Positions 1 to 64,000 of a stretch of 64,000 nucleotides of DNA are shown here, piece after piece (position 1 is the first letter of the stretch; each line of letters opens with the position of its first letter). This DNA is from an endosymbiont of Escarpia spicata (GTDB lineage: Bacteria > Pseudomonadota > Gammaproteobacteria > Chromatiales > Chromatiaceae). Made by a program: the position numbers and the translations under genes. The notes under the pieces are model-generated. The model was not told the origin of the DNA, made no database searches, and saw nothing but the letters and a program-made list of their open reading frames with translations. The DNA lies in NCBI GenBank assembly GCA_003349915.1, contig QFXE01000008.1, positions 62,001 to 126,000 on the forward strand. Direction: 5' to 3'.

Positions 1-153
1 GGTCGGGTTAGTCGCACGACAGCACAACAGCTTGAATCTGACACCACACTTTGAGTGCGACGTAACCCGACAAATCAACGTCGGGTTACGTGGCGCGCAA
101 AGCCAAGTGACAAAAATGATATTCGTAGCAATGCGCATCTAACCCGACCTACG
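1..153. repeat. Palindromic intergenic repeat, family A (edge copy)
   Basis: Two hairpin arms begin or end in GGTCGGGTTA / TAACCCGACC. In the first arm GTCGCAC (11-17) pairs with GTGCGAC (55-61) across a long loop. The second arm runs from about 80 to 153 and ends in ACCCGACCTACG. The layout matches the five family copies at 1367, 11457, 15050, 17974 and, loosely, 23047, although the loops here are longer and the left edge is cut by the window. No gene is visible in this stretch. Confidence 0.75.
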
Positions 154-172
154 TAACATTGGAGCTGAATTG

Positions 173-373
173 ATGCAGATGATTTTGGGAATGGGGGTGG
201 GCGCCATGCTGATCGCCCTGTTTATCTGGTTTTTACCTATTGTGCTGATCCTGCGCTCTGACAAAACCTCTGGTATGGAGAAGTTGTTCTGGCTGCTTGC
301 GGTGCTGTTTGTCTCCTGGTTCGCCTGGATATTCTACGCGCTGTTGGCCCCCTTGGAGAAAAAGGCGTCATGA
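173..373 (+). CDS. Small membrane protein, PLDc_N-like
   Basis: A 66-residue protein with two hydrophobic segments (about residues 3-27 and 38-60) separated by a short charged loop with RSDKTSG. The spacing and the WLLAVLF-x2-WFAWIFY second helix resemble the small PLDc_N (phospholipase D N-terminal-like) membrane proteins, but no catalytic domain is attached. ATG 173 is preferred over TTG 170 because GGAG at 161-164 lies 8 bases upstream of it. The stop overlaps the ATG of the next gene in an ATGA, so the two are probably co-translated. The function is unknown. Confidence 0.75.
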   Translation: MQMILGMGVGAMLIALFIWFLPIVLILRSDKTSGMEKLFWLLAVLFVSWFAWIFYALLAPLEKKAS

Positions 374-1365
374 AAGCGGTTGTGATGAACGAACCCGGTG
401 CGCCGGAGGTGCTCTCTTTGCAGGATCTGCCGGAACCTGAACGGATAACAGAGACTCAGCTCAAGGTGCGCATCGAGGCGGCGGGGGTGAATCCCATCGA
501 TACCAAGCTGCGCAGCCGGGGTGTTTTTCTGCCTGCTGGACTACCGGCGGTATTGGGCTGTGATGGCGCTGGTGTGGTGGTGGAGACAGGCGCTGAGGCC
601 GGTGAGTTCAGGACGGGTGATGCGGTCTGGTTTTGCAGTGGTGGTCTGGGTGGCGTGCAGGGCAACTATGCCGAGTTTGTGCTGGTTGATTCCTCCGCGG
701 CGCGTAAAAAGCCCGCATCCATCGACTTTGCGACGGCAGCAGCAGGGCCGCTGGTGCTGATAACCGCCTGGGAGGCGCTGTTCGATCGCGCCCGCGTCAC
801 TGCCGGGCAGACGGTATTGATCCACGCTGGGGCGGGTGGTGTGGGCCACGTGGCGATTCAGCTGGCAAAACAGGCCGGGGCGCGGGTATTGACCACGGTG
901 AGTACGACCCAGAAAGCGGAGTTCGTTAAATCCATTGGCGCGGATGAGGTCATCCTCTATCCAGAGGTGGATTTCGTCGAGGCGGTAAACGATCTGACCG
1001 GTGGGCGGGGTGCCGACGTGGTGCTGGACACCGTTGGCCCTGCGGTCTTTCGCCGTTCTATTCCGGCAGTGGCTCACTACGGTGATCTGGTGACTCTGCT
1101 CGATCCAGGACAGGATGTGGAGTGGAAAGAGGCCTGCAATCGCAACATGCGGATCGGTTTTACGTTGATGCTGACGCCGATGTTGCGTGATCTGCCCGAG
1201 GCCCGCGCCCATCATGGAGAGATACTGGAGCGTTGTGGTGAGCTTGTGGACGCAGGCCGTCTGCGTATAGAAGTGGCCGGGCGTTTGCCGCTGGCAGAGG
1301 CGGCAGAGGCGCATCGCCAAATTGAAGCCGGGCACCTGCAGGGCAAACTGGTGCTGTTGCCTTAG
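370..1365 (+). CDS. MDR-family NADPH:quinone reductase / zinc-less alcohol dehydrogenase
   Basis: A 331-residue medium-chain dehydrogenase/reductase. The N-terminal GroES-like half begins MKAVVMNEPG and has the AAGVNPID-TKLRSRG element typical of quinone oxidoreductase-like enzymes. The Rossmann half carries the nucleotide motif HAGAGGVGH near residue 152 and a GGRGADVVLDTVG strand. The structural zinc cysteines of classical alcohol dehydrogenases are absent, so it is probably an NADPH-dependent reductase of quinones or activated alkenes. The substrate cannot be read from the sequence. The gene is translationally coupled to the small membrane protein before it and is followed by a palindromic repeat. 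Confidence 0.9.
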   Translation: MKAVVMNEPGAPEVLSLQDLPEPERITETQLKVRIEAAGVNPIDTKLRSRGVFLPAGLPAVLGCDGAGVVVETGAEAGEFRTGDAVWFCSGGLGGVQGNYAEFVLVDSSAARKKPASIDFATAAAGPLVLITAWEALFDRARVTAGQTVLIHAGAGGVGHVAIQLAKQAGARVLTTVSTTQKAEFVKSIGADEVILYPEVDFVEAVNDLTGGRGADVVLDTVGPAVFRRSIPAVAHYGDLVTLLDPGQDVEWKEACNRNMRIGFTLMLTPMLRDLPEARAHHGEILERCGELVDAGRLRIEVAGRLPLAEAAEAHRQIEAGHLQGKLVLLP

Positions 1366-1366
1366 T

Positions 1367-1440
1367 GTAGGTTGGGTTAGCGCAGCGTAACCCAAAAACA
1401 TCAAAAACTTGTCGGGTTACGCTACGCTAACCCGACCTAC
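1367..1440. repeat. Palindromic intergenic repeat, family A
   Basis: A large inverted repeat bounded by GTAGG and CCTAC. The left arm is itself palindromic (TTGGGTTA ... TAACCCAA) and so is the right arm (GTCGGGTTA ... TAACCCGAC). The left arm uses T/A and the right arm C/G at the variable position, so each arm pairs with itself. It lies between convergent genes and has no T-run, so it is not a clear intrinsic terminator. Confidence 0.85.
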
Positions 1441-1467
1441 GCAGATCAGGCGCGCTGGTGGAGCTGA

Positions 1468-1914
1468 TCAGTCGGCAGGCCCAACCAGCAGCACCACCCC
1501 CTCAACGCCGATGACTTTTACCTGAGTGCCGGCAGGGCAGTCCGTTCCCCGGATCTTCCAGGTGCTGTCGTCGACATGGATCTTGCCTTCGCCGTTGACG
1601 ATGGGATGGTCCAGGGTGAAAACCCGATCTGTGTACTGTGCCCCCCGGCGGTTGAGATTGGGTTGGTCCGTCTTGATCGGCCGCCGCTGCAGGATGGTGC
1701 GGGCGATGAGGATGTTGATTACGCTGAATGCGGCGAATGCGAGCAGCTGGTATTGCCACTCCATCTCCGGTACGGCTAATAGCAGAAGCCCCACCAGACC
1801 GGCGGCGAAACCCAGCCAGATGAAAAAGACGCCGGGTGAGAAGATCTCCAGAATGATCAGGCCGACGCCCAGGATGAACCAGTGCCAATAGTCCAGTTGC
1901 GGTAGAAATTCCAT
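1468..1914 (-). CDS. NfeD-family membrane protein
   Basis: A 148-residue protein of the short NfeD class. Hydrophobic helices lie at about residues 10-30, 31-48 and 52-70. A C-terminal OB-fold-like domain follows (about 85-148), containing the NRRGAQYTDRVF, DDSTWKIRGTDCPAG and VKVIGVEGVVLLV elements that mark NfeD C-terminal domains. Its start overlaps the stop of the upstream SPFH gene by one base. NfeD and SPFH/stomatin proteins are a well-known pair thought to organise membrane microdomains or quality control. The pairing here supports both calls. Confidence 0.92.
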   Translation of the reverse strand: MEFLPQLDYWHWFILGVGLIILEIFSPGVFFIWLGFAAGLVGLLLLAVPEMEWQYQLLAFAAFSVINILIARTILQRRPIKTDQPNLNRRGAQYTDRVFTLDHPIVNGEGKIHVDDSTWKIRGTDCPAGTQVKVIGVEGVVLLVGPAD

Positions 1915-2774
1915 TAGTCATCCTTCTTGGCGAAAGTCTCTTTGGCGATCTCGGCAATGCCGCCGATGGAACCGATCAGACTGGATGCCTCCAGCGGCAT
2001 CAAAATCACCTTCTGATTGTCAGCGGAGGCGATAGTGGCCAGCGCTTCGGTATATTTCTGTGCCACGAAATAGTTGATGGCCTTGACGTCGCCCTGAGCG
2101 ATGGCCTCTGAAACCATGGCGGTCGCCTTGGCCTCGGCCTCGGCCAGTCTTTCCCGCGCTTCGGCTTCACGGAAGGCGGCCTCTTTTTCACCCTCGGCCT
2201 TGAGGATGGCGCCCCGCTTCTCGCCTTCCGCCTTCAGGATCTCCGCCTGCCGCTGCCCCTCAGCCACCAGGTCGCGGGGCGGGGAGATATCCTTGATCTC
2301 TATGCGGGTCACCTTGAGGCCCCAGGGGGTAGTGGCGTCGTCCACCACGTTGAGCAGCCGGGTATTGATCGCGTCCCGCTGTGACAGCAGTTCGTCCAGG
2401 TCCATGGAGCCCATGACGGTACGGATGTTGGTCATGGTCAGGTTGAGAATCGCCCGGTAGAGGTCGTTGACCTCATAGGAGGCCTGGGCAGCATCCAGCA
2501 CCTGGAAGAAGATCACGCCGTCGGCGGTGATCATCATGGCGTTGTCCTTGGTGATGACCTCCTGGGAGGGTACGTCCACAACCTGTTCCATCATGTTCAC
2601 TTTTTGGCCGATCTGGTCGATGACCGGAACGATCAGGTTGAGGCCGGGGCGCAGGCTTTTGGTATAGCGTCCAAAACGCTCCACCGTATACTCCATGCCC
2701 TGTGGTATGCGCTTGGCGCCCATAACGACGATAGCGATGGCCAGAACCAGCGCGGCAATGACAAATACATCCAT
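1914..2774 (-). CDS. SPFH/stomatin-family protein (QmcA-like)
   Basis: A 286-residue protein with one N-terminal membrane anchor (residues 3-19) followed by an SPFH/band-7 domain. Recognisable elements are [36 protein letters not shown], the DELLSQRD segment and [12 protein letters not shown]. An Ala/Glu-rich coiled coil follows (about 180-235) with repeats of KAEGEK. This matches QmcA/paraslipin proteins, which oligomerise at the inner membrane. It is the first gene of an SPFH-NfeD operon, with no spacing between the genes. An AAGGAGTT-like ribosome site lies just upstream of the start. Confidence 0.93.
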
Positions 2775-3210
2775 GACGGAACTCCTTGATTTAATAAAGC
2801 GGGTTAAGATAAAGAATGGGGCATTGATGGCTCTATTTCAATGCTTGAGGCGTGCATAAGTGTGAGATTTTACTCGGTTTATACTGACAAATGTCACGAA
2901 AATGACGCGGGGCATTTTTTCGCAGAATGTGCTAGATTTATTATAAGTGTTAGAGAATCGCCGTGTCCTTTGTTTGAGTAAGGCATGGTCGATTCTGACC
3001 GGGTCGCATAGACTCGTTTTCCGGATCCGCCCGCTGCCATTGCTTAGCAGCGGTTCGGTGACTGTTTCGGCCGTCTTCCCGCCACCTCCACTCAACGATT
3101 GAGTGTTCGATCTAGCCACTTCCCCCTGGCTGAAAAATGAACCCTGCGCTTGGTTGGCTTGGGAGGCTGTCCCGTCGGGGCTGCCTATAGTAAGGTGTGT
3201 TGTTGACGAG
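2775..3210. other. Intergenic region between divergent genes
   Basis: About 430 bases separate the SPFH gene (minus strand) from the diguanylate cyclase (plus strand). The part near 2860-2960 is AT-rich and could hold divergent promoters, but I could not fix any -35/-10 pair with confidence. A GTG at 3103 would extend the cyclase by 36 residues into this region. That extra segment has no domain-like character. No other gene is seen. Confidence 0.4.
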
Positions 3211-4527
3211 ATGAAGCGGGTCGAATCCAACAATCAGACTGCAACGATGGTCTCGACTTCGATGCCGGGCGATGCAGAGTGCCGTGGTTTTTTCGACCAT
3301 GCCCCGGATATCCTGCTCACCGTCAGAGAGGATGGGACGATTCGAGAGATCAATCTTTCCGTCGTCGATCTGCTGGGATACAGCAGAGAGGAGTTGATCG
3401 GCTCTTCAGTCTGGCGACTGCTCCACAGGGACGATTTGAAGCGGGTGCGCAGGATGCTGGCCGAAATCTTTCAACGGGAGACCCCCTATTCGGAGATTGA
3501 GTGCCGCAAGATACATAAGAACGGCAAGTCACGCTGGATGAGGACGCGGATCCGTTATCTGCGAAATGGCCCAGGTGAGGAGCCACTGCTCAACATTGTG
3601 AGCCGGGATTTTACCGAGAGGCGGCGGGCGGAAAGCGCGCTGCGTGATAGCGAGGTGCAGCTCCGGCGATTACTGGAATCCACAGGTGCGGCGATAGTGG
3701 CGCTTGACCTTGATGGACGCTGCACTTTTGCCAACCCCTCTGCCGCAGATCTGCTCGGTTACAGAGATCCGTCACAGATGGTTGGCAGCAGCATGAGTCA
3801 GCATCTGCCTGTTAACGGGACAGGTTCCCGTCATGGAGAAAATAGAGGCCGGATCTACGAACCTCTGGATTCAGGTTGTGGGGTTTGTCTCGATGATGGG
3901 CACTTTCTGCGTGCCGGTGGAGAGAGCTTCCCGGTGGAGTACCGCAGTTATCCCATCTTTCACGATGAAACGATTGTCGGTCTTTCCGTCACCTTTTTCG
4001 ACATCACCGAGCGTCTGTCAATACAGCAGCAACTGGTCTATCTTGCAAAGCATGATCACCTGACAGGGCTGCCCAACCGCACACTGTTCATGGATCGGCT
4101 GGAGGCGGGCGTGGCCAGGGCAAAGCGCAGAGAATCCATATTGGCACTACTCTATATCGACCTGGACCGGTTCAAGCCGGTCAATGACCAATATGGGCAT
4201 CATGCAGGGGACCGGTTGTTGCAATCAGTGACCAAGCGGTTTCGTCTTGCCGTGCGGGAGATGGATACAGTTGCCCGTATTGGCGGTGATGAGTTTGCGA
4301 TCATCCTGGAAGATATATCGGAAGCGGAGGATGCGACAGTGGTTTCAAAGAAATTGAATGATCTCATTGCTCCTCCATTCTATCTTGAAAGTGGTGAGAA
4401 ACTGTCCATCGGCATGAGTGTTGGATATGCGCTCTACCCAAACCATGGCGATTGCGAAAGCTTGTTAAGACATGCCGATAGCGCCATGTACCAAGCGAAA
4501 AAAAAGAAATGTTGTGAGTTGGGTTGA
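3211..4527 (+). CDS. PAS-PAS-GGDEF diguanylate cyclase
   Basis: About 438 residues from ATG 3211; an upstream GTG at 3103 would give 474. The order is PAS 1 (about 20-145, with GFFDHAPDILLTV and a PAC end DFTERRRAE), PAS 2 (about 150-275) and a GGDEF domain (about 280-435). The signature GGDEF is at about 358-362, and the inhibitory I-site REMD lies five residues before it, so c-di-GMP synthesis with product feedback is expected. There are no membrane segments, so the ligand is cytosolic. The 3' end runs through eight adenines (4498-4505) and the domain ends abruptly after YQAKKKK. It is the first gene before the ANTAR regulator/kinase pair, 57 bases upstream. Confidence 0.9.
   Translation: MKRVESNNQTATMVSTSMPGDAECRGFFDHAPDILLTVREDGTIREINLSVVDLLGYSREELIGSSVWRLLHRDDLKRVRRMLAEIFQRETPYSEIECRKIHKNGKSRWMRTRIRYLRNGPGEEPLLNIVSRDFTERRRAESALRDSEVQLRRLLESTGAAIVALDLDGRCTFANPSAADLLGYRDPSQMVGSSMSQHLPVNGTGSRHGENRGRIYEPLDSGCGVCLDDGHFLRAGGESFPVEYRSYPIFHDETIVGLSVTFFDITERLSIQQQLVYLAKHDHLTGLPNRTLFMDRLEAGVARAKRRESILALLYIDLDRFKPVNDQYGHHAGDRLLQSVTKRFRLAVREMDTVARIGGDEFAIILEDISEAEDATVVSKKLNDLIAPPFYLESGEKLSIGMSVGYALYPNHGDCESLLRHADSAMYQAKKKKCCELG
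4498..4505 (+). repeat. A8 homopolymer at the 3' end of the diguanylate cyclase
   Basis: Eight adenines, then GAAA, within the last codons of the cyclase. With seven adenines the frame would stay open to a TGA at 4586-4588, overlapping the regulator's ATG (4585) as ATGA. With nine it would stop after a few codons. Confidence 0.8.
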
Positions 4528-4584
4528 TTATGCGGGAGATTTCCCCCGAGTGTTGGATGAAGAATTGATGGGTATGAGTTTGAA

Positions 4585-5226
4585 ATGAAAGAGACACGCT
4601 TACTGTTGGCAGATGATGACGGTGTGGTGTTGGCAACCTTCGGAAAAGGGCTCAGGGATGCGGGTTATGCGGTGATGGAAGCCGATTCTGGGGAGGCGGC
4701 CATTGGTTTGGCGCAAAATGACCGGCCCGATTTGGCCATCCTGGATGTGCGCATGCCGGGTATGTCCGGTGTCGAGGTGGCACAGGAGATGCGTAAAATC
4801 GGTGTTCCGGTGATATTCCTTTCCGCCTATGACGATCGGGAGATCGTCGAATCAGCGGTACTGGAGGGGGCGCTCGGTTATGTGGTGAAGCCCATCGACG
4901 TGCCACGGATGATACCCACCATCGAGGCGGCGCTGGGACGAGCCCAGGAACTGGGAGAGCTGAAGTTGGTCGGTGAGCGCCTGAACCATGCGCTGGATAC
5001 CGGTAATCTGGTCAATGTCGCGGTGGGGTTGATCATGGAGCGTCAGCGTATCAACCGGCAGGAGGCATTTGAGGTCATTCGCTCGCGTGCCCGTTCGCAG
5101 CGCCGCAAGGTGCGTGATGTGGCGTCGGAACTGCTGGAAGCCTGGGATTCACTCCATGAGTTAACCGCTTTCGAGGGGGGGGGGTGGAGCACAAATCCCG
5201 CAAAGGCAGAACATGAAGCCGGTTAA
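4585..5226 (+). CDS. ANTAR-domain response regulator
   Basis: 213 residues. A receiver domain (residues 4-120) has acidic residues D10-D12, phospho-acceptor Asp54 (AILDVRMPGM), a Ser at about 80 and Lys102 in VVKP. An ANTAR RNA-binding domain (about 130-192) follows, with the typical VAVGLIMERQRINRQEAF helix. ANTAR proteins such as NasR, AmiR and EutV act as antiterminators by binding paired hairpins in leader RNAs. The C-terminal tail contains three glycines encoded by a ten-G run. The stop lies 14 bases inside the next gene, a histidine kinase that is presumably its partner. The RNA target is unknown and no obvious double-hairpin leader was found next door. Confidence 0.92.
   Translation: MKETRLLLADDDGVVLATFGKGLRDAGYAVMEADSGEAAIGLAQNDRPDLAILDVRMPGMSGVEVAQEMRKIGVPVIFLSAYDDREIVESAVLEGALGYVVKPIDVPRMIPTIEAALGRAQELGELKLVGERLNHALDTGNLVNVAVGLIMERQRINRQEAFEVIRSRARSQRRKVRDVASELLEAWDSLHELTAFEGGGWSTNPAKAEHEAG
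5175..5184 (+). repeat. G10 homopolymer at the regulator-kinase junction
   Basis: Ten consecutive guanines inside the 3' end of the ANTAR regulator gene, 28 bases before the kinase ATG. Reading each length by hand: G9 opens one continuous frame into the kinase; G10 gives the annotated overlap; G11 ends the regulator at TGA 5214-5216, which forms ATGA with the kinase start at 5213. Confidence 0.9.
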
Positions 5227-7480
5227 GACCCTGGCGGATCTGCTGACCTCGTCGGTGGTGACTGTCAGTCCGGAAACTCCATTGGCTGCTGCCCTGCATA
5301 CTCTGGTGGAGAAAAGAATTAGTTGCCTGGTGGTCAAGGAGGACGACCTGCCAATTGGCATCATCACGGAACGTGATCTGGTGCGGCATGCGTCGTCGGT
5401 AGCTGACATCCAGCGTCATCTGGTCGGTTCTGTAATGAGTAAAGGGTTGGTGACCGCTCAACAAACCCTGGACTATCGCGAAGCGTACGAGTGCTTCGCT
5501 GAAAACCAGATCCGTCATCTGGTTGTGGTGGATGACAGCGGCAGGCTTGCTGGTATCGTTACAGAAACGGATATCATGCGCCACATGGGGCTGGAGCATT
5601 TCCTGCAGTACACGGGACTCTCCAACGTCATGACCCGTAGCGTGGCGACGCTTGGCCCCAAGGTGCCCCTGAATCAGGCAGTTGAACGGATGTCATCGTC
5701 GCGGATCAGCTGCATCGTGGTGGAAGAGGATGGTTTTCCGCTGGGCATGCTCACGGAGAGGGATGCGGTGCGGCTGCTGGATGACGGCATCGATTTCACC
5801 TCGGTCCCTCTGGAGCGGGTGATGGTTTCACCCGTGCATACGGTGGATGTGGGGATCGGCCTCCATGAGGCTTCTGTGCGGATGCAGACGCTGGGTGTTC
5901 GCCGCCTGGTGGTGGTGAATAAGGCGGGCTTGATCGAAGGGCTTGTCACTGAGCACGACGTCGTCAAGGGCGTACACGGGAAATATGTCGAGTTGCTCAA
6001 AGAGGTGATTGCGCGCCAGGCAGGGACGCTGAAGCAGGTTCGCAAACAGCTCAGCGAGAAGACCTTGCTGGACAATCTGCTGCGCTCATCCAGTGATATC
6101 GCTGTCATCTCCACCGACCTCGAATATCAGATCACCTTCTGTAATCAGTTGGCGTCACATCTGCTGGATCTCGGTCAGGCTGATGTCTATGGCCAGAAGC
6201 TGACGGAAGTCCTGGGGCGTTCTGGCATGGAGTCGGGAATCTTTACACACGGCGCCAGGCTGGTTCCGGGTATGGGGAGTTACGACTACCCGATTACCCG
6301 GAAGGGGGAGACTCGGACCGAATACTTTGATGCTCGGGTATTTGGCATCTGGGATGATACCACCCAGCTGGCCGGCTTTGTCTTAACGATGAAGGATATC
6401 ACTGCCAAGCAGCAGGCAGAGATAGCCTTGCGCGAGAGTGAGGCGAGGCTCAACTCCATGTTTCGCAACGCCGCAGCGGGCATGGCGATGGCGGATTTTC
6501 CCGGCGGGCGATTCACCCGGGTCAATCCGGAGTTTTGCCGCATGCTTGGGTATAGCGAAGAGGAGCTACTGACCAAAAGCGTGCTGGATGTGATTTATCC
6601 GGATGACCGGGAAACCTCCCGGACACGCATCAACGATGCACTCAAAGAGCAGATTTCCGGGTATCAGGTGGAAGTTTGCCACCAGCGCAAGGATGGTTCC
6701 CCCATCTGGTGTCTGGTCTCAATGGGATATATTCGTGATGAAGCCGGGACGAAATCATCCGGGGTCGCCCTGCTTCAGGATATCACCGAGAAACGGCGTG
6801 CGGAGCAGCAGCGCCTGGTGCAACAAAATGCCGTGACGCGGGAGGTTCATCACCGCATCAAGAATCACCTGCAGGGCGTTATCGGTCTGCTGCGTGAGCG
6901 TTCTCAGCAACACCCCAACGTGTACGATATTCTCAACGATGCCATCAGTCAGGTTGAGAGTGTGGCGCTGGTTCACGGCCTGCTGGGCAGGCAACAGGAC
7001 CGGGTACTGGATTTTGCTGAGATGCTGGAGAGTATCGTGGCATCCGTTGAGTTTTTGGCGGGTATAGTGATTGAACGCTGCTCAGTTGCAGAACCGGTTC
7101 AGGATTGCCGGGTGGTCGAGGATAAATCGGTTGCCATCGCCCTGGTGATCAATGAACTGCTGGTCAATGCAGTCAAACACTGCGACAAGACGATTTCACC
7201 ACCACCGGTGGCTGTGACGGCCCAATGGCAGGAAGAGAATCGCTTGTTACTTTCGGTCAGCAATCGTGGCTGTCTGCCTGAGGCGTTTGATTTTGTCACT
7301 GGTGTCGGGTTTGGCACCGGGCTGGAACTGGTTAAATCCATGTTGCCAGGCCGGGGTGCCCGGCTCTCCGTTACGCAAGAGGGTGATGTTGTTTTGGCAA
7401 CACTGATGCTTGAGGCTCCGGTGATCAGTCTTCAGCAGAGTTCGCCCGAGTCAGCGGCGGCTGGATCAAATCCTGCATAA
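5213..7480 (+). CDS. Four-CBS, two-PAS HisKA_2 sensor histidine kinase
   Basis: 755 residues with no membrane segment. Two CBS pairs span about residues 5-125 and 135-252, each showing the ITERD/TETD/TERD/TEHD signature ends. PAS 1 is about 285-400 and PAS 2 about 410-530. A HisKA_2 dimerisation domain (about 541-615) has the phospho-acceptor in EVHHRIKNHLQ (His546/547). A compact HATPase with an INELLVNAVKH N-box and a GFGTGLELVKSML G-box ends the protein. CBS pairs usually bind adenosine ligands (AMP, ATP, SAM), so the kinase may read energy or nucleotide state together with PAS cues. HisKA_2 kinases commonly partner ANTAR regulators (as EutW does EutV), and the overlap with the upstream regulator gene supports that here. 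Confidence 0.9.
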   Translation: MKPVKTLADLLTSSVVTVSPETPLAAALHTLVEKRISCLVVKEDDLPIGIITERDLVRHASSVADIQRHLVGSVMSKGLVTAQQTLDYREAYECFAENQIRHLVVVDDSGRLAGIVTETDIMRHMGLEHFLQYTGLSNVMTRSVATLGPKVPLNQAVERMSSSRISCIVVEEDGFPLGMLTERDAVRLLDDGIDFTSVPLERVMVSPVHTVDVGIGLHEASVRMQTLGVRRLVVVNKAGLIEGLVTEHDVVKGVHGKYVELLKEVIARQAGTLKQVRKQLSEKTLLDNLLRSSSDIAVISTDLEYQITFCNQLASHLLDLGQADVYGQKLTEVLGRSGMESGIFTHGARLVPGMGSYDYPITRKGETRTEYFDARVFGIWDDTTQLAGFVLTMKDITAKQQAEIALRESEARLNSMFRNAAAGMAMADFPGGRFTRVNPEFCRMLGYSEEELLTKSVLDVIYPDDRETSRTRINDALKEQISGYQVEVCHQRKDGSPIWCLVSMGYIRDEAGTKSSGVALLQDITEKRRAEQQRLVQQNAVTREVHHRIKNHLQGVIGLLRERSQQHPNVYDILNDAISQVESVALVHGLLGRQQDRVLDFAEMLESIVASVEFLAGIVIERCSVAEPVQDCRVVEDKSVAIALVINELLVNAVKHCDKTISPPPVAVTAQWQEENRLLLSVSNRGCLPEAFDFVTGVGFGTGLELVKSMLPGRGARLSVTQEGDVVLATLMLEAPVISLQQSSPESAAAGSNPA

Positions 7481-7494
7481 CGAAAATGCAGGAC

Positions 7495-7564
7495 GTAGGA
7501 TGCTGGTGAGCCTGCGAACCGCATCATTCGCGATCGATGCGGTTCGTTCCTCACCACATCCTAC
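7495..7564. repeat. Palindromic hairpin repeat, family E
   Basis: A long imperfect inverted repeat bounded by GTAGGATG and CATCCTAC, with inner stems TGGTGAG/CTCACCA and GAACCGCAT/ATGCGGTTC around a short CG-rich loop. It lies between the convergent kinase and tesA genes. It may help end transcription from both sides, though there is no T-run. It looks like a REP-type element distinct from families A-D in this window. Confidence 0.8.
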
Positions 7565-7596
7565 AAAATGCCGGCATTGCTGCATTTTTGGAGTGG

Positions 7597-8229
7597 TCAC
7601 TCTGTTCCCGACTCCAGCAGAGGTTCCAGAACCTGCCAGATATTCTCCAAAATAACAGCCTGGCCATGGGCATTGGCATGGATTCCATCCGCCTGCATCA
7701 ACGTGGAATCCCCCGCCACTCCCTCAAGCAAAAATGGCACCAGTGGTATCCACTCCTTACCGGCGACGTTAGCATAGATTGCTTCGAACCTACGTGTATA
7801 AACCGGGCCCAGATTGGGGGGGATCTTCATACCAATCAGCAGCACCCGGGCCTTCGCGGCACGGGATAACTGCACCGCTTTCTGGAGATTCTGCCGGGTC
7901 TGTGCCAATTCCAGACCACGCAGGCCGTCATTGCCGCCCAGTTCGATGACCACCCACCGGGGCCGATGGCGTTGCAACAGCTCGGGCAGTCGACTCAGGC
8001 CGCCACGGCTGGTCTCTCCAGTGACACTGGCGTTGACCAACCGGTGCTCAAATCCCTGTCCGGTTAAACGATCCTGCAAAGCGGTTGTCCATCTTTCCGA
8101 GAGGGCGATGCCATAACCGCTGCTGAGGCTGTCGCCCAACAGCAGGATTACTGGCCTATCATTTGCGAATGGCGTCGTAAGATGGAGCAGCAGTGAGCAG
8201 AGCAGTAAACTTGGCAGCAGTCGGAACAT
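7597..8229 (-). CDS. tesA: Periplasmic GDSL esterase/thioesterase I
   Basis: About 210 residues from ATG 8229; an upstream ATG at 8244 adds MDMVS. A signal peptide (about 1-20, ending near PFA-ND) is followed by an SGNH-hydrolase fold. Block I is LLGDSLSSGYG with the nucleophile Ser, block III is ELGGNDGLRG with Asn, and block V is DGIHANAHG with the Asp-His pair. E. coli TesA is a periplasmic acyl-CoA thioesterase/protease I/lysophospholipase with the same layout and size. The gene is divergent from ybbA-ybbP with almost no space between, the same neighbourhood as in E. coli, which strongly supports the name. Confidence 0.93.
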   Translation of the reverse strand: MFRLLPSLLLCSLLLHLTTPFANDRPVILLLGDSLSSGYGIALSERWTTALQDRLTGQGFEHRLVNASVTGETSRGGLSRLPELLQRHRPRWVVIELGGNDGLRGLELAQTRQNLQKAVQLSRAAKARVLLIGMKIPPNLGPVYTRRFEAIYANVAGKEWIPLVPFLLEGVAGDSTLMQADGIHANAHGQAVILENIWQVLEPLLESGTE

Positions 8230-8242
8230 AGAAACCATATCC

Positions 8243-8947
8243 ATGAGTCAGCAGAAGCGTACAGAGAGCCGCCCCATTGTGCGGGCAGAGGATCTCTCAA
8301 AACAAGTCAGCAGTCCCGATGGCCCGCTGGATATTCTGCAGGGGGTCAACCTCGACCTGCAACACAGCGAAACCCTTGCCGTGGTCGGTGCCTCGGGTTC
8401 AGGCAAATCGACCCTGCTGGGTCTGCTCGCCGGCCTCGACCTGCCCAGCCGGGGTCGAGTCGAACTGAATGGCCAAAATCTCAACAGTCTGGATGAGGAT
8501 GGCCGTGCCCGTTTACGTCGGGAGCTGCTCGGTTTCGTTTTCCAGTCTTTCCACCTGCTGCCCTCTCTGACCGCCCTGGAGAATGTCATGGTGCCTCTCG
8601 AGCTGGTCGGACACAGTGATGCCCGCATACTGGCGGAGGAGTGGCTGCAGCGGGTCGGACTGCAACCCCGGCGTCTGCACCGTCCCAATCAGCTCTCAGG
8701 CGGCGAACAGCAACGGGTCGCCATTGCCCGCGCCTTTGCCACTTCGCCGCAACTGTTGCTGGCTGACGAACCCACAGGCAACCTCGACCAGCAGACTGGC
8801 CGCAAGGTGATCGACCTGCTGTTCGAACTCAACCGTGAACACCGCACTACCCTGATTCTGGTCACCCACGATGTCGCACTGGCGGATCAGTGCAGCCGCA
8901 GGCTGGAGCTGGCAGAGGGCCGTCTGCTGCAAGTATCAGGATGCTAG
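8243..8947 (+). CDS. ybbA: ABC transporter ATP-binding protein YbbA
   Basis: 234 residues of the MacB/LolD-like ATPase class. Walker A is GASGSGKS (about residue 49), the Q-loop is in [10 protein letters not shown], the signature is LSGGEQQR, Walker B is LLLADEP and the switch His is in LVTHD. It forms a pair with the following FtsX-type permease, whose start overlaps this stop by seven bases. In E. coli ybbA-ybbP also lies beside tesA, and a link to lipid or lipoprotein handling or toxin resistance has been suggested. The substrate is not known from sequence. The ATG lies back-to-back with the tesA start, so the promoter for one gene must lie within the other. Confidence 0.92.
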
Positions 8948-11412
8948 CCTTCATCCTGCGATCACTCTGGCGGGAGCTTGCATCCGGTGAACTGCGGGTG
9001 CTGCTGCTCGGGTTGATCATCGGTGTTGGTGCTTTCACCTCAGTGGCACTGTTCAACGAGCGGGTACATCAGGCGATGACCCATCAGGCCGGTGAATTGC
9101 TGGCTGCCGATCTGCTGGTTCAATCCTCCAGTTCTCTGCCCGAAGCCTGGAAGCAATCGGCCCTCGGGATGGGTTTGCAACTGGCCGAAACTACCAGCTT
9201 TCGCTCTATGACCCTGGCGGGTGAACGGCTGCAGATGGCCGAGGTGAAGGCTGTGACCCGTGGTTATCCGCTACGGGGCCGGCTGCTGGTGGCAGAGACA
9301 TCCGGGCATTCGGAACAACCGCGCCAAACCCCGCCGGAGAGAGGCTCTGTCTGGTTGGAGCGCCAGCTGCTCGATCGTCTGGGACTGAAGCCGGGCGATG
9401 ACATACAGCTGGGAGAATCCAGGTTCCGCATCAGTGGCCTGATTATCGAGGAGCCTGATCGGGGCGGGAGTCTGTTCAGCATCGCCCCGCGCCTGATGAT
9501 GAATCCGCTGGATCTGCCGGCCACTGGCCTGCTGACTGTCGGCAGCCGGGCAGAATACCGTCTGCTGCTGGCGGGAGATGCAGACGCCCTTGAGGTTTTT
9601 CGTGGTTGGATCAAACCCCGGTTGCAGGCCGGACAGCGTCTACTTGGGCCTCGGGACAGCCGCAGGGAACTGACCTCCGCCCTGGAGCGGGCCGAACGTT
9701 TTCTCGGCCTCGCTTCGCTGGTCAGTCTGCTGCTGGCGGCTGTGGCGATTGCCATGTCTGCCAACCGGTACGCCCGCCGCCATCTCGACAATACAGCTCT
9801 GCTGCGCTGCCTGGGCGCCAGCCGCCAACTCATCACCCGCATCTTCACGGGGCAGCTTCTGCTGCTCGGTCTGGGAGGCTCGCTGATTGGACTGCTGTTC
9901 GGTTACCTGGTCCAGCATCTGCTTGCTGCACTATTGGCCGGTCTGTTTATTCAGCAGCTGCCTCCTCCCACGCTACAGCCGCTGCTGCTGGGGCTGTTGA
10001 TCGGCCTGGTCACCCTCATCGGTTTCGCCCTGCCTCCCCTGCTGGCCCTGCGTAACACGCCACCCCTGCGGGTGTTGCGGCGGGAGATGCCCTTACCACG
10101 CCTCAGCCGTCTGGCGATCTATGGCCCCGCACTGGTGGTACTCACAGGATTGTTGGCCTGGCAGGCCGCCGACTGGCAGCTGACCCTGCTGGTCAGCCTC
10201 GGTATGTTGGCTACCCTGAGTCTGCTCACTCTGGTTGCCTGGCTGATGACCCGTATGTTGCAGCGTGTTTCTCCCTCCGGTGGCCAGCCCTGGCGGCTGG
10301 GACTGGCCAATATTGCACGCCATCCAGAGGTCAGTATCGTTCAGCTGGTCGCCGTCGGTCTCGGAATGATGGTGGTGTTGCTGCTGATCCTGATCCGCAC
10401 CGACCTGCTCGATGCCTGGCGTGCCACACTGCCCTTTGAGGCTCCTAACCACTTCCTGATCAACGTTCAGGCAGATCAGTTGGTGCCGCTGGAAAAGTTC
10501 TTCCGCCAGAAAAATCACTCTATCCCTGTTATCTATCCGATGGTTCGTGGTCGTCTGCACAGTCTCAACGGTACCCCTGTTGATGCTGAAAGCTACTCTC
10601 AACCCCGTGCCAAACAGTTGATTCAGCGGGAGTTCAATCTCTCCTGGATGGAACGAATGCCGACCTCCAACCGGCTTGTCTCAGGTCACTGGTGGAACCG
10701 GACGGATGAACGTGGCTGGTCGGTGGAGAAGGGTATCGCCCGCGCTCTGGGCATCCAACTTGGCGATCGCCTCGCCTTTGAGATTGCCGGGCAGACGGTC
10801 AGTGCGCTCGTCACCAGCCTGCGGACGGTGGCCTGGGACTCTTTCGAGGTGAACTTTTTCGTCATCGCACCGCCGGGGCAGCTAGATGTCACCCAGGCGA
10901 GTTATATCACTGCCTTTTTCCTGCCTCCCGGCGAGGAGGCGTTCCTGGCTCGGCTGATCACCCATTTTTCCAACATTACCGATATCGATGTGGGGGCGTT
11001 GATGCAACGGGTCCGCTCGATCATCGACCGGGTGATTCTGTCGGTGCAGTTCGTCTCTCTCTTCACCTTGCTGGCGGGGCTGGTGGTGCTGCTGGCTGCA
11101 GTCCAGTCGAGCCTTGATGAGCGCATCCGCGAGGCGGCGATCCTGCGCACCCTGGGGGCGATGAAAGGGCAGATCCGTACCGCCATCGTCACGGAGTTCA
11201 TGGTGCTGGGTGCTATTGCCGGTCTGTTGGCTGCCCTGGGTGCGACTCTTATCGCCGCGCTTCTCGCCGACCAGCTGTTCGGTCTTAGTTACCAGGGCAA
11301 CCTCTGGATCTGGCCCGTCAGCCTGATAAGCGGCATGTTGCTGATGGGAGCTTCCGGGGTATTGGGGGTTCGTTCCGTGTTACAGAAACCGCCGTTGCAG
11401 CAGATCCTGTAG
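8941..11412 (+). CDS. ybbP: FtsX-like ABC permease YbbP
   Basis: 823 residues from ATG 8941; the frame is open 17 codons further up inside ybbA, but the overlap start [13 protein letters not shown] fits the family. There is one N-terminal helix (about 20-40), a large periplasmic domain, then two FtsX blocks with helices near 260-285, 310-350, 400-470, and again 700-740, 760-790 and 800-820. The duplicated-core layout matches YbbP of E. coli (about 804 residues). With YbbA it makes a complete two-component MacB-type extruder lacking an obvious periplasmic adaptor nearby. The C-terminal block has the conserved REAAILRTLGA coupling segment. Confidence 0.92.
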   Translation: MLAFILRSLWRELASGELRVLLLGLIIGVGAFTSVALFNERVHQAMTHQAGELLAADLLVQSSSSLPEAWKQSALGMGLQLAETTSFRSMTLAGERLQMAEVKAVTRGYPLRGRLLVAETSGHSEQPRQTPPERGSVWLERQLLDRLGLKPGDDIQLGESRFRISGLIIEEPDRGGSLFSIAPRLMMNPLDLPATGLLTVGSRAEYRLLLAGDADALEVFRGWIKPRLQAGQRLLGPRDSRRELTSALERAERFLGLASLVSLLLAAVAIAMSANRYARRHLDNTALLRCLGASRQLITRIFTGQLLLLGLGGSLIGLLFGYLVQHLLAALLAGLFIQQLPPPTLQPLLLGLLIGLVTLIGFALPPLLALRNTPPLRVLRREMPLPRLSRLAIYGPALVVLTGLLAWQAADWQLTLLVSLGMLATLSLLTLVAWLMTRMLQRVSPSGGQPWRLGLANIARHPEVSIVQLVAVGLGMMVVLLLILIRTDLLDAWRATLPFEAPNHFLINVQADQLVPLEKFFRQKNHSIPVIYPMVRGRLHSLNGTPVDAESYSQPRAKQLIQREFNLSWMERMPTSNRLVSGHWWNRTDERGWSVEKGIARALGIQLGDRLAFEIAGQTVSALVTSLRTVAWDSFEVNFFVIAPPGQLDVTQASYITAFFLPPGEEAFLARLITHFSNITDIDVGALMQRVRSIIDRVILSVQFVSLFTLLAGLVVLLAAVQSSLDERIREAAILRTLGAMKGQIRTAIVTEFMVLGAIAGLLAALGATLIAALLADQLFGLSYQGNLWIWPVSLISGMLLMGASGVLGVRSVLQKPPLQQIL

Positions 11413-11456
11413 AACGGTGCCGTCGCCGAGAAAAGCACTAATAATCAACCGCTTGG

Positions 11457-11542
11457 GTAGGTTGGGTTAGGCTGTTTTTTTTGGCCGTAACCCAACAATG
11501 TGCGTGGCTATTGTCGTGTTACGCTGCGCTAACACGACCTAC
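11457..11542. repeat. Palindromic intergenic repeat, family A
   Basis: Bounded by GTAGG and CCTAC. The left arm pairs TTGGGTTAGGC with GCCGTAACCCAA around a T8 loop. The right arm pairs GTCGTGTTA with TAACACGAC. This copy is essentially the reverse complement of the copy at 17974-18058, in both arm sequences and arm order. Confidence 0.88.
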
Positions 11543-11680
11543 AGTTTTTAGGTGTTTGGCAAATTATTGATAATACGAATAATATTGCCTAATGTTAGTG
11601 CCAGTTGACTCATGTCCCGGTTTCCTGGGCACTGGCAATCCTGCTGGAATCCTTGGTTTTCCGCGTGTCACAATAGCCTC

Positions 11681-12427
11681 ATGACACACTATGCCAAACC
11701 CCCCAAATCCCTGCTGCGCAAAGTCGGCCGCGCGATTGCCGATTACGACATGATTCGCGAGGGAGACCGGATACTCCTTGGCGTTTCCGGCGGCAAGGAT
11801 TCTCTCTCCCTGTTGCAGATCCTGAGTCACCTGCAGACCTATGCGCCGGTTAAGTTCGAGCTGGGCGTCATCACTGTCGATCCCGAGGTAGAGGGTTTCG
11901 ATCCCGAGCCGCTGAAAGCCTATTATGAAAACCTGGGTGTATCCTGGATCTATGCAGAGCAGCCGATCATGGAAGAGGCCAGGACACGTCTGGATGGCGA
12001 CTCATTCTGTGCCTACTGCGCCCGCATGAAGCGGGGCATCATGTACTCCACCTGTCGCCGTGAGGGCTATAATGTATTGGCACTGGCTCAGCATCTCGAT
12101 GACCTGGCGGAGAGTCTCATGATGTCGATCTTCCACGGCGGACAGTTACGTACCATGAAGGCGCACTATCAGAATAATGATGGCGATATCCGCATCATCC
12201 GCCCGCTGGTCTATTGCCGCGAGAGTCAGACCGGGGCCTTCGCCCTGGAGGCTGGACTGCCTGTGATCCCCGACAGTTGCCCCGCCTGCTTTACGGCACC
12301 CACCCAACGCGCCTATATGAAGCAGTTGCTGGCAAAAGAGGAGCGGCAGAACAAACATCTGTTTGCCAATATGTTGCATGCCATGAAACCCCTGATGGAC
12401 GAGCGCCCGGATCAAGCTGACCCATGA
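11681..12427 (+). CDS. TtcA-like PP-loop thiolase, divergent
   Basis: 248 residues from ATG 11681; the frame is open upstream but without TtcA-like sequence. The PP-loop SGGKDS is at 36-41. A CxxC pair (Cys110/Cys113 in FCAYCARMKRGIMYSTC) corresponds to the [4Fe-4S] cysteines of TtcA, the enzyme that makes 2-thiocytidine at tRNA position 32. The third ligand region reads PDSCPACF (Cys200, Cys203) rather than the usual IPCNLCGSQ-type sequence, and the protein is about 60 residues shorter than E. coli TtcA. It is coupled by an ATGA overlap to a CBS protein and then a permease, which is unusual for a tRNA enzyme. It may act on tRNA or on another thiolation substrate. Confidence 0.8.
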   Translation: MTHYAKPPKSLLRKVGRAIADYDMIREGDRILLGVSGGKDSLSLLQILSHLQTYAPVKFELGVITVDPEVEGFDPEPLKAYYENLGVSWIYAEQPIMEEARTRLDGDSFCAYCARMKRGIMYSTCRREGYNVLALAQHLDDLAESLMMSIFHGGQLRTMKAHYQNNDGDIRIIRPLVYCRESQTGAFALEAGLPVIPDSCPACFTAPTQRAYMKQLLAKEERQNKHLFANMLHAMKPLMDERPDQADP

Positions 12428-12876
12428 ACCTGGAAGAGATCCTGATCCCGACGGAAGTGGCCCATATCGGCATGAGCTTCGGCGATGCCCTGGAAGAGTG
12501 TGTAAAACGGAATGTGCCGGGCATTCCCTATGTGGATGCACAGGGCAAGATCGTCGGCCGTTTTTCCCTGCGGCATGCGTTTCGCCTCTCCTGTGTGCCC
12601 CGGGACTATATTCAGGGTGCGCACCTGCTGGGTGATGATCTCGACTACATGGATATGGCCGAGGAGAAAGCGGAAAGGATTCTGCCGCTACCTGTCGAAG
12701 GTTATGTGCTGGATGATGCCATCCAGCTCAATCCCGGCGCGCAGGTAATGAAGGCGCTGGCGATCATGGAGCAGTTCAATACCGGCTATCTGTTTCTGAC
12801 TGACGGGGATGAGTACAAAGGGGTTATTACCCGGGTGGGGATTGCCCGCCTGGTGCTGAATCTGGGCTGCTGCTGA
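12424..12876 (+). CDS. CBS-pair protein
   Basis: 150 residues made of two CBS motifs (about 5-60 and 85-148). The first has IPYVDAQGKIVGRFSLRHAFR and the second YLFLTDGDEYKGVITRVGIAR. Stand-alone CBS pairs usually bind adenosyl ligands and gate a partner protein. The start overlaps the TtcA-like stop (ATGA) and the stop is three bases from the permease start, so the three are one translational unit. A regulatory role for the permease is the simplest reading. A paralogous, frameshifted CBS gene precedes the second permease at 39530. Confidence 0.85.
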   Translation: MNLEEILIPTEVAHIGMSFGDALEECVKRNVPGIPYVDAQGKIVGRFSLRHAFRLSCVPRDYIQGAHLLGDDLDYMDMAEEKAERILPLPVEGYVLDDAIQLNPGAQVMKALAIMEQFNTGYLFLTDGDEYKGVITRVGIARLVLNLGCC

Positions 12877-12879
12877 AGC

Positions 12880-14184
12880 ATGACCGCTTTCAGCGATTCC
12901 ATGCTGGCCGCCGCCCTGATTCTGGTGTTGGCCTACGCGCTGATCTTCTCGGAAAAACTTCACCGTACCAGTGCGGCAATTCTGGGTGCGGTGGTGATGA
13001 TCGGTGTCGGCATGAGTATGGATTTCTACACTCAGGAGGAGGCTATAGCGGCGGTGGACGCCAATACCATCCTGCTGTTGGCGGCGATGATGATGCTGGT
13101 CTCACTGCTGCGTCCCACCGGCGCCTTCGAATATATGGCCGTCCATATCACCCGCTGGGCGAAGGGCGATGCGCGTCTGTTGCTGATCTACCTCAGTCTT
13201 GCGGTAAGCCTGATCAGTATGATCCTGGACAATGTCACCACGGTCATCGTATTCGCTCCCCTGACTGTGTTGATCTGCCGTCTGCTCAGACTCAATCCCA
13301 TGCCCTATCTGATGGCTGAGGCGATGCTCTCCAATATCGGCGGGGCGGCGACCCTGGTGGGTGACCCGCCCAATCTGATGATCGGCAGCGCAGGAGATAT
13401 CAGTTTCAATGATTTTCTGTTCCACATGGGGCCGCCGGTGGTGGTGGTCTGGTCCGGGACTGTACTCTTACTGCTCTTTCTTTTCCGCAAACAGATGCGC
13501 CGTGGTGCTGGAGAGGTCCGGGAGCTGGTCGACACCCACGCCATCAAGGACTTGGCCGGATTACAGAAAATACTGGTGTCTTTGGCGCTGGTCGTGGGGC
13601 TGTTTTTCGTTCACCACCATTTTCACTTTTTTCCCGCCTATGCCGCTTTTATCGGCCTGGCGCTGGCCTTGGCGCTGATGAAGCCCGACATGGATACGCT
13701 GTTCAATGGCGTCAACTGGTCGGTGCTGTTCTTTTTTGCCGGGCTTTTCATGATCGTCGGCGGGGTGGAGGCCTCTGGACTGCTGAACCTGTTCGGCAAC
13801 TCACTGGCGGAGATGGCGCGGGAACCGGGCCAGCTGTTGCTGGCAGGCCTGATGCTGATGTGGATTGCCGCCGTTCTCAGCGCGGTGGTGGATAACATCC
13901 CTTTCACCGTCACGATGATACCCATTATCCTGGGACTGGAGTCCAGCGGGGTCAATATCGCACCCCTCTGGTGGGCGTTGGCGTTGGGCGTAGGTCTGGG
14001 CGGCAACGGCACCCATATCGGTGCCACGGCGAACATTATCGCGGTGGCGGAATCTGAACACTCCAATATTCCCGGTGCCCGCATCACGCCTGCCGTCTGG
14101 ATGCGCACCGGCATACCGACCACCTTTTTCAGCCTGATTCTGGCCAGCCTGTTCTATACCCTATTCTTCGACATCTTCAGGTGA
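12880..14184 (+). CDS. SLC13/ArsB/NhaD-type ion transporter
   Basis: 434 residues with about 11-12 membrane helices. Family marks are LDNVTTV near residue 110, SNIGGAATLVGDPPNLMIGSA near 150, and the mirrored VDNIPFTVTM and GGNGTHIGATAN in the second half. These two inverted half-motifs are typical of the ion-transporter superfamily holding ArsB, NhaD and SLC13 carriers. The ion cannot be read directly. Candidates are Na+/H+ antiport or Na+-coupled dicarboxylate/sulfate uptake. It is the third gene of the TtcA-like/CBS/permease unit. The paralogue at 39530-40861 shares all four motifs. Confidence 0.88.
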   Translation: MTAFSDSMLAAALILVLAYALIFSEKLHRTSAAILGAVVMIGVGMSMDFYTQEEAIAAVDANTILLLAAMMMLVSLLRPTGAFEYMAVHITRWAKGDARLLLIYLSLAVSLISMILDNVTTVIVFAPLTVLICRLLRLNPMPYLMAEAMLSNIGGAATLVGDPPNLMIGSAGDISFNDFLFHMGPPVVVVWSGTVLLLLFLFRKQMRRGAGEVRELVDTHAIKDLAGLQKILVSLALVVGLFFVHHHFHFFPAYAAFIGLALALALMKPDMDTLFNGVNWSVLFFFAGLFMIVGGVEASGLLNLFGNSLAEMAREPGQLLLAGLMLMWIAAVLSAVVDNIPFTVTMIPIILGLESSGVNIAPLWWALALGVGLGGNGTHIGATANIIAVAESEHSNIPGARITPAVWMRTGIPTTFFSLILASLFYTLFFDIFR

Positions 14185-14308
14185 AACGGTTTCCCGCTGT
14201 CTGAAAAGCCATGGTTTCTGCGTCACTATTTGGCGCGTCATTATACTTGACTAAATTGCTTGGTATTCCTATAAAACCAGTACATAGTCAACTTCTGAGG
14301 GAAGAATC

Positions 14309-14518
14309 ATGCATATTCGTACGACAACTGATCCCATCACGCTGCACGAAGTCTCGGATCCTGAACACCACCCCTGCCTCTATGATGGGGATGGCAAGGA
14401 CGGCCTTGAGATCTACTTTGAAAGTGAGGAGAACAAACGTCTCTATATGGAGATGGAGACTGAGGATCACAAGATAGTGCAGGGAAACGATACCGATGAT
14501 TACGTTGCCGAAGGTTGA
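14309..14518 (+). CDS. Small acidic protein of unknown function
   Basis: 69 residues, strongly acidic, with no signal peptide or membrane segment (begins MHIRTTTDPITLHEVSD). GAGGGAAG lies a good distance before the ATG, which supports expression. It sits nine bases before the next gene and may be co-transcribed with it. I do not recognise a family. Confidence 0.7.
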   Translation: MHIRTTTDPITLHEVSDPEHHPCLYDGDGKDGLEIYFESEENKRLYMEMETEDHKIVQGNDTDDYVAEG

Positions 14519-14527
14519 GGTGGTGCC

Positions 14528-15034
14528 ATGTTGAGACGAATCTATCTGCTGTTTCCGCAACGGCACCATGTTGAACAGGCGCTGCCTGATCTGCAACGGC
14601 TGGGCGTCGACAGATGCCATATGCATACGGTCGCCAGGGAAGGTATTGATATCTTCGGGCTTCCCGAGGCATCCGTGCGCCAGCGCACGGATTTTGGAGC
14701 ACGTTTGGAACGTGCCTTATGGAACCTGAACCTTCTGACCTTTTTTCTGGCTCTGATACTACTGGTTGGTAGCCTGTTCGCCGGTCTGCTGGGGTGGGCG
14801 CTGCTGGATGGTCTGGTTATGACCGCCACCTATCTGGCCGGGAGCTACTTCGTTCGACATGTGCCGCACGCCCATATGGACGAGTGCCGGAGTGCATTGA
14901 AGCACGGGGAGATCCTCCTGATGGTCGATGTACCCCGCTGGCGGGTTACGGATATCGGTCGTGAGATCCGCAGATTACATCCAGAGGCGGAGATTGGCGC
15001 TGTCGGCTGGACGGTGGAAGCGCTGCAGATTTGA
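14528..15034 (+). CDS. Two-helix membrane protein, DUF1269-like layout
   Basis: 168 residues. An N-terminal soluble part (1-65) contains a LGVDRCHMHTVAREG segment. Two adjacent helices follow (about 73-92 and 94-115), then a soluble C-terminal part with HMDECRSALKHGEILLMVDVP. The pattern of a ferredoxin-like fold broken by two glycine-rich helices is that of stress-associated membrane proteins annotated as DUF1269 or general-stress 17M-like. That is a resemblance, not a firm assignment. GAGG before the ATG supports the start, and the gene is probably transcribed with the small acidic gene upstream. Confidence 0.75.
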   Translation: MLRRIYLLFPQRHHVEQALPDLQRLGVDRCHMHTVAREGIDIFGLPEASVRQRTDFGARLERALWNLNLLTFFLALILLVGSLFAGLLGWALLDGLVMTATYLAGSYFVRHVPHAHMDECRSALKHGEILLMVDVPRWRVTDIGREIRRLHPEAEIGAVGWTVEALQI

Positions 15035-15049
15035 GGCGGCAATCAAAGT

Positions 15050-15123
15050 GTAGGTCGGGTTAGCGTAGCGCAACCCGACATGTATTGGTTTTGTTGGGTT
15101 ACGCTATCGCTAACCCAACCTAC
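15050..15123. repeat. Palindromic intergenic repeat, family A
   Basis: Bounded by GTAGG and CCTAC. The left arm is TCGGGTTA...AACCCGA and the right arm TTGGGTTA...TAACCCAA. Relative to the copy at 1367, the two arm types are swapped. It lies between convergent genes (membrane protein and prlC). Confidence 0.87.
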
Positions 15124-15127
15124 CTGA

Positions 15128-17161
15128 CTAGCCGGTGATGCCAGTGTGACGTAACAGCGCATCGATCTTTGGCTCGCGTCCACGAAAACCGATAAACAGC
15201 TCCATAGCGTCTTTGGAACCGCCCTGCTCAAGGATGCCCGTCAGAAAGGCGTAGCCGGTTTCCGGATTGAAAACACCCTGCTCCTCGAAGAGGGAGAAGG
15301 CGTCTGCCGACAGCACCTCCGCCCATTTATAGCTGTAGTAACCTGCTGCGTAACCACCGGCGAAGATGTGGGAGAAGCCGTGGGCAAAGCGGTTCCACTC
15401 CGGCGGGGTCAGCACCGAGACCTGTTTGCGTACCTCGTTGAGGATCTCGTAGATGCGCCCACCCCTTTTCGGGTCGTACTCCCGGTGGATGCGGATGTCG
15501 AAGAGGGAAAATTCCAACTGGCGCACCATCATCATGGCGGACTGAAAGTTCTTGGCGCCGGTCATGCGATCGAATAGGACTTCTGGAATTGGTTCGCCGC
15601 TCTCATAGTGGCCGGAGATAAGATCAAGGGCTGCCTTTTCCCAACAGAAGTTCTCCATGAACTGGCTCGGCAGTTCCACTGCGTCCCAGGCCACGCCGTT
15701 GATGCCTGCCACCGCCGGGTAGTCGATGCGGGTGAGTAGATGGTGCAGGCCATGGCCGAATTCGTGGAACAGGGTCTCCACCTCATCGTGGGTGAAGAGC
15801 GCCGGTTTGTCACCAACCGGTGGTGAAAAGTTGCAGGTGAGATAGGCGACCGGCAGCTGGTCGACGGTGTCGCTAAAGAAACGGGTGACGCACTCATCCA
15901 TCCAGGCGCCGCCCCGTTTGTGTGGGCGGGCATAGAGATCGAGGTAGAACTGCCCCCGCTCCTCTCCGTCGGCGTCGCGAATCTCGAAGAAACGGACGTC
16001 CGGGTGCCAGTTGTCGACACCCTGGATCTCCTGAATCCTGATGCCGTAGAGTTGCTCCACAACGGCGAACATACCCGGTACCACACGAGTCTCCGGGAAG
16101 TAGGGCTTGAGCTCCTCCTGGGAGATGTTGTGGCGGTGTTGGCGTAGCTTTTCGCTGTAGTAACCGATGTCCCAGGCTTCGAGTTCCGTCATGCCGTGCT
16201 GTTCTGCGGCAAAGGCGCGGAGTGCTTTCAGCTCATCTACCGCCTGGGTGTGGGCGCGCTGGGCCAGGTCGGTGAGAAACTGTGTTACCTCGTCGGTGGA
16301 GCGGGCCATTTTGCGCGCCAGGGAGCGTTCCGCAAAGTTGTCGAAGCCGAGTAGTTGTGCCTGTTCATGGCGCAGTGCGAGGATCTGCTCCATGACCTCG
16401 CTATTGTCCCATCTGCCTGCATGGGGACCCTGATCTGAGGCGCGGGTGGAGAAGGCCTCGTAGACCTCACGGCGCAGTTCCCGGTTGTCGGCGTAGGTCA
16501 TCACCGGCAGATAGGAGGGGAACTCCAGGGTCAGCAGCCAACCCTGCTGGTCGCGCTGTTCTGCGGTCTGCCGCGCCAGCGCCAGGGCGGACTCAGGCAT
16601 TCCGGCAAGTGCAGTCTCATCGGTAATCAGTTTGCTCCACTCATTGGTGGCGTCGAGCAGGTTCTCTTCGAATTTGGTGGTGAGGGTCGACAGCGACTGG
16701 CTGATCTCCTTGAAACGGGCTTTTTTATCGGCAGAGAGGTCGACGCCGGAGAGATGAAAGTCCAACAGGGCATCATCCAGTACCTTACGCTGAACGGGGT
16801 TCAGGTCGTTCGGTTGCTCGGCGACAGCCTTAAAGGCGGCGAAGAGCTCGGCATTCTGCCCCATCTCGGTGCCGTATTCACTCAGTTTGGGCAGGCAGGC
16901 GTTGTAGGCGCATCGCAGTGCTTCGTTGTTGACCACTGAATTCATGTGGCTGACCGGAGACCAGGCGCGGCTGAGCCGGTCGTCGAGCCGCTCCATCGGT
17001 TCCACCAGATTGTGCCAGGTGAACTGCCGCTCTCCCTTGAGCAGGGTCTCGATCTGTTCCCGGTTGTGGGACAACAGATGGTCCAGGGCGGGCTCCACAT
17101 GATCAGGTTTGATCTGGGAAAAGGCCGGAAGGCCGTCCATCTCCAGCAGGGGATTGTTCAT
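15128..17161 (-). CDS. prlC: Oligopeptidase A (M3 metallopeptidase)
   Basis: 677 residues from ATG 17161, close to the 680 of E. coli PrlC; the frame is open 34 codons further up, but GGAG lies before the MNNPLLEMDGLP start. The zinc site is LFHEFGHGLHHLL (HExxH) with a downstream Glu in the DAVELPSQFMENF segment. This is the M3 thimet-oligopeptidase layout, almost all helical and cytosolic. The enzyme degrades short peptides, including cleaved signal peptides and lipoprotein leaders. It appears to be a single-gene unit. Confidence 0.96.
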   Translation of the reverse strand: MNNPLLEMDGLPAFSQIKPDHVEPALDHLLSHNREQIETLLKGERQFTWHNLVEPMERLDDRLSRAWSPVSHMNSVVNNEALRCAYNACLPKLSEYGTEMGQNAELFAAFKAVAEQPNDLNPVQRKVLDDALLDFHLSGVDLSADKKARFKEISQSLSTLTTKFEENLLDATNEWSKLITDETALAGMPESALALARQTAEQRDQQGWLLTLEFPSYLPVMTYADNRELRREVYEAFSTRASDQGPHAGRWDNSEVMEQILALRHEQAQLLGFDNFAERSLARKMARSTDEVTQFLTDLAQRAHTQAVDELKALRAFAAEQHGMTELEAWDIGYYSEKLRQHRHNISQEELKPYFPETRVVPGMFAVVEQLYGIRIQEIQGVDNWHPDVRFFEIRDADGEERGQFYLDLYARPHKRGGAWMDECVTRFFSDTVDQLPVAYLTCNFSPPVGDKPALFTHDEVETLFHEFGHGLHHLLTRIDYPAVAGINGVAWDAVELPSQFMENFCWEKAALDLISGHYESGEPIPEVLFDRMTGAKNFQSAMMMVRQLEFSLFDIRIHREYDPKRGGRIYEILNEVRKQVSVLTPPEWNRFAHGFSHIFAGGYAAGYYSYKWAEVLSADAFSLFEEQGVFNPETGYAFLTGILEQGGSKDAMELFIGFRGREPKIDALLRHTGITG

Positions 17162-17298
17162 CTGTGATAACTCCGGGATTGAGAAAACGAATGATAGTGG
17201 GGAGATGGGGGTGACCCGGTGAAAACCAACCCCTGATAAATCGGGGGTTGTGGGCATGATCAAACGCAGTGGATCAGGTAAAAGCGTCGATACAGCAC

Positions 17299-17853
17299 CT
17301 AATCGTTGAAAAAAGGTGTCTGTTCCACTCGTGTGGGCTGTTTCATATAGTGAATGATATTGCTCGGCTCAAGAGGAACGCCCTTGTTCAGGTCGCAGAG
17401 ATAATGGCTGTAGAGCGTATGCCGGTAGTTATCCGATCCGCTGACGGTAATTTTTTTCCAGAGCGGTTTTTTCAGGGCCTTCAGGCCCTTGTGGCTGCCG
17501 TATGCGTAGACTTTGTATTCGCGGGCGCCGCAGCGGAAACCCTCGTAAGAGGTGTTGAGAGCGCCACGGTTCGAGCGGATGGCGAGCAGCACGCGGATAG
17601 CATTGTCCTCTCCGGGCTGCAGCGTGCTGTGGTCGATAAAAAAACGGAAGCGGCCGCTGCTGTCAGTGACCTGAAATTCGGTCAGTTGATCCTCGTTCAG
17701 ATCGTTCGGCAGGGTGACCTCACCCTCCTCCCAGACATACTCTTCAACCTTCAGGTTGGGTCTGTCGGTGGGTTGATCGATAAATGGACGATCCTTCGCG
17801 CTCAACAACAGGGGAAGTGCGAGCAGCAGTAGTGGGAGGTATCGGTAACGCAT
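17299..17853 (-). CDS. CNP1-like secreted protein
   Basis: About 184 residues from ATG 17853 (AGGA just upstream); ATGs at 17877 and 17871 are alternatives. A signal peptide MRYRYLPLLLLALPLLLSA is followed by a single domain with EEYVWEEGEVTLP, RFFIDHSTLQPGEDNAIRV, a FRCGAREYKVYAYG strand and a paired Cys in YLCDLNKG. This fits the CNP1-like family of beta- and gammaproteobacterial exported proteins with unknown role. Two cysteines could form a disulfide. It is likely periplasmic and stands alone. Confidence 0.85.
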   Translation of the reverse strand: MRYRYLPLLLLALPLLLSAKDRPFIDQPTDRPNLKVEEYVWEEGEVTLPNDLNEDQLTEFQVTDSSGRFRFFIDHSTLQPGEDNAIRVLLAIRSNRGALNTSYEGFRCGAREYKVYAYGSHKGLKALKKPLWKKITVSGSDNYRHTLYSHYLCDLNKGVPLEPSNIIHYMKQPTRVEQTPFFND

Positions 17854-17973
17854 GGTTTTCCTGGAGTTCATTGTCACGGATTTGACCGCAGGTCTGGCGC
17901 TTGGTTCGTGAGGAAAGAGCTGATGCCAATAATGTTCGTATTGTCAAAGACTTATCAGCGACCTTAACAAGCA

Positions 17974-18058
17974 GTAGGTCGTGTTAGCGCAGCGTAACAC
18001 GACAATAATGGTGCAAATTGTTGGGTTACGGCCAAAAAGACGGCCTAACCCAACCTAC
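17974..18058. repeat. Palindromic intergenic repeat, family A
   Basis: Bounded by GTAGG and CCTAC. The left arm is GTCGTGTTA...TAACACGAC and the right arm TTGGGTTACGGCC...GGCCTAACCCAA. It is the mirror copy of 11457-11542. Confidence 0.88.
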
Positions 18059-18133
18059 CCTAGCGTTCGATTGTTGGCGCTTTGTGCTTTAAGTAAATGA
18101 CATTCGTGGCTGATACTATCATGCCAAGGCAGG

Positions 18134-19084
18134 TCATGCGGCAAACCGCGTGGCCAGCATCCAGGTGCTGGCACCGCCGAGGAGGAAAAAGCCCGCGATG
18201 AAACCGAAGGCAAAACGGCGGTAGTGTTTGACGAGAGTAAATTCTGCGCTGGAGGAGATAAGGAAGGGGCGGCTGGAGTCGGGCCGGCTCAGGGTGTGCA
18301 GGGATTGTTGATCCTCTTGTACCTGTTCACTGGCGACCTCGCGTTCTGCCTTGCGGCGGGCCGATTCCCACTCATCCATGTCGATCTCGCCATTGCCGTC
18401 CCGGTCGAAACGTGCGAGTAATCCGGCACGGTCCTGCTTCCACTGGCGCAGGCGCTCACGCACCATATCCTGTCGCATGGCCAGCCAGTTGGCTTCGCCT
18501 ATGGATTTGAACAGACCGATGGCATAGAGCGGATCGCCAGGGTAGATGGTCTCCTCGGTATAACGGTAGTGGCTGCCCATGCGGTAGCTGCGGATGTTAA
18601 GTTGAAGTCCGAAGAGGGTAGTTGAACTGTTGTAATCAAGTCCTCCCGTCGCAGGCCCGGTTTGAGGCAGGCTGTTGCTGCCGTACCAGACATTCTTTTC
18701 GCTGGGTGTGACATCGGCGCCATCTGGGTCGACGATACACTCGCCGCTCTCATCTTTGAGCAGAAACAGTCCCTCGCTGCCACCCTGGCGAACGGTGCGC
18801 CACCCCTTCTCTCCCTTGCGTTCGATCTTGAAACGGAACCAGCAGCATGGGCTGTGGGTGAGCGGGGTGATGATGGGCTCCCCTTTCATTGCCGCTGCTT
18901 TTCCGTTTAGCTCCACATAACCCTGATGGGCTGAACGGATGCGAGAGGTGGGGGTGTCCTCGATGACCCGGGCGCGTATCAGGTTCCGGAACGAGAAGAA
19001 GAGTGCGGTGAGGCTCAGCAGGGATAGTGCACCGGCCCAGACCGAGAACTCCAGGGTCGACATGGCAAGCAGATCGGCGGACAT
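18134..19084 (-). CDS. Membrane-anchored GIDE-domain protein with EF-hand
   Basis: 316 residues. An N-terminal helix (about 13-32) precedes a GIDE-like region (about 50-195) with GYVELNGKAAAMKGEPIITPLTHSPCCWFRFKIE. A canonical EF-hand loop DRDGNGEIDMDE lies at 227-238, followed by an acidic/Gln stretch and a C-terminal helix (about 292-312). The GIDE fold is shared with the mitochondrial ligase MUL1, but there is no RING domain here, so ligase activity is not expected. The EF-hand residues at positions 1, 3, 5, 9 and 12 are all present, so calcium binding is likely. It lies five bases after lemA; prokaryotic LemA-GIDE pairs are known. Confidence 0.85.
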   Translation of the reverse strand: MSADLLAMSTLEFSVWAGALSLLSLTALFFSFRNLIRARVIEDTPTSRIRSAHQGYVELNGKAAAMKGEPIITPLTHSPCCWFRFKIERKGEKGWRTVRQGGSEGLFLLKDESGECIVDPDGADVTPSEKNVWYGSNSLPQTGPATGGLDYNSSTTLFGLQLNIRSYRMGSHYRYTEETIYPGDPLYAIGLFKSIGEANWLAMRQDMVRERLRQWKQDRAGLLARFDRDGNGEIDMDEWESARRKAEREVASEQVQEDQQSLHTLSRPDSSRPFLISSSAEFTLVKHYRRFAFGFIAGFFLLGGASTWMLATRFAA

Positions 19085-19089
19085 TCCGT

Positions 19090-19662
19090 TCAGCCGAACA
19101 GGGTGCCGACATTTACGTCCCTGGTCTCCTCCTCGTCAAACTCAAGCAGTTCCGCCGCCTTGAAATTGAAACGACTGGCCAGCAGAATGTCGGGAAACTG
19201 CTCGATGCGTACATTGTTGTTGTTGACGCTCTCATTGTAGAACTCCCGCCGGTCGGCGATGCTGTTCTCCAGGCCGGTGATGCGGGACTGGAGATGCAGA
19301 AAGTTGTCGTTGGCCTTCAGGTCGGGGTAGTTCTCCGCCACGGCAAAGAGATTGCCGAGACCGAGGCGTAGCGCGCTCTCAGCGTTGCCGACTGCCCCAA
19401 TGTCCCCCTGTTGGCGGGCGCTGGCAACGGCGGAGCGGGCCAGCATCACCCGTTCCAGGGTCTCCTGTTCAAACTTCATGTACTGCTTGCAGGTCTCCAC
19501 CAGTTTAGGCAGTTCGTCATGGCGCTGCTTCAACAGTACATCGATATTCGACCAGGCCTGGGTTACGCTATGCTTGAGCCGCACCAGATTGTTGTAGATC
19601 ATTATTCCGTAGATGAGCGTGGCGATCGCCATGCCGGCAAGCACAAACAGTACAATTTCCAT
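19090..19662 (-). CDS. lemA: LemA family protein
   Basis: 190 residues with an N-terminal helix (about 4-24), then the LemA signature NNLVRLKHSVTQAWSNIDV, LLKQRHDELPKLVETCKQYM, NLFAVAENYPDLKANDNF and ENSIADRREFYNESVNNNN. LemA proteins are membrane-anchored helical bundles whose role is poorly defined. The next gene, with a GIDE/EF-hand protein, is co-directional and nearly contiguous, suggesting a two-protein membrane complex. Confidence 0.94.
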   Translation of the reverse strand: MEIVLFVLAGMAIATLIYGIMIYNNLVRLKHSVTQAWSNIDVLLKQRHDELPKLVETCKQYMKFEQETLERVMLARSAVASARQQGDIGAVGNAESALRLGLGNLFAVAENYPDLKANDNFLHLQSRITGLENSIADRREFYNESVNNNNVRIEQFPDILLASRFNFKAAELLEFDEEETRDVNVGTLFG

Positions 19663-19677
19663 TATTCAACTCCGCAT

Positions 19678-20217
19678 ATGTCCAATATCCGACCCTTTGA
19701 ATCTAGCATGCCACAGGTTGCCACTGATGCCTGGATCGATGAAACCGCCGTCGTGATCGGCAATGTGAGCATCGGTTCTCACTCTTCAGTCTGGCCCATG
19801 ACCGTTATTCGCGGCGATGTGCATGCGATTCGCATCGGCAGTGAGAGCAATGTGCAGGACGGTTGTGTGCTGCATGTCTCTCACGACAGCAAGTACAAGC
19901 CGGGTGGCTCACCGTTGATCCTGGGTGACTGGGTCACGGTGGGGCACAAGGCGGTGCTGCACGGCTGTAATATTGCCGATAGTTGTTTTATCGGCATGGG
20001 GTGCACTATTCTTGATGGTGCCGTGTTGGAATCGCGCGCCATGCTGGGCGCCGGCTCACTGGTAACCTCCGGAAAGCACCTCGAAGGGGGCTATCTCTGG
20101 GTGGGAACGCCTGCCAGACGGGTGCGCCCCCTCAGTGACCAGGAGTTGGAATATCTCGACTATTCTGCGGCACACTATGTGCGATTGATGAAGAGACATG
20201 CGGGGAGGGACAAATGA
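19678..20217 (+). CDS. Gamma-class carbonic anhydrase family protein
   Basis: 179 residues from ATG 19678, divergent from lemA with only 15 bases between them. It is a left-handed beta-helix built of hexapeptide repeats (VVIGNV-SIGSHS-SVWPMT-VIRGDV and so on). Metal-site histidines are seen in LHVSHDS and in TVGHKAVLHGC, with Arg and Asp of IRGDV and Gln of NVQDGCV. This is the YrdA/PaaY/CaiE-type subfamily; some members are active zinc or iron carbonic anhydrases. Activity cannot be decided from sequence. A repeat block follows. Confidence 0.92.
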   Translation: MSNIRPFESSMPQVATDAWIDETAVVIGNVSIGSHSSVWPMTVIRGDVHAIRIGSESNVQDGCVLHVSHDSKYKPGGSPLILGDWVTVGHKAVLHGCNIADSCFIGMGCTILDGAVLESRAMLGAGSLVTSGKHLEGGYLWVGTPARRVRPLSDQELEYLDYSAAHYVRLMKRHAGRDK

Positions 20218-20220
20218 GGT

Positions 20221-20349
20221 GTAGGCCGGTTCAAGCGTAGCGGAACCGGCAACCCGTTGAGCTATCCATCCAGTATAAGCCGCAATCATGGTGCACATGG
20301 CGCACCCTACGTTCGTCATGCCAACCATCACCGCGAACTCCAAAACTTG
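20221..20349. repeat. Composite intergenic repeat, families C and B
   Basis: 20221-20251 is a hairpin GTAGGCCGGTTCAAGCG...CGGAACCGGC (family C). 20270-20349 holds one half of family B: GGTGCACATGGCGCACCCTAC followed by the conserved tail CATGCC-ACCATCACC...ACTCCAAAACTT (20317-20348), which recurs at 33543-33574 and, in weaker form, at 23543-23571. Confidence 0.8.
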
Positions 20350-20386
20350 AGTTATCTAATACGGACGATTAATCGAAGGAAGGGAA

Positions 20387-20701
20387 ATGGACGTGTTTAT
20401 CGGGAATCTGCCGGCGGAAGCCAAGTTGCTGGAGATACAGGATCTGCTGGGCGGCCAGTCGGTGCATACTCGCTTTGAGCGCCGCATGGGACGCGACTGC
20501 TTCGACAAGGATTATCACTACTTCATCGTCTTCACCTCATCGGACAATGAGGGTTTGGCCTTGATCGATTCGCTGAACGGTAAAATCTTCGATGGCTGCC
20601 GCCTCACCGTCCGCGAGTTTATCAAGCGCGCCGATTGTAATGCTCCGGCTCGGGATTGGGATCGTCGGGAACGCCGCTTTAACCGCGCAACATCCGAATA
20701 A
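20387..20701 (+). CDS. RRM-type RNA-binding protein
   Basis: 104 residues with one RNA-recognition motif. RNP2 is VFIGNLP (residues 3-9), the RNP1 region reads KDYHYFIVFT, and a LIDSLNGKIFDGCRLTVREF end follows, then a basic Arg-rich tail. Such single-RRM proteins are found in cyanobacteria and many proteobacteria; their RNA targets are mostly unknown. The RNP1 region lacks the usual KGFGFVEF consensus, with HYFIVF in its place. AAGGGAA precedes the ATG. Its last 23 bases overlap the end of convergent aroE. Confidence 0.85.
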   Translation: MDVFIGNLPAEAKLLEIQDLLGGQSVHTRFERRMGRDCFDKDYHYFIVFTSSDNEGLALIDSLNGKIFDGCRLTVREFIKRADCNAPARDWDRRERRFNRATSE

Positions 20702-21494
20702 CCGGAACGGTATCAGGCAGGATCTCACGCCACAGCCGGAAGGATTCGGCCGCCTGCTCCACCAGCATGCCCAGACCATCCAGCGCCCGGGCAGCATGAC
20801 GCTCCCGCGCCCATTTTTGAAATGCTGTGGGTCCATCCCCGTACATCATGTCATAACACCAGCCGCCTTTTGTCAGTACGCCTTCGGGGATCTTCGGCAC
20901 CTCTCCACCAAGACCTGCGGCGGTGCCGTTGATGATCAGATCGAACTGCATACCCTCAAGTTCCTCCAGTCCACAGCCTGCCACCGGACCGAAGCCGCTG
21001 AGGCCTGTGGCCAACGAGTAGGCCTTGGCGGCGGTGCGATTGGCGATGATGAGCCGCTTGGGCTGTTCTTCGAGCAGGGGGCGCACCACGCCACGGACCG
21101 CGCCACCGGCGCCGAGTATCAGCACCCGCTTTCCTTTGAAGCGAAAACCGTGGTTGATGGTAAGGTCGCGCACCAGGCCGATGCCATCGGTATTGTCGCC
21201 CCTCAATTTGCCGTTTTCGAGCCGGATCAGGGTATTGACCGCGCCTGCAGTGTGGGCCCGCTTGCTGAGTTCATCCGCCAGACGCCATGCCGTCTCTTTG
21301 AACGGCACGGTAATATTGAGCCCCTGGCCACCATCCCTGAGAAAACGTGCCACGTCGCCCTCGAAGTCGTCGAGGTTGCCGAGCAGGCGGGTGTATTCGA
21401 TGGACTCCCCGGTTTGTTCCGCAAAAGCGGCGTGGATCAGCGGGGATTTGCTGTGTTCGATGGGGTTGCCGATGACGGCGTAGCTGTCGGTCAT
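20679..21494 (-). CDS. aroE: Shikimate 5-dehydrogenase
   Basis: 271 residues. The N-terminal substrate domain has SKSPLIHAAFAEQTG and NITVPFKE with the catalytic Lys, plus NTLIRLENGKLRGDNTDGIG with the catalytic Asp. The NADP domain has GAGGAVRGV and ANRTAAKA (Arg for the 2'-phosphate). It reduces 3-dehydroshikimate to shikimate in aromatic amino-acid synthesis. The gene lies six bases after hemB on the same strand, so the two are probably one transcript. It overlaps the RRM gene tail to tail. Confidence 0.96.
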   Translation of the reverse strand: MTDSYAVIGNPIEHSKSPLIHAAFAEQTGESIEYTRLLGNLDDFEGDVARFLRDGGQGLNITVPFKETAWRLADELSKRAHTAGAVNTLIRLENGKLRGDNTDGIGLVRDLTINHGFRFKGKRVLILGAGGAVRGVVRPLLEEQPKRLIIANRTAAKAYSLATGLSGFGPVAGCGLEELEGMQFDLIINGTAAGLGGEVPKIPEGVLTKGGWCYDMMYGDGPTAFQKWARERHAARALDGLGMLVEQAAESFRLWREILPDTVPVIRMLRG

Positions 21495-21500
21495 GGGTGA

Positions 21501-22589
<1,089 letters not shown>

Positions 22590-22667
22590 TTAACCTGGTG
22601 ACTGTTTTTTAGGACGGAAAAACACCGTTTGAACGATTCTTCCATACGCAGTGAGGCAGTACCCGTC

Positions 22668-23042
22668 ATGGAACAGCAGAACAAATCCCCCCATATTTTT
22701 ATCGTGGAAGAGGCGACCTTCGAAAAGAGGGTGATTCAGGCCTCTGCAGAGCTGCCTGTCATGGTGGATTTCTGGGCGGAGTGGTGTTCGCCCTGTCTAT
22801 CCCTTGCGCCAGCGCTGGAGAGGGTGATCGAAGAACTGGATGGGGCTGTGCAACTGGCCAAGGTGGAAGTGGATGACAATATGCGTCTGGCAGGCCACTA
22901 CCGTCTACGCGGATTCCCGACGGTGATCCTGTTCCATCACGGGGAAGAGTTGGGACGTTTTCATGGTTCCCGCGCCAGCCACTGGTTACGGGAGTGGATA
23001 GAAGAGCATCTGCCCGACTATCTGGCCAGTCGGGCTGTGTAA
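22668..23042 (+). CDS. Thioredoxin-domain protein with a WCSPC active site
   Basis: About 124 residues from ATG 22668; a TTG at 22629 would add 13. A single thioredoxin fold with VMVDFWAEWCSPCLSLAPALE and the cis-Pro in RGFPTVILFHHGEELGRFHG. The active site is Cys-Ser-Pro-Cys instead of the usual Cys-Gly-Pro-Cys, which is expected to change redox potential. There is no signal peptide, so it acts in the cytosol. It is divergent from hemB. It could be a specialised thioredoxin or a CnoX-like holdase without the TPR part. Confidence 0.88.
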   Translation: MEQQNKSPHIFIVEEATFEKRVIQASAELPVMVDFWAEWCSPCLSLAPALERVIEELDGAVQLAKVEVDDNMRLAGHYRLRGFPTVILFHHGEELGRFHGSRASHWLREWIEEHLPDYLASRAV

Positions 23043-23046
23043 CAAT

Positions 23047-23133
23047 GTAGGCTGGATCAAGCGAAGCGGATGCGGCGTAAAGCTTTTGTTCGTTGCGCAT
23101 TTTGCCCGATCCGCTGCGCTTGATCAGGCCTAC
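23047..23133. repeat. Palindromic intergenic repeat, family C
   Basis: Bounded by GTAGGC and GCCTAC. GGATCAAGCGaAGCGGAT on the left answers ATCCGCTGCGCTTGATC on the right. It lies just after the thioredoxin-like gene and has no T-run. Confidence 0.82.
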
Positions 23134-23256
23134 GGGGTTTTGGAGGTACGATTCGCCAAAAGATAAGAATTAAACGAATGATGTTTGGTGGTCTGCTGCC
23201 GGGATAGAACAGTTGTTCATGAAAAAATATAATAAAAACAGATAGATGTGTGGTGT

Positions 23257-23406
23257 GGACGACAAATGGATGATTGAAAAAAATATCTAAAGAATTCCGC
23301 AGGGGCGTCGATACATTAAGTAACGGACGACAAATGAATTCGATCCTCCTCCGGCGCTGAAAAATGCGCTGTTTAGGCCCACCCCTTCCCCGGGTGGGTT
23401 TTTTTT
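23257..23406 (+). ncRNA. Possible small RNA ending in an intrinsic terminator
   Basis: The region has no open frame worth calling but holds a small GCGC/GCGC hairpin (23354-23369) and then a strong intrinsic terminator on the plus strand. A 12-base direct repeat, GGACGACAAATG, occurs at 23257-23268 and 23325-23336. The nearest upstream plus-strand gene ends 336 bases earlier, so either this is its long 3' end or an independent small RNA starts in between. I could not place a convincing promoter. Confidence 0.35.
23378..23406 (+). terminator. Strong intrinsic terminator
   Basis: A 7-bp GC stem, CCCACCC (23378-23384) with GGGTGGG (23392-23398), followed by eight Ts. On the minus strand the T-run would come first, so it works for plus-strand transcripts only. 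Confidence 0.88.
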
Positions 23407-23494
23407 ATGTTTGATTACCCGTAAGGTTCAGCCATGATCAGGCAGTGATTATTTGCGGACGAATCTCTTTCCCGGTTGTGGCTGGACTTATTCT

Positions 23495-23575
23495 GGTGCG
23501 CTGGGCGCACCCTACGCCGTCATACTTTGAGAAGCCACGCTCCATGCCGGTCATCATGGCGAACGCTGAAATTTA
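23495..23575. repeat. Intergenic repeat, family B (half copy)
   Basis: GGTGCGCTGGGCGCACCCTAC followed by the family tail CATGCCGGTCATCATGGCGAAC (23543 on). It lies just beyond the stop of the GGDEF-EAL gene. It is related to 20270-20349, 33449-33575 and 57692-57748. Confidence 0.75.
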
Positions 23576-23586
23576 AGCAGACAAGT

Positions 23587-26430
23587 CTATTCTGGAAGGA
23601 GTTCCGGTAGAGGTTTGCCGATATGGAAACCTTGTGCGTAGTCAACTCCCAGATCCGCCAGCAGCTGCAGGGTGGCTTCATCCTCGACAAACTCGGCGAT
23701 AGTCTGCTTGCCGAAACCTTTGGCAACCTCGGAGAGTGCCTTGACGAAGATCTGATCCTCCTTATTGGAGGCGAGTTGCTGGATAAAGGAGCCGTCGATC
23801 TTCACATAATCCACCGGCAGCTGCTTTAGGTAGAAGAAGGATGAGAAACCGACGCCGAAGTCATCCAGTGCAAAACGGCAGCCGAGCGCCTTGATTTGCT
23901 CCATCAATTGTTTTGCCGCAGTGATGCTGGAGACTGCGGCGGTTTCAGTGACTTCGAATACCAGACTGCCGGGGTCGACTTTGTGTTTCGCCAGCTGTTT
24001 CTTCAGATAGGGCAGCAACCGGGGATCGTCCACCACCATGCCTGAGAGGTTGACGGAGAAGGTGATGTTGCGTTGTGACTGCTGCAGTTGCTCAAGCCGC
24101 TTGATGGCTTTCTTGAGAATCAACCGGTCGAGTTTGTGGATCAGTCCAGTGGTTTCCGCAATCGGAATGAACAGTCCTGGAGGGATCAGGGAGCCATCCT
24201 TCTCCAGCATGCGAACCAGTACCTCGTAGTGTGAGATGCGGCCATCGCTGATCTGCTGGATCGGTTGAAAGTGGAGAACAAAGCTCTCTAGCAACAGCGC
24301 CTGTTCGATCTGCTCTTTGATTTGGATCTTGGTTTCAATTTGCTCGCGGATGTTTTCGTCTACAGAGAAGAGGTGCCAGTTGTCACGTCCGGCATCCTTG
24401 GCCTGATACATTGCAAGGTCTGCATTGGCCATCAGGTCGGGAACAGTAATGCCGTGGAGTGGGTAGAGTACGATGCCGATGCTGGCGGAGATTTTATGCT
24501 TGTTGCCACGGACCGGCATCTCGACTCTGCTGAGTTCCTCCTGGATCTTTTGTGCCACGCCGATGGCCTCTTCCTTACTTGTTTCCCGCAGGGCCAGTGC
24601 GAACTCATCGCCGCCGAGCCGAGCCAACAGATCTGATTCCCGGGTCACCGCATGTAATCGTTCAGCCACCACTCTGAGCAGTGCATCACCTGCCTGATGG
24701 CCGCTGGTATCGTTGATATCCTTGAACTGGTCGAGGTCGAAATAGAGCAGTGCGGAGGTGTGGCCGTAGCGCTTTGCCGCCTGCAGCATCGCTTCGAACT
24801 CGATATGAAAACGACGCCGGTTGAACAGCTCCGTCATGGGGTCATGGTCGGCCAGCCAGGCCAGGTTCTCTTCAGCCTGTTGGCGTTCGGTAATATCGAT
24901 GCCTGCCGACAGGACTGCTGGGTCATCCTCTCTCGTGACATCAAGCCGTGCATGGAACCAGGAGATTGTGCGGATTTCTCCCACTGCGGTAACTATGTCG
25001 CAGTCATGATGGTAGAGATCCAGGCTGGCATTACGCAGCTGAAAGAGTTTTACGATGGTCTCCGGGTCAAGGTTCTTGGGGTGAAGCAACTGGTCAAAGT
25101 GGAGCGCAGGATGAGTTTCCAGATCGTAGGCGGTCAATTGACTTGCAAAATGGTTGATGCTGTTTATCTGGCCGTCTGTGCGCTGGGTGATGATAATGAT
25201 CTGGGCAGTATCCATCAGGCCCTGCACGAAGTCGCGCTGTTGGGCCAGTTCACTGGTGCGTTGCAGCAGGTGGCGGGTGCGGTTGTTTATCTCCGACTGC
25301 AGGGCCTCCAGTTGGAAGACTAGTGTTTCCGTTGTCTCTCCGAGTCGATCTATCTCATCATGAGAGAATGATTCATTTGTGGTTGACTTCAGTGACGAAC
25401 GGGCTTGGCCATAGTCCTGTTTTGCCAGCAACGGCAGGGTGGTTGACACCCTTTGCAGCCGTGCCATGGGTCCCCATAACAGCATCAGGAGCAGCAGCTC
25501 GGTTAGCAGAATCCCGGCGACACCGGCAGTGATGTTGCTACGGAAGGCACTCTCCATTGTCTGTATATGCCCCGAAATGTCTTCGATAATCAGCAGGTGT
25601 GCCGGCGTGTCGGTTTTGTCATTGGTCAGTGGAAAGGCTGTGATTTCCAGGGTCTTGTCTTCCAGCTGTAGCTGTTCGCTTTGGGAGAGGTCGGTGAAAG
25701 GCAGTTGCTCTGCTGCCCTGGTCAGGCGTTGCAAACTGGCGTGAGCGCCGGAGAGTGCCGTTACCCGCATCTCCCAAGGCGAGAGAAAACCTTTGGAAGC
25801 TGCATTGCCTGATTGGTCTCTGACCAGGACAGCGATACCGGCATCTGTGATCCGTTGCAGTCTGACCACCGTGTCTGCGACCAGTTCGCCCACGACCAAT
25901 ACGCCGGCCATGCTGTGGCCCTGCAACACAGGGACGGAGACATACTGTCGGCATTCACGTCGGCAGGCGAGTGCGCTGGCAGGTTCTTCGTTCTCTATGA
26001 CGTGATCGATCAGGGTGTGGCTCAGCGTTGGGCCGATGTTGCGCCCCCAGGTAAACAGCGGTGCAGCCGCCTTTGAAAAATAGTGGATGGTATCCACCCC
26101 CCACTCAATCTGTAGCAGGTCGCCGTGTTCCTTAACAATAGCGCTGATGTGCTGCGCAAGATCCAGGTCATCTTCTGTATCGATGTCAAGCTCGGGTATC
26201 AGACCGGCTATGCCGAGAAGCCTTGAATAGGTTCCCTGCACCAATCCGTCAACTTCCCTGGCGCGTTGTTCCCGGACCTCTGTGCGTTGTAATTCGAGTT
26301 GTTCCTTCTGTTTCAGATAAGCGATAGCCGTTAAAGAGACGTTGATGAGGACCAATAAGAGACTAAGCAGAACCAACAGCTTCCACTTAAGACTGATAAA
26401 ACGAGTTTTACGTTGCTGCTTGCTTGTCAT
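23587..26430 (-). CDS. Membrane sensor with PAS, GGDEF and EAL domains
   Basis: 947 residues. A first helix (about 14-33), an extracytoplasmic sensor (about 35-310), a second helix (about 311-331), a linker and a PAS domain (about 415-530) are followed by GGDEF (about 545-700) and EAL (about 710-947). The cyclase site RLGGDEF is intact, with an RESD I-site five residues before it. The phosphodiesterase motif reads EVL rather than EAL, but the other catalytic residues are visible (SVNLS, FEVTETA, LDDFG, VKIDG, AEFVED, YAQGF). Both activities are possible. It lies 18 bases after a porin gene, which follows a PstS-like gene, so the operon probably senses something that enters through the porin. 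Confidence 0.9.
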   Translation of the reverse strand: MTSKQQRKTRFISLKWKLLVLLSLLLVLINVSLTAIAYLKQKEQLELQRTEVREQRAREVDGLVQGTYSRLLGIAGLIPELDIDTEDDLDLAQHISAIVKEHGDLLQIEWGVDTIHYFSKAAAPLFTWGRNIGPTLSHTLIDHVIENEEPASALACRRECRQYVSVPVLQGHSMAGVLVVGELVADTVVRLQRITDAGIAVLVRDQSGNAASKGFLSPWEMRVTALSGAHASLQRLTRAAEQLPFTDLSQSEQLQLEDKTLEITAFPLTNDKTDTPAHLLIIEDISGHIQTMESAFRSNITAGVAGILLTELLLLMLLWGPMARLQRVSTTLPLLAKQDYGQARSSLKSTTNESFSHDEIDRLGETTETLVFQLEALQSEINNRTRHLLQRTSELAQQRDFVQGLMDTAQIIIITQRTDGQINSINHFASQLTAYDLETHPALHFDQLLHPKNLDPETIVKLFQLRNASLDLYHHDCDIVTAVGEIRTISWFHARLDVTREDDPAVLSAGIDITERQQAEENLAWLADHDPMTELFNRRRFHIEFEAMLQAAKRYGHTSALLYFDLDQFKDINDTSGHQAGDALLRVVAERLHAVTRESDLLARLGGDEFALALRETSKEEAIGVAQKIQEELSRVEMPVRGNKHKISASIGIVLYPLHGITVPDLMANADLAMYQAKDAGRDNWHLFSVDENIREQIETKIQIKEQIEQALLLESFVLHFQPIQQISDGRISHYEVLVRMLEKDGSLIPPGLFIPIAETTGLIHKLDRLILKKAIKRLEQLQQSQRNITFSVNLSGMVVDDPRLLPYLKKQLAKHKVDPGSLVFEVTETAAVSSITAAKQLMEQIKALGCRFALDDFGVGFSSFFYLKQLPVDYVKIDGSFIQQLASNKEDQIFVKALSEVAKGFGKQTIAEFVEDEATLQLLADLGVDYAQGFHIGKPLPELLPE

Positions 26431-26448
26431 GCGCCCGTATCTGCTGAA

Positions 26449-27651
26449 TCAGAATCGATAGGAGGCAAGCAGGCTGAACATCTGCCAATGGCGTTCTGTT
26501 TGGAAAAAGTTGTTTTCCCTTGCTGAGAGCCAGGCAGTACCGTCAACCCAGTGATATTCACCGCGAACCATAAAGGCGGGTGTGATGTCCCAGCGCAACC
26601 CCAGGGTCCAGTCCTTGGCAAACATGTTGTGGGCAGGTATGCCGAAGGGTCCGGCCTCCTGTTTGGTTCCGTCCCGGTCATCCCGGTTAAGATAGCTGAC
26701 ATCGTAGCGGGCGATGATCTCCCAATCGGTGAAGAGGTCATGGGCAAACTGGAGATAGAAGCCCTCGGCAGTGCCGCCCGAGTCGTCTGGCCGGAAGGCT
26801 CCCAAGTTCCGGTTGATCACATCCTCCTGCATATATTCTGTGGTGAAGTGCCAAGCCTCTGCATTGTATTGGAACGAGAGTACCCGCAATTGGATGCTGA
26901 CGGTGCCCTTGCTGAAGGGGTCTGTGGGACCGGGTTCGAAGTCGAGATCGCCGTCGGCAATGGTGGCCGAGAGCCGGATGCGGCCAGCATCCAGCTCGTA
27001 GATGATCCGGCCAAGAAAGAAGAAATCACTGCTCAGTTCACCCTGCCAATCATTCCCAAGATAGGCGTATTCCACATTTTCATCCGTCACTGGCTTGCCC
27101 ATGCCGCCCTGGAACAGCAGATCCCCCCAATCTGTCAGCAGGTCGCCGTAAATCTGAAAGCCGTCATTGGAGAGTTCCAGGTTCCTAACCTTGTCGAAAT
27201 AGATCGACTGGGGCAGGAAGTTGGTGGGCCGGGTGAAGGCGGCATCGCGGGTATCGTTATACAGGCCGATAGGGGTCTTGACGCGGCCGAATCGCAGGCC
27301 AAGGTTTCCGTTATCGAAATTTGCGAAATTGTAGTCAAGCAGACCGTAGTCAAGACTCGGTGAGCCGTCCTGCATCTCGCCGGCGGTGAGTGAGAGAAGC
27401 TGGCCGGAGATCTGCAGCTGCGGGGTCAGTCGATAGGAGGCGTTGAGACCGAGTTCGCGAAAGTCCCAGCTGCCGTTGCTGCTGTCACCGAGCCAGCTGT
27501 TGGCGGATGTGTGTGTGTAACCCTGGCTCAGAAAACCGTGGATCTGCAGGTTTTCATCACCAAACAGGGAGGATGCCGTCGCCAGTGGCGGCAGCAGCCA
27601 GCCGAGCAGGACGAGTCGCCTACTCCACTTGCAGAATCTGTACCGATTCAT
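26449..27651 (-). CDS. Outer-membrane porin-like barrel
   Basis: 400 residues with a signal peptide (cleaved near ATA-SS, residue 27) and many alternating aromatic strands ending in a terminal Phe (LLASYRF), the usual C-terminal signature of outer-membrane barrels. Elements such as LQIHGFLSQGYTHTSANSWLG, RFGRVKTPIGLYNDTRD and an Asp/Glu-rich loop pattern resemble porin-like proteins of the phosphate/anion type or unclassified gammaproteobacterial porins. It overlaps the end of the PstS-like gene by 32 bases and precedes the GGDEF-EAL sensor. Substrate selectivity cannot be read. Confidence 0.85.
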   Translation of the reverse strand: MNRYRFCKWSRRLVLLGWLLPPLATASSLFGDENLQIHGFLSQGYTHTSANSWLGDSSNGSWDFRELGLNASYRLTPQLQISGQLLSLTAGEMQDGSPSLDYGLLDYNFANFDNGNLGLRFGRVKTPIGLYNDTRDAAFTRPTNFLPQSIYFDKVRNLELSNDGFQIYGDLLTDWGDLLFQGGMGKPVTDENVEYAYLGNDWQGELSSDFFFLGRIIYELDAGRIRLSATIADGDLDFEPGPTDPFSKGTVSIQLRVLSFQYNAEAWHFTTEYMQEDVINRNLGAFRPDDSGGTAEGFYLQFAHDLFTDWEIIARYDVSYLNRDDRDGTKQEAGPFGIPAHNMFAKDWTLGLRWDITPAFMVRGEYHWVDGTAWLSARENNFFQTERHWQMFSLLASYRF

Positions 27652-28099
27652 CTCTGTTGTCCTCGGAAATATAACCGATTGCGCCGGGAGTCTTATTTAT
27701 CATCTCTATCATTTCCGCCTCTGACTGGACGGTGTCGGGGGCCTGTCCGGTCCCTGAAAAGACTTTTCTGTCCCATGCGCGGCGAAGCTGATGGGGAAAT
27801 ACCCCCAGCAGCTGTTTTGCGAATGCTTTGTGTAGTTTGTGTTTGTCGGGAAAGACAAAGACCCGAATGGCACCACCATCGGGCCAGACCTGGCGGCGCA
27901 TGCTGAATACAGCGCGTGCGGTGCTGCGGCTGATCTCTGCAATATCAGTATTCGGATGGGTGATTAGTTGCAGCGCAAAAACCTGGCTGGATGGAAAAAA
28001 CAGCAGACTGAAGGCGAGCAGCAGTACCGGCGCCAGGGGGAGGTGCCAGGGAGAGGCCCTGTCCGGGATACCTGCAGTAGGGTCCTGCCGTTTTTCCAT
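27620..28099 (-). CDS. PstS-like phosphate-binding-family periplasmic protein
   Basis: 159 residues with an N-terminal signal or anchor helix (about 20-43). A short type-2 periplasmic-binding-like domain follows: HPNTDIAEISRSTARAVFSMRRQVWPDGG, FPDKHKLHKAFAKQLLG and a MIEMINKTPGAIGYIS end. The last element is typical of PstS-like proteins, though this version is half the usual length. Such short proteins are found next to porin and sensor genes in gammaproteobacteria, with no ABC transporter beside them. It is the first gene of the three-gene operon and is likely a sensory binding protein for the sensor downstream. Confidence 0.82.
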   Translation of the reverse strand: MEKRQDPTAGIPDRASPWHLPLAPVLLLAFSLLFFPSSQVFALQLITHPNTDIAEISRSTARAVFSMRRQVWPDGGAIRVFVFPDKHKLHKAFAKQLLGVFPHQLRRAWDRKVFSGTGQAPDTVQSEAEMIEMINKTPGAIGYISEDNRDESVQILQVE

Positions 28100-28227
28100 G
28101 GTGCTTGTCGCGATCCTTTTCGATACTGACAGCTTAGCGTAATTTGTTGATTCAAATTCCCATAACGGCCGATGGCGCAGTTTCTTGACCAGTTTGTTGC
28201 ACTGGCGGGAATGGAATTCTTTTTGGT

Positions 28228-28800
28228 CTACCTCCTGCTGATCCGGCCGGAAAACAGATCGCGAATGGGGGTTGGGCGTTTCAGGCCACCGGTCTCGCCA
28301 TGCAGAATCAGGTCGATGGCGTTACCACAGCGGCTGTGCACCTGTAGTGTGTTGCGGGCTGGAGGACGCGAGCTGAGGTTGGCGCTGGTGGATATGAGTG
28401 GCCTGCCGCAGGCGCGGCTAAGGGCTGCGGCAACTGGGTGGTCGGTGACTCTGACCGCCACAGTTGAATGTTTTCCGCGTATCCAGACGGGCAGATCCGC
28501 GGCGGCGGGCAGTAGCCAGGTGACGGGACCGGGCCAGCTGTCGAGTGCCGGTTTGAGTCTTGTTTGCGGAATCTGGGCCAAGTAGGGCCGCAGTCTTTCG
28601 AAGCTGTCCGAGATGAGGATCAGGCCCTTGTCGGCGGAGCGTTTTTTCAGCGCCAATAAGCGGAACACCGCCAGAGGGTTGAGTGGGTCGCAACCCAGCC
28701 CAAAGACCGACTCGGTGGGATAGGCGATGAGACCGCCCCCAAGCACCGTCCGGACGGCCAGCCGGAGGCGCCAGGGGTGGATGACAGGCTTAGCCGGCAA
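28228..28800 (-). CDS. tsaC: Threonylcarbamoyl-AMP synthase
   Basis: 190 residues from TTG 28800, the same length as E. coli TsaC. No ATG fits; the TTG has AGG six bases before it and overlaps the last codons of purE. YrdC-fold motifs are GLIAYPTESVFGLGCDP, LKKRSADKGLILIS, WPGPVTWLLPA, VAVRVTDHP and LISTSANLSS. It makes threonylcarbamoyl-AMP from threonine, bicarbonate and ATP, the first step of t6A modification of ANN-decoding tRNAs. It is probably translated by coupling to purE. Confidence 0.92.
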   Translation of the reverse strand: MPAKPVIHPWRLRLAVRTVLGGGLIAYPTESVFGLGCDPLNPLAVFRLLALKKRSADKGLILISDSFERLRPYLAQIPQTRLKPALDSWPGPVTWLLPAAADLPVWIRGKHSTVAVRVTDHPVAAALSRACGRPLISTSANLSSRPPARNTLQVHSRCGNAIDLILHGETGGLKRPTPIRDLFSGRISRR

Positions 28801-29296
28801 GATCGGCCTGGAGCTTGGCGTCCTTGTTGATGACGCTTTGGGCATTGGCCTGCCGCTCTTCACGGATGCGTACCGCCAACGCCTCATCACCAAGCGCGAG
28901 GATCTGGGCAGCGAGATAGGCTGCGTTCTTGGCACCAGCCTTGCCCACTGCAACGGTTGCGACCGGGATGCCGCCTGGCATCTGCACGGTGGAGAGCAGG
29001 GAGTCCATACCCTTCAATGGCCCGGCATCAAGGGGTACGCCAATCACCGGTTTTAAGGTGGCGGCTGCCACGGCCCCGGCCAGATGGGCCGCCAGTCCAG
29101 CGGCAGCAATGAAGGCATTGCAACCTCGATCGTCTGCATCTTTCACGTAGTCGTGGGTGACCTCGGGCGTACGATGGGCCGAGGTGATTTTTACTTCGTA
29201 TGGGATCCCGAGAGAGCCTAAGACCTCAAGAGTTGCCCGCATGACCGGCAAGTCGGAATCTGAACCCATCAAAACGGCGACAAACGCTGTACTCAT
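28790..29296 (-). CDS. purE: N5-carboxyaminoimidazole ribonucleotide mutase
   Basis: 168 residues. The phosphate loop is [11 protein letters not shown], the catalytic His is in SAHRTPE, and [22 protein letters not shown] and [19 protein letters not shown] follow. This is class I PurE, converting N5-CAIR to CAIR in purine synthesis. PurK is not next to it; tsaC follows with a short overlap. It is divergent from the sensor gene at 29479 across a 180-base AT-rich region likely holding both promoters. Confidence 0.95.
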
Positions 29297-29478
29297 AACA
29301 AACCTGCAATAGTGCTGTGGAAAATAGTCGAAGATACCGGAAATTGAGTGCGGCGACTACAATTGAGGCGATAGATTCATCAGTTTGTTTCAATATGCCC
29401 TTTTTACTGAGAAAATCATTAAAATTTGTGAAATATCGATCTGTCTAGGTGTTAGGTGTGACGAAAGAGAGTTGCAGG

Positions 29479-30942
29479 ATGGTTTTCTCTCCATTTAAAT
29501 TTATTGCGCTGTTGGCTATGTTGCTGCTGTCGTTAAGTGCGGTGGGGGGGAGTGTGCCGCTCAGCGTACAGGAAAAGGCATGGCTGGATCAGCAGGTGCA
29601 GGTGCAGGTTCGGGTGGGGTTGATCGATGGGATGGCGCCCATCAGTTCATACAAAGAAAACGGTCAGCCATCGGGTATCGCTGCCGACTATCTGCGCTTT
29701 GTGAGCCGGAAGATGGGTCTGGAGCTGAAACTTGTCCCTTTCGGGGACAGGTCGGCCCTTGATGCAGCGATGATGGCCGGGGATTTGGACCTGTCGGCCG
29801 TGGACGACTGGACCCCGGAACGTGCTGAGTTCCTGCTGTTCACCCGTCCCTATATCAATCTGCCCGGTGCTTTATATTCGTCTGAGCGCATGCTTCAACT
29901 GACGCTGCAGGAACTGCCTGGAAAGCGGGTGGCAGTGGTGGAACTGAGCGTCTGGCAGGATTGGCTGATGCGGGAGTTTCCAGGCACCACTTTGGTGAAG
30001 GTGTCTGGTGTTGCCAATGGTTTGTTGAGTGTTGCCATGGGTGAAGCGGATGCTTATCTTGGTGATACTGCGACTGCCAGGCACCAGTTGGCGCAGGGGG
30101 TTGCCCCTGGCGTTATGGAGGTGGCACAGGCAGGGCGTTCAAGAGACTTTTCATTCGCGGTTGGCAAGGACAACCAAATGATTGTCAATATCCTGCAGAA
30201 AGGACTGGACAGCATTTCCCCCGAAGAGCAGTTGGCGATCCGAAAGCGTTGGCAGGTGCTCGATCAGCCGCCGCTGTTGCAGAATAGTTCAGTGGTGGTC
30301 ATGTTGTTGATCCTGCTGGCGCTGCTTTGGATCGGTGTTTGGATCTGGGGTTTCAGGCACTTGGTGGATCGCAAGGTGACGCGCAGAACCGCTGGGTTGA
30401 AGCGCTCTCTCCATCGGCGGCGGGTTGAGGGTGAGCTGAAGGAGGATCGCGAACGACTAAGGCTGCAATTGGCGCAGGTAGAGCGTGACAGCGGGATGGC
30501 CCAAAATCACCTCAGCCTGTTGGGGCTGTCGGTTCTGTTTGGCGGCTGGGAGTGGGATGTAAGGAGAGAGCTGCTGAGATGGGACGACAATATGCAGCGG
30601 GTATTCGGCTTTCGCCCGGGAAGTTTCGATGGAACATTTGATGCCTACCTGGGTCGAATCCATGTCGATGATCGGGAAGCAGTAGTGGCAGCCTTCAAGA
30701 AGGTGCTGCAGGGTGGAGCCGATTTTCGCATCGAATACAGGATTGTTAAACCGGGTGGAGAGGTCGTGTGGTTGGTTGACAGCGCTCGGCTCGTTCGAAA
30801 TGCAGGTGGCAGCGGTGCCCGTTTGCTTGGTGTGGCCCGGGTCAGAGAGGGGCGGGACGGTCAGGACATGTTAGCATCCACAGGTTCGGCGGTTACGAAT
30901 GAAGAGAAGCCCTTACAGGGGTTTGCATACAAAGGTCTCTGA
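29479..30942 (+). CDS. SBP_bac_3-TM-PAS receptor without output domain
   Basis: About 487 residues from ATG 29479; a GTG at 29449 is possible. A signal peptide (about 5-25) and a periplasmic solute-binding domain of family 3 (about 40-265, with YLRFVSRKMGLELKLVPFGDRS and DLDLSAVDDWTPERAEFLLFTRPYI) come first. A membrane helix (about 282-302), a charged coiled coil (305-345) and one PAS domain (about 360-460, WEWDVRRELLRWDDNMQRVFG) follow. A 30-residue tail ends the protein. No kinase, GGDEF or EAL domain follows in any frame, so the signal must pass to a partner. AGAG lies before the ATG. Confidence 0.85.
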   Translation: MVFSPFKFIALLAMLLLSLSAVGGSVPLSVQEKAWLDQQVQVQVRVGLIDGMAPISSYKENGQPSGIAADYLRFVSRKMGLELKLVPFGDRSALDAAMMAGDLDLSAVDDWTPERAEFLLFTRPYINLPGALYSSERMLQLTLQELPGKRVAVVELSVWQDWLMREFPGTTLVKVSGVANGLLSVAMGEADAYLGDTATARHQLAQGVAPGVMEVAQAGRSRDFSFAVGKDNQMIVNILQKGLDSISPEEQLAIRKRWQVLDQPPLLQNSSVVVMLLILLALLWIGVWIWGFRHLVDRKVTRRTAGLKRSLHRRRVEGELKEDRERLRLQLAQVERDSGMAQNHLSLLGLSVLFGGWEWDVRRELLRWDDNMQRVFGFRPGSFDGTFDAYLGRIHVDDREAVVAAFKKVLQGGADFRIEYRIVKPGGEVVWLVDSARLVRNAGGSGARLLGVARVREGRDGQDMLASTGSAVTNEEKPLQGFAYKGL

Positions 30943-31015
30943 ATCTGGGAGCTTGCTTGGGGGAATGGGTGTTGTTGAGGGCGCGAACTTCAGGGATGGA
31001 TAAGGAGTTATACAG

Positions 31016-31621
31016 ATGTTAATTCGTCTCGCACTGCTTTTAGTGCTGATGAGCGGGGCTCTGCCCGCAATTGCCAGTGCCAGTATCGGACCTTCCGAAA
31101 TGGTGCAGCATACGATGGATGATGTGGTGGGGACTCTGAACGACAAGAGGCTGACATCCGCAGAACGCCGGGACCGCGTCAGTGCCATCGTGGATGAAAC
31201 CTTCGATTTTCAGGCAATGTCACAGGTTATTCTGGCGGCCAACTGGAGAAAGGCATCCACAAATCAACGGGCGCGTTTTATCGAACTGTTCCGGGAGTTG
31301 CTGGAGAATACCTATTTCTCTGCTCTGGACAGCTATTCAGGCCAGACCGCACGTTTGGGCAGGGAGCGGGTAAAGGGAAAACGGGCACAAGTACAGACAT
31401 TTGTCATTACCAGTAGCGCTGAGATCCCGGTCAGTTACAAACTGCGACAGAAACAGGATGATTGGTTTGTCTATGATGTTGTTGTGGATGGTGTCAGTCT
31501 TATCAGTAACTACAGAACCAGCTTTCGCAACCTGATCAAGCAGAAGGGGATGGATGGCCTGCTTGAGCAGTTGCAGCAGAAGGTTGCTAAGCTAAGGTCG
31601 AAGCAGACACCAGTGCAATAG
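31016..31621 (+). CDS. MlaC-family phospholipid-binding protein, orphan
   Basis: 201 residues with a signal peptide (cleaved near ASA-S, residue 22) and an MlaC/Ttg2D domain: RRDRVSAIVDETFDFQAMSQVIL, NQRARFIELFRELLENTYFSALDSY, VQTFVITSSAEIPVSYKL and WFVYDVVVDGVSLISNYRTSF. MlaC ferries phospholipids between the outer-membrane MlaA and the inner-membrane MlaFEDB. None of those genes is adjacent, so this copy is an orphan here. AAGGAG lies upstream of the ATG. It follows the sensor gene by 73 bases and may share its promoter. Confidence 0.9.
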   Translation: MLIRLALLLVLMSGALPAIASASIGPSEMVQHTMDDVVGTLNDKRLTSAERRDRVSAIVDETFDFQAMSQVILAANWRKASTNQRARFIELFRELLENTYFSALDSYSGQTARLGRERVKGKRAQVQTFVITSSAEIPVSYKLRQKQDDWFVYDVVVDGVSLISNYRTSFRNLIKQKGMDGLLEQLQQKVAKLRSKQTPVQ

Positions 31622-31657
31622 CTTTGTTTAGGTGTGCAAACACCCTCTTCTGAGACT

Positions 31658-31679
31658 GCTACACTTGCTGTAGTGTAGC
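31658..31679. promoter_or_regulatory. 8-bp inverted repeat
   Basis: GCTACACT and AGTGTAGC separated by six bases, between the MlaC gene and the Met-rich protein gene. There is no T-run, so it could be an operator or a weak terminator. Confidence 0.4.
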
Positions 31680-31773
31680 CAATGCACCTATACCCGCGTT
31701 GTTCAAGATAGCCCCATTGATTCCAGGTAGCACAGATTATCCCAATAACAAAATCATCCGAAGGAGAAGCTTC

Positions 31774-32607
31774 ATGTTTAGAAAGACACTCATCACTGTC
31801 GCAATAGCGACGCTTTTGCCCGTAAGTGCAGCGGTTTTTGCCGATGCCACCGTCGCCCCGGATGCCGCTGCCGATGCAACAGCTATCGAGCATGAGATTG
31901 TCACAGACCCGACAGTTGCTGCCGAGGCAGCGTCTGCTGAAGCTGTCCCGGTTGTGGCAGCTGAGCCTGTGCCGGAGGAGAGTGTTGCAGCCCCTGCCGA
32001 GGCCCCTGCGCCTGTGGCAGCAGCCCCCGCTGGAAGAGGGATGATGGAGCATCACCGGTCGATGCAATCCATGGAAGAGCGTATGAAAGCGCGTGAAAAA
32101 CGCTATGAGGCGCTGCAGAAACGGGCCCTTGAGTCCGGCGTGCTGCTCCCAGACCATCCCTCATGGATGGAAAAACCTGAAGTGGCGGATCTGCGTCCCT
32201 CTATGGAAGAGCGTATGGAGAGGATGAAGTCGCTCCGCAACATGAATCCTGAAGAGCGGGATGCCTATCGTCTTGAGCGCTATCAGGATATGCGGGAACG
32301 CGCGGCTGAAGTGGGGCTTGATCTGCCGGAGATGCCCCCGTGGAAAGATCGCCCTGCAAGACCTGAATTGAATCAGGATGATGAGTGGGCCAGGCAGCAG
32401 GCCGTGATCGACGGTATGACACCGGAAGAGCGTGCCGCTTGTCATGCAATGCATCGCCGCCATATGCGGCAGATGGGACCGGGTCGCGGCATGATGCAGC
32501 CCCCTCAAATGCCTGCGATGCCTGGGCGTGGATTTGCTCCGGGCCGCATGATGGGGCCCGGAGCTGGATACGGTCCCCAAGGCAACTTCTGGGACCCAAG
32601 CCGCTGA
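31774..32607 (+). CDS. Secreted Met/Arg-rich repeat protein
   Basis: 277 residues from ATG 31774 (AAGGAG nine bases before). A signal peptide is cleaved near VFA-DA (residue 23). An Ala/Pro/Glu-rich low-complexity stretch follows (25-86). Two diverged copies of a unit start at residues 99 and 143; each has SMEERM, then a helix, then SGVLLPDHPSW or VGLDLPEMPPW. The C-terminal part has MTPEERAACHAMHRRHMRQM and a Met/Gly/Pro tail. There are about thirty methionines, mostly in the second half. MTPEERA faintly recalls the LTxxQ motif of CpxP/Spy, suggesting periplasmic chaperone or metal-binding work, but I do not recognise a family. Confidence 0.75.
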   Translation: MFRKTLITVAIATLLPVSAAVFADATVAPDAAADATAIEHEIVTDPTVAAEAASAEAVPVVAAEPVPEESVAAPAEAPAPVAAAPAGRGMMEHHRSMQSMEERMKAREKRYEALQKRALESGVLLPDHPSWMEKPEVADLRPSMEERMERMKSLRNMNPEERDAYRLERYQDMRERAAEVGLDLPEMPPWKDRPARPELNQDDEWARQQAVIDGMTPEERAACHAMHRRHMRQMGPGRGMMQPPQMPAMPGRGFAPGRMMGPGAGYGPQGNFWDPSR

Positions 32608-32617
32608 AGAGACGTGA

Positions 32618-32643
32618 GCCCGATCAAGCGTAGCGGATCGGGC
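32618..32643. repeat. Hairpin, family C core
   Basis: GCCCGATC (32618-32625) pairs with GATCGGGC (32636-32643) around AAGCGTAGCG. It lies just after the Met-rich gene and matches the core of 20221 and 23047. Confidence 0.75.
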
Positions 32644-32658
32644 ATTGGAAGCGTTCGC

Positions 32659-32720
32659 AGGAGCGGCGCCTCGCCGCGATTAGCCCATTTTCGGAGCTGT
32701 CGCGGCGAGGTGTCGCTCCT
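32659..32720. repeat. Palindromic repeat, family D
   Basis: AGGAGCGGCGCCTCGCCGCGA pairs with TCGCGGCGAGGTGTCGCTCCT around a short loop. It lies between convergent genes. It is a single copy in the window and has a strong GC stem without a T-run. Confidence 0.8.
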
Positions 32721-32757
32721 ACAATTTAATGCCCCGCTTGCTTGCAACTGGCGTGGT

Positions 32758-33411
32758 TTATTGCCGTCTGGCACCAGCCACCAGTGCTTCTGCCGCTTCC
32801 CGGCTCAGGTAACGCCAGGGTCTGGGTAGCAAACCGGGCACCAGTGACTGGTATCTCTGATAGACCTCTCCATGATAGACCACCAGTTTGCGCTCCTCGA
32901 TACGCGAGCCGTAGATAAAGTAGAGCGTCATCATAATCGCTGAGACCAGCATCGCGGCGTCCATTTCCCGACTCCAGATCAATACCAGTGCCAGGCTGTA
33001 CCAGGGGTGTCTGACGAAGCGGTGCAGGGGGGAGATGTGGAAATTCTCCTGGTCGTGAACCTCCCGGATACGCAGCCGCAACTGGCGCAGGCCTATAAAC
33101 TCTCCGCTATCGTAATAACGGGTCGACCATAGAAAACCGAGGATCGCCAGCAGTGTCAGGCCGTAGGTGAACCAGGTCAGGGCTGCATTGAACTCCCACA
33201 GAGGTGAGCTGTGCCAATGCCACATCAATCCCAGCGGCGGCAGCAGTAACAGCACAGCGAGCACGTTGAAACTGATGCGATACCAGGGCATGAAAGCGGG
33301 ATAACGTTTTGCAACCCAGTGCTTGGCGGTGAGAGATGCAAGCAGTGAGTGGCTCAGGAAATAGAGCAACCAGAGCGTCGCGAGTATGAGCAGGTTTCCG
33401 TATTCGTGCAT
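32758..33411 (-). CDS. ICMT/NnrU-like membrane protein
   Basis: 217 residues with about five or six helices. The C-terminal half has HRFVRHPWYSLALVLIW and EERKLVVYHGEVYQRYQSLVPGLLPRPW, the SAM-binding signature of isoprenylcysteine carboxyl methyltransferase-like and NnrU-type membrane methyltransferases. The N-terminal half is like NnrU (LLYFLSHSLLASLTAK). The substrate is unknown; bacterial members are mostly uncharacterised. It is a lone gene flanked by palindromic repeats on both sides. Confidence 0.85.
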   Translation of the reverse strand: MHEYGNLLILATLWLLYFLSHSLLASLTAKHWVAKRYPAFMPWYRISFNVLAVLLLLPPLGLMWHWHSSPLWEFNAALTWFTYGLTLLAILGFLWSTRYYDSGEFIGLRQLRLRIREVHDQENFHISPLHRFVRHPWYSLALVLIWSREMDAAMLVSAIMMTLYFIYGSRIEERKLVVYHGEVYQRYQSLVPGLLPRPWRYLSREAAEALVAGARRQ

Positions 33412-33448
33412 GCTGTTTTGAGAACCTCCGACAGAGACTTCTTAGTTT

Positions 33449-33575
33449 GGTAGGGTGCGCTGTGCGCACCAGAATAAGCAGTTACAGCAATCATGGTGCG
33501 CAGGTTGCACCCTACGTTCGCCACATGCAGAGAAACCACACTCATGCCGATCATCACCACGAACTCCAAAACTTG
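33449..33575. repeat. Intergenic repeat, family B (full copy)
   Basis: GGTAGGGTGCGCTGTGCGCACC, then AGAATAAGCAGTTACAG, CATGGTGCGCAGGTTGCACCCTAC and the conserved tail at 33543-33574. The first hairpin is self-complementary and faces the second in inverted order. It lies between the divergent... minus-strand ICMT-like start and the fetB stop. Confidence 0.82.
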
Positions 33576-33579
33576 CCCT

Positions 33580-34377
33580 TTACGACGATTTTAGTCGATC
33601 CAGCCGCAGCCGTTGCCGCTCGTCAAATAGCCGCCGTGAACCGAGCCAGACTGCCGCCGTGGCGCCGAAGCCAGTGCCGGCAGAGATCAACAGCAGGATC
33701 AGGATCTGGTACTTGGCCGCTTCGAAAGGGGGGCTGCCGGCGAGTATCTGACCGGTCATCATGCCCGGCAGGCTGACCACTCCGGCGGCGGCCATGGCAT
33801 TGATGATGGGAATCAGACCGCTGCGCAGGGCGTTGCGGCGAATCTCTTCGATGGCTTTGTGCCAGTCGTGGCCCAACATCAATCGAGCCTCTATTTGATG
33901 GCGCTGTTGCCAGGCGTTGTGGGTAAGGTTATCGAGACTGATGGCGATGCCGGACATGGTATTACCCAAGAGCATCCCCAGTAACGGTATCAGGTACTGT
34001 ACCGAATACCAGGGTTCCACCTGGATGATCACGTTGAGCGCCAGAATAGTCACGCTGAAGGACGAGATGAACATGGAGAGGGTTCCCACCCCCATGCCCC
34101 AGGCCCCGCTGAAGCGCCGCGCCTGTCGGGCCATGACCTCGTAACCCGCCATAAAGAGCATGAAGAGTGCCAGAGCTGCAATAAACAGAGGGTGGGACTG
34201 GGCGAAGAGGCTCTTCAATACCAGCCCCAGCAGTGTCAGTTGCACGATGCTGCGCAGGGCGGCGATCAGCAGTTTTCGTTCCACCCCGAGAGAGAGGCGG
34301 AAGCTGAGTATCGCCAACAGCAGCACCAGGCTGGCTGCCAGGCCAAGGTCGAGGGCGCTGAGCCGGATCAGTTCCAT
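33580..34377 (-). CDS. fetB: ABC permease of the FetB family
   Basis: 265 residues from ATG 34377, overlapping the end of fetA by ten bases. There are about six or seven helices, with family segments LGNTMSGIAISLDNLTH, RNALRSGLIPIINAMAAAGVVSLPGMMTGQILAGSPP and ARLMLGHDWHKAIEEI. FetAB (YbbL/YbbM) of E. coli is linked to iron homeostasis and peroxide resistance. The frame is open upstream inside fetA, but sequence there is not FetB-like. No substrate-binding gene is adjacent, consistent with an exporter. Confidence 0.92.
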   Translation of the reverse strand: MELIRLSALDLGLAASLVLLLAILSFRLSLGVERKLLIAALRSIVQLTLLGLVLKSLFAQSHPLFIAALALFMLFMAGYEVMARQARRFSGAWGMGVGTLSMFISSFSVTILALNVIIQVEPWYSVQYLIPLLGMLLGNTMSGIAISLDNLTHNAWQQRHQIEARLMLGHDWHKAIEEIRRNALRSGLIPIINAMAAAGVVSLPGMMTGQILAGSPPFEAAKYQILILLLISAGTGFGATAAVWLGSRRLFDERQRLRLDRLKSS

Positions 34378-34973
34378 GTCGTCTCCTGCAGGTTGCCCTG
34401 AACAATCTGCAGATGCCGGTGGGCAACCCGCTGTTGCTGCGCCGGGTCGTGGGTGACCCAGATCACCGCGCTGTTCTGGGTTTTTCGCCACGACTCGATG
34501 AGCGCTTCCACCCGCTCCCTGTTGGTCTGATCCAGATTGGCTGTGGGTTCATCCAGCAGTAGCACCTTGGGGCGGTTGAGCAGTAGCCGGGTCAGGCCGA
34601 AACGCTGTTTTTCACCACTGGAGAGACGGGAGACACTCCAGCTTTCGCTCTCGGGAGGAAGGCCGAGAGATTGCAGCAGGGAGGGATCCTGCCGTGGCAG
34701 ATGGTCGCTGATTCGTTCAGCCCACCAAGCGCTCTCGGCAGGTAGCAGGCCGACCCGTCTGCGCCATTCAGACCCGGTGAGTGACTGGCGAGGTATCTGG
34801 TCGACGAAGGCTTCCCCTTGATGTTGCGCATCGAGATCTGCGATGGCGCGCAGCAGAAGCGACTTGCCACAACCCGAAGGGCCGGTAAGCGTGATGCACT
34901 CCCCGGCCGCCAGTTCGAGATTGAAGGCAGCGAGCAGAGGTGTCTGGAAGGCTTTGAGGGTCAGGCTGCCCAT
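34368..34973 (-). CDS. fetA: ABC transporter ATP-binding protein of the FetA family
   Basis: 201 residues, compact for an ABC ATPase. Walker A GPSGCGKS is near residue 31, the signature reads LSSGEKQR, Walker B is VLLLDEP and the switch His is in WVTHD. It is paired with the overlapping permease gene fetB. It lies ten bases after trmB's start region on the same strand, but a shared transcript with trmB would be reading away from it (trmB is upstream), so trmB-fetA-like run-on is not required. Confidence 0.9.
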   Translation of the reverse strand: MGSLTLKAFQTPLLAAFNLELAAGECITLTGPSGCGKSLLLRAIADLDAQHQGEAFVDQIPRQSLTGSEWRRRVGLLPAESAWWAERISDHLPRQDPSLLQSLGLPPESESWSVSRLSSGEKQRFGLTRLLLNRPKVLLLDEPTANLDQTNRERVEALIESWRKTQNSAVIWVTHDPAQQQRVAHRHLQIVQGNLQETTWN

Positions 34974-34983
34974 GAGGGATTAC

Positions 34984-35682
34984 TCAGTTGCAACGCCGGA
35001 AGATCAGATCCCAGACACCGTGACCAAGGCGTTGGCCCCGTTGTTCGAAGTGGGTCAGAGGGCGATCCGGGGGGCGCGGGGAGAAGTTTCCCCGGCCTGC
35101 GCTGTTCTCAAATCCCTCCGCTTCGCTAAGCACCTGCAGCATCTGTTCGGCATAGTGCTCCCAGTCGGTGGCCATATGCAGAAAGCCGCCGGGCCTGAGC
35201 GCCCGCTGCACCAGTTGTGTGAACTCCGGTTGTACGATGCGGCGCTTATGGTGTTTCTTCTTGGGCCAGGGATCGGGAAAGAACAGGTAGAGCCCATCCA
35301 GGCAGCCGCTCGGCAGATGGTGGCGCAACAACTCCATGGCATCGCACTTCAGCACCCGGGCATTGTCACTGTCGGACTCTTCCAGTTTCAGCATCAGGCT
35401 GCCGACGCCGGGACCGTGCACCTCGATGCCGAGGTAGTTCCGCTCCGGATGGCGAGCCGCCAGTGCGGCCAGTGTGTCGCCGTTGCCGCAGCCAATCTCC
35501 AGAAACAGGGGGTGGGTGTTACCAAAAATGGCGGCCGGGTCGATCTGGCCTGTTGCGGGAAGCTCCAGTCCGTAACGGGGCCAGAGTTCCTCGAAGGCCC
35601 GTCTCTGGGCAGGGGTGGTGCGGCCCTGGCGCAGCACGAAGCTGCGGATCGGGCGATGGATTGTCGATGCCTCTTCCTTCAT
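34984..35682 (-). CDS. trmB: tRNA (guanine-N7-)-methyltransferase
   Basis: 232 residues. The SAM motif is FLEIGCGNGDTL, followed by YLGIEVHGPGV, LYLFFPDPWPKKKHHKRRIVQPEF and FLHMATDWEHYAEQM. This is the Rossmann enzyme that methylates G46 of the variable loop of tRNAs. The FPDPWPKKRHHKRR element is diagnostic. It is 12 bases after thiG on the same strand, and fetA follows after ten bases, so thiS-thiG-trmB-fetA-fetB may be one run of genes. Confidence 0.95.
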   Translation of the reverse strand: MKEEASTIHRPIRSFVLRQGRTTPAQRRAFEELWPRYGLELPATGQIDPAAIFGNTHPLFLEIGCGNGDTLAALAARHPERNYLGIEVHGPGVGSLMLKLEESDSDNARVLKCDAMELLRHHLPSGCLDGLYLFFPDPWPKKKHHKRRIVQPEFTQLVQRALRPGGFLHMATDWEHYAEQMLQVLSEAEGFENSAGRGNFSPRPPDRPLTHFEQRGQRLGHGVWDLIFRRCN

Positions 35683-35694
35683 CCCTGTGGCAGA

Positions 35695-36492
35695 TCAGAA
35701 AAAGAGCCCGTCCATCGGCGAAGAGGCGGAGGCGAATCGCTTGGCGGGCATGCGTCCGGCGAGGTAGGCTTCGCGCCCGGCCTGGATGCCTTTCTTCATG
35801 GCGGAGGCCATCAGCACCGGATTTTGGGCAGCGGCGATAGCGGTATTCATCAGCACACCGTCGCAACCCAGTTCCATGGCAACCGCAGCGTCGGAGGCGG
35901 TGCCCACGCCGGCGTCCACCAGGATCGGCACATTGGCGTTCTCCACGATGGTGCGGATGTTCAGACGGTTGCGAACGCCAAGTCCGGAGCCGATAGGGGC
36001 GGCCAGCGGCATCACCGCAACGCAGCCTATCTCTTCCAGCTGTTTGGCGACGATAGGGTCGTCGTTGGTGTAGACCATGACGTCGAAGCCATCCTTGATC
36101 AGCTCTTCGGCGGCACCCAGAGTCGCAATGACGTCGGGGAAAAGCGTCTTCTCATCACCCAGAACCTCCAGCTTCACCAGGTTGTGCCCATCGAGCAGTT
36201 CCCTGGCCAGGCGGCAGGTGCGCACGGCAGTTTTGGCATCGAAGCAACCGGCGGTATTGGGCAGATAGGTGAATTCACTGGGCGGAAGTACCTCCAGGAT
36301 ATTCGGCTCGTCCCTGTTCTGTCCCATGTTGGTACGGCGCACTGCGATGGTGACGATCTCGGCGCCGCTGGCATCAATGGCGGCATGGGTCTCGGTCATG
36401 TCTTTGTATTTGCCGGTGCCCACCAGTAGGCGGGAGGTGAATTCGCGGCCGGCGACGGTAAAAGAGTCGGTTTTGGTATTTTCGTTAGACAT
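35695..36492 (-). CDS. thiG: Thiazole synthase
   Basis: 265 residues. TIM-barrel elements are [61 protein letters not shown] (active-site Lys), [35 protein letters not shown] and [32 protein letters not shown]. It forms the thiazole phosphate of thiamine from DXP, dehydroglycine and ThiS thiocarboxylate. The thiS gene lies 54 bases upstream on the same strand, the expected partner. Confidence 0.96.
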
Positions 36493-36546
36493 GTTCTTTA
36501 TCGGAAGTTTGAATGACTGGACGTGGGTGATATCGGTTTATCTGCT

Positions 36547-36747
36547 CTATCCGCCGCCTACGGCGTGGATGATCTCAACCTTGTCACCGGCGTGCAGGTG
36601 ATGGCCGCTGAAGGTGCTTCGGGGAATCAGTTCCTCATTGACCTCGACGGCGATCCGCTGCTCTGTGAGCTCAAGTTGTTCGATCAATCCTACCATGTCC
36701 GTGTCATCGGGGATTTGCTTTTCTGCGCCGTTTATATAAATCTGCAT
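36547..36747 (-). CDS. thiS: Sulfur carrier protein ThiS
   Basis: 66 residues from ATG 36747; the frame stays open upstream, but MQIYINGAEKQIP is the family start. A small ubiquitin-like fold ends in the obligatory Gly-Gly (HAVGGG), the site of adenylation and thiocarboxylation. VEVNEELIPRS and DKVEIIHAVGGG are characteristic. It is the first gene before thiG, and divergent from the acyl-CoA ligase with a 129-base gap that should hold both promoters. No TPP riboswitch was recognised in that gap. Confidence 0.93.
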   Translation of the reverse strand: MQIYINGAEKQIPDDTDMVGLIEQLELTEQRIAVEVNEELIPRSTFSGHHLHAGDKVEIIHAVGGG

Positions 36748-36876
36748 CTTCAGGTCTCTGCGCTGACAATCAATCAGTTGGATGTAGCCAAGCGGCGAGT
36801 TTACACCAATCCGGCGGCGCATAATAAATGGAGACGCAACGGAAGTATTGGTCTCAAGGTTTGGGGAGCGGGTCTT

Positions 36877-38709
36877 TTGGAACAATGGAGTGAAGATCTA
36901 ATCCCCGTTGAGCGTGCGCGCACGCTTGACGGGATGTTTTTTCAGCGGGTGCGGCGCACGCCGGATGCCCTCGCTTATCGCAGTTACGACAGGAAAGAGA
37001 AGTGTTGGTACGACCTGACCTGGGCCGAGATGGGCGAGCAGGTGGCGCGCTGGCGTCAGGCGCTTGCCGGAGAGGAACTCGAATCCGGTGATCGGGTGGC
37101 AGTGCTGCTGCGCAACTGCCCGGAGTGGGTGATGCTCGATCAGGCCAGCATGTCGCTGGGACTTGTGCTGGTGCCGCTCTATACCGACGATCGTGCCGAA
37201 GCGATTGCCTACATCATGGAGGACGCAGCGGTAAAGCTGTTGCTGGTGCAGGACGCTGGACGCTGGAACCGCATGGCCCCGGCGTTGGCGGATCTGCAGC
37301 AGTTGCAGCGGGTGGTGGTGCTGGAGGCGAACAGAGAACCGGTGCAGATGGGCGAAGAGGGCGATGTGGTCCTGACGGCGGATAGCTGGCTGCCGGTGAA
37401 GGGCGAGCCGCTGACCCAACGGAATGCCGATCCGGACAGTCTTGCCTCAATCGTCTACACATCCGGCACCACTGGGCGTCCTAAAGGCGTGATGCTGAGC
37501 CACATGAACATGCTATCCATCGCCCACGCCTCGCTGACTGTGGTGGACTGTTATCGGGAGGACAGTTTTCTCTCCTTTCTGCCGCTCTCCCATACCCTGG
37601 AGCGGACCGCCGGTTACTATCTGCCGATGATGGCTGGTGCCTCGGTCGCCTACGCCCGCTCCGTTACGCAACTCGCGGAGGATCTGCAGAACATCAAGCC
37701 AACGATCATCATTGCGGTGCCACGCATCTTCGAACGGGTCTATGCCAAGTTGCATGATCAGATGAAGAAAAAACCGGCCATCGCCCGCCTGCTGTTTAAC
37801 CTGACGGTTACTATTGGTTTCAAGGATTTTGAGCGGCGTATGGGGCGTCGGCGCTGGTCGCCTTCGATGTTAATGATGCCGCTGCTGCGACGGTTGGTGG
37901 CGGAGCAGGTTCTGCAGAAACTGGGCGGCCGCCTGCGCGGCGCAGTCAGTGGAGGGGCGGCATTATCCCCGGAGATTGCCCGTATCTTCCTTGGTCTTGG
38001 ACTGCCGATGGTGCAGGGCTACGGTCTCACGGAGACCAGTCCGGTGATCAGCGTCAATCCTCTGAGTGACATAAGGCTGGGGAGTGTGGGCGTCCCGTTA
38101 CGGGGGATCCAAACAAGGATTGGCGAAAACGACGAACTGTTGGTCAAAACGCCAGGCATGATGCTCGGCTACTGGAACAACCATGCCGCGACCGCTGAGA
38201 TGATCGATGCGGATGGTTGGCTGCATACCGGTGATCAGGTGCGTATCGATGAGGATCGGCATATCTATATCACCGGTCGGCTCAAGGATATTCTGGTGCT
38301 CTCCAATGGTGAGAAGATTCCTCCCGCAGACATGGAGCTGGCGATTGCTCTGGATCCGCTGATTGAGCAGGTGATGGTGGTTGGGGAGGGCAAGTCGTAC
38401 ATGAGTGCGCTGGTGGTGTTGAATGCAGATCTCTGGCCCGGCCTGGCGGATGAGTATGGCCTGGACGCCGCCGCCCCCGAGAGCCTGAAAGAGAGTCGCC
38501 TCCAGCATGAGGTGCTGAGTCGTATCAAGGCTGCCCTTGGTGATTTTCCCGGTTATGCCAAGATTCGCCGGGTGGCGTTGCTGCTGGAACCCTGGACCGT
38601 GGATAACGGCATGCTTACGCCGACCCTGAAGGTCAAGCGTCCGATGGTATTGGAACACTGCGCAGGAGAAATGGAAGTTCTCTACGGGAGTGGGCCTGCA
38701 TCAGGGTGA
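36877..38709 (+). CDS. Long-chain acyl-CoA synthetase (AMP-forming)
   Basis: 610 residues from TTG 36877, with GGGAG eight bases before. The frame is open further up across thiS, but the family start (ERARTLDGMFFQRV) fits here. The P-loop is IVYTSGTTGRPKGVML. GYGLTETSP, DGWLHTGDQVRID and RLKDILVLSNGEKIPP are the other ANL motifs. It resembles bacterial FAA/FadD15-type ligases, activating fatty acids with ATP and CoA. The catalytic Lys is in the PTLKVKRP end. A hairpin at 38712-38730 follows and may end its transcript before tRNA-Gly. Confidence 0.92.
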   Translation: MEQWSEDLIPVERARTLDGMFFQRVRRTPDALAYRSYDRKEKCWYDLTWAEMGEQVARWRQALAGEELESGDRVAVLLRNCPEWVMLDQASMSLGLVLVPLYTDDRAEAIAYIMEDAAVKLLLVQDAGRWNRMAPALADLQQLQRVVVLEANREPVQMGEEGDVVLTADSWLPVKGEPLTQRNADPDSLASIVYTSGTTGRPKGVMLSHMNMLSIAHASLTVVDCYREDSFLSFLPLSHTLERTAGYYLPMMAGASVAYARSVTQLAEDLQNIKPTIIIAVPRIFERVYAKLHDQMKKKPAIARLLFNLTVTIGFKDFERRMGRRRWSPSMLMMPLLRRLVAEQVLQKLGGRLRGAVSGGAALSPEIARIFLGLGLPMVQGYGLTETSPVISVNPLSDIRLGSVGVPLRGIQTRIGENDELLVKTPGMMLGYWNNHAATAEMIDADGWLHTGDQVRIDEDRHIYITGRLKDILVLSNGEKIPPADMELAIALDPLIEQVMVVGEGKSYMSALVVLNADLWPGLADEYGLDAAAPESLKESRLQHEVLSRIKAALGDFPGYAKIRRVALLLEPWTVDNGMLTPTLKVKRPMVLEHCAGEMEVLYGSGPASG

Positions 38710-38711
38710 TC

Positions 38712-38730
38712 AGTCGCTGACACAGCGACT
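38712..38730 (+). terminator. Weak terminator-like hairpin
   Basis: AGTCGCT and AGCGACT pair around five bases just after the acyl-CoA ligase stop, followed by TTGG rather than a T-run. It may be attenuating rather than a full terminator. Confidence 0.4.
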
Positions 38731-38757
38731 TTGGCTTGCTAGAATCGTCTCTGCTGT

Positions 38758-38831
38758 GCGGGTATCGTATATCGGTATTACCCTAGCTTCCCAAGCTAGT
38801 GAGGCGAGTTCGACTCTCGCTACCCGCTCCA
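38758..38831 (+). tRNA. tRNA-Gly (anticodon CCC)
   Basis: A cloverleaf is read by hand. Acceptor GCGGGTA pairs with TACCCGC, anticodon stem CTAGC/GCTAG encloses loop TTCCCAA (anticodon CCC), and T-arm GCGAG-TTCGACT-CTCGC follows. Discriminator T and encoded CCA (38829-38831) complete it. It decodes GGG. Confidence 0.95.
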
Positions 38832-39065
38832 TTTCATGCTTCTGTTTGGGTTCCCAGGCAGCGTCCGCAAACTGATATCCTTCAAGCGAATTCGTCTGTC
38901 CGGGTCAGTGGATACTTGTTGCCTGTCTGGGTTTATCGGGAAATAGCTGTCGATGTTTCCGTGGATGATTGATCTTCCCATGCATAATTTCATTTGGAAG
39001 CTATGATGGTACTGATAAAAACAACACGCGTGTTCCTGTCATATGTCTCTTAGGAAGCTCTTCCC

Positions 39066-39523
39066 ATGACTGCAATTTCGTTAATGGATCCAAGTCCCAC
39101 TGTGCTGAAACCGACCGACACTATCAGTACGGCTGTCCAGGAGATCATGCAACACCGCTATCGCCAGGTGCCGGTGGTGGCAGAGGACGGGGCTTTCTTG
39201 GCGTGTTCGGGGTCAACTGCCTGCTGAAACTGGTTCTGCCCAAGGCCGCGGTCATGGAAAAAGGGCTCACCAGTCTCTCTTTTGTCTATGAGTCGTTGGG
39301 GGATCTTCATCAGCGTCTTAAAGACATGGAGCATGAGCCGATCTCCATCTGTATGAAACAGGATGTCGAGATTGTCACACCCGATACCCCTTTGGTGGAG
39401 ACCCTGTTGGTCCTCTACCGCAACCGAACCAGCATCCCGGTGGTGGATCCGGAAAACAATAAACTGCTTGGCATGATTTCCTACTGGGATGTCGGCGAAA
39501 AGATCCTCTCTGCAGAAGGGTGA
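39066..39523 (+). pseudogene. CBS-pair protein gene with a frameshift
   Basis: From ATG 39066 (AGGAAG upstream) the frame reads a CBS N-terminus, MTAISLMDPSPTVLKPTD, up to VPVVAEDG, then runs into a stop near 39220. The -1 frame picks up GFLGVFGVNCLLKLVLPKAAVM and continues through a second CBS motif (SIPVVDPENNKLLGMISYWDVG) to the stop at 39523. One extra base in the GGGG run at 39189-39192 would restore a single 153-residue protein. This is either a real one-base deletion or a read error. The second permease starts six bases later, as in the intact paralogous pair at 12424-14184. Confidence 0.82.
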
Positions 39524-39529
39524 TCGCAA

Positions 39530-40861
39530 ATGCATAACATCCATCAGCCAGACGTTATCTTTGGGTTCGACCCACTCTGGTTTGCCGGAGCGTTATTCGT
39601 ATTCACCTATGCGATGATACTTACCGAGCGCCTGAATCGCGCTGTCGTTTCTCTGACTATGGCCTGCCTGATGATCCTTGGCGGTGTACTGACTCAGGAA
39701 GCTGCCTTCCAGGGTGTGGATTTCAACACCCTGGGGTTATTGACCGGCATGATGCTCATTGTTGGAATCACCAAGGATTCAGGGGTGTTTCAGTATCTGG
39801 CCATTTGGTCCGCCAAGCGGGTCAATGCCGATCCCTGGGGCATCCTGGTCACCCTGGTCCTGGTTACCGCGATACTCTCCGCTCTGCTGGACAACGTCAC
39901 TACCGTACTATTGATCGCCCCCGTTACCCTGCTTATTACCGATGCGCTCAAGGTCAGTGCCTATCCCTATCTGTTTGCCGAGATATTCGCCTCCAATATC
40001 GGCGGCACGGCAACCCTGATCGGTGACCCCCCCAATATCATGATCGGCTCTGCCGTAGGGTTAAGCTTTAATGATTTTCTGTTCAATCTCGCTCCTCTGT
40101 CACTGATCGTTCTACCCCTGATCCCCATCTACCTCATATGGGGGCGCAAACTCGTCGCTGACCCGCAGAGCCGCCAGCAGGTCATGAACTACCGGGAGGC
40201 GGATGCTATCACCGATTCACGCCTGCTCAAGCAGTCGATGTTCGTACTGGCTCTGGTGATGGTCGGGTTCATACTGGCCCATGATATCGGCCAGCAGCCG
40301 GCTACCATTGCCATGTTCGGCGCTGCAGTGCTGCTGATTTTAACCAACCTGCCGAAGGATCCCAGTGAGCAGTCCAAGCGGGTACACAAAGCTTTTTGCG
40401 AGGTGGAATGGATCACCATATTCTTCTTTATCGGCCTGTTTATCGTGGTTTATGGTGTGGAAACCACAGGCTTGCTGGAGATGCTGGCACATCAGGTGCT
40501 GGATCTCACGGGTGGGGACAAGCCAACCACTGCCATCGCCATCCTCTGGGTCTCAGCAGTGGCATCAGCTGTGGTGGACAACATCCCTTTCGTCGCCACC
40601 ATGATCCCGCTGATCGAGAACATGGCGGTAACTTTTGGCGGTCCCGAGGAGTTGGCGCCTCTGTGGTGGTCTCTTGCCCTGGGCTCCTGCCTGGGCGGTA
40701 ACGGTAGTCTGGTCGGGGCAAGCGCCAACCTTATCGTGGCGGGATTTGCCGAACGTGCCGGGCAGCCGATACGCTTCCTGCCTTTCATGTTAATGGCTTT
40801 CCCATTGATGCTGATGTCGATACTGGTGAGCAGTTTCTACGTTTATCTGCGATATTTTTGA
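39530..40861 (+). CDS. SLC13/ArsB/NhaD-type ion transporter, second copy
   Basis: 443 residues with about 11-12 helices. LDNVTTVLLIAPVTLL, SNIGGTATLIGDPPNIMIGSAVG, VDNIPFVATMIPL and GGNGSLVGASANLIVAGFAERAG match the paralogue at 12880. Compared with it, the cytoplasmic loop differs (QSRQQVMNYREADAIT), and the protein keeps a long central linker (DPSEQSKRVHKAFCEVEW). Its start is six bases after the CBS gene stop, so translation was probably coupled to that now-shifted gene. The substrate is unknown. Confidence 0.88.
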   Translation: MHNIHQPDVIFGFDPLWFAGALFVFTYAMILTERLNRAVVSLTMACLMILGGVLTQEAAFQGVDFNTLGLLTGMMLIVGITKDSGVFQYLAIWSAKRVNADPWGILVTLVLVTAILSALLDNVTTVLLIAPVTLLITDALKVSAYPYLFAEIFASNIGGTATLIGDPPNIMIGSAVGLSFNDFLFNLAPLSLIVLPLIPIYLIWGRKLVADPQSRQQVMNYREADAITDSRLLKQSMFVLALVMVGFILAHDIGQQPATIAMFGAAVLLILTNLPKDPSEQSKRVHKAFCEVEWITIFFFIGLFIVVYGVETTGLLEMLAHQVLDLTGGDKPTTAIAILWVSAVASAVVDNIPFVATMIPLIENMAVTFGGPEELAPLWWSLALGSCLGGNGSLVGASANLIVAGFAERAGQPIRFLPFMLMAFPLMLMSILVSSFYVYLRYF

Positions 40862-40917
40862 GCGCCAGTTGTTCCTTCCTTTTTTGATGCCCTACAGCTG
40901 ATCAATGAGAGCCTGCC

Positions 40918-41235
40918 ATGTTAAAACTCTATGAGGCGGCTGACCGCATCGAAGCCCAGATGCTCAAGGATTTCCTTCTTGAGCAAGGGATCGAAACGGT
41001 GCTGCTGGGAGACTACCTGTCCGGGGCCGCTGGAGAGTTGGCGGCCAATATATTTCCTGCGCTCTGGGTGGTGAATGAAGAAGATCTGCCGCATGCGAAG
41101 ATTCTGTTACAAAATTTTACAAATAACCGGATCCAGACTGTTGGAGAAACTGCTTGGGTCTGCCCAAAATGCGGTGAAAAAGTCGATGCGGAGTTCGATC
41201 TGTGTTGGAATTGTGCTACACCTCGTAGAAGATAG
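40918..41235 (+). CDS. DUF2007-type protein with zinc ribbon
   Basis: 105 residues. An N-terminal DUF2007 domain (about 2-65; MLKLYEAADRIEAQMLKDFLLEQGIETVLLG is diagnostic) is followed by a short zinc ribbon (about 80-101) with WVCPKCGEKVDAEFDLCWNCATP. Four Cys in two CxxC pairs probably bind zinc. DUF2007 proteins are annotated as possible signal-transducing proteins, with no proven role. It may be transcribed with the AsmA gene that begins 21 bases later. Confidence 0.85.
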   Translation: MLKLYEAADRIEAQMLKDFLLEQGIETVLLGDYLSGAAGELAANIFPALWVVNEEDLPHAKILLQNFTNNRIQTVGETAWVCPKCGEKVDAEFDLCWNCATPRRR

Positions 41236-41256
41236 TTAAAAATAAGGAGATGATGG

Positions 41257-43383
41257 ATGGGCAAGATCCTGAAAGTGCTGTTCGGGCTGCTGGTATTACT
41301 GGTAGTACTCATAGTTGCCGCAGTGATCATTGTGCCGATGGTTGTGGATCCCAACGACCACAAACAGGAGATCATTGCCGAAGTGCAAAAAGCCACCGGG
41401 CGCGATCTGACCATCGACGGCGATATCGGCCTCTCGGTCTTTCCCTGGCTCGGTCTTGAACTCAATGGACTGAGTCTCAGCAATGCCTCCGGTTTTGGTG
41501 ACCAACCTTTTGCCGCCCTCGATCATGTGCAGGTACGGGTCAACCTGGTTCCGCTGATACTCCAGCAGGCGCTTGAAGTGGATAAGGTGCAGGTGGAGGG
41601 GTTGGAGCTGAACCTGGCGAAATCCAAGAGTGGTGCCACAAACTGGGATGATCTTGCTGAAGCAGGTCAGAAAGAGATGGCTGATAGCAGCGCGGCTGAA
41701 GCGCCTGTGGCGGAGAAAAAATCCACCGGCAAGGGAGTGAGTGAAGTTTCCATCGGTGGGATCGAAATCAGTGGAGCGCACATCGTCTGGGATGACAAGT
41801 CGACCGGTGATCGTTTTGAAATCAAGGATCTGGAAGTCAAAACCGGGGCAATGAATCCAGGACAACCGGTTGAATTCTCCTTGGGGTTGGGGCTCGATAG
41901 CGCTCAGCCAGCCCTGCGGAGCAAGGTCGACCTGTCCGGCAATCTCAACGCGGACCCAAAAGCCGGGAGCATTGCGGTAGAAACCCTGAAGTTGTTGTTG
42001 AAGGTAACCGGAGAGGGTCTGCCCAAGGAGGGCGTGGAGGCCGAACTGCGTGCTGATCTCTATGTCCAGCAGAAGGCCGAAACCCTGGAGGTCAAGAACC
42101 TTGTGTTGGAGTCAGGGGAGCTCAAGATGAGTGGCGTTGTTAAAGGCCGTGGGATACAGAGTTCGCCTGCCTTTAATGGTGAGATCAAGCTGGCTGAGTT
42201 CAGTCTGCGACAGTGGATGGAGAAGTTTGGACTGCCGGTGCCTGAGACTGCCGATCCAAAGGTATTGAACCGGCTGGGCATGACACTCTCTTTTGCGGCG
42301 GATCAGAAGCGGGTGGCACTGAAGGATCTGCAGATGGCGCTGGATGAGACCCTGATCAAAGGTGAGTTTGAACTGATCGATCCTGCCAATCCGGCTTATG
42401 CCTTTACCCTCGATATCGACAAGATAGACCTGGACCGTTATCTGCCGCCGAAATCTGAAAAGCCTGCGGGTGAGACAGGCGGCAGTGGCAAGCAAGCCAA
42501 AGAGGAGCCCCTGTTTCCGGTGGAGATGCTGCGCAAGCTCGATCTCGACGGCACCCTGCGGGTGGGCAGTGTAAAGGCGAACAACATCCGTGCCGAGGCG
42601 ATTCAGGTCAAGGTTAAGAGCAAAGGCGGAAAACTGAATATCGACCAGAAGGTGGGGCGTTTCTACGATGGCGCACTCAAAGGAACGGTAAATCTTGATG
42701 TGCGCGGCAAGACGCCGAAGCTCAAAATCAATCAGAGTGCCAGCGGTATTCAGGCCGGTCCTTTGGTGGTGGATGTGTCAGGACAGGATCGGTTGGCGGG
42801 CAAGGGGGGCTTTAATGTCAATCTGACGAGTGCGGGTCAGTTGGTCAGCCAACTCAAGAAGACCCTCAACGGCAAGCTGGATTTCGATTTTCGTGATGGC
42901 GCTGTCAAAGGGATCAATCTGGCAAAGATGATTCGGGATGCCAAAGCGAAACTTTCGGGTAAGACAGCAGCCGTGAGTAATGAGCCGGAGCAGACCGATT
43001 TCGCTGAGTTGAGCGCCAGCGCGGCTGTGCGTAATGGTGTGTTGGATAATCGTGATCTGCTGGCCAAATCCCCCTTTCTCCGGGTGGAAGGCTCCGGCAA
43101 GGTGAACATCGTGGCAGAGTCACTCGACTATACGGTCAAGCCGGTGATAGTCGGCACCGGCAAGGGTCAGGGTGGTGAAGGGTTGGAGGATCTCAAGGGC
43201 GTGCCGATTCCGGTGCATCTCCAAGGCTCCTGGGCCGATCCGCAGTGGAACATCGATCTTGGCAAGGTACTGGCGGAGAGTCAGAAGGCCAAACTCAAAG
43301 AAAAACTGGATGAGAAGCTGAAGGAGAAACTGCCCGGTGGGCTACAGGATAAACTTCCGGCTGGCCTGAAAGGCCTCTTCTGA
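41257..43383 (+). CDS. AsmA-family envelope protein
   Basis: 708 residues. An N-terminal helix (about 5-29) anchors a long periplasmic beta-rich region with the AsmA start ([48 protein letters not shown]). A conserved C-terminal AsmA_2 part carries [47 protein letters not shown]. AsmA proteins are thought to form bridge-like grooves that move phospholipids or affect outer-membrane assembly. An amphipathic Lys/Glu tail ([14 protein letters not shown]) ends the protein. AAGGAG lies upstream. A second, larger AsmA protein is at 60311. Confidence 0.92.
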
Positions 43384-43433
43384 TCCCATTTGGCCTGGAT
43401 GGCGTCATGTGCCATCCGGGCTGCGGTTCTCCC

Positions 43434-44507
43434 ATGCATGCCCGTAAATTCTCCCAGGCCATTCTTGAATGGTTCGACCAATTTGGCCGCAAGGATCTCC
43501 CTTGGCAGCGGGATGTGGATCCCTACCGGATCTGGGTCTCAGAGATCATGTTGCAGCAGACCCAGGTTGCCACGGTTATTCCCTATTTTGAGCGTTTCAT
43601 AGCCAGTTTTCCCGATGTTGTACAGCTGGCAAACGCCACCCAGGATGCGGTACTGCACCACTGGTCGGGTTTGGGGTACTACGCTCGCGCCCGTAACCTG
43701 CATAAGGCGGCAGCAGTTATCCGGGACAGTTATACCGGCCAATTCCCCGAGGATATCGATCAGGTTGAGTCCCTGCCGGGGATTGGGCGTTCCACCGCTG
43801 GCGCAATCCTCTCACTGGCGTTGGGGCAATCCCATCCGATCCTCGATGGCAATGTAAAAAGGGTGTTGGCTCGCTGTTTTAAAGTTGAGGGTTGGCCGGG
43901 CAAGTCGGCAGTTGCAAGGGAACTCTGGCATCTGTCGGAAACCTACACGCCGGAAAAGCGGGTCGCGGCCTATAATCAGGCAATGATGGATCTGGGCGCT
44001 ACTGTTTGTCGGCGCGGGCAGCCGGACTGCGCGGTCTGTCCCCTGAGCCGGTTATGTATGGCCAATGCGAGCGGGAATCAGCGGGCATTTCCCTCTCCCC
44101 GCCCAAAGAGAGCATTGCCGGTGAAACAGGCTCAGATGCTGGTCGTGCAAAATGGCGAGGGTGCCGTGTTGTTGGAGCGGAGGCCGCCGGTGGGGATCTG
44201 GGGCGGACTTTGGAGTTTTCCGGAGTGCCCAGCATCCCGGGAACCATCGGCTTGGTGCCGGGAGCATTTCGCGATCAAGGCGGGTGTACTGCGGGAGATG
44301 CCTTTGAGGCGACACACCTTCACCCACTTCCATCTCGACATAACGCCATTGCGGATGTACGCCAATAACCCCAGTAACGCAGTCTTGGATGCAGGTGATC
44401 GTATCTGGTATAAAACCCCGGATTCCTCTGGACTGGGACTGGCTGCGCCGGTTTCACGAATCATCAATGAGTTGGAGAAGTGCTCAACTGTTGGCAGTGT
44501 CGGATAA
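43434..44507 (+). CDS. mutY: A/G-specific adenine DNA glycosylase
   Basis: 357 residues from ATG 43434. The helix-hairpin-helix element is [12 protein letters not shown] with the catalytic Asp nearby in [13 protein letters not shown]. The [4Fe-4S] loop is C-x6-C-x2-C-x5-C ([17 protein letters not shown]). The C-terminal NUDIX-like domain (about 235-345) recognises 8-oxoG. It removes A opposite 8-oxoG. YggX follows after 55 bases, the same order as in E. coli, and the iron-sulfur role of YggX fits MutY's cluster. Confidence 0.95.
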
Positions 44508-44562
44508 CCGGCCAGTTGGCGGCGGTATTTCTCCCAATAGTATCCCCCTTAGGAGAGCATCC

Positions 44563-44835
44563 ATGAGCCGTACCGTAAACTGCATCAAACTGAATCGTGA
44601 AGCCGAAGGGCTGGATCGCGCACCCTATCCCGGTGATCTGGGCCAGAGGATTTTCGATAACGTCTCTAAAGAGGCATGGGCAGAGTGGCTCAAGTTTCAG
44701 ACCATGCTGATCAATGAAAACCGCCTCAGTCCCATAGACCCGAAGGCGCGAAAATTTCTTGAAGATCAGATGGAAAAATACTTTTTTGGTGAAGGCGTTG
44801 CAAACCCGCCTGAGTTCACTCTACCCGGCTCATGA
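44563..44835 (+). CDS. yggX: Fe(2+)-trafficking protein YggX
   Basis: 90 residues from ATG 44563 (AGGAG nine bases before). The family signature is [21 protein letters not shown] (start), then [49 protein letters not shown]. YggX protects iron-sulfur clusters from oxidants. Only one Cys (Cys7) is present, as usual. It is co-transcribed with mutY in enterics and likely here too. Confidence 0.96.
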
Positions 44836-44933
44836 AACTGCAGTGGATTGGCGCTGTTTGGGGAAGGTGAGAAATATCCAGTATCTGCTTGACTAACTGC
44901 CCCAAGATCGCTGTAATACGCGCTCTGATTTAT

Positions 44934-45009
44934 GGCCAGGTAGCTCAGTCGGTAGAGCAGGGGACTGAAAATCCCCGTGTCGGCAGTTCGATTCTGTCCC
45001 TGGCCACCA
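44934..45009 (+). tRNA. tRNA-Phe (anticodon GAA)
   Basis: Acceptor GGCCAGG pairs with CCTGGCC. The D-arm has GCTCAGTCGGTAGAGC, anticodon stem GGGGA/TCCCC encloses CTGAAAA (anticodon GAA), and the T-arm contains GTTCGATT. Discriminator A and encoded CCA (45007-45009) complete it. An intrinsic terminator follows. Confidence 0.97.
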
Positions 45010-45017
45010 TATTTATC

Positions 45018-45051
45018 AAAGGGTTACGCGATTTAGCGTAACCCTTTTTTA
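45018..45051 (+). terminator. Intrinsic terminator of tRNA-Phe
   Basis: AAAGGGTTACGC pairs with GCGTAACCCTTT around ATTTA, running straight into a T-run ending near 45051. It lies nine bases after the tRNA CCA end. Confidence 0.93.
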
Positions 45052-45059
45052 TTTTCTGA

Positions 45060-45358
45060 AGTTTGAGGTATGTGACGAGGTGCAGAGTTACTTCTACAGT
45101 AGGTCGGTACCAGAAGGATTTTGCTGAACTGCTGAAAAGACCGAAATAGAATCCAATACACTGCGAAACTGCACACTGCTTTGTGCCGGAAGCGGCCAGG
45201 CTGCGCAGATCTTGCAGCCAGCAGAGAGGACAGTCAGAGCCGCAAAACAGTGCTTTCCACTTATCTTCCTGTAGCTACAGGAAGATAAGTGCCCTTGCTT
45301 GCACCTTATTGGAAGGGCCTATATGTTATATTGGCCATGAATTGTATGGAGTAAGGTT
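45060..45358. other. Intergenic region before the hemerythrin gene
   Basis: About 300 bases with no convincing gene; a 68-codon open frame here has no ribosome site or family-like content. It holds the perfect 34-base palindrome listed separately and, near 45320, AT-rich ATATGTTATATTGG that may serve as a promoter core for the hemerythrin gene. Confidence 0.5.
45258..45291. promoter_or_regulatory. 34-base perfect palindrome
   Basis: Centred at 45274/45275 in GTAGCTAC, with perfect symmetry out to CACTTATC...GATAAGTG. It has no loop and no T-run. It lies 68 bases before the hemerythrin start and just upstream of an AT-rich stretch. It could be a dimer or tetramer operator, or a cruciform or processing site. 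Confidence 0.75.
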
Positions 45359-46231
45359 GTGGATTTTATCGAATGGTCAGAGTCTATGAGCGTCGGCAAT
45401 CCCTCGATCAATCAGGATCATAAAATCATTGTCAAACTGATCAATCAACTTCATCATCATGTTGGCGTAGTGGAGGATCGAAAGGCCCTGGGCAGTGCCC
45501 TTAATACGTTGATTGATTACACCCTTCATCATTTTTCCCGTGAGGAACGGGTGATGCTGGCCTGCAGATACCCTTCATTCGAGAATCACAAACGGCAACA
45601 TGACAAGCTCATCGAACAGGTTGCAGATATCGCGCGCCGGTTTTCCGAAAAAAAAGAAAATATCGTTAAAGACGAACTCCTGGACTTCCTGAAAAACTGG
45701 CTCATTAATCACATCCTGAAACAAGACATGGAATTTTGTCCGTATGCGGAAAATAATCCCGAGGTTCTTGGTGTAACTGCATCCCTGCGAACGGATTCAG
45801 AACAGCCCGGTATGCTGGGCACCGATGATTTGATTCCCAAGTCCGTCAACTGGAATGAGGCCGCAATCCTGATCGTCAGTAAGAGCCAAAATTTCAGGAA
45901 CATTATCGCTAGCATCCTTGAAATTGCAGCTGTTGGGGGAATTCAGCAATATTCTCATGCAGATGATGCAATGCAGTCACTCGAAAGTCACATATCTAAC
46001 CTCATTGTTTATGGTTGGAAACAAGATGACCAGGAAGCAATACCATTTATAGAAAAGTTGCGTGAAATCAAGGGTGGTTCCTTTGCAGGTATCCCTGTGT
46101 TGCTGGTTTCGGCGCGAGAGGAGCGCGGAGCCATGGAGTCGGGACTAATCGCTGGAGCGACTCATTGCATAGAGGAGCCAATTGGTATTCAAACCTTTTT
46201 CGAAGCGGCTGTTAAAGCCATCAATCAATAG
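45359..46231 (+). CDS. Bacteriohemerythrin fused to a pseudo-receiver
   Basis: 290 residues from GTG 45359 with GGAG upstream. The hemerythrin domain (1-130) keeps all seven di-iron ligands: His21, His58, Glu62, His77, His81, His118 and Asp123. It should bind O2 or NO reversibly. A receiver-like domain follows (about 165-290). Its phospho-acceptor position is Tyr218 (NLIVYGW), the acidic pocket after strand 1 is SKS, and the usual Lys-Pro is EEP, so it cannot be phosphorylated in the normal way. It is 30 bases before a hybrid kinase and may pass oxygen or redox state to it. Confidence 0.88.
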   Translation: MDFIEWSESMSVGNPSINQDHKIIVKLINQLHHHVGVVEDRKALGSALNTLIDYTLHHFSREERVMLACRYPSFENHKRQHDKLIEQVADIARRFSEKKENIVKDELLDFLKNWLINHILKQDMEFCPYAENNPEVLGVTASLRTDSEQPGMLGTDDLIPKSVNWNEAAILIVSKSQNFRNIIASILEIAAVGGIQQYSHADDAMQSLESHISNLIVYGWKQDDQEAIPFIEKLREIKGGSFAGIPVLLVSAREERGAMESGLIAGATHCIEEPIGIQTFFEAAVKAINQ

Positions 46232-46261
46232 TAGAAAATTTAAGCAGTGAGGGTGAGAAAA

Positions 46262-49200
46262 ATGCCCAAGGACTCAACAAAAGAACAGCTAAAAGTAGCC
46301 CTAAAGCTATTTTTTCCTGCCGTGGTTGTGATTTTGTTGCTGGCACTTGGTGTTTTCTTTAGCCAGGCGCAAGTATCTATTGTTGAACTGAATACTTCCG
46401 CTAAAAGCAACGTCAGACTGGCGGCAGAGTTTTTCAAAGAAGAACTTGGGGATGTGATTAGCGATCTTCGCATTCTATCCAAGGATCGGGATCTAGAAGA
46501 CGCCTTGGAAAGGAAGGTGCCTGAAGCCAGGCTAAGTCTGTCAAATAAACTCCTGGTTTTCGCACTGGAAAAAAAGGTTTTCGATCAGATCCGTATACTG
46601 GATATCGATGGCAGGGAGGTTGTTCGCGTCAATTACAATGACGGTGCACCCATCAGTGTTTCGAAAGCGCAACTCCAGGATAAATCTGGCCGTTACTACT
46701 TCAGGAAGGCAGTGGCCAAGGGACAGGGTCAGCACTTCATTTCACAATTTGACCTCAATATGGAAAAAGGCGCAATCGAGCGACCTTATAAACCGACTTT
46801 GCGAGTGTCTGCACCTGTTTTTTCCCCTTCCGGCAGCAAAATCGGCGTATTGGTGATGAATTATCGCGGTCATTATCTGCTGAAGACAATCCGCGAAATG
46901 ATACCTGCCACATCATCTGGATTTCCACTGCTTCTTGACCAAAATGGCCACTATTTAATTGGCCCTACAGAAGAGGCGGAATGGGGTTTTATGTTCGCTA
47001 AAGAAGCTGCGTTCCCCATAAACTTTTCCAAGGTGTTTAAGTACGTTGTCTCTACTTCAAATGGTCAAATAGAGAATGATCAGTACCTGTTTACCTTCAG
47101 GAAGGTGACTGTCGGTGATAATCATTTAACAATCGCTTCTCAAATCAACCTGGCATCAGTCTACCGTGCCATTATCAAGAGACATCGCGAAAATATTGTC
47201 ATTATCGTTTTGTTGATTCTTGCATCAGCGTTAGCCTCTTGGGGAGTCGCCGGCAGCAGGCTTGCCCGGAAAGGTTGGAATATAACAAAAAATAAACTTG
47301 CCGATTTCAAGGAAACAGCATCCGACTGGTTGTGGGAAACAGATTCACAATTGCGTTTCACTGACATCTCATACCGGATGAAAGATATAACCGGCATCAA
47401 TCCAAATGACTATATCGGAAAACAGATTCATGAGTTGATTTCACCCGACCCCGACCAACCTGACCTCGATACCTTCCTTGAAAATATTGAAACCCGACAA
47501 CCCATCAAAAAGGTTCTGTGCAAGATAGAGAACTTCCTCGGCCAAGCCCTTCAATTCAATGTGACGGCAAAGCCATATTTCACTGATGGTGTTTTTTCAG
47601 GCTATCGCGGCACAAGTCAGGACGTCACCAATTACAGGCGACTAAGCCGGGAACTGCAAGGTCGCGTTGTGGCAGCTGAATTTGCAGAGAGAGAAGCCGA
47701 TAACTATGCGCAGAAATTGGCTGAGGCACAGCGCATATCTCATACAGGAAACTGGAGCCACGATATATCCACCGGCAAACTGAATTGGTCGGAAGAGGCT
47801 TTTCGTATTTTCGGTGTTGATCCGGATAAGTTCGATTTTGTGTACGAACTTTACCTGGATCTTGTTCATCCTGATGATCGCGGTTATGTAGTGGAGCAGC
47901 GCGAGAACGCTAAGAAAAACGGAGCCATTCATATCTTTGAATACAGGATTGTCCGGAAGTCATTCGATGATGATATTCGCTGGATCCAGGAGAGGTGCGA
48001 ATATCACCGTAATAATTCAGGCGAGATCATTCGGTCTGAAGGCACTGTTCAAGACATCACTGAACGCAAAGCGTCTGAGCAGACGCTGGCTGAAGCAAAA
48101 GAGGTCGCTGAATCAGCAAATCGTTCGAAAGGTGACTTCTTGGCCAACATGAGCCATGAAATCCGTACGCCGATGAATGGCATCATCGGCATGACACATC
48201 TTGTATTGCAAACTGAGTTGGACGACAAGCAAAGGAATTATATAGGCAAGGCTCACCGCTCAGCTGAAAACCTGCTTGGGATCCTAAACGACATCCTTGA
48301 TTTTTCAAAGATCGAGGCGGGCAAGCTAAATTTTGAAGAAGTCGATTTTTATCTCAAGGATGTCATCGACAACTTTGTTAACCTGCTACGGTTCAAGGCC
48401 GAGGAAAAGAGTATTCGGCTTTCGGTCAGAATTGAACAGGATGTTCCTCTGGCGCTGAGTGGTGACCCATTACGCCTAAGCCAGGTTCTTATCAACCTGG
48501 GGAGTAATGCAGTGAAGTTCGGCGAAGCGGGTGATAGTGTTTCGTTGAATGTTGCCTTGAAAGAAGAGAGAGACAAAGAAGTCGTATTACAGTTCGCCAT
48601 AGAGGACACTGGCATCGGCATGTCCCAGGAACAGGTAGAAAGACTATTTCAACCCTTTGGTCAGGCTGACAGCTCGACAACCCGTAAGTATGGGGGGACT
48701 GGCCTCGGCTTAATCATTTCCAAGAAGATCGTCCAGTTGATGAATGGCGAAATTGCGGTGGAAAGTGAACAAGACGCCGGCAGCACCTTCAGATTCACAG
48801 TTAGCCTGAAGACCCAACAGAGTGAGTCTTTGCAAGACAGGGCATTTGGCAATCAAACTGAGATGGATGTCGATCAGGCCATTGTACGTATGCGTGGTGC
48901 CAAGATTCTGTTGGTTGAGGACAACGAAATAAACCGGGAAATCGTGCTGGATATCCTTGCCATGAGTGGGATGACGGTTGAAATGGCGTTCGATGGACAG
49001 GAAGCGCTGGAGTTTCTGGCCAAGGAGGACTTCGATGGTGTTCTAATGGATTGCCAGATGCCGGTCATGGATGGCTATGAAGCGACCCGCCAAATACGAG
49101 AGCAGAAGAAATTCAAGGATTTTCCTATTATTGCATTGACGGCCAATGCGATGAAAGGGGACAGGGAGAAGGTCTTGGCGGTTGGCATGAATGACCATAT

Positions 49201-49267
49201 TGCCAAGCCGGTCAATCCTGATTTGATGTTCATTACGATGGCAAAATGGATAAGCGCCAGAAAATAG
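46262..49267 (+). CDS. Hybrid sensor histidine kinase
   Basis: About 1001 residues from ATG 46262 (an in-frame GTG is 15 bases up). A helix (about 15-35), a large extracytoplasmic sensor of Cache type (about 40-300, with VRVNYNDGAPIS, GRYYFRKAVAKGQGQHFISQF and VSAPVF), and a second helix (about 310-328) come first. Two PAS domains (about 345-460 and 495-605) follow. HisKA has FLANMSHEIRTPMNGIIG; the HATPase has NLGSNAVKF, DTGIGMSQEQ and GGTGLGLIISK. The C-terminal receiver (about 875-1000) has VLMDCQMPVMDGYEA with the Asp. No Hpt domain or regulator gene is adjacent. The upstream hemerythrin-pseudoreceiver is the likely partner. Confidence 0.92.
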   Translation: MPKDSTKEQLKVALKLFFPAVVVILLLALGVFFSQAQVSIVELNTSAKSNVRLAAEFFKEELGDVISDLRILSKDRDLEDALERKVPEARLSLSNKLLVFALEKKVFDQIRILDIDGREVVRVNYNDGAPISVSKAQLQDKSGRYYFRKAVAKGQGQHFISQFDLNMEKGAIERPYKPTLRVSAPVFSPSGSKIGVLVMNYRGHYLLKTIREMIPATSSGFPLLLDQNGHYLIGPTEEAEWGFMFAKEAAFPINFSKVFKYVVSTSNGQIENDQYLFTFRKVTVGDNHLTIASQINLASVYRAIIKRHRENIVIIVLLILASALASWGVAGSRLARKGWNITKNKLADFKETASDWLWETDSQLRFTDISYRMKDITGINPNDYIGKQIHELISPDPDQPDLDTFLENIETRQPIKKVLCKIENFLGQALQFNVTAKPYFTDGVFSGYRGTSQDVTNYRRLSRELQGRVVAAEFAEREADNYAQKLAEAQRISHTGNWSHDISTGKLNWSEEAFRIFGVDPDKFDFVYELYLDLVHPDDRGYVVEQRENAKKNGAIHIFEYRIVRKSFDDDIRWIQERCEYHRNNSGEIIRSEGTVQDITERKASEQTLAEAKEVAESANRSKGDFLANMSHEIRTPMNGIIGMTHLVLQTELDDKQRNYIGKAHRSAENLLGILNDILDFSKIEAGKLNFEEVDFYLKDVIDNFVNLLRFKAEEKSIRLSVRIEQDVPLALSGDPLRLSQVLINLGSNAVKFGEAGDSVSLNVALKEERDKEVVLQFAIEDTGIGMSQEQVERLFQPFGQADSSTTRKYGGTGLGLIISKKIVQLMNGEIAVESEQDAGSTFRFTVSLKTQQSESLQDRAFGNQTEMDVDQAIVRMRGAKILLVEDNEINREIVLDILAMSGMTVEMAFDGQEALEFLAKEDFDGVLMDCQMPVMDGYEATRQIREQKKFKDFPIIALTANAMKGDREKVLAVGMNDHIAKPVNPDLMFITMAKWISARK

Positions 49268-49580
49268 CCTGTATGAAATATTTTGTTACCACTGGCTGTA
49301 CATATGACCTGCCATGTACGACTGATTGCATGAGTGTCAGCAAAGTGTCGACAACTGACTCTTGGCCCTGATAACGCAAGATTCGTCGGTAAAGAACTCG
49401 CTGTAGACCGGTCCGACAAAAACGAGAACCTCTGGTTTGGTCTAAACTGGAGTGAACGGCAAACCAGATGCAGGTTAGATTGCATTGGCTTTTACTCCGA
49501 CTCCAAATTTTGTGCCCATGATGCTTGAGTCTTGGATAACCTAAACGCATCTCTAGTCTTCTTATCAACTTCAATCACCT
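49268..49580. other. Intergenic stretch without a clear gene
   Basis: About 310 bases. The only structure noticed is a 6-bp inverted repeat GTACAT/ATGTAC at 49298-49319. Overlapping open frames on the minus strand are poorly supported. A promoter for the Ppx/GppA-like gene is expected here but was not located. Confidence 0.4.
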
Positions 49581-50507
49581 ATGATCAGTGAAAGCGCCAT
49601 TACTCAACAATCCCGTACCAAAGAAGAACCGAGTATGGTTGGTGCAATTGACATGGGAAGCAAGAACTTCAAGTTTGTCTTTGGGCAGAAAGTTAACGGT
49701 AGAGTCACTACAGAACTGATCAGGAAAGAACAGCTGGAGATTGGAAAAGAGGTTACGGAAAACCACGGGATGATCGGCCGGAGCAAATTCAGGCAGATAG
49801 AGGATACACTCTCTCAATTTGTGAGCTATTGCAGGGACAGAGGCACGACGACAGTTCTTGCTATTGCCACCAGCGCCATAAGGAACGCCAGAAACCACCA
49901 GCAGGTTATCGATCTGGCTGGTGAAATAGGCATAGCCATTGAAGTCGCTGAAGGTGAAAGAGAAGGTGAGGTGGGTTATCTTGCCGCCACTGGGGGTGCA
50001 CCCAATAAGCTCGTTAGTGATTCCGGTAGTAAGAGCATTCAGATCGCCTGGTGGAACAACGATAAAGTCCAATCACGCTCAATTCCTGTTGGTTACGAAC
50101 TCGCCTATGAGAGTTTTGTGGAACGAGCTTCCACGCTGGACGAAACACAAGAAAATTTCAGTAGGTTTCTTGACGGTAACTTCAAGGAATTACCGGAAAA
50201 CACGGATCGAATTATCGCCCTGGCCGCGAACACCATTACCTCTTTTGTTATCGGAGAGAAAGGGGCTGGGTGCAATAATAGAACGCTTACCAGAAACGCC
50301 CTGAATGATAGAATGTCTGAGCTCCAGGGGCTTTCGCCGGCTCAGTATGATAGTTTGAAAGCGTCTCTGCCAAAAGCAGAAAAAATATTGCCCGGATTAG
50401 TTTTTCTTGATTATCTGATGGAGCGTACAGGACACGGCGAAGTTCTTATCGCCGAGGCTGAATTGCCTGTTGGTTTGATTGTTGAGTATTTTCTCAAATG
50501 GGAGTAA
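49581..50507 (+). CDS. Short divergent Ppx/GppA-family protein
   Basis: 308 residues; ATG 49635 is an alternative start. The ASKHA fold is recognisable: AIDMGSKNFKFVF for the first phosphate loop, ATSAIRNARN, and an EREGEVGYLAATGG element around the catalytic Glu. The second phosphate loop, normally DIGGGS, reads DSGSKS, and the usual C-terminal helical half is absent, so the protein is only the catalytic pair of lobes. The family degrades polyphosphate or pppGpp. Reduced or altered activity, or ligand sensing, is possible. It lies among signalling genes. Confidence 0.78.
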   Translation: MISESAITQQSRTKEEPSMVGAIDMGSKNFKFVFGQKVNGRVTTELIRKEQLEIGKEVTENHGMIGRSKFRQIEDTLSQFVSYCRDRGTTTVLAIATSAIRNARNHQQVIDLAGEIGIAIEVAEGEREGEVGYLAATGGAPNKLVSDSGSKSIQIAWWNNDKVQSRSIPVGYELAYESFVERASTLDETQENFSRFLDGNFKELPENTDRIIALAANTITSFVIGEKGAGCNNRTLTRNALNDRMSELQGLSPAQYDSLKASLPKAEKILPGLVFLDYLMERTGHGEVLIAEAELPVGLIVEYFLKWE

Positions 50508-50520
50508 TGCGGATTTCAAC

Positions 50521-50667
50521 ATGGAAAGACGGCGCCGCAAGTTGGTTCTTTACTCTCATCTGTACTTTCGAAAAAATCATTCCGATGAATACCGGGTTTT
50601 TCCGGAAAGCAACGAGTTGCGCCGTCTGGCTGACCGGCTTCAGATATTTGTTGTCCGGCAGATATGA
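50521..50667 (+). CDS. Possible small basic protein
   Basis: A 48-residue frame from ATG 50521, Arg-rich at its start (MERRRRKLVLYSH), lying between the Ppx/GppA-like gene and the broken sensor gene. No ribosome site is evident and no family is recognised, so it is weakly supported. Confidence 0.25.
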   Translation: MERRRRKLVLYSHLYFRKNHSDEYRVFPESNELRRLADRLQIFVVRQI

Positions 50668-50713
50668 ATATATCTAGAGATGTTGAATTATTGGTTTACA
50701 GGGAGAGCCGTTT

Positions 50714-51790
50714 TTGCGCGAACGGAATAGAATACTACTTCTGGCCCTGATTATGCTTCTGGTCGCCGCAGGGGTTGGCGCTGCGGCTATTGTCATGCTC
50801 TATCAGACGGCCTTTGAGCAACAGCGTCTCTCTCTTATGACCATAGTAAAGAGCCAGGCTCGTCTGTTGGAGGCGGTGGCCAGTTTCGACCTTGAACATG
50901 CTCCCCACTATAAGCAGAATCCCACTGAAGCCACTCTCTCTCAGGTCGATACGGCCTTCCAGCAATATGCGGTAGAAGGCTCATCCAAAGAGTTTGTGCT
51001 GGGCCGCAGATCAGGTGAATCCATAGAGATCCTGATTCGATCCAGCACGTTGCCGATATCTCCGAAGCGTCTTTCCATACGAGAAGGTGGCAACGGCACC
51101 CCGATGCGGCGAGCGCTGCAGGGTCTATCCGGTTCCATGCTGGTTCGGGATTTTCGTAGTGTAAAGGTATTCGCCGCCTACGAGCCGGTCGCTGTCCTGA
51201 ACATGGGGGTGGTGGCCAAGATAGATCTGGCGGAAATTCGCGCTCCCTTCGTTGTGGCCGGCGGTTGGTTGATACTGGTCTCTATGGTGTTGATTGCCCT
51301 GGGCAGTCTGCTCTTCTTTCGCGTCTCCAATCCGTTGCTGGCGGAGTTGCGGCAGCGCGGGGAGGCCCTGCACACCCTGATGGAGAGCACAGTTGGCCTG
51401 ACCGGGCAGGACTATTTTGACAAGGTGGTGAGTGAACTGTGCCATTGGCTTGGGGCCGATGGAGCAAGCATCAATGAGATGGTGGCAGAGAACAGGGTCC
51501 TGTCGATTGCCATGAAACTGGATGGCGATAAGATCGAGGGTTTTACCTACTCTCTTGCTGGAACCCCCTGTGAGAATGTGGTCAGAAAAGGCGCCTGCCT
51601 CTATCAACAGGATGTCTGCCGGCTGTTTCCGGAGGATCAGGAGCTGATCGACCTCCAGGCTGAAGGTTACGTGGGAGTGCCGGTGCGGAGATCGATCGTA
51701 TGCGTGCGGAAGCGGCCTTGTGGGAGAGTGTGGAGCAATACCGCACCCTGGTGGAGACGACAGAGGATTTGGTCTGGGAGGTGGACATAA
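50714..51790 (+). pseudogene. N-terminal part of a split sensor: Cache-like domain, TM, partial GAF
   Basis: Begins at TTG 50714 with GGGAGAG upstream. A helix (about 7-30), an extracytoplasmic sensor domain (about 33-170) and a second helix (about 178-202) are followed by the first part of a GAF domain (about 220-328). GAF runs to GYVGVPV and then turns into Arg/Cys-rich nonsense to a stop at 51790. The second half of GAF and the link to the PAS-GGDEF part are missing. The downstream gene supplies the rest in another frame from 51700. It is best read as the front of a formerly single gene. Confidence 0.78.
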
Positions 51791-52998
51791 ACGGTGTTTA
51801 TACCTACTGCAGTCCACAAGTGAGGGAGATCCTGGGTTTCGCTCCAGAGGAGATTGTCGGCAAGACGCCATTCGATCTGATGCCATCAGGGGAGGCGGAG
51901 CGCGTCTCTGTGATATTCAAAGATCTCAGTGAGGAAAAGAGGCCTATTTCATCACTTGAAAATATCAACCTGCACAAAGATGGTCACGAGGTGGTGTTGG
52001 AGAGCAGCGGTGTTCCCTTCTTTGATGCTGCGGGCAAACTGGCCGGCTACAGGGGAATCGACAGGGATATCACCGTGCGCAAGCAGGCTGAAGCCTACCA
52101 GCGTGAGAGTGAGAAACGATTTCGTGAGCTGATCGAGAGCCTGCTCAACGTGGCGGTTCAGGGTTACGATAGGGAGCGCCGGGTTACCTACTGGAACAGC
52201 GCGAGTACTGCCCTGTACGGCTATGAGCAGGAAGAGGCGATTTGCTCGCGGCTGGAGGATCTGATTATTCCGGATTCGATGCGTGCTCATGTCATCGAGG
52301 CAACCAGGGACTGGATGATGGGAGGAGAGCCAATCCCTGCAGGTGAGCTGGAGCTCAGGCATAAGGATGGTAGCCCGGTGGCGGTCTACTCAAGCCATGT
52401 GATGCTCAAGCAGGATTCCGGCTCTCCGGAGATGTTCTGTATTGACGTGGATGTCACCGAACAGAAACGTGCCCGGGCCGAGTTGGAGAAGCTGGCGACC
52501 TACGACCAGTTAACCCATTTGCCAAACCGCCGCCTGCTAGATTCAGAACTGAGGCGGCGCATCGAAGAGGCTAGTCGTTTTGGGCAGCGGCTCGCCCTGC
52601 TGTTTATCGATCTTGACAACTTCAAACTCGTCAACGACACCATGGGGCACAAAGCGGGTGATCGCCTTCTGCAACAGGTGGCTATGCGCCTTTCATCCAA
52701 ACTGCGTAAATACGATACCCTGGCCCGATTCGGTGGGGATGAATTCATCCTGCTGATGCCAAGGGCTGACAAGAATGCTGAGGTCGTAGCCGTGGCAGAG
52801 AAACTTGCTGCGGATTTCATCCTGCCGTTCGAACTTGAGGGACAGGAGATGTTTGTTACTGCCAGTATTGGCATCAGTATCTTCCCCGAGGACGGAAGAG
52901 ACGTTGATGGTCTTCTGAAAAGCGCCGATGCTGCTATGTACCGCGCTAAGGAGAACGGGCGAAATGGGTACAGTTTTTTTAACCCAGGCAATGAATGA
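51700..52998 (+). CDS. PAS-PAS-GGDEF protein, rear part of a split sensor
   Basis: 432 residues from ATG 51700, but with no clear ribosome site. Just before the ATG the same frame reads AEIDR, which fits the last helix of a GAF domain. PAS 1 (about 10-130, GYRGIDRDITVRKQAE), PAS 2 (about 135-255) and GGDEF (about 262-425) follow. The site RFGGDEF is intact, with an RKYD I-site five residues before. It could still make c-di-GMP if translated, but has lost its membrane sensor. Confidence 0.8.
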   Translation: MRAEAALWESVEQYRTLVETTEDLVWEVDINGVYTYCSPQVREILGFAPEEIVGKTPFDLMPSGEAERVSVIFKDLSEEKRPISSLENINLHKDGHEVVLESSGVPFFDAAGKLAGYRGIDRDITVRKQAEAYQRESEKRFRELIESLLNVAVQGYDRERRVTYWNSASTALYGYEQEEAICSRLEDLIIPDSMRAHVIEATRDWMMGGEPIPAGELELRHKDGSPVAVYSSHVMLKQDSGSPEMFCIDVDVTEQKRARAELEKLATYDQLTHLPNRRLLDSELRRRIEEASRFGQRLALLFIDLDNFKLVNDTMGHKAGDRLLQQVAMRLSSKLRKYDTLARFGGDEFILLMPRADKNAEVVAVAEKLAADFILPFELEGQEMFVTASIGISIFPEDGRDVDGLLKSADAAMYRAKENGRNGYSFFNPGNE

Positions 52999-53106
52999 TG
53001 CCCTCTTACGCGTACAGCAAATAGCCACCCGTTTGTGTGGTGGCTGGTCAGGGCCTGTATTCGGGAGTAGTTCAGTGCTGTGGGATTCTGCTGCCCGACG
53101 CGCCAC

Positions 53107-53649
53107 CTATTTGGGTTTGAAATTAAATTTCTGTCCGCCAATAGCGGCTTCATACATCAGGCCGCCTTTAGCCATGGTAAACGTGGCCATACCACCCACA
53201 TAGCTAGCTTTCTGTTTTGTCTCGCCTGCCCCTGCAGCATTTCCCGCAGTACTGGTTTGTGCATTGGCTCCTGCAGTAAGTGCGACTGCGGAGGCTTGGG
53301 CGCTGAACTCAAAATTACCACCCGTAAATTCATCGTAGGCCCGTTTGTCCTGTAGAAAAATGATCTGGCTGAATGCTTGCCCACCCAACTGAAAACCGAT
53401 GCTGATCTGAGTCATACTGGAATTACCGGTATAGGTTCCTTTACGAAATACCTTTCCTTTTCCATGAGCGGCTCCAATACCGATTCCCCCTTTACCGATG
53501 GTGGGAAAAACGGCATAACCATAAGCGTTCTTGAAGAAAGCGTGGGTATCCGGGGCTTTTTTGAACTTCCCGATCGTTGACTGGACTTCATCGGCAAACA
53601 AGGGTGCCGAGAAAAGTAGTACCAATAGGGTAAGAACCAACTTTTTCAT
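53107..53649 (-). CDS. SYLF-domain (Ysc84-type) lipid-binding protein
   Basis: 180 residues from ATG 53649 (AAGGAG upstream); the frame is open 23 codons further up. A signal peptide (cleaved near LFA-DE) precedes a SYLF domain with AYGYAVFPTIGKGGIGIGAAHGKGKVF, ISIGFQLGGQAFSQIIFLQ and GGLMYEAAIGGQKF. Bacterial SYLF proteins are exported and may bind membranes; their function is largely unknown. It is convergent with the split sensor and divergent from the 738-residue membrane protein gene. Confidence 0.92.
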   Translation of the reverse strand: MKKLVLTLLVLLFSAPLFADEVQSTIGKFKKAPDTHAFFKNAYGYAVFPTIGKGGIGIGAAHGKGKVFRKGTYTGNSSMTQISIGFQLGGQAFSQIIFLQDKRAYDEFTGGNFEFSAQASAVALTAGANAQTSTAGNAAGAGETKQKASYVGGMATFTMAKGGLMYEAAIGGQKFNFKPK

Positions 53650-53801
53650 TACGATTTCTCCTTTTCGTCTCAAGTGGTATTTTAGCAGACCCTTAATATT
53701 CCGACCCGTTTCGGTCAAGGGCGGTTCCTTAAGTTTATTTAAGCGCTAACCTTAGGGAGGCAGGTGCTGTTTTGCACTGACAATCGGGGGAAGGATGCAA
53801 C

Positions 53802-56018
53802 ATGCCAAGCGAACATGGAACTGACCGGGCGAGAGACGGGTTGAGGGCTTGGGCCTGGCTGCCGTTCATCCTGCTGCTATCCTTCCATGTTCAGCTGGCG
53901 GACATGGTGAAATTGTCGGCACCCTGGTTGATCCTGCCTTTGGCGCTGTGGCTGGGCCAACGGTACGGCAAAATGGGATTGGCGGTGGTGGCGTTCGGCG
54001 GTCTTGGGTTGCCGTTATACATCTCCTACGATGCTATTAGTCTGCCGGCATACCCGGACATCTATCTCGCAGCCCTGTTTCTCGCTTGGTTAGCGGGCAG
54101 ACCAGAACCGTTGCAGCGCTTGGCCAGCCGCACCCTCCCTGCTTGGGCGTTGCCCCTGATCCTGGGGTTGCTGGCTCTGAGCCTGGGGTTATGGGGAGAG
54201 CGCTACAGTGGCGACATCAAGCTGCAGGCGGTGTTGCACTTCCGGGTATTACTCTATCTGTTTGTGTTCTCGCTGGGACTCTCCCGCATCTCCCTGGGTG
54301 TGGCTCTGGGGTCGCTGATTGGGGTTACCTTGTTTGGCGTACTACTGGATGGGCTTCAGCTACCGCGCGACGCCGCGGTATGGCTGGGTGCCATCCGGGC
54401 CGATCTGCCCTTGTTGGGATTGACCGAGCTGAAGTATCTAAAGCTGGACTTCATCCTGGACACGCCTGCAGAGTTCCTGGCTGCCACCGGCTACCTGCTG
54501 TTGGGACGCACGCTTCGTCCGCCGCAGCATGCTGCGATGCCACAGACCGTGTATCCAGGCCTTGTAGCTGTGCTGTTGGGGCTGCTGCTTCTGGGCTTGG
54601 GGCGCGAGTTGAATCTCTGGCTGGTGAATGCCGTGATCGATCCCGATTACCACCGGTTCTGGAAGTTGCCTGTCTACTGGCGCTGGTTTGGAGTGGCGGA
54701 GGCCATACCACTGGCGGCGCTTATTGCCGGTCGGTATCTGGGTTATCCCGGACTGGTGGCACTGCTGGCTGGCGTTGTGGTTATGTGGGGTTTGGAAGGT
54801 GGCATGCGGGCTGGTTTCGAACTGTCACAATTCAGACCCTATATCTTGCTGAGCACTCCTCTATATGTGTTCGGCTTTGGCAGCCTGGGGATACAGATCC
54901 GAGCGCTACTTGAACAACGCACCGTCCCCTGGTGGTCGAACGCCTGGGCCTTTTACCTGTTATTGGTGTTGATCGTCCTGCTCCAGTTGTGGCCGCTTGA
55001 GGCGCCGCTCGACCTCTTTTGGCTGTGCGCTCTTTTTGTAACTATCACAGGTGCCAGCCTGCTGGTGCAACGGCTTTGGCAGTGGCTGGCACCACTAAGT
55101 AAAAAGCATACCGGCTGGCTGGCGTTGATCAGCCTTTGTCTGTTGCTCTATTCCGTGCTGGAAAACTACCAGGCGGTCTGGGAGGCTCTGCAAGCCTTGG
55201 GAGACCAGTTGAACCTGTTTTGGTTACTGGTGCTGGGCCAGCAGGTGGATCTGGAGTTGGATAACCGCATGCTGCTTGCCAGTCTGACCCTGCTTGGTAT
55301 GGGCGTTGTCATCTTTGCTGTTCGTGCAGCACTGGCTGCCGCAGGCGATCTCTGGGGCGATCTGGTGGAGCTGCGGGATCGCTTGACCGGGTCACGCGGT
55401 GGTATGCAAAGTGTATCAACGGCAGGCGGCGGTGACGGGGATCAGTTGGAAATCACGGCTTTCGAGCTTTTCAACCGGTGGCTTGGACGCCTCGGATGGG
55501 CCTGTGTTGCCCTTGCACTGCTGCAACCCGCAACCATCGGTGGGCAAACAGCCTGGCAGTCGTATAACAAGCAACAGGCGCGGGCGGCAGAGCGTTTGGC
55601 GAGGAAGTCGCAAATGCCGGAGCGCAGGCAGCAATCCAGGCAAGACATAGACTCCCAGCTGTTGGCTGCGGCGGAGGAATTCACCGCCTCATGGCCCACG
55701 GCTCAGGTCCATGCCGGATACGGACGCATGAGTTATGATATCGACTGGTACCAGCACCCGGACCCGGACTACCCAAGCGAACGTCTGCGTATTTATCTGG
55801 TCGTTAACACACCGGATGCCCGCAGGACTGAGGCGAGTCTGAGTGAACGCCGGCAGCTTGCGCTGAAGGTGTACGTTTCCAGGTTGGAGCAGGGTCGTTT
55901 TGGTCTTTGGGTGGAGACGCGGTCGGAGGAAAACCGGCAGCGAAAACAGGCCATCGCTGATCAGATTGAGGCGTCCATAGTCGCACGTGCAGGACAGCTG
56001 CCCTCTGGAGAGCTGTAG
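53802..56018 (+). CDS. Large polytopic membrane protein of unknown function
   Basis: 738 residues. Some sixteen to eighteen hydrophobic helices fill residues 15-560, many Trp/Leu-rich, with no recognised transporter or enzyme motif. A soluble tail (about 575-738) is Gln/Arg-rich then has WPTAQVHAGYGRMSYDIDWYQ, YPSERLRIYLVVNTPD and RFGLWVETRSEE. The first third resembles MASE1-type integral sensors in layout only. A GGAAGG-like ribosome site lies before the ATG. Nothing else is in its transcription unit. It is not recognisably related to its neighbours. Confidence 0.8.
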   Translation: MPSEHGTDRARDGLRAWAWLPFILLLSFHVQLADMVKLSAPWLILPLALWLGQRYGKMGLAVVAFGGLGLPLYISYDAISLPAYPDIYLAALFLAWLAGRPEPLQRLASRTLPAWALPLILGLLALSLGLWGERYSGDIKLQAVLHFRVLLYLFVFSLGLSRISLGVALGSLIGVTLFGVLLDGLQLPRDAAVWLGAIRADLPLLGLTELKYLKLDFILDTPAEFLAATGYLLLGRTLRPPQHAAMPQTVYPGLVAVLLGLLLLGLGRELNLWLVNAVIDPDYHRFWKLPVYWRWFGVAEAIPLAALIAGRYLGYPGLVALLAGVVVMWGLEGGMRAGFELSQFRPYILLSTPLYVFGFGSLGIQIRALLEQRTVPWWSNAWAFYLLLVLIVLLQLWPLEAPLDLFWLCALFVTITGASLLVQRLWQWLAPLSKKHTGWLALISLCLLLYSVLENYQAVWEALQALGDQLNLFWLLVLGQQVDLELDNRMLLASLTLLGMGVVIFAVRAALAAAGDLWGDLVELRDRLTGSRGGMQSVSTAGGGDGDQLEITAFELFNRWLGRLGWACVALALLQPATIGGQTAWQSYNKQQARAAERLARKSQMPERRQQSRQDIDSQLLAAAEEFTASWPTAQVHAGYGRMSYDIDWYQHPDPDYPSERLRIYLVVNTPDARRTEASLSERRQLALKVYVSRLEQGRFGLWVETRSEENRQRKQAIADQIEASIVARAGQLPSGEL

Positions 56019-56081
56019 GGTTCTCCCCTTTTTCCTCTGCAAGCGGGTATTAGCAAGCCTTTGGGTTTGGGCCTGTCCCGG

Positions 56082-57008
56082 TTAAGAGAGGTTTAACTCG
56101 GCGGCATGTACCAGGCGGATGGAATAGGCGCGGCGGGCTTCCCGCAGCTTATCATCAAATTCCTGGATGTTGGATTCTATCAGTGCGACCAGCTCTCCCT
56201 GGCTGAGGATATCCCGTGCATTTGTAGCAAGGTCCACGTTGAGTGCCTCGATTCGTTTTTGCGCCCTTTTCTCTGCCAGATTGATTATCTGAGCCTGCCC
56301 GAAAACCTTCGGGGCAGGGGTTTCAGTGGCCAGCATTGATCCTTCGGCGTCTATCTGCTTCTCTGTGGCGTTGGCTTGCTGCTCCAGTTCTTCGATGCGC
56401 TGATAGATATCCTTGCGGATCTGGAACAGGTTGCCGACACCCTCTTCGGCCCACTGCTGGATCTCTGTAAAATATTCTGTCTTCACCATCTGCACGGCAG
56501 TAATGGAGTCGGGCATTGACTGAATATGCTCGTAGACGGTTTTCCAGCTGCTCTTCCTGACCTTATACAACTGGCTCATGTAACGTAGCAGTTGGCCGAG
56601 TGCTTCACTGTAGTCGTAGTTGGGACACTCTTTACTGATTGCCTCTATGACATCGGCGTAGTCAGCTGCGGTAATGAGGAATGCATTGCCCGGGTTCTGT
56701 GAAAAACCCGCTCCATAGATGCGAATCAGCCGCTGCAGAAAATTACTGTACTCCCCAGGAATCAGCTGAGTGTTGCGGGAGCGGATGATGCAAGAGAGTT
56801 CCAGCAACATCTCCTGGATCTGGCTGATATTGGATTCAGGGGTCTGGTTCAGGAGTTCAGACTCGAAATAGTCGAGATAGTCCTCCAGGATCTGTTGTGA
56901 TTTACCTGGTGCGAGGAAAGGCTTCTGGCCGCAATAGACCTGCTGCAGATCTTTTCTATGCTGCAGGATCTGGTTCGGTGTCCTCAGTTTTTGGTTATGC
57001 ATGTTCAT
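56082..57008 (-). CDS. Cytosolic helical protein of unknown function
   Basis: 308 residues, mostly helical, with no signal peptide or membrane segment. A coiled coil is likely at about 200-230 (RIEELEQQANATEKQIDAEG) and 250-300 (AEKRAQKRIEALN, LVALIESNIQEFDDKLREARRAY). The central part has NAFLITAADYADVIEAISKECPNYDYSEALGQLLRYM. No family recognised. It ends 64 bases from the convergent membrane-protein gene. Confidence 0.78.
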   Translation of the reverse strand: MNMHNQKLRTPNQILQHRKDLQQVYCGQKPFLAPGKSQQILEDYLDYFESELLNQTPESNISQIQEMLLELSCIIRSRNTQLIPGEYSNFLQRLIRIYGAGFSQNPGNAFLITAADYADVIEAISKECPNYDYSEALGQLLRYMSQLYKVRKSSWKTVYEHIQSMPDSITAVQMVKTEYFTEIQQWAEEGVGNLFQIRKDIYQRIEELEQQANATEKQIDAEGSMLATETPAPKVFGQAQIINLAEKRAQKRIEALNVDLATNARDILSQGELVALIESNIQEFDDKLREARRAYSIRLVHAAELNLS

Positions 57009-57376
57009 GGTTCAGTAATATAGCATAAACTAATATACAATATGTTGGAACCGTGCCGCATTTTTTACATCAAAACCACTCTTTTCGAGATCAGAACGCC
57101 TTCCCATGATGTTTTACCACTAAGCGATGTTAAGGTATTTACGATGGTTATAGCTAGCAACTGATTGATTATTTAAATTATTTTTAACGTTGAAATTGAA
57201 ATGACCATTATGATCAAAGGCCTGTAACCCTGTGAACAAACCTACTAAATTACCGTGTATTTTTCAAAGGAAATATTGACGGTGAGCCTAATCCCCATAC
57301 GAGGCACGCGTTCTCTGTTTTGAGCGTTGCTACAATGACGCCATAGGTGACGAATCAATTTTCGGGAGTGAGGTGT
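57009..57376. other. AT-rich intergenic region
   Basis: About 370 bases between divergent genes, strongly AT-rich around 57130-57200 (many A/T runs). It should hold promoters for both the coiled-coil gene and the CDGSH gene. I could not fix any of them. No gene was found. Confidence 0.45.
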
Positions 57377-57631
57377 ATGGAAAAAGGAAAAGTTGCAGCA
57401 AGAGAACCGGTTTCTGTGGAGTTGCAGGCGGGTAAAGAGTACTGGTGGTGTGCCTGCGGGCAGTCAAAAAATCAGCCGTATTGTGATGGCTCGCATCAGG
57501 GGACGGAGATATCACCGCTGGGATTCAGAGCGGAGAAATCAGGGGAAGCCTGGCTCTGTATGTGTAAGCAGACGGCCAACCCGCCCTATTGTGACGGCAG
57601 CCACGAGAATATTGTCGAAGAGACGGATTGA
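57377..57631 (+). CDS. Two-CDGSH iron-sulfur protein
   Basis: 84 residues from ATG 57377 (GTGAGGTG upstream). Two CDGSH motifs bind one [2Fe-2S] cluster each through three Cys and one His: Cys25, Cys27, Cys36, His40, and Cys61, Cys63, Cys72, His76. The tandem arrangement in a short soluble protein is typical of bacterial CDGSH proteins of the MitoNEET class, thought to act in electron or cluster transfer. It lies opposite a Rieske-containing protein gene across a short repeat, so the two may work in the same redox context, although on opposite strands. Confidence 0.93.
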
Positions 57632-57691
57632 TCCTTTTGGCCTCTGTTCAGTAGGGCGGAGGATAGTTTGAACTCAGGTTTTGGAGTGAAC

Positions 57692-57748
57692 GTAGGGTGC
57701 GCTGTGCGCACCGGAATAAGCAATCACGGTGCGCGCGGCGCACCCTAC
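57692..57748. repeat. Intergenic repeat, family B (inverted pair)
   Basis: GTAGGGTGCGCTGTGCGCACC, GGAATAAGCAATCA, then GGTGCGCGCGGCGCACCCTAC. Each half is a hairpin and the two halves are in inverted order. There is no tail in this copy. It lies between convergent CDGSH and Rieske-GltS genes. Confidence 0.83.
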
Positions 57749-57782
57749 CAGACGAATTAAACGCTACCCGTCATTTTTTCCC

Positions 57783-59363
57783 TCAAAGGGGCTTCAGCTG
57801 CTTACGAGCCTGATCGCTTAGTGGGATCAGGTCCCCGGCATTGACCTGGTCGATCGTCTCATAACCCATGATGCGCAGGTAGTCCTGCAGCAGCTCACGA
57901 GTCCCACCAAAGAAGTTGGCGATTCTCTGTGCGCCTTTGTCGATATCGATGCGTTGACGCAGTTCCGCTTTCTGGGTGGTGATCCCCACAGGACACTCAT
58001 TGGAGCCACAGGCGCGATAGTATTCACAACCCAGAGCAAACAGGGCGGCGGTGGCCAGGGCGCAGGCATCCGCACCCAAGGCCAGGGCTTTCATGATGTC
58101 AGCTGGTGTGCGCACGCCTCCAGTGGCAATAAGAGTGACCGGCCGTTGCGGATGGGCCAGGTTATGTTTGTCGATAAGGTGACGGGCGATAGGGAGCGCC
58201 TCTGTCAGTGGCATGCCGAACTGGTCACGCACATGGGTGGGAGCAGCGCCGGTGCCGCCGCCGAAGCCGTCAATGGTAATGAAGTCTGGCAGCAGGGAGA
58301 GGGCGGATGTGGTGTCGGCAGCCACATCGTTAGCCGCGAATTTGATGCCGATGGGACGGTTGCCACCATCCAGGTCACGGATCTGTTCAATCCGCTGCTG
58401 CATCTGCTTCAAGTTTTCGATGTCGGGAAAACGGGCTGGTGAATGAGCAGTGGTACCCGGCACCAATCCCCGAACTTCCGCGATATCCCCCTGTACTTTA
58501 TCTCCAGGCAGTTCACCGCCCAGACCGGGTTTAGCGGATTGTCCCAGTTTGATCTCGATGGCATCTGCCTTGGCGATAGCCTGCTCATTCCAGCCGAAGT
58601 AACCGCTTGCCATTTCCAGAATATATATTGCGGCGGCTGCTCGTTCTTCGGGCAGTATGCCCCCTTCACCAGAGCAGGTCAGGGTGCCGGCGAGTTGGCT
58701 GCCACTAGCCAATGCGACCTTGGCCTCCTTCGAGAGGGCGCCGAAGGACATATGGGAGACGTAGGCAGGTAGTGTGATGTGCAGTGGTTTGCCGGCGCCC
58801 CGGCCGATGGTAACAGAGGTGTTTACTGTCTGCCCGGAGAGTCTGGGGGGACGTTGGAGCTGTCCTGCACGCAGGTGAAAATGGTCGAAGTCCGGCAGTG
58901 AAGGCAGCATCGGTGTGGGGGCGCCCATCGCCTCAATACCGGGTTTTAGCCCTTTCGCCAACCGTTTGATCAGGTAGTGGCCACGGGCGTCCTGATGCCA
59001 GCGCCGCCACTCTCCCTGATAGCCCGCAAAACTGGCCTTTGGCAGGGGATCGACCGCAGCGGCATCAACGTAGACTGAATTATCGCGAATCTCTGCGGGA
59101 TAGGTAGCAATCCGGTCCTGTGGATTGTAGGGGGAGACGCCGGTCTTCAGATCAAAGTTCCACTGGTGCAGTGGGCAGATTGCCTCGCCGTTTTCCACAT
59201 GCCCGCGGGACATCTGCCCCTCCCGATGGGGGCAACGATCCTCCAGTGCATAGACTTGGCCCTGATCGAGGAACAGGGCCAGGGGTCTGCCGCGAACAGT
59301 GACGTGAAAACCGTGTCCTGGCTCCAGTTCTGCCAGGTCGCAGACTTTATGTGGTGCTTCCAT
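57783..59363 (-). CDS. Rieske-GltS fusion: FMN-binding glutamate-synthase-like protein
   Basis: 526 residues from ATG 59363, with GAGG upstream. An N-terminal Rieske domain (1-105) has C44-P-H46 and C63-P-L-H66, the [2Fe-2S] ligands. The GltS-like FMN barrel (about 140-510) has AYVSHMSFGALSKEAKVALASG, GEGGILPEE, GLGGELPGDKV and DGFGGGTGAAP. The C-terminal motif CEYYRACGSNECPVGITTQ is C-x5-C-x4-C, as for the [3Fe-4S] cluster of glutamate synthase. It lacks the glutamine amidotransferase domain, so the acceptor is unknown. It lies 22 bases after an outer-membrane protein gene on the same strand. Confidence 0.9.
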   Translation of the reverse strand: MEAPHKVCDLAELEPGHGFHVTVRGRPLALFLDQGQVYALEDRCPHREGQMSRGHVENGEAICPLHQWNFDLKTGVSPYNPQDRIATYPAEIRDNSVYVDAAAVDPLPKASFAGYQGEWRRWHQDARGHYLIKRLAKGLKPGIEAMGAPTPMLPSLPDFDHFHLRAGQLQRPPRLSGQTVNTSVTIGRGAGKPLHITLPAYVSHMSFGALSKEAKVALASGSQLAGTLTCSGEGGILPEERAAAAIYILEMASGYFGWNEQAIAKADAIEIKLGQSAKPGLGGELPGDKVQGDIAEVRGLVPGTTAHSPARFPDIENLKQMQQRIEQIRDLDGGNRPIGIKFAANDVAADTTSALSLLPDFITIDGFGGGTGAAPTHVRDQFGMPLTEALPIARHLIDKHNLAHPQRPVTLIATGGVRTPADIMKALALGADACALATAALFALGCEYYRACGSNECPVGITTQKAELRQRIDIDKGAQRIANFFGGTRELLQDYLRIMGYETIDQVNAGDLIPLSDQARKQLKPL

Positions 59364-59385
59364 TGAATCTATCCTCATAATGAAT

Positions 59386-60216
59386 TCAGAACATCCTGCC
59401 AAATACCAGTCGGATCAATCCCAGGCCATCGCCAAAACGATAACCCAGCCCAATGCGTGGCAGTTCGAATATGCCGGTATCCGTGTTCGTTGACAGGTCA
59501 ACAGTGAAACCGACCTCCCATAACACATCCACCTCGTGGGATTGTCCAAGGGGATTGACGAAATCCAGGTCGCCGAAATAGAGCTGGTTCATAGCATAGG
59601 CATTGAACCTGGCCTTCCATCCGAAGTGATTCAGGTGGGGAGGAAGTAAAACATCAAGGCCAGTTTCAAAGGAGTAGTAGTCATCCTGGATATCGCTTTC
59701 ATGCAGCTGATAACCCGTATATCGGAAGCGGTTGCCAAGCAGAAGATCGTAGCTGCGCCAGTCAAAATTGTAGCGGCTTTCCAGGCCGATGGAGTAGATC
59801 CAGGCGAAGTCGCTGCCACTGCTGGCCTTGCCAACGCCCAGGTCGACAAGCGGGGTAAGAATCCACTGTTTTGAAACCGGCAGATGGAAGTGGAGGCCGG
59901 GCACGAAACTCAGGGTCCCCAGTTGCTCCTGCAGGTTAGGGATCTCAAGGTCTCTGAAATCAAAGTTGAATAGACCGATGGTGACTGGCGTGGTGACCTC
60001 CAGCCCCCAACCATCTTCCACAATGGTGCGCATGTCGTAGGAGAGGGGGATGTTGAATACCGTGACCGTGCGGTCCCGGGTGGCGTAGATGCCCGAGCCG
60101 ATGAAGGGGGCGAAAGCGTAGTTTGGCAGCTCTTCCTGTTGCAATGTCTGCACCGCTGCCTGCGATGAAATGCAGAACAAGAGCAACAAAATGAACCAAA
60201 ATCTCGTGAGAGCCAT
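59386..60216 (-). CDS. Outer-membrane beta-barrel protein
   Basis: 276 residues with a signal peptide (cleaved near SQA-AV, residue 20). Alternating strands rich in Tyr/Phe/Trp end in a C-terminal Phe (LVFGRMF), the outer-membrane sorting signal. No family recognised; the strand content suggests 10-14 strands. It is the first gene of a unit with the Rieske-GltS gene. The shared transcript does not by itself imply a shared function. Confidence 0.82.
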   Translation of the reverse strand: MALTRFWFILLLLFCISSQAAVQTLQQEELPNYAFAPFIGSGIYATRDRTVTVFNIPLSYDMRTIVEDGWGLEVTTPVTIGLFNFDFRDLEIPNLQEQLGTLSFVPGLHFHLPVSKQWILTPLVDLGVGKASSGSDFAWIYSIGLESRYNFDWRSYDLLLGNRFRYTGYQLHESDIQDDYYSFETGLDVLLPPHLNHFGWKARFNAYAMNQLYFGDLDFVNPLGQSHEVDVLWEVGFTVDLSTNTDTGIFELPRIGLGYRFGDGLGLIRLVFGRMF

Positions 60217-60310
60217 CTATTCCTTATCCGGCAAGGTTTAAAGGCTATTATTGGCGTATGAGATATCTCACACAATGTAAATATTTCCGCGCAGTGCGTC
60301 AGTCTTAAAC

Positions 60311-63300
60311 ATGGTTGAGATGAAACGAGTCTGGCGTTGGCCTGCCGGTGTGGCGGCCATGCTTTTGTTGTTGGTTATAGGTTTGATGCTGACGGCCTCT
60401 TTCTGGCTGAATGTCAATCGTGACCTCCTGGCTGCCAGACTCAGTGAAACCCTTGGGCGTGAGGTCAGCCTGAATGGTGAACTTGCACTGGGTCTATCCC
60501 TTCATCCCACTCTGGTGGCTGAAAACATATCCATTGCCAATCCTGCCTGGGCATCCAGGGCTAACCTGCTGAAACTGAAGAAGCTGGAACTGCAACTGTC
60601 ACTGCTGCCCCTGTTAAATGGTGAGCTGGTGGTCAAGCGACTGCTGCTTCAGGGTGGCGACCTGATGCTGGAGTCCACTGAGAAACAGGGTGGCAACTGG
60701 AGATTTGCCGGCGGAAAGGCGGCGGAAACCTCTGCTGTTCCCAGTGAAATGCGGCTGCCGGTGATAGATAAACTGCAGTTGGAGGAGTTGCGGCTGGGAT
60801 ACCAGGGTGGTGGAGCCACGCCGAAGATATTGCGGGTAAAGCGCGCCGAAGCCAGTCTCTCAGCAACAGGGGAATTGCAGGCGACCGGCGGGTTTGATTA
60901 TCACTCGGTAGATCTGTTGGGGCGTTTCAGCGGTTTGATCACTGCGGCAGGTATCTCAAATGCCCGTCTCGATTTGAAGACTGAACAGAACGAGCTTCAT
61001 GCCGAGTTGAAAGGTGAGCAGGTGGCATGGAAAGTGACTGCCAACTCGAGCGATGAACTGTCGCGCTTGATTGGTGCTTACCTGCCGGAAGGCGCCTCTG
61101 CCGACTTGCAGGGTGCGAGTCGTTTGACCGGGTCGGGCGTGCAGTTCTTCGACCTGAAGGGTTGGCTTCGAAATCTCTATGGTTTCGATGAGTTCACTGT
61201 TGCCGATGGCAGTGTGAAGGTTACAGGTGGCCGGGTCGAGGTTGACTTGAACGGTCTGCTCGAACAGCGTGAAACCAGACTGCAGTTCTCTCTGGGGGAG
61301 GATCAACAGCCTTTTGCTGAAGCGGCAAACTGGCCGCTGGAGGCCGGGGCGCAGACGGACAGTGATCGATTGACGGTGACAGGGGCGATAATACCGGGCG
61401 ACAAAACGGTCACCAACCTGACCATCAGGCTTGAAGGTAAAGAGTTGTCACATCTGCCGTTGCTGAAGGGAAACCTGCGCAAGACTGGTGCCTTCCAAAT
61501 TGAGGGCCAGATGTCTGCGGAGGGGTCACAGGTGGCGTTTACAGGGATTAACGCCAAGTTCGGTGGCAGTGATATCTCCGGGGCGTTGACCCTGCATCTG
61601 GATCAGGTGGTCACCCGCATTCAGGGCGGACTGCAGGCGAAACGGCTCGATCTTGCGCCATTTTTCAGCCCGAAGCCGAAACCACGAAAAGTGCAGGCCG
61701 GGACGAAAAAGGCGCCTCAGAAAAACCTGCTCGACATGCCGCTGGAGGTGTCCTGGCCTGAGTCGTTGGCGCTGGACCTGAAGCTCTCGGCCAAGCAGGT
61801 CGCTGGGCTGGCTCTGCCACTTCAAAAGCTCAAAGGGCGTCTGAAGATTGATGGCAAAACAGTCGGGATTGGAGAATTGCAGTTGCGCCTGGATGGTGTG
61901 CCTCTCCGGGGTGGTCTGCAGATGAAAAATGGTGAGAGGCTGACCGCTGATCTGACCAGCGGCCCCGTCGCACTTGAAAAAATCGCCGCCCGGTTGGGGA
62001 TGGATGAGAACCTGGGCGGAGATCTGCAACAGATACAGCTGCGTTTTGCCGGTAACGGTGGAACCCTGGGAGAGTTGTTGGCGCAGGGAGAGCTTCGGAT
62101 TGAAACGTCGGCGGGACATATCGTATTTGGAAAGGCAGACGGTTCGACTCCCTTGGATTTTGCAATCAGCCGTTTGCAATTCGCTTCTCTGAATGGACAA
62201 AACGTGACGCTGAATGCAGAAGGCGGGTTGCGGAGTGAATCCTTCAATGTACAGGTGACAGGCCCAGAATTGACTGCGCTGGTGCAGGAAAAACCTTCTC
62301 TGCCGGTTTCAACAAAACTCACCTTGGGGAAAACGGAAGGCTCGCTGTCACTGCATCTGGACGGAGCCTCCGGCAAGCTCAAAGGCCCCCTGTCTTTTTT
62401 GATCCACTGTCCTTCGCTGCAAACACTGTCGAAGCTGACGGGAGTGGCGCTGCCGGAAACCCCGGCCTATCGGCTTGAAGGTGAAGCGATGGCCTCGAAG
62501 GAGCGGGTGGTGTTTTCCAAACTCCTGGCAGAAGCCGGCAAGAGCAGGATAGTCGGTGACCTGCAGATCGGTTTGCAGGGCGACAGGCCTGATATACGGG
62601 GAGCGCTGCGCGCCGAGATCATTGATCTTGCAGATCTACAGCCATTTTTTGCGGGAGAGGCACAACCTCAGGAGGATTTGTCGGAAAGCGATTGGCTGTT
62701 TTCGGGGCATTCGCTGCAGCTCTCTTTGTTGACTCAATTAGACATGAATCTGCAGCTGAAGTTGCCAAAACTGGTACATCGCAACGCCCCGGTGGGTAGC
62801 ATGCATGCATCCGTGGACCTCAGAGCAGGTGAACTGCACCTAAACCCCGTCGTTTTAAAACTGGATAGCGGAGGTAGCTTAAATGCCACTGCAAGCGCCA
62901 ATGCAGCTACAACACCGCCGCAATTGGCTCTGCAACTAAAAGTCAGCGGGTTTGACTATGGTGTTCTGTTGGAAAGGCTGGATGTTACACAGGATGTGGA
63001 TGGCAGTGCCGATTTCTCGATGGATATTTCCGGGTCGGGATGGAGTCTGCGTGAGGTGGCGGCAGGGTTGGATGGTCACCTGGTGCTGGTGGGTGGTAAG
63101 GGGCGTATCAAAAATCAGGATCTGCCCTTCAAACTTAAAGACTTTGTGGGAACCCTGTTACCTCAAATGGGGCTCAAAGATGAACCGGTGATTGATCTCA
63201 ACTGCCTGGTTGACCGGCTCGATTTCAACAAGGGGGTTGGATACAGCCGCAGCATGTTGATCGATACCACGAAGTTGACCATTGCGGGTGCTGGGGAGAT

Positions 63301-63763
63301 TGATCTGCGTGATGAGACCCTCCATATGATCCTCAATCCCCGACCAAAGGAACTGACTCTGGTTTCACTTACCAACCCGGTGAAACTGGAGGGCAGGTTG
63401 CATGCCCCGTCTATCAAACCAACAAAACTGGGCACATTGAAAACTATTGCGGGTGTGGCTGCGGGTGTCGCCAACCCTGCCTATCTACTGCTTGCCTTCG
63501 GTGATGTCGGTGTGAGTGAAGAGAATCCCTGCCTGGCGGCTGTCCAGCAAACGGAGGTTGCGGCCAAAGCGAAGCAGGGAGCTGGCGGCTTGACTGGAGA
63601 AGTTGAGGCCGACCTGACAAATCAGCTGGATCGTGTTGGGCGGACTATCAAAAAGGTATTCAGTCCACTGGAAAAGATTCTGGGCCTGGAACAAAAGCAG
63701 AAGGATGAGTCAAAGAGGGAGGAGAAACCCCAGGTAATCTCTCCTTTGCTGGACTTTGAATGA
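60311..63763 (+). CDS. Large AsmA-family envelope protein
   Basis: 1150 residues; ATG 60320 is an alternative start. An N-terminal helix (about 12-34) is followed by the AsmA start (NVNRDLLAARLSETLGREVSLNGELALGLSLHPTLVAENISIANPAWA) and very long beta-rich repeats, with QLRLDGVPLRGGLQMKNGERL. The C-terminal end has VDGSADFSMDISGSGWSLREVAAGLDGHLVLVGGKGRIKNQ and DTTKLTIAGAGEIDLRDETLHMILNPRPK, the AsmA/YicH-like C-terminal signature, then a Lys/Glu tail. It should span the periplasm. No neighbouring gene hints at its cargo. Confidence 0.9.
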   Translation: MVEMKRVWRWPAGVAAMLLLLVIGLMLTASFWLNVNRDLLAARLSETLGREVSLNGELALGLSLHPTLVAENISIANPAWASRANLLKLKKLELQLSLLPLLNGELVVKRLLLQGGDLMLESTEKQGGNWRFAGGKAAETSAVPSEMRLPVIDKLQLEELRLGYQGGGATPKILRVKRAEASLSATGELQATGGFDYHSVDLLGRFSGLITAAGISNARLDLKTEQNELHAELKGEQVAWKVTANSSDELSRLIGAYLPEGASADLQGASRLTGSGVQFFDLKGWLRNLYGFDEFTVADGSVKVTGGRVEVDLNGLLEQRETRLQFSLGEDQQPFAEAANWPLEAGAQTDSDRLTVTGAIIPGDKTVTNLTIRLEGKELSHLPLLKGNLRKTGAFQIEGQMSAEGSQVAFTGINAKFGGSDISGALTLHLDQVVTRIQGGLQAKRLDLAPFFSPKPKPRKVQAGTKKAPQKNLLDMPLEVSWPESLALDLKLSAKQVAGLALPLQKLKGRLKIDGKTVGIGELQLRLDGVPLRGGLQMKNGERLTADLTSGPVALEKIAARLGMDENLGGDLQQIQLRFAGNGGTLGELLAQGELRIETSAGHIVFGKADGSTPLDFAISRLQFASLNGQNVTLNAEGGLRSESFNVQVTGPELTALVQEKPSLPVSTKLTLGKTEGSLSLHLDGASGKLKGPLSFLIHCPSLQTLSKLTGVALPETPAYRLEGEAMASKERVVFSKLLAEAGKSRIVGDLQIGLQGDRPDIRGALRAEIIDLADLQPFFAGEAQPQEDLSESDWLFSGHSLQLSLLTQLDMNLQLKLPKLVHRNAPVGSMHASVDLRAGELHLNPVVLKLDSGGSLNATASANAATTPPQLALQLKVSGFDYGVLLERLDVTQDVDGSADFSMDISGSGWSLREVAAGLDGHLVLVGGKGRIKNQDLPFKLKDFVGTLLPQMGLKDEPVIDLNCLVDRLDFNKGVGYSRSMLIDTTKLTIAGAGEIDLRDETLHMILNPRPKELTLVSLTNPVKLEGRLHAPSIKPTKLGTLKTIAGVAAGVANPAYLLLAFGDVGVSEENPCLAAVQQTEVAAKAKQGAGGLTGEVEADLTNQLDRVGRTIKKVFSPLEKILGLEQKQKDESKREEKPQVISPLLDFE

Positions 63764-63851
63764 AGGGCTGCGGATAAGACTCAGATTTGATTAGACAGGA
63801 GAGTATATTATCCACTCGCATCTCAATGTGGGTTGACTGTCTGGGGTCGCC

Positions 63852-64000
63852 CTATTGGGCCGATGCAGCTGTCTCCTTTACAGCAAAACGCTGCCAGTAC
63901 TGATAGTGCGAGACGCGGCCGGAAGCCAGCATAAAACTCTCCGGGATGGTGAAGGAGAAACGCATCAGCTCGACCCAGCCTTCGGTACCGGTCATGCGTG
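63852..64000 (-). CDS. C-terminal end of a protein cut by the window edge
   Basis: An open minus-strand frame enters from beyond 64000 and ends at 63852 (stop TAG). The last 48 residues include MTGTEGWVELMRFS, IPESFMLASG and HYQYWQRF. No family can be named from so short a tail. It converges with the AsmA gene. Confidence 0.6.
   Translation of the reverse strand, partial: RMTGTEGWVELMRFSFTIPESFMLASGRVSHYQYWQRFAVKETAASAQ

Follow-up and report, generated by a model that had tools for sequence, protein, structure and literature searches.

The window analysed here, a stretch of 64,000 nucleotides from an endosymbiont of Escarpia spicata, contains three open reading frames where the first-pass annotation had placed them, and their coordinates and Pfam domains confirm the kinase-ANTAR-cyclase architecture it described. 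All features of the window given with coordinates below lie on the forward strand. The first gene (3211..4527) encodes a predicted PAS-PAS-GGDEF diguanylate cyclase (DGC), in which Pfam recognises a GGDEF domain (E = 9.4e-45) and two PAS stretches; the GGDEF motif is intact in the sequence, as it is in the relatives L021–L024, and an RxxD I-site lies upstream of it. The second gene (4585..5226) encodes a REC-ANTAR response regulator (RR). It matches Response_reg (E = 1.5e-25) and, at 4975..5136, ANTAR (E = 5.4e-14; 52.1 bits against a cut-off of 27.3). The acidic pair, the phospho-Asp and the Lys of the REC domain are present, and residues D11, D12, D54, S80 and K102 are invariant among the five sequences compared. 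The third gene (5213..7480) encodes a histidine kinase (HK) with the domain order CBS-CBS-CBS-CBS-PAS-PAS-HisKA_2-HATPase. Its four CBS units (5231..5980) match Pfam with E = 5.6e-47, and of its two PAS domains (6107..6802) the second is strong and the first weaker. The HisKA_2 dimerisation and phospho-acceptor domain and the HATPase domain (6842..7372), also placed by the tree, score above the cut-off (HisKA_2, E = 2.9e-13) and below it (HATPase_c, E = 2.1e-4; 22.2 bits against 26.4), and the motifs HHRIKNH and NELLVNAVKH can be read in the sequence. A predicted HisKA_2 kinase with a phospho-acceptor motif thus adjoins the RR gene, which it overlaps by 14 bp; the gap between DGC and RR is 57 bp. 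AlphaFold models of the CBS region (pLDDT 53) and of RR (pLDDT 52) were of too low quality to be used.

The order of the three genes is conserved in tubeworm symbionts and the genes are under purifying selection. The arrangement DGC-RR-HK-tesA-lolD-ftsX is kept in the four relatives L021–L024, and the end of DGC, RR, HK, tesA and lolD are visible in the genus genomes G001–G005 (loci L007–L011). Against L021–L024, dN/dS is 0.18–0.25 for DGC, 0.07–0.10 for RR (to residue 196) and 0.19–0.25 for HK (to residue 742). The low value for RR fits an RNA output and a protein output alike.

CBS domains contact ribose through the motif G-h-h-T/S-x-x-D. The window kinase has it as G-h-h-T-E-x-D in each of its four CBS units (residues 49, 114, 178 and 243), and so do all four named relatives; in the g8 kinases it is present in only one, three and two of the four units. 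Judged by these motifs, nucleotide sensing by the CBS region is plausible. The first-pass annotation was aware of no published system built in this order. Our searches likewise turned up none, but the same order exists in three genomes of another genus, beside an ANTAR-II gene and a GGDEF-EAL gene. The view that the architecture is limited to one genus, based on full-length kinase searches, was abandoned when L067, L068 and L086, missed by these searches (at most 19, 5 or 2 candidates scored per genome), emerged via their ANTAR neighbours. Kinases with four CBS units occupy two places in the tree, a one-clade tree is rejected (AU p = 0.0043), and the kinase of the other genus is apparently a separate fusion. 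Proteins of the same family and class that join four CBS units and PAS to GGDEF-EAL or other kinase outputs share the N-terminal sensor layout (30–46% identity over the matched part) and differ from the window kinase, by eye, in these outputs; their 13 short loci (3–5 kb) contain no ANTAR gene. In G226, however short the loci read elsewhere, the contig with one such sensor gene also carries an ANTAR-II gene, at a distance of about 5.4 kb.

The tree and diagnostic residues place the window RR in a distinct ANTAR clade, here termed ANTAR-II. Strong matches to it were found in 24 of the 369 sampled genomes of the class, and the branch extends over 17 sampled families. In the RR tree, 20 canonical ANTARs and the odd row L096 are separated from the other 89 sequences by a branch of 1.36 (SH-aLRT 94, slightly below the tool's star). 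Among known systems, mycobacterial PdtaS-PdtaR resembles the window pair in combining a kinase, which we take to be of the HisKA_2 type, with a REC-ANTAR protein, and Rv1626 (1s8n) is the best PDB match to the window RR (E = 9e-29). The second best, EutV (6wsh), belongs to EutW-EutV of Enterococcus faecalis, also a REC-ANTAR regulator with a cognate kinase; in contrast to it, the window RR has a GGDEF neighbour and no hexaloop leader was found for it. R142, K143, K147, Y164 and M172 of EutV are reported to bind RNA, and PMC8934654 suggests a role of Met172 in loop size. As a sixth position we compared the lysine of the AKG motif, numbered 149 in this analysis, which is conserved as K among the five ANTARs of known structure. 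In the order R142, K143, K147, AKG lysine, Y164, M172, the window RR reads G, N, V, V, F, R; at the five reported positions, where all four named relatives agree with it, only the aromatic character is retained. The corresponding residues are R, K, R, K, F, M in Rv1626 and R, K, [RK], K, [YF], M in all 20 canonical ANTARs of the same order. Position 172 is M in 20/20 canonical ANTARs and R in 61/63 ANTAR-II proteins of the order and 21/21 from the rest of the class; the AKG lysine is replaced by V or I in 60/63 and 21/21.

The link to c-di-GMP genes is general to the ANTAR-II clade and extends beyond the window operon. We compared 62 ANTAR-II genes read in the order and 21 outside it with 20 canonical ANTAR genes and 20 arbitrary windows from 10 genomes. 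A GGDEF gene lies within 1.5 kb of 44/62 and 9/21 ANTAR-II genes, and of 1/20 genes or windows in each control; within 4 kb the counts are 45/62, 13/21, 3/20 (canonical) and 2/20 (arbitrary). The partnership with a cyclase proposed for the window recurs in the clade. After clustering at 50, 60 and 70% identity, the Fisher p is 0.033, 0.0089 and 0.00014. The linked genes are located downstream on the same strand (26), upstream on the same strand (18) or on the opposite strand (9), and 12 of 56 linked GGDEF proteins have no GG[DE]EF readable by a crude pattern. The first-pass annotation had also made its reading depend on kinase relatives being found beside ANTAR genes. They are: 32/83 ANTAR-II genes (21/62 in the order, 11/21 outside) and 0/20 canonical genes have a HisKA_2 gene no more than 500 bp away, a difference that is not significant after clustering at 50% (p = 0.54) or 60% (p = 0.077).

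A candidate RNA element was found at the sister ANTAR-II locus of the same genome, 3' of the regulator gene. It consists of two copies, 52–56 nt apart, of a hairpin with a loop of 8–9 nt, C1-x-x-G4-x-x-C7, closed by C-G; in the sister locus itself the paired loops are of about 8 nt. G4 is present in 8/8 first and 7/8 second copies, and changes occur on both sides in four of the eight stem pairs. The paired motif, whose pattern was written after inspection of the gaps and which is confined to C2-type loci in single copy, occurs at 8/10 C2-type loci and at 0/20 canonical, 0/20 arbitrary and 0/20 class loci; L065 has one half of it, and L084 and the sister L091 have none. This covarying element is a candidate target of the ANTAR-II regulator beside it. 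Rfam 15 at the gathering threshold gave no match at the element in nine loci, and only two tRNAs in the window, L004 and L005. The window operon has neither the element nor a hexaloop pair. No conserved block was found in the gaps of two other ANTAR-II groups, and no hairpin loop is shared across all ANTAR-II gaps, none occurring more than three times. A scan for 10-nt loops with one mismatch allowed performed no better than the controls: hits per 100 kb of strand were 3.58 for ANTAR-II loci of the order and 4.32 for those of the class, 6.75 at canonical loci, 4.56 in arbitrary windows and 8.54 at genus loci. Separation was obtained only with the more stringent paired motif.

The best explanation, to which we give slightly better than even chances, is that the window trio is a local version of a gammaproteobacterial HisKA_2/ANTAR-II module that works with c-di-GMP enzymes and a non-hexaloop RNA. 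In this module a HisKA_2 kinase whose sensor can be exchanged, here four probably nucleotide-binding CBS units and two PAS domains, would phosphorylate the REC-ANTAR regulator. Binding of the presumed ligand would alter autophosphorylation of the HisKA_2 histidine, and we infer that the phosphate then moves to Asp54. The dimerised regulator would bind, through its ANTAR-II domain, an RNA stem-loop other than the canonical A1-G4 hexaloop, of a class that the sister-locus element is presumed to represent. Bound to such a stem-loop in a leader close to the linked gene, the regulator would alter how a gene for c-di-GMP (or chemotaxis) is expressed, the direction of control being likewise presumed. 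A more specific proposal, which we hold only tentatively and think doubtful, is that ANTAR-II is a branch of ANTAR with remodelled RNA reading and a tie to genes of c-di-GMP signalling and chemotaxis. With Arg at position 172 and Val or Ile for the AKG lysine, it would read the paired stem-loops with 8–9 nt loops in place of hexaloops, and CBS nucleotide sensors would have been added to its kinases at least twice. To our knowledge, characterised ANTAR systems use one RNA motif and mostly control nitrogen, ethanolamine and amide genes. If the proposal is true, control at the RNA level is connected with c-di-GMP signalling, and position 172 is predicted to help set loop size. It would also supply a defined candidate RNA for ANTAR-II, and it warns against predicting hexaloop antitermination from an ANTAR domain alone.

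It is possible, though not likely, that c-di-GMP is the input, the product of the linked cyclase being sensed by the kinase and the ANTAR output lying elsewhere; this is compatible with the best explanation. According to PMC11537054, PdtaS, the partner of the REC-ANTAR protein PdtaR, senses c-di-GMP via a GAF domain; its sensor is GAF-PAS and the two genes are separate. ANTAR-II genes, for their part, are linked in more than one arrangement to genes for proteins with GGDEF or GGDEF-EAL. However, Pfam finds no GAF domain in the window kinase, c-di-GMP binding by CBS units is hypothetical, and the sensors of ten ANTAR-paired kinases vary (five GAF plus PAS, three PAS only, two CBS plus PAS).

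It is unlikely that the regulator works by ordinary hexaloop antitermination on some distant target which the scans missed. The REC and ANTAR folds do match Pfam, Y164 is only changed to F in most ANTAR-II proteins, and K143 is changed to R in 38/63 and 21/21. AmiR is a known antiterminator that acts on a hexaloop leader. At the six positions AmiR has Q, A, Q, K, H, M, and PAL has R, S, Q, K, F, S. Both thus lack several EutV residues too, so altered contacts alone do not rule out hexaloop binding, and since AmiR fails at most positions, the contact set is a feature of the EutV type and not of all ANTARs. Still, R142, K147, M172 and the AKG lysine are altered in nearly all ANTAR-II proteins. 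A dual hexaloop was found at 0/60 ANTAR-II loci of the order and at 7/20 canonical loci by the same scan, and the P2 hairpin pattern at 0/60 versus 12/20; by these leaders the canonical ANTARs of the order, which share the ANTAR domain with the window RR and have no HisKA_2 neighbour (0/20), look NasR/NasT-like. Neither the window nor the genus loci contain a dual A1-G4 hexaloop with an overlapping terminator. The dual-hexaloop and P2 scans carry the argument because a stricter one was insensitive (1/20 canonical, 1/20 arbitrary, 1/20 class and 0/60 order ANTAR-II loci). The genome scan for tandem hexaloops that the first-pass annotation had suggested, made with model R1, gave five weak and no significant matches in G000, the window's own genome (best 17.5 bits, E = 0.62), at a sensitivity limited by scoring 150 of 300–900 candidates per genome and by recovery of only one of two canonical genomes outside training. 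The antitermination proposed earlier is thus not supported for the window RR in its hexaloop form, a distant target being possible given this sensitivity. A strong hexaloop pair directly follows the ANTAR-II gene at the class locus L202, which counts towards the hexaloop reading. For this single locus, CsrA-type GGA loops were also considered.

Loss of RNA binding by ANTAR-II, with action through protein contact, for instance on the linked cyclase, we consider similarly improbable. The altered contact residues and the linkage to an enzyme gene would agree with it; against it, ANTAR-II keeps a basic stretch of its own, A-R-S-x-R-R-K, and the covarying RNA element adjoins C2-type regulators. That the GGDEF neighbours are passive is very improbable: ANTAR-II-carrying genomes are rich in GGDEF genes, p is only 0.033 at 50% clustering and the arbitrary control is small, but such genes are rare beside canonical ANTARs and in arbitrary windows, and the linkage holds in several orientations and outside the order.

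The leader 5' of DGC (2800..3210) contains two single A1-G4 hexaloops of five pairs each, neither of which is conserved as such in the relatives. That at 3097 keeps four of its five pairs in L023 and L024 and is broken in L021 and L022; at 3182, the loop of the relatives is shorter. Single-base indels among relatives argue against a longer DGC start across 3103–3210. Compensatory changes were found in 0 of 128 predicted pairs, and no covarying hairpin was found. The leader differs from the four relatives by a p-distance of 0.053–0.092, compared with 0.130–0.188 at 4-fold sites of HK and 0.076–0.139 at those of DGC. By this greater conservation, it is a possible regulatory region.

The operon at the start of the window comprises a PAS-PAS-GGDEF protein, here the diguanylate cyclase (3211-4527, + strand), a REC-ANTAR response regulator (RR; 4585-5226, +) and a kinase with four CBS units (CBS4), two PAS domains, HisKA_2 and HATPase (5213-7480, +), whose gene overlaps that of the RR by 14 bp. 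By eye, the cyclase carries GGDEF with RxxD, the RR has receiver residues D11, D12, D54, S80 and K102, and the kinase has HHRIKNH and NELLVNAVKH; G-h-h-T-E-x-D is found in all four of its CBS units. The gene order is the same in the closest named relatives, four loci from endosymbionts of the tubeworms Lamellibrachia and Escarpia (L021-L024), and, within reach of the loci, in five other genomes of the genus. With these genes, domains and motifs, the kept order and dN/dS values of 0.07-0.25, the three-gene unit described in the first-pass annotation is real. The genome is 4.06 Mb, and the window is part of its contig C18. Towards its 3' end, outside the ANTAR domain, the RR gene has a run of ten G (5175-5184), which could be a matter of slippage or sequencing; the RR tail is unlike that of the four named relatives, where the RR stops at the kinase start. 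A short protein at 12424-12876, ahead of a transporter-like gene, matches a two-CBS protein of the relatives' loci.

Full-length matches to the kinase were confined to the genus (six genomes) in searches of 55 and 210 genomes, and a third search, of 369 genomes, gave one in the own genome only; the three sets overlap, and the scoring took in few best candidates per genome. In the DNA flanking ANTAR genes, kinases with four CBS units, several PAS domains and HisKA_2, followed by REC-ANTAR and then GGDEF-EAL, came to light in three genomes (L067, L068, L086) from g8, a different genus of the family. The four units in each were assigned by our own HMM; in the two scanned with Pfam, L067 and L068, two and three CBS stretches pass. 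G-h-h-T-E-x-D is found in one, three and two of the four units of L067, L068 and L086, respectively. The domain order, for which the first-pass annotation knew no described counterpart, is not unique.

In a tree of 38 HisKA_2 cores, with long branches on three rows and 13 of 34 inner branches open, the eight CBS4 rows occupy two separate positions; a topology uniting them in one clade was rejected (AU p 0.0043). Most simply, the CBS4 sensor would have been fused to ANTAR-paired kinases twice; the two placements may also have arisen through sensors swapped between kinases. The CBS4-PAS layout occurs, by eye, on GGDEF-EAL and other kinase outputs as well, with no ANTAR gene at 13 short loci of this kind, and eight of ten ANTAR-paired kinases have GAF and/or PAS domains without CBS (Pfam). 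G226 may have a further CBS-ANTAR association: on its contig C96 (L031, L078), about 5.4 kb separate an ANTAR-II gene from a hybrid kinase of the CBS4 type.

The RR of the window belongs to a separate ANTAR clade, ANTAR-II. ANTAR is present in 85 of 210 genomes of the order; the 30 best matches are all canonical (AKG..AM or SM), and 20 of them, each with 4-11 kb of context (L124-L143), form the canonical set. ANTAR-II is represented in the order by 60 lower-scoring stretches (L064-L123; roughly E 1e-16 to 1e-9), a set that omits weaker matches and a few within that range. The RR tree (quick method) separates the 20 canonical rows and L096, which keeps AKS..AM on a very long branch, from the other 89 (branch 1.36, SH-aLRT 94). 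A search of 369 genomes of the class with an ANTAR-II alignment gave 92 matches at E 1e-6. At 2.5e-15 or better, the matches represent 24 genomes of 17 family codes and read as ANTAR-II wherever a locus is given; six weaker matches examined comprise five with AKG..AM and one with AKG but no AM. The class set consists of 20 stretches from 19 of the 22 strong genomes (G000 and G012 apart).

Six positions were compared: EutV R142, K143, K147, Y164 and M172, named in PMC8934654, and the AKG lysine, which we added. We numbered them ourselves, as chain index minus 2, in agreement with that paper at Y164 and M172. In sequence order, all 20 canonical RRs have R, K, [RK], K, [YF] and M, and the window RR has G, N, V, V, F and R. 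Among 63 non-canonical RRs, L096 included, R142 is altered in all; K143 is R in 38, K in 9 and another residue in 16; K147 is nowhere basic; V or I replaces the AKG lysine in 60 and T in two, and L096 keeps K; Y164 is F in 52, Y in five and another residue in six; and M172 is R in 61, Q in one and M in L096. All 21 class genes outside the order have R at M172 and K143 and V or I at the AKG lysine. R142 corresponds, by our count, to NasR R340, substitution of which abolished binding according to PMC7496416. AmiR, however, has Q, A, Q, K, H and M, and PAL has R, S, Q, K, F and S, so that only the AKG lysine (5/5) and M172 (4/5) are steady in ANTARs of known structure. These residues weigh against a strong reading of the altered EutV contacts; both steady positions are altered in ANTAR-II. 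In L005 (7335-7955 (-) and 6631-7218 (-)), the third ANTAR of the genome (31 bits), with Arg at M172 by eye, adjoins a two-CBS protein; c-type cytochrome-like and sulfide dehydrogenase-like genes are nearby.

A GGDEF gene lies within 1.5 kb of 44/62 ANTAR-II genes of the order, 9/21 in the rest of the class and 1/20 canonical genes, and of 1/20 arbitrary-window centres (300-base margin); within 4 kb the counts are 45/62, 13/21, 3/20 and 2/20. HisKA_2 genes lie within 500 bp in 21/62, 11/21 and 0/20 of the three gene sets. These counts omit L096 and the short loci L015 and L017, take the genus operon once (L021) and include 15 of 104 rows without 1.5 kb on one side. By majority per cluster at 50, 60 and 70% identity, p is 0.033, 0.0089 and 0.00014 for GGDEF and 0.54, 0.077 and 0.0063 for HisKA_2. 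The GGDEF gene is downstream on the same strand in 26 of 53 close pairs, upstream on the same strand in 18 and on the opposite strand in nine. Of 56 linked proteins, among them four copies from the genus, crude pattern matching finds GG[DE]EF in 44 and an EAL signature in 22. At seven loci (L080, L081, L082, L104, L107, L121, L123) the ANTAR-II gene adjoins a GGDEF protein of 342-350 aa, with GGEEF in six and no adjacent HisKA_2 kinase, which reads as ANTAR-II with its own cyclase; L080-L082 have, by eye, prfA/hemK- or gatB-like neighbours. PdtaS is reported to sense c-di-GMP (PMC11537054), and hexaloop RNAs were linked to nitrogen genes in PMC3369931, in the main text of which 'GGDEF' does not occur. 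In searches of open-licence papers on ANTAR, CBS kinases, diguanylate cyclases and c-di-GMP, none of the entries found names this module.

Antitermination through tandem hexaloops, the mechanism first proposed for the operon, was not borne out. A search for paired A1-G4 hexaloop hairpins (stem at least 5, spacing at most 40) gave nine matches in 7/20 canonical loci; no match came from the 60 ANTAR-II loci of the order, the 20 arbitrary windows, six genus loci, L226-L229 or the window. The P2 pattern GGACANNGG[CT]GTCC was found in 12/20 canonical and 1/20 class loci (L212), and in 0/60 loci of the order and 0/20 arbitrary windows. R1, a covariance model built from eight canonical leaders, was run on six genomes with canonical ANTARs, four of them in its training set; of the other two, G139 was recovered (32.3 bits) and G077 missed (18.0). 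It reached at most 20.2 bits in four ANTAR-II-only genomes and, among the best 150 of about 300-900 candidates per genome, top scores of 16.0-19.1 bits (E 0.26 or more) in the genus, with five weak matches in the own genome. The contrast between canonical ANTARs and ANTAR-II in hexaloop leaders is clear, though sensitivity is limited. Two hexaloop-pair matches were found among 20 class loci (L198, L202). In L202 (3886-3969; G355), three strong hairpins lie directly 3' of the RR gene, two of them with hexaloops (9 and 7 bp; AGGGAC and AGGGAA); an ANTAR-II protein may here have a target of canonical type.

A different candidate RNA element was found by inspection at the second ANTAR-II pair of the own genome (C2, L004), a PAS and HisKA_2 kinase followed by an RR and a chemoreceptor-like gene. 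Five genus genomes show divergence over the first 150 nt or so after the C2 RR (per block, 1-8 of 22-30 columns identical), then 180 conserved columns (20-27 of 30), with conservation of 22-25 of 30 continuing towards the next gene. Within the conserved stretch GGCCNNRMMC(N)GYC occurs twice, at a spacing of 52-53 nt; in the three g8 loci the pair is spaced 53-56 nt, between the RR and GGDEF-EAL. As the downstream genes differ, the element is tied to the RR and not to one target gene. The paired pattern was seen at eight loci (5/5 genus C2 loci and 3/60 in the order) and in 0/20 canonical, 0/20 arbitrary, 0/20 class and 0/4 window-type loci; among the ten loci of C2 type, L065 carries a single copy and L084 lacks both. 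A looser pattern also matches coding DNA, for example lolD adjoining the window operon.

The first copy folds into a hairpin of 6-8 pairs with the loop CNNGMMCY. Its stem positions pair in 95.3% of cells, versus 50-55% in slid controls; both sides have changed at four of eight pairs, and the covariation score was reached by 1 of 500 shuffles. All these controls are post hoc, because the element was found by inspection. The hairpin of the second copy is weak, with 3-4 pairs, a loop of 8-9 and G4 in 7/8. The covariance model R2 recovers its eight training loci among 210 genomes (67.6-90.7 bits) and scores at most 22.8 bits beyond them among the best 21 candidates per genome; G001, a genus member without a C2-type RR in the ANTAR search, gave no match. 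No Rfam family matched the element or the window operon. PMC8164766 gives hexanucleotide loops as its search criterion, and a search of that type would therefore be blind to 8-nt loops. From its place, pairing and kept G, we put binding of the element by ANTAR-II at somewhat short of an even chance.

Pattern scans of all 64 kb of the window found no C2 element. Two terminator-like sites were found at its operon, versus 4.0 expected. The leader has diverged at 0.37-0.49 times the rate of kinase 4-fold sites and 0.50-0.83 times that of cyclase 4-fold sites, and is the natural place to look for the operon's target; compensatory changes looked for in it among relatives were not seen. The window and L022 share a long palindrome between the kinase and tesA (7494-7562), possibly a small mobile one, which L021 and L024 lack. 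Intergenic repeats of the type GTCGGGTTACG..TAACCCGAC are seen by eye around the upstream genes (1-150 and 1370-1440).

Follow-up and report, generated by a model that had tools for sequence, protein, structure and literature searches.

A widespread sister variant of TtcA, probably a tRNA cytidine 32 thiolase, encoded ahead of a CBS–transporter pair in a tubeworm endosymbiont

The TtcA-like PP-loop protein encoded at 11681-12427 of the window (the whole stretch of 64,000 nucleotides analysed here), named TtcL in this work, is a widespread sister variant of the known enzyme TtcA and lies in an ordinary operon; its presumed substrate is tRNA. It is likely that this divergent, short sister does the job of TtcA, and that the CBS-domain protein and the ion transporter encoded behind it are a separate regulator–transporter pair, merely co-translated with it. 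TtcA is the enzyme described in bacteria for 2-thiolation of cytidine 32 (s2C32). Because TtcL falls under the NCBI family cut-off, genomes that carry it could appear to lack the s2C32 modification. The existence of two types also provides a natural test of the residues that choose the target tRNA, and the linkage to the transporter is a warning that a conserved ATGA overlap need not imply a shared function.

The source genome is 4.06 Mb in size and 100% complete. The gene positions and spacing given in the initial annotation are confirmed on the sequence (Table 1): ttcL and the CBS gene, both on the + strand, overlap by four bases (ATGA), and three bases separate the stop codon of the CBS gene from the start of the transporter gene. 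Among public genomes, the closest relatives of TtcL come from tubeworm endosymbionts, with Lamellibrachia and Escarpia as hosts (97-98% identity), followed by those of Candidatus Thiodiazotropha (84-88%).

Table 1 Features of the ttcL locus, in positions of the whole 64,000-nucleotide stretch
Feature	Position	Strand	Basis
ttcL, TtcA-like PP-loop enzyme, 248 aa	11681..12427 (stop codon included)	+	ORF; PF01171 E 4.8e-17
PP-loop motif SGGKDS, TtcL residues 36-41	11786..11803	+	Invariant in alignment of relatives
First CxxC of TtcL, C110-A-Y-C113	12008..12019	+	Invariant; matches TtcA CSLC
Second CxxC of TtcL, C200-P-A-C203, within PDSCPACF	12278..12289	+	Aligned to canonical TtcA CNLC
Protein of 150 aa with two CBS domains in tandem (first domain putative)	12424..12876	+	PF00571 E 5.7e-09 at residues 97-144
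Transporter, ArsB/NhaD/CitMHS (ion transporter) superfamily, 434 aa	12880..14184	+	PF03600 E 2.1e-86, PF02040 E 1.3e-20
Two REP-like repeats in inverted orientation, in the gap that separates ttcL from the FtsX-like gene upstream	11457..11542	.	Repeat count in window

TtcA is the best match of TtcL among the NCBI families, at 210 bits against the 272-bit cut-off of NF007972. In an alignment with 29 relatives, the PP-loop, C110, C113, C200, H138, D140, D141, R174 and P175 are invariant and C203 is nearly so. TtcL and the TtcA proteins of E. coli and P. aeruginosa have in common the PP-loop, two CxxC pairs and the HxDD and IRP motifs, and all four TtcA cysteines are present in TtcL. The function of P. 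aeruginosa TtcA requires all four equivalent cysteines (PMC6082896). The initial annotation had recognized the PP-loop and the first two cluster cysteines, both found here (SGGKDS, C110/C113), and had called the protein short, which agrees with a length of 248 residues compared with 311 in Klebsiella TtcA; relative to canonical TtcA, its C-terminal part is reduced by 25-60 residues. It had also pointed to PDSCPACF as a departure from the TtcA cluster site. The motif is real, but C200 and C203 align with the second CxxC of TtcA (IPCNLCG), in a shifted register with two extra residues before the pair and one fewer after it. Loss of a cluster site at PDSCPACF was rejected because the CxxC is retained in the alignment. 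In one TtcL relative (L216, G061:C3:56500-57500), the PP-loop is kept but none of the four cluster cysteines is left, the corresponding stretches reading SYTAFS and PEDVPSEF, and in L218 one cysteine of the first pair is also missing.

The AlphaFold model of TtcL, built without cofactors, has a pLDDT of 88.5, and a fold search places TtuA and NcsA, ahead of TilS, as its top PDB matches. TtuA and NcsA, [4Fe-4S] 2-thiolases of tRNA U54 and U34, share the model fold and the central CxxC with TtcL. Terminal zinc-finger cysteines are typical of that group. TtcL has just two CxxC pairs and no cysteine N-terminal of residue 110, and terminal CxxC pairs of the zinc-finger type were not found in its sequence. 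TtcL thus differs from the TtuA/NcsA group, which bears zinc-finger cysteines at both the N- and C-termini (PMC6082896). TtcA, like TtcL, has none of them and is usually present in one copy per genome.

TtcL and TtcA are about 37% identical, and about 20 well-conserved columns carry different residues in the two types. Near the active site, TtcL has AQHLDD for GHHRDD, VDP for LDQ and PDSCPACF for PCNLCG, and such type-specific substitutions could mean another nucleoside or tRNA as the target. In a quickly built tree of 128 sequences, weakly rooted on a single long-branch outgroup, 51 canonical TtcA proteins, including cyanobacterial and beta-lineage members, form one group with an SH-aLRT support of 98, and the TtcL proteins fall outside it, with poor support (63) for their own unity. 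On this sequence evidence, TtcL is a sister group to canonical TtcA rather than a branch within it, and the distinct PxxCPACF type suspected earlier finds its place there. The initial annotation held that TtcL would simply be the tRNA enzyme if it were the only TtcA of its genome and grouped inside true TtcA; it is the sole TtcA-type gene, but it groups beside TtcA. A plain TtcA with ordinary sequence drift would account for the identical core residues and the single copy. However, this has very little chance of being right, since canonical TtcA, with cyanobacterial and beta-lineage sequences included, makes up its own well-supported group without TtcL, and the motifs of TtcL are fixed across 75 aligned sequences.

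The distribution of the two types points to functional replacement. The earlier suggestion to look for a canonical ttcA elsewhere in the genome yielded none in the complete source genome. When 370 gammaproteobacterial genomes were searched with the window protein, the matches fell into two well-separated E-value classes, with the TtcL type defined by a best E below 1e-60. TtcL type was found in 125 genomes and canonical TtcA only in 176, and none of the 370 has both, compared with about 59 expected under independence, an expectation that ignores kinship apart from nine families that contain both types in different genomes. In the window's own family, 47 of 57 genomes have TtcL, six have canonical TtcA, four have neither and none has both. 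Because TtcL and TtcA never occur together and families are mixed, TtcL seems to stand in place of TtcA in about one-third of the sampled gammaproteobacteria. The simplest cause of such non-co-occurrence is that both do the same job. TtcA-like proteins of phages and plasmids are present only at less than 60% identity.

Genomes with two matches do not alter these counts. Five of them, and one from the family sample, were read closely and gave no true pair of types; in the remaining ones the best match is of canonical type, and they belong to a family in which the one genome read had both copies canonical-looking. The two matches in G417, G383 and G396 are contig-end fragments of the same type, those in G101 are two canonical copies, and the second match in G014, a genome with 6% contamination, is a PP-loop fragment of another kind, lacking the second CxxC; all were rejected as two-type genomes. 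Genomes of the family of G101 (f46) have two matches each, and the G101 proteins (L194 and L197) are diverged TtcA copies with canonical cysteines in both.

Judged from sequence, TtcL probably catalyses the same 2-thiolation of tRNA C32 as TtcA and is the s2C32 thiolase of these bacteria. E. coli TtcA acts on tRNA-Arg and tRNA-Ser (PMC5372739). Consistently, tRNA-Arg(ACG), Arg(CCG), Arg(CCT) and Ser(GCT) of the source genome have C at position 32, a weak test because C32 is common in tRNAs; its presence is needed but not sufficient for a shared TtcA job. With ATP, the PP-loop would activate cytidine 32 of tRNA-Arg and tRNA-Ser at its C2 atom, and a sulfide on a putative [4Fe-4S] cluster held by the TtcL cysteines would then be transferred to the activated C2 to give s2C32. 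Alternatively, the position or the tRNAs that TtcL thiolates may differ from those of TtcA, with genomes keeping one enzyme or the other. The diagnostic substitutions adjoin the catalytic motifs, the C-terminal part is shortened and the TtcA cut-off is missed, all of which would fit such a change of target. However, enzymes with different products should meet by chance in about 59 of the 370 genomes and do so in none, and the known TtcA target tRNAs retain C32 here, so that another target is unlikely. The broader proposal that TtcL either has an RNA target unlike that of TtcA or is a partner of the CBS protein, in which case tRNA thiolation and ion transport would be co-regulated in these symbionts, is distinctly improbable. 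Among the papers listed in a literature search, none dealt with TtcA in sulfur-oxidising symbionts.

The CBS protein and the transporter constitute an independent two-gene module. In the sample of the window's family, the CBS protein has homologues at 16 places, of which 15 have a relative of the transporter alongside and only four have ttcL, and most ttcL loci have neither the CBS gene nor the transporter gene. Genome G034 carries the pair and, in another place, a canonical TtcA. The second CBS domain of the 150-residue protein is matched by Pfam; the first one is predicted from sequence, and a structurally characterized CBS protein gives a match to residues 9-47. The closest NCBIfam match of the transporter is the magnetosome transporter MamN, at 206 bits, far below the 500-bit cut-off, and no magnetosome genes were seen adjoining it. 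Scores with the two ArsB families are also below cut-off (97 bits against 457 and 86 against 415); PDB matches are ArsB and VcINDY. A similar pair is known from the ars1 operon of Ochrobactrum tritici, where a 151-residue CBS protein is encoded directly before an ArsB of 430 residues, which makes E. coli resistant to arsenite only with that CBS protein (PMC2440759). In contrast to that arsenic operon, no ars genes were seen beside the window pair, and a search of plasmid ars operons for the CBS protein gave no match. A second set in the source genome (L163:4355-6752, contig C12) consists of a CBS-like protein, a diverged transporter and a CBS protein, sits behind two further membrane proteins and is without ttcL; it suggests that CBS–transporter pairs recur.

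The arrangement of ttcL, the CBS gene and the transporter gene is not due to chance, and the tight coupling described in the initial annotation is borne out. In every examined locus with both genes, the ATGA overlap is exact, and it is conserved across three genus-level lineages, namely the tubeworm symbionts, Thiodiazotropha and MO_103.B15 (G024). In Thiodiazotropha and MO_103.B15, the CBS protein is only about 50-55% identical to that of the window, and the gap between CBS and transporter genes is 2-12 bases where the transporter is present. In MO_103.B15 the overlap is kept and the transporter does not follow, a hint that TtcL and the CBS protein may be connected. Because the overlap is conserved, ttcL and the CBS gene are likely to be co-translated, and lasting translational coupling in one branch is suggested. 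The conserved overlap may also reflect only a CBS gene without start signals of its own.

A joint role of TtcL, the CBS protein and the transporter had further been proposed, either in sulfur handling or in thiolation of a substrate with gated transport. AMP is produced by TtcA-type enzymes, and adenine nucleotides are commonly bound by CBS domains. Together with the overlap kept in three lineages and the persistence of TtcL–CBS without the transporter, this would suit a joint function. However, the pair is missing from most ttcL loci, most pairs are away from ttcL and one is in a genome with canonical TtcA, and TtcL and TtcA replace one another with or without the pair, as a shared tRNA job predicts. 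These data speak against the proposal, which we regard as highly improbable. The link of TtcL to the CBS and transporter genes is a lineage-specific operon, confined to a few lineages of sulfur-oxidising symbionts, and not evidence for thiolated transport substrates. In the favoured reading, the CBS protein would sense an adenine nucleotide to adjust the transporter, and the pair would have moved behind ttcL in the ancestor of a few Sedimenticolaceae lineages, where it would now be co-translated with ttcL and not share its chemistry.

A neighbour universal to ttcL loci was not found when the conserved neighbours proposed for inspection were sought. The commonest is a divergent pair of genes for SPFH/stomatin-like and NfeD-like proteins, names assigned by reading the sequence, in 33 TtcL loci (for example L016:3527-4896); in the window lineage an FtsX-like permease stands in its place. 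Downstream of the cluster, two small conserved genes (14309-14515 and 14528-15034) encode proteins of 69 and 168 residues, for which profile searches against Pfam and NCBIfam gave no match, and their order is kept in the tubeworm symbionts and in several Thiodiazotropha.

The window has nine copies of the REP-like repeat GTAGGTYGGGTTAGCG, compared with 0.01 expected, and inverted pairs of it lie at 1367-1440, 11457-11542, 15050-15123 and 17974-18058. One pair precedes ttcL and another comes after the small genes. The space before ttcL is 268 bases here and only about 90 in a 98%-identical tubeworm symbiont (L003). Because the gap is far smaller there, the pair before ttcL may be a recent insertion, and it is probably unrelated to ttcL.
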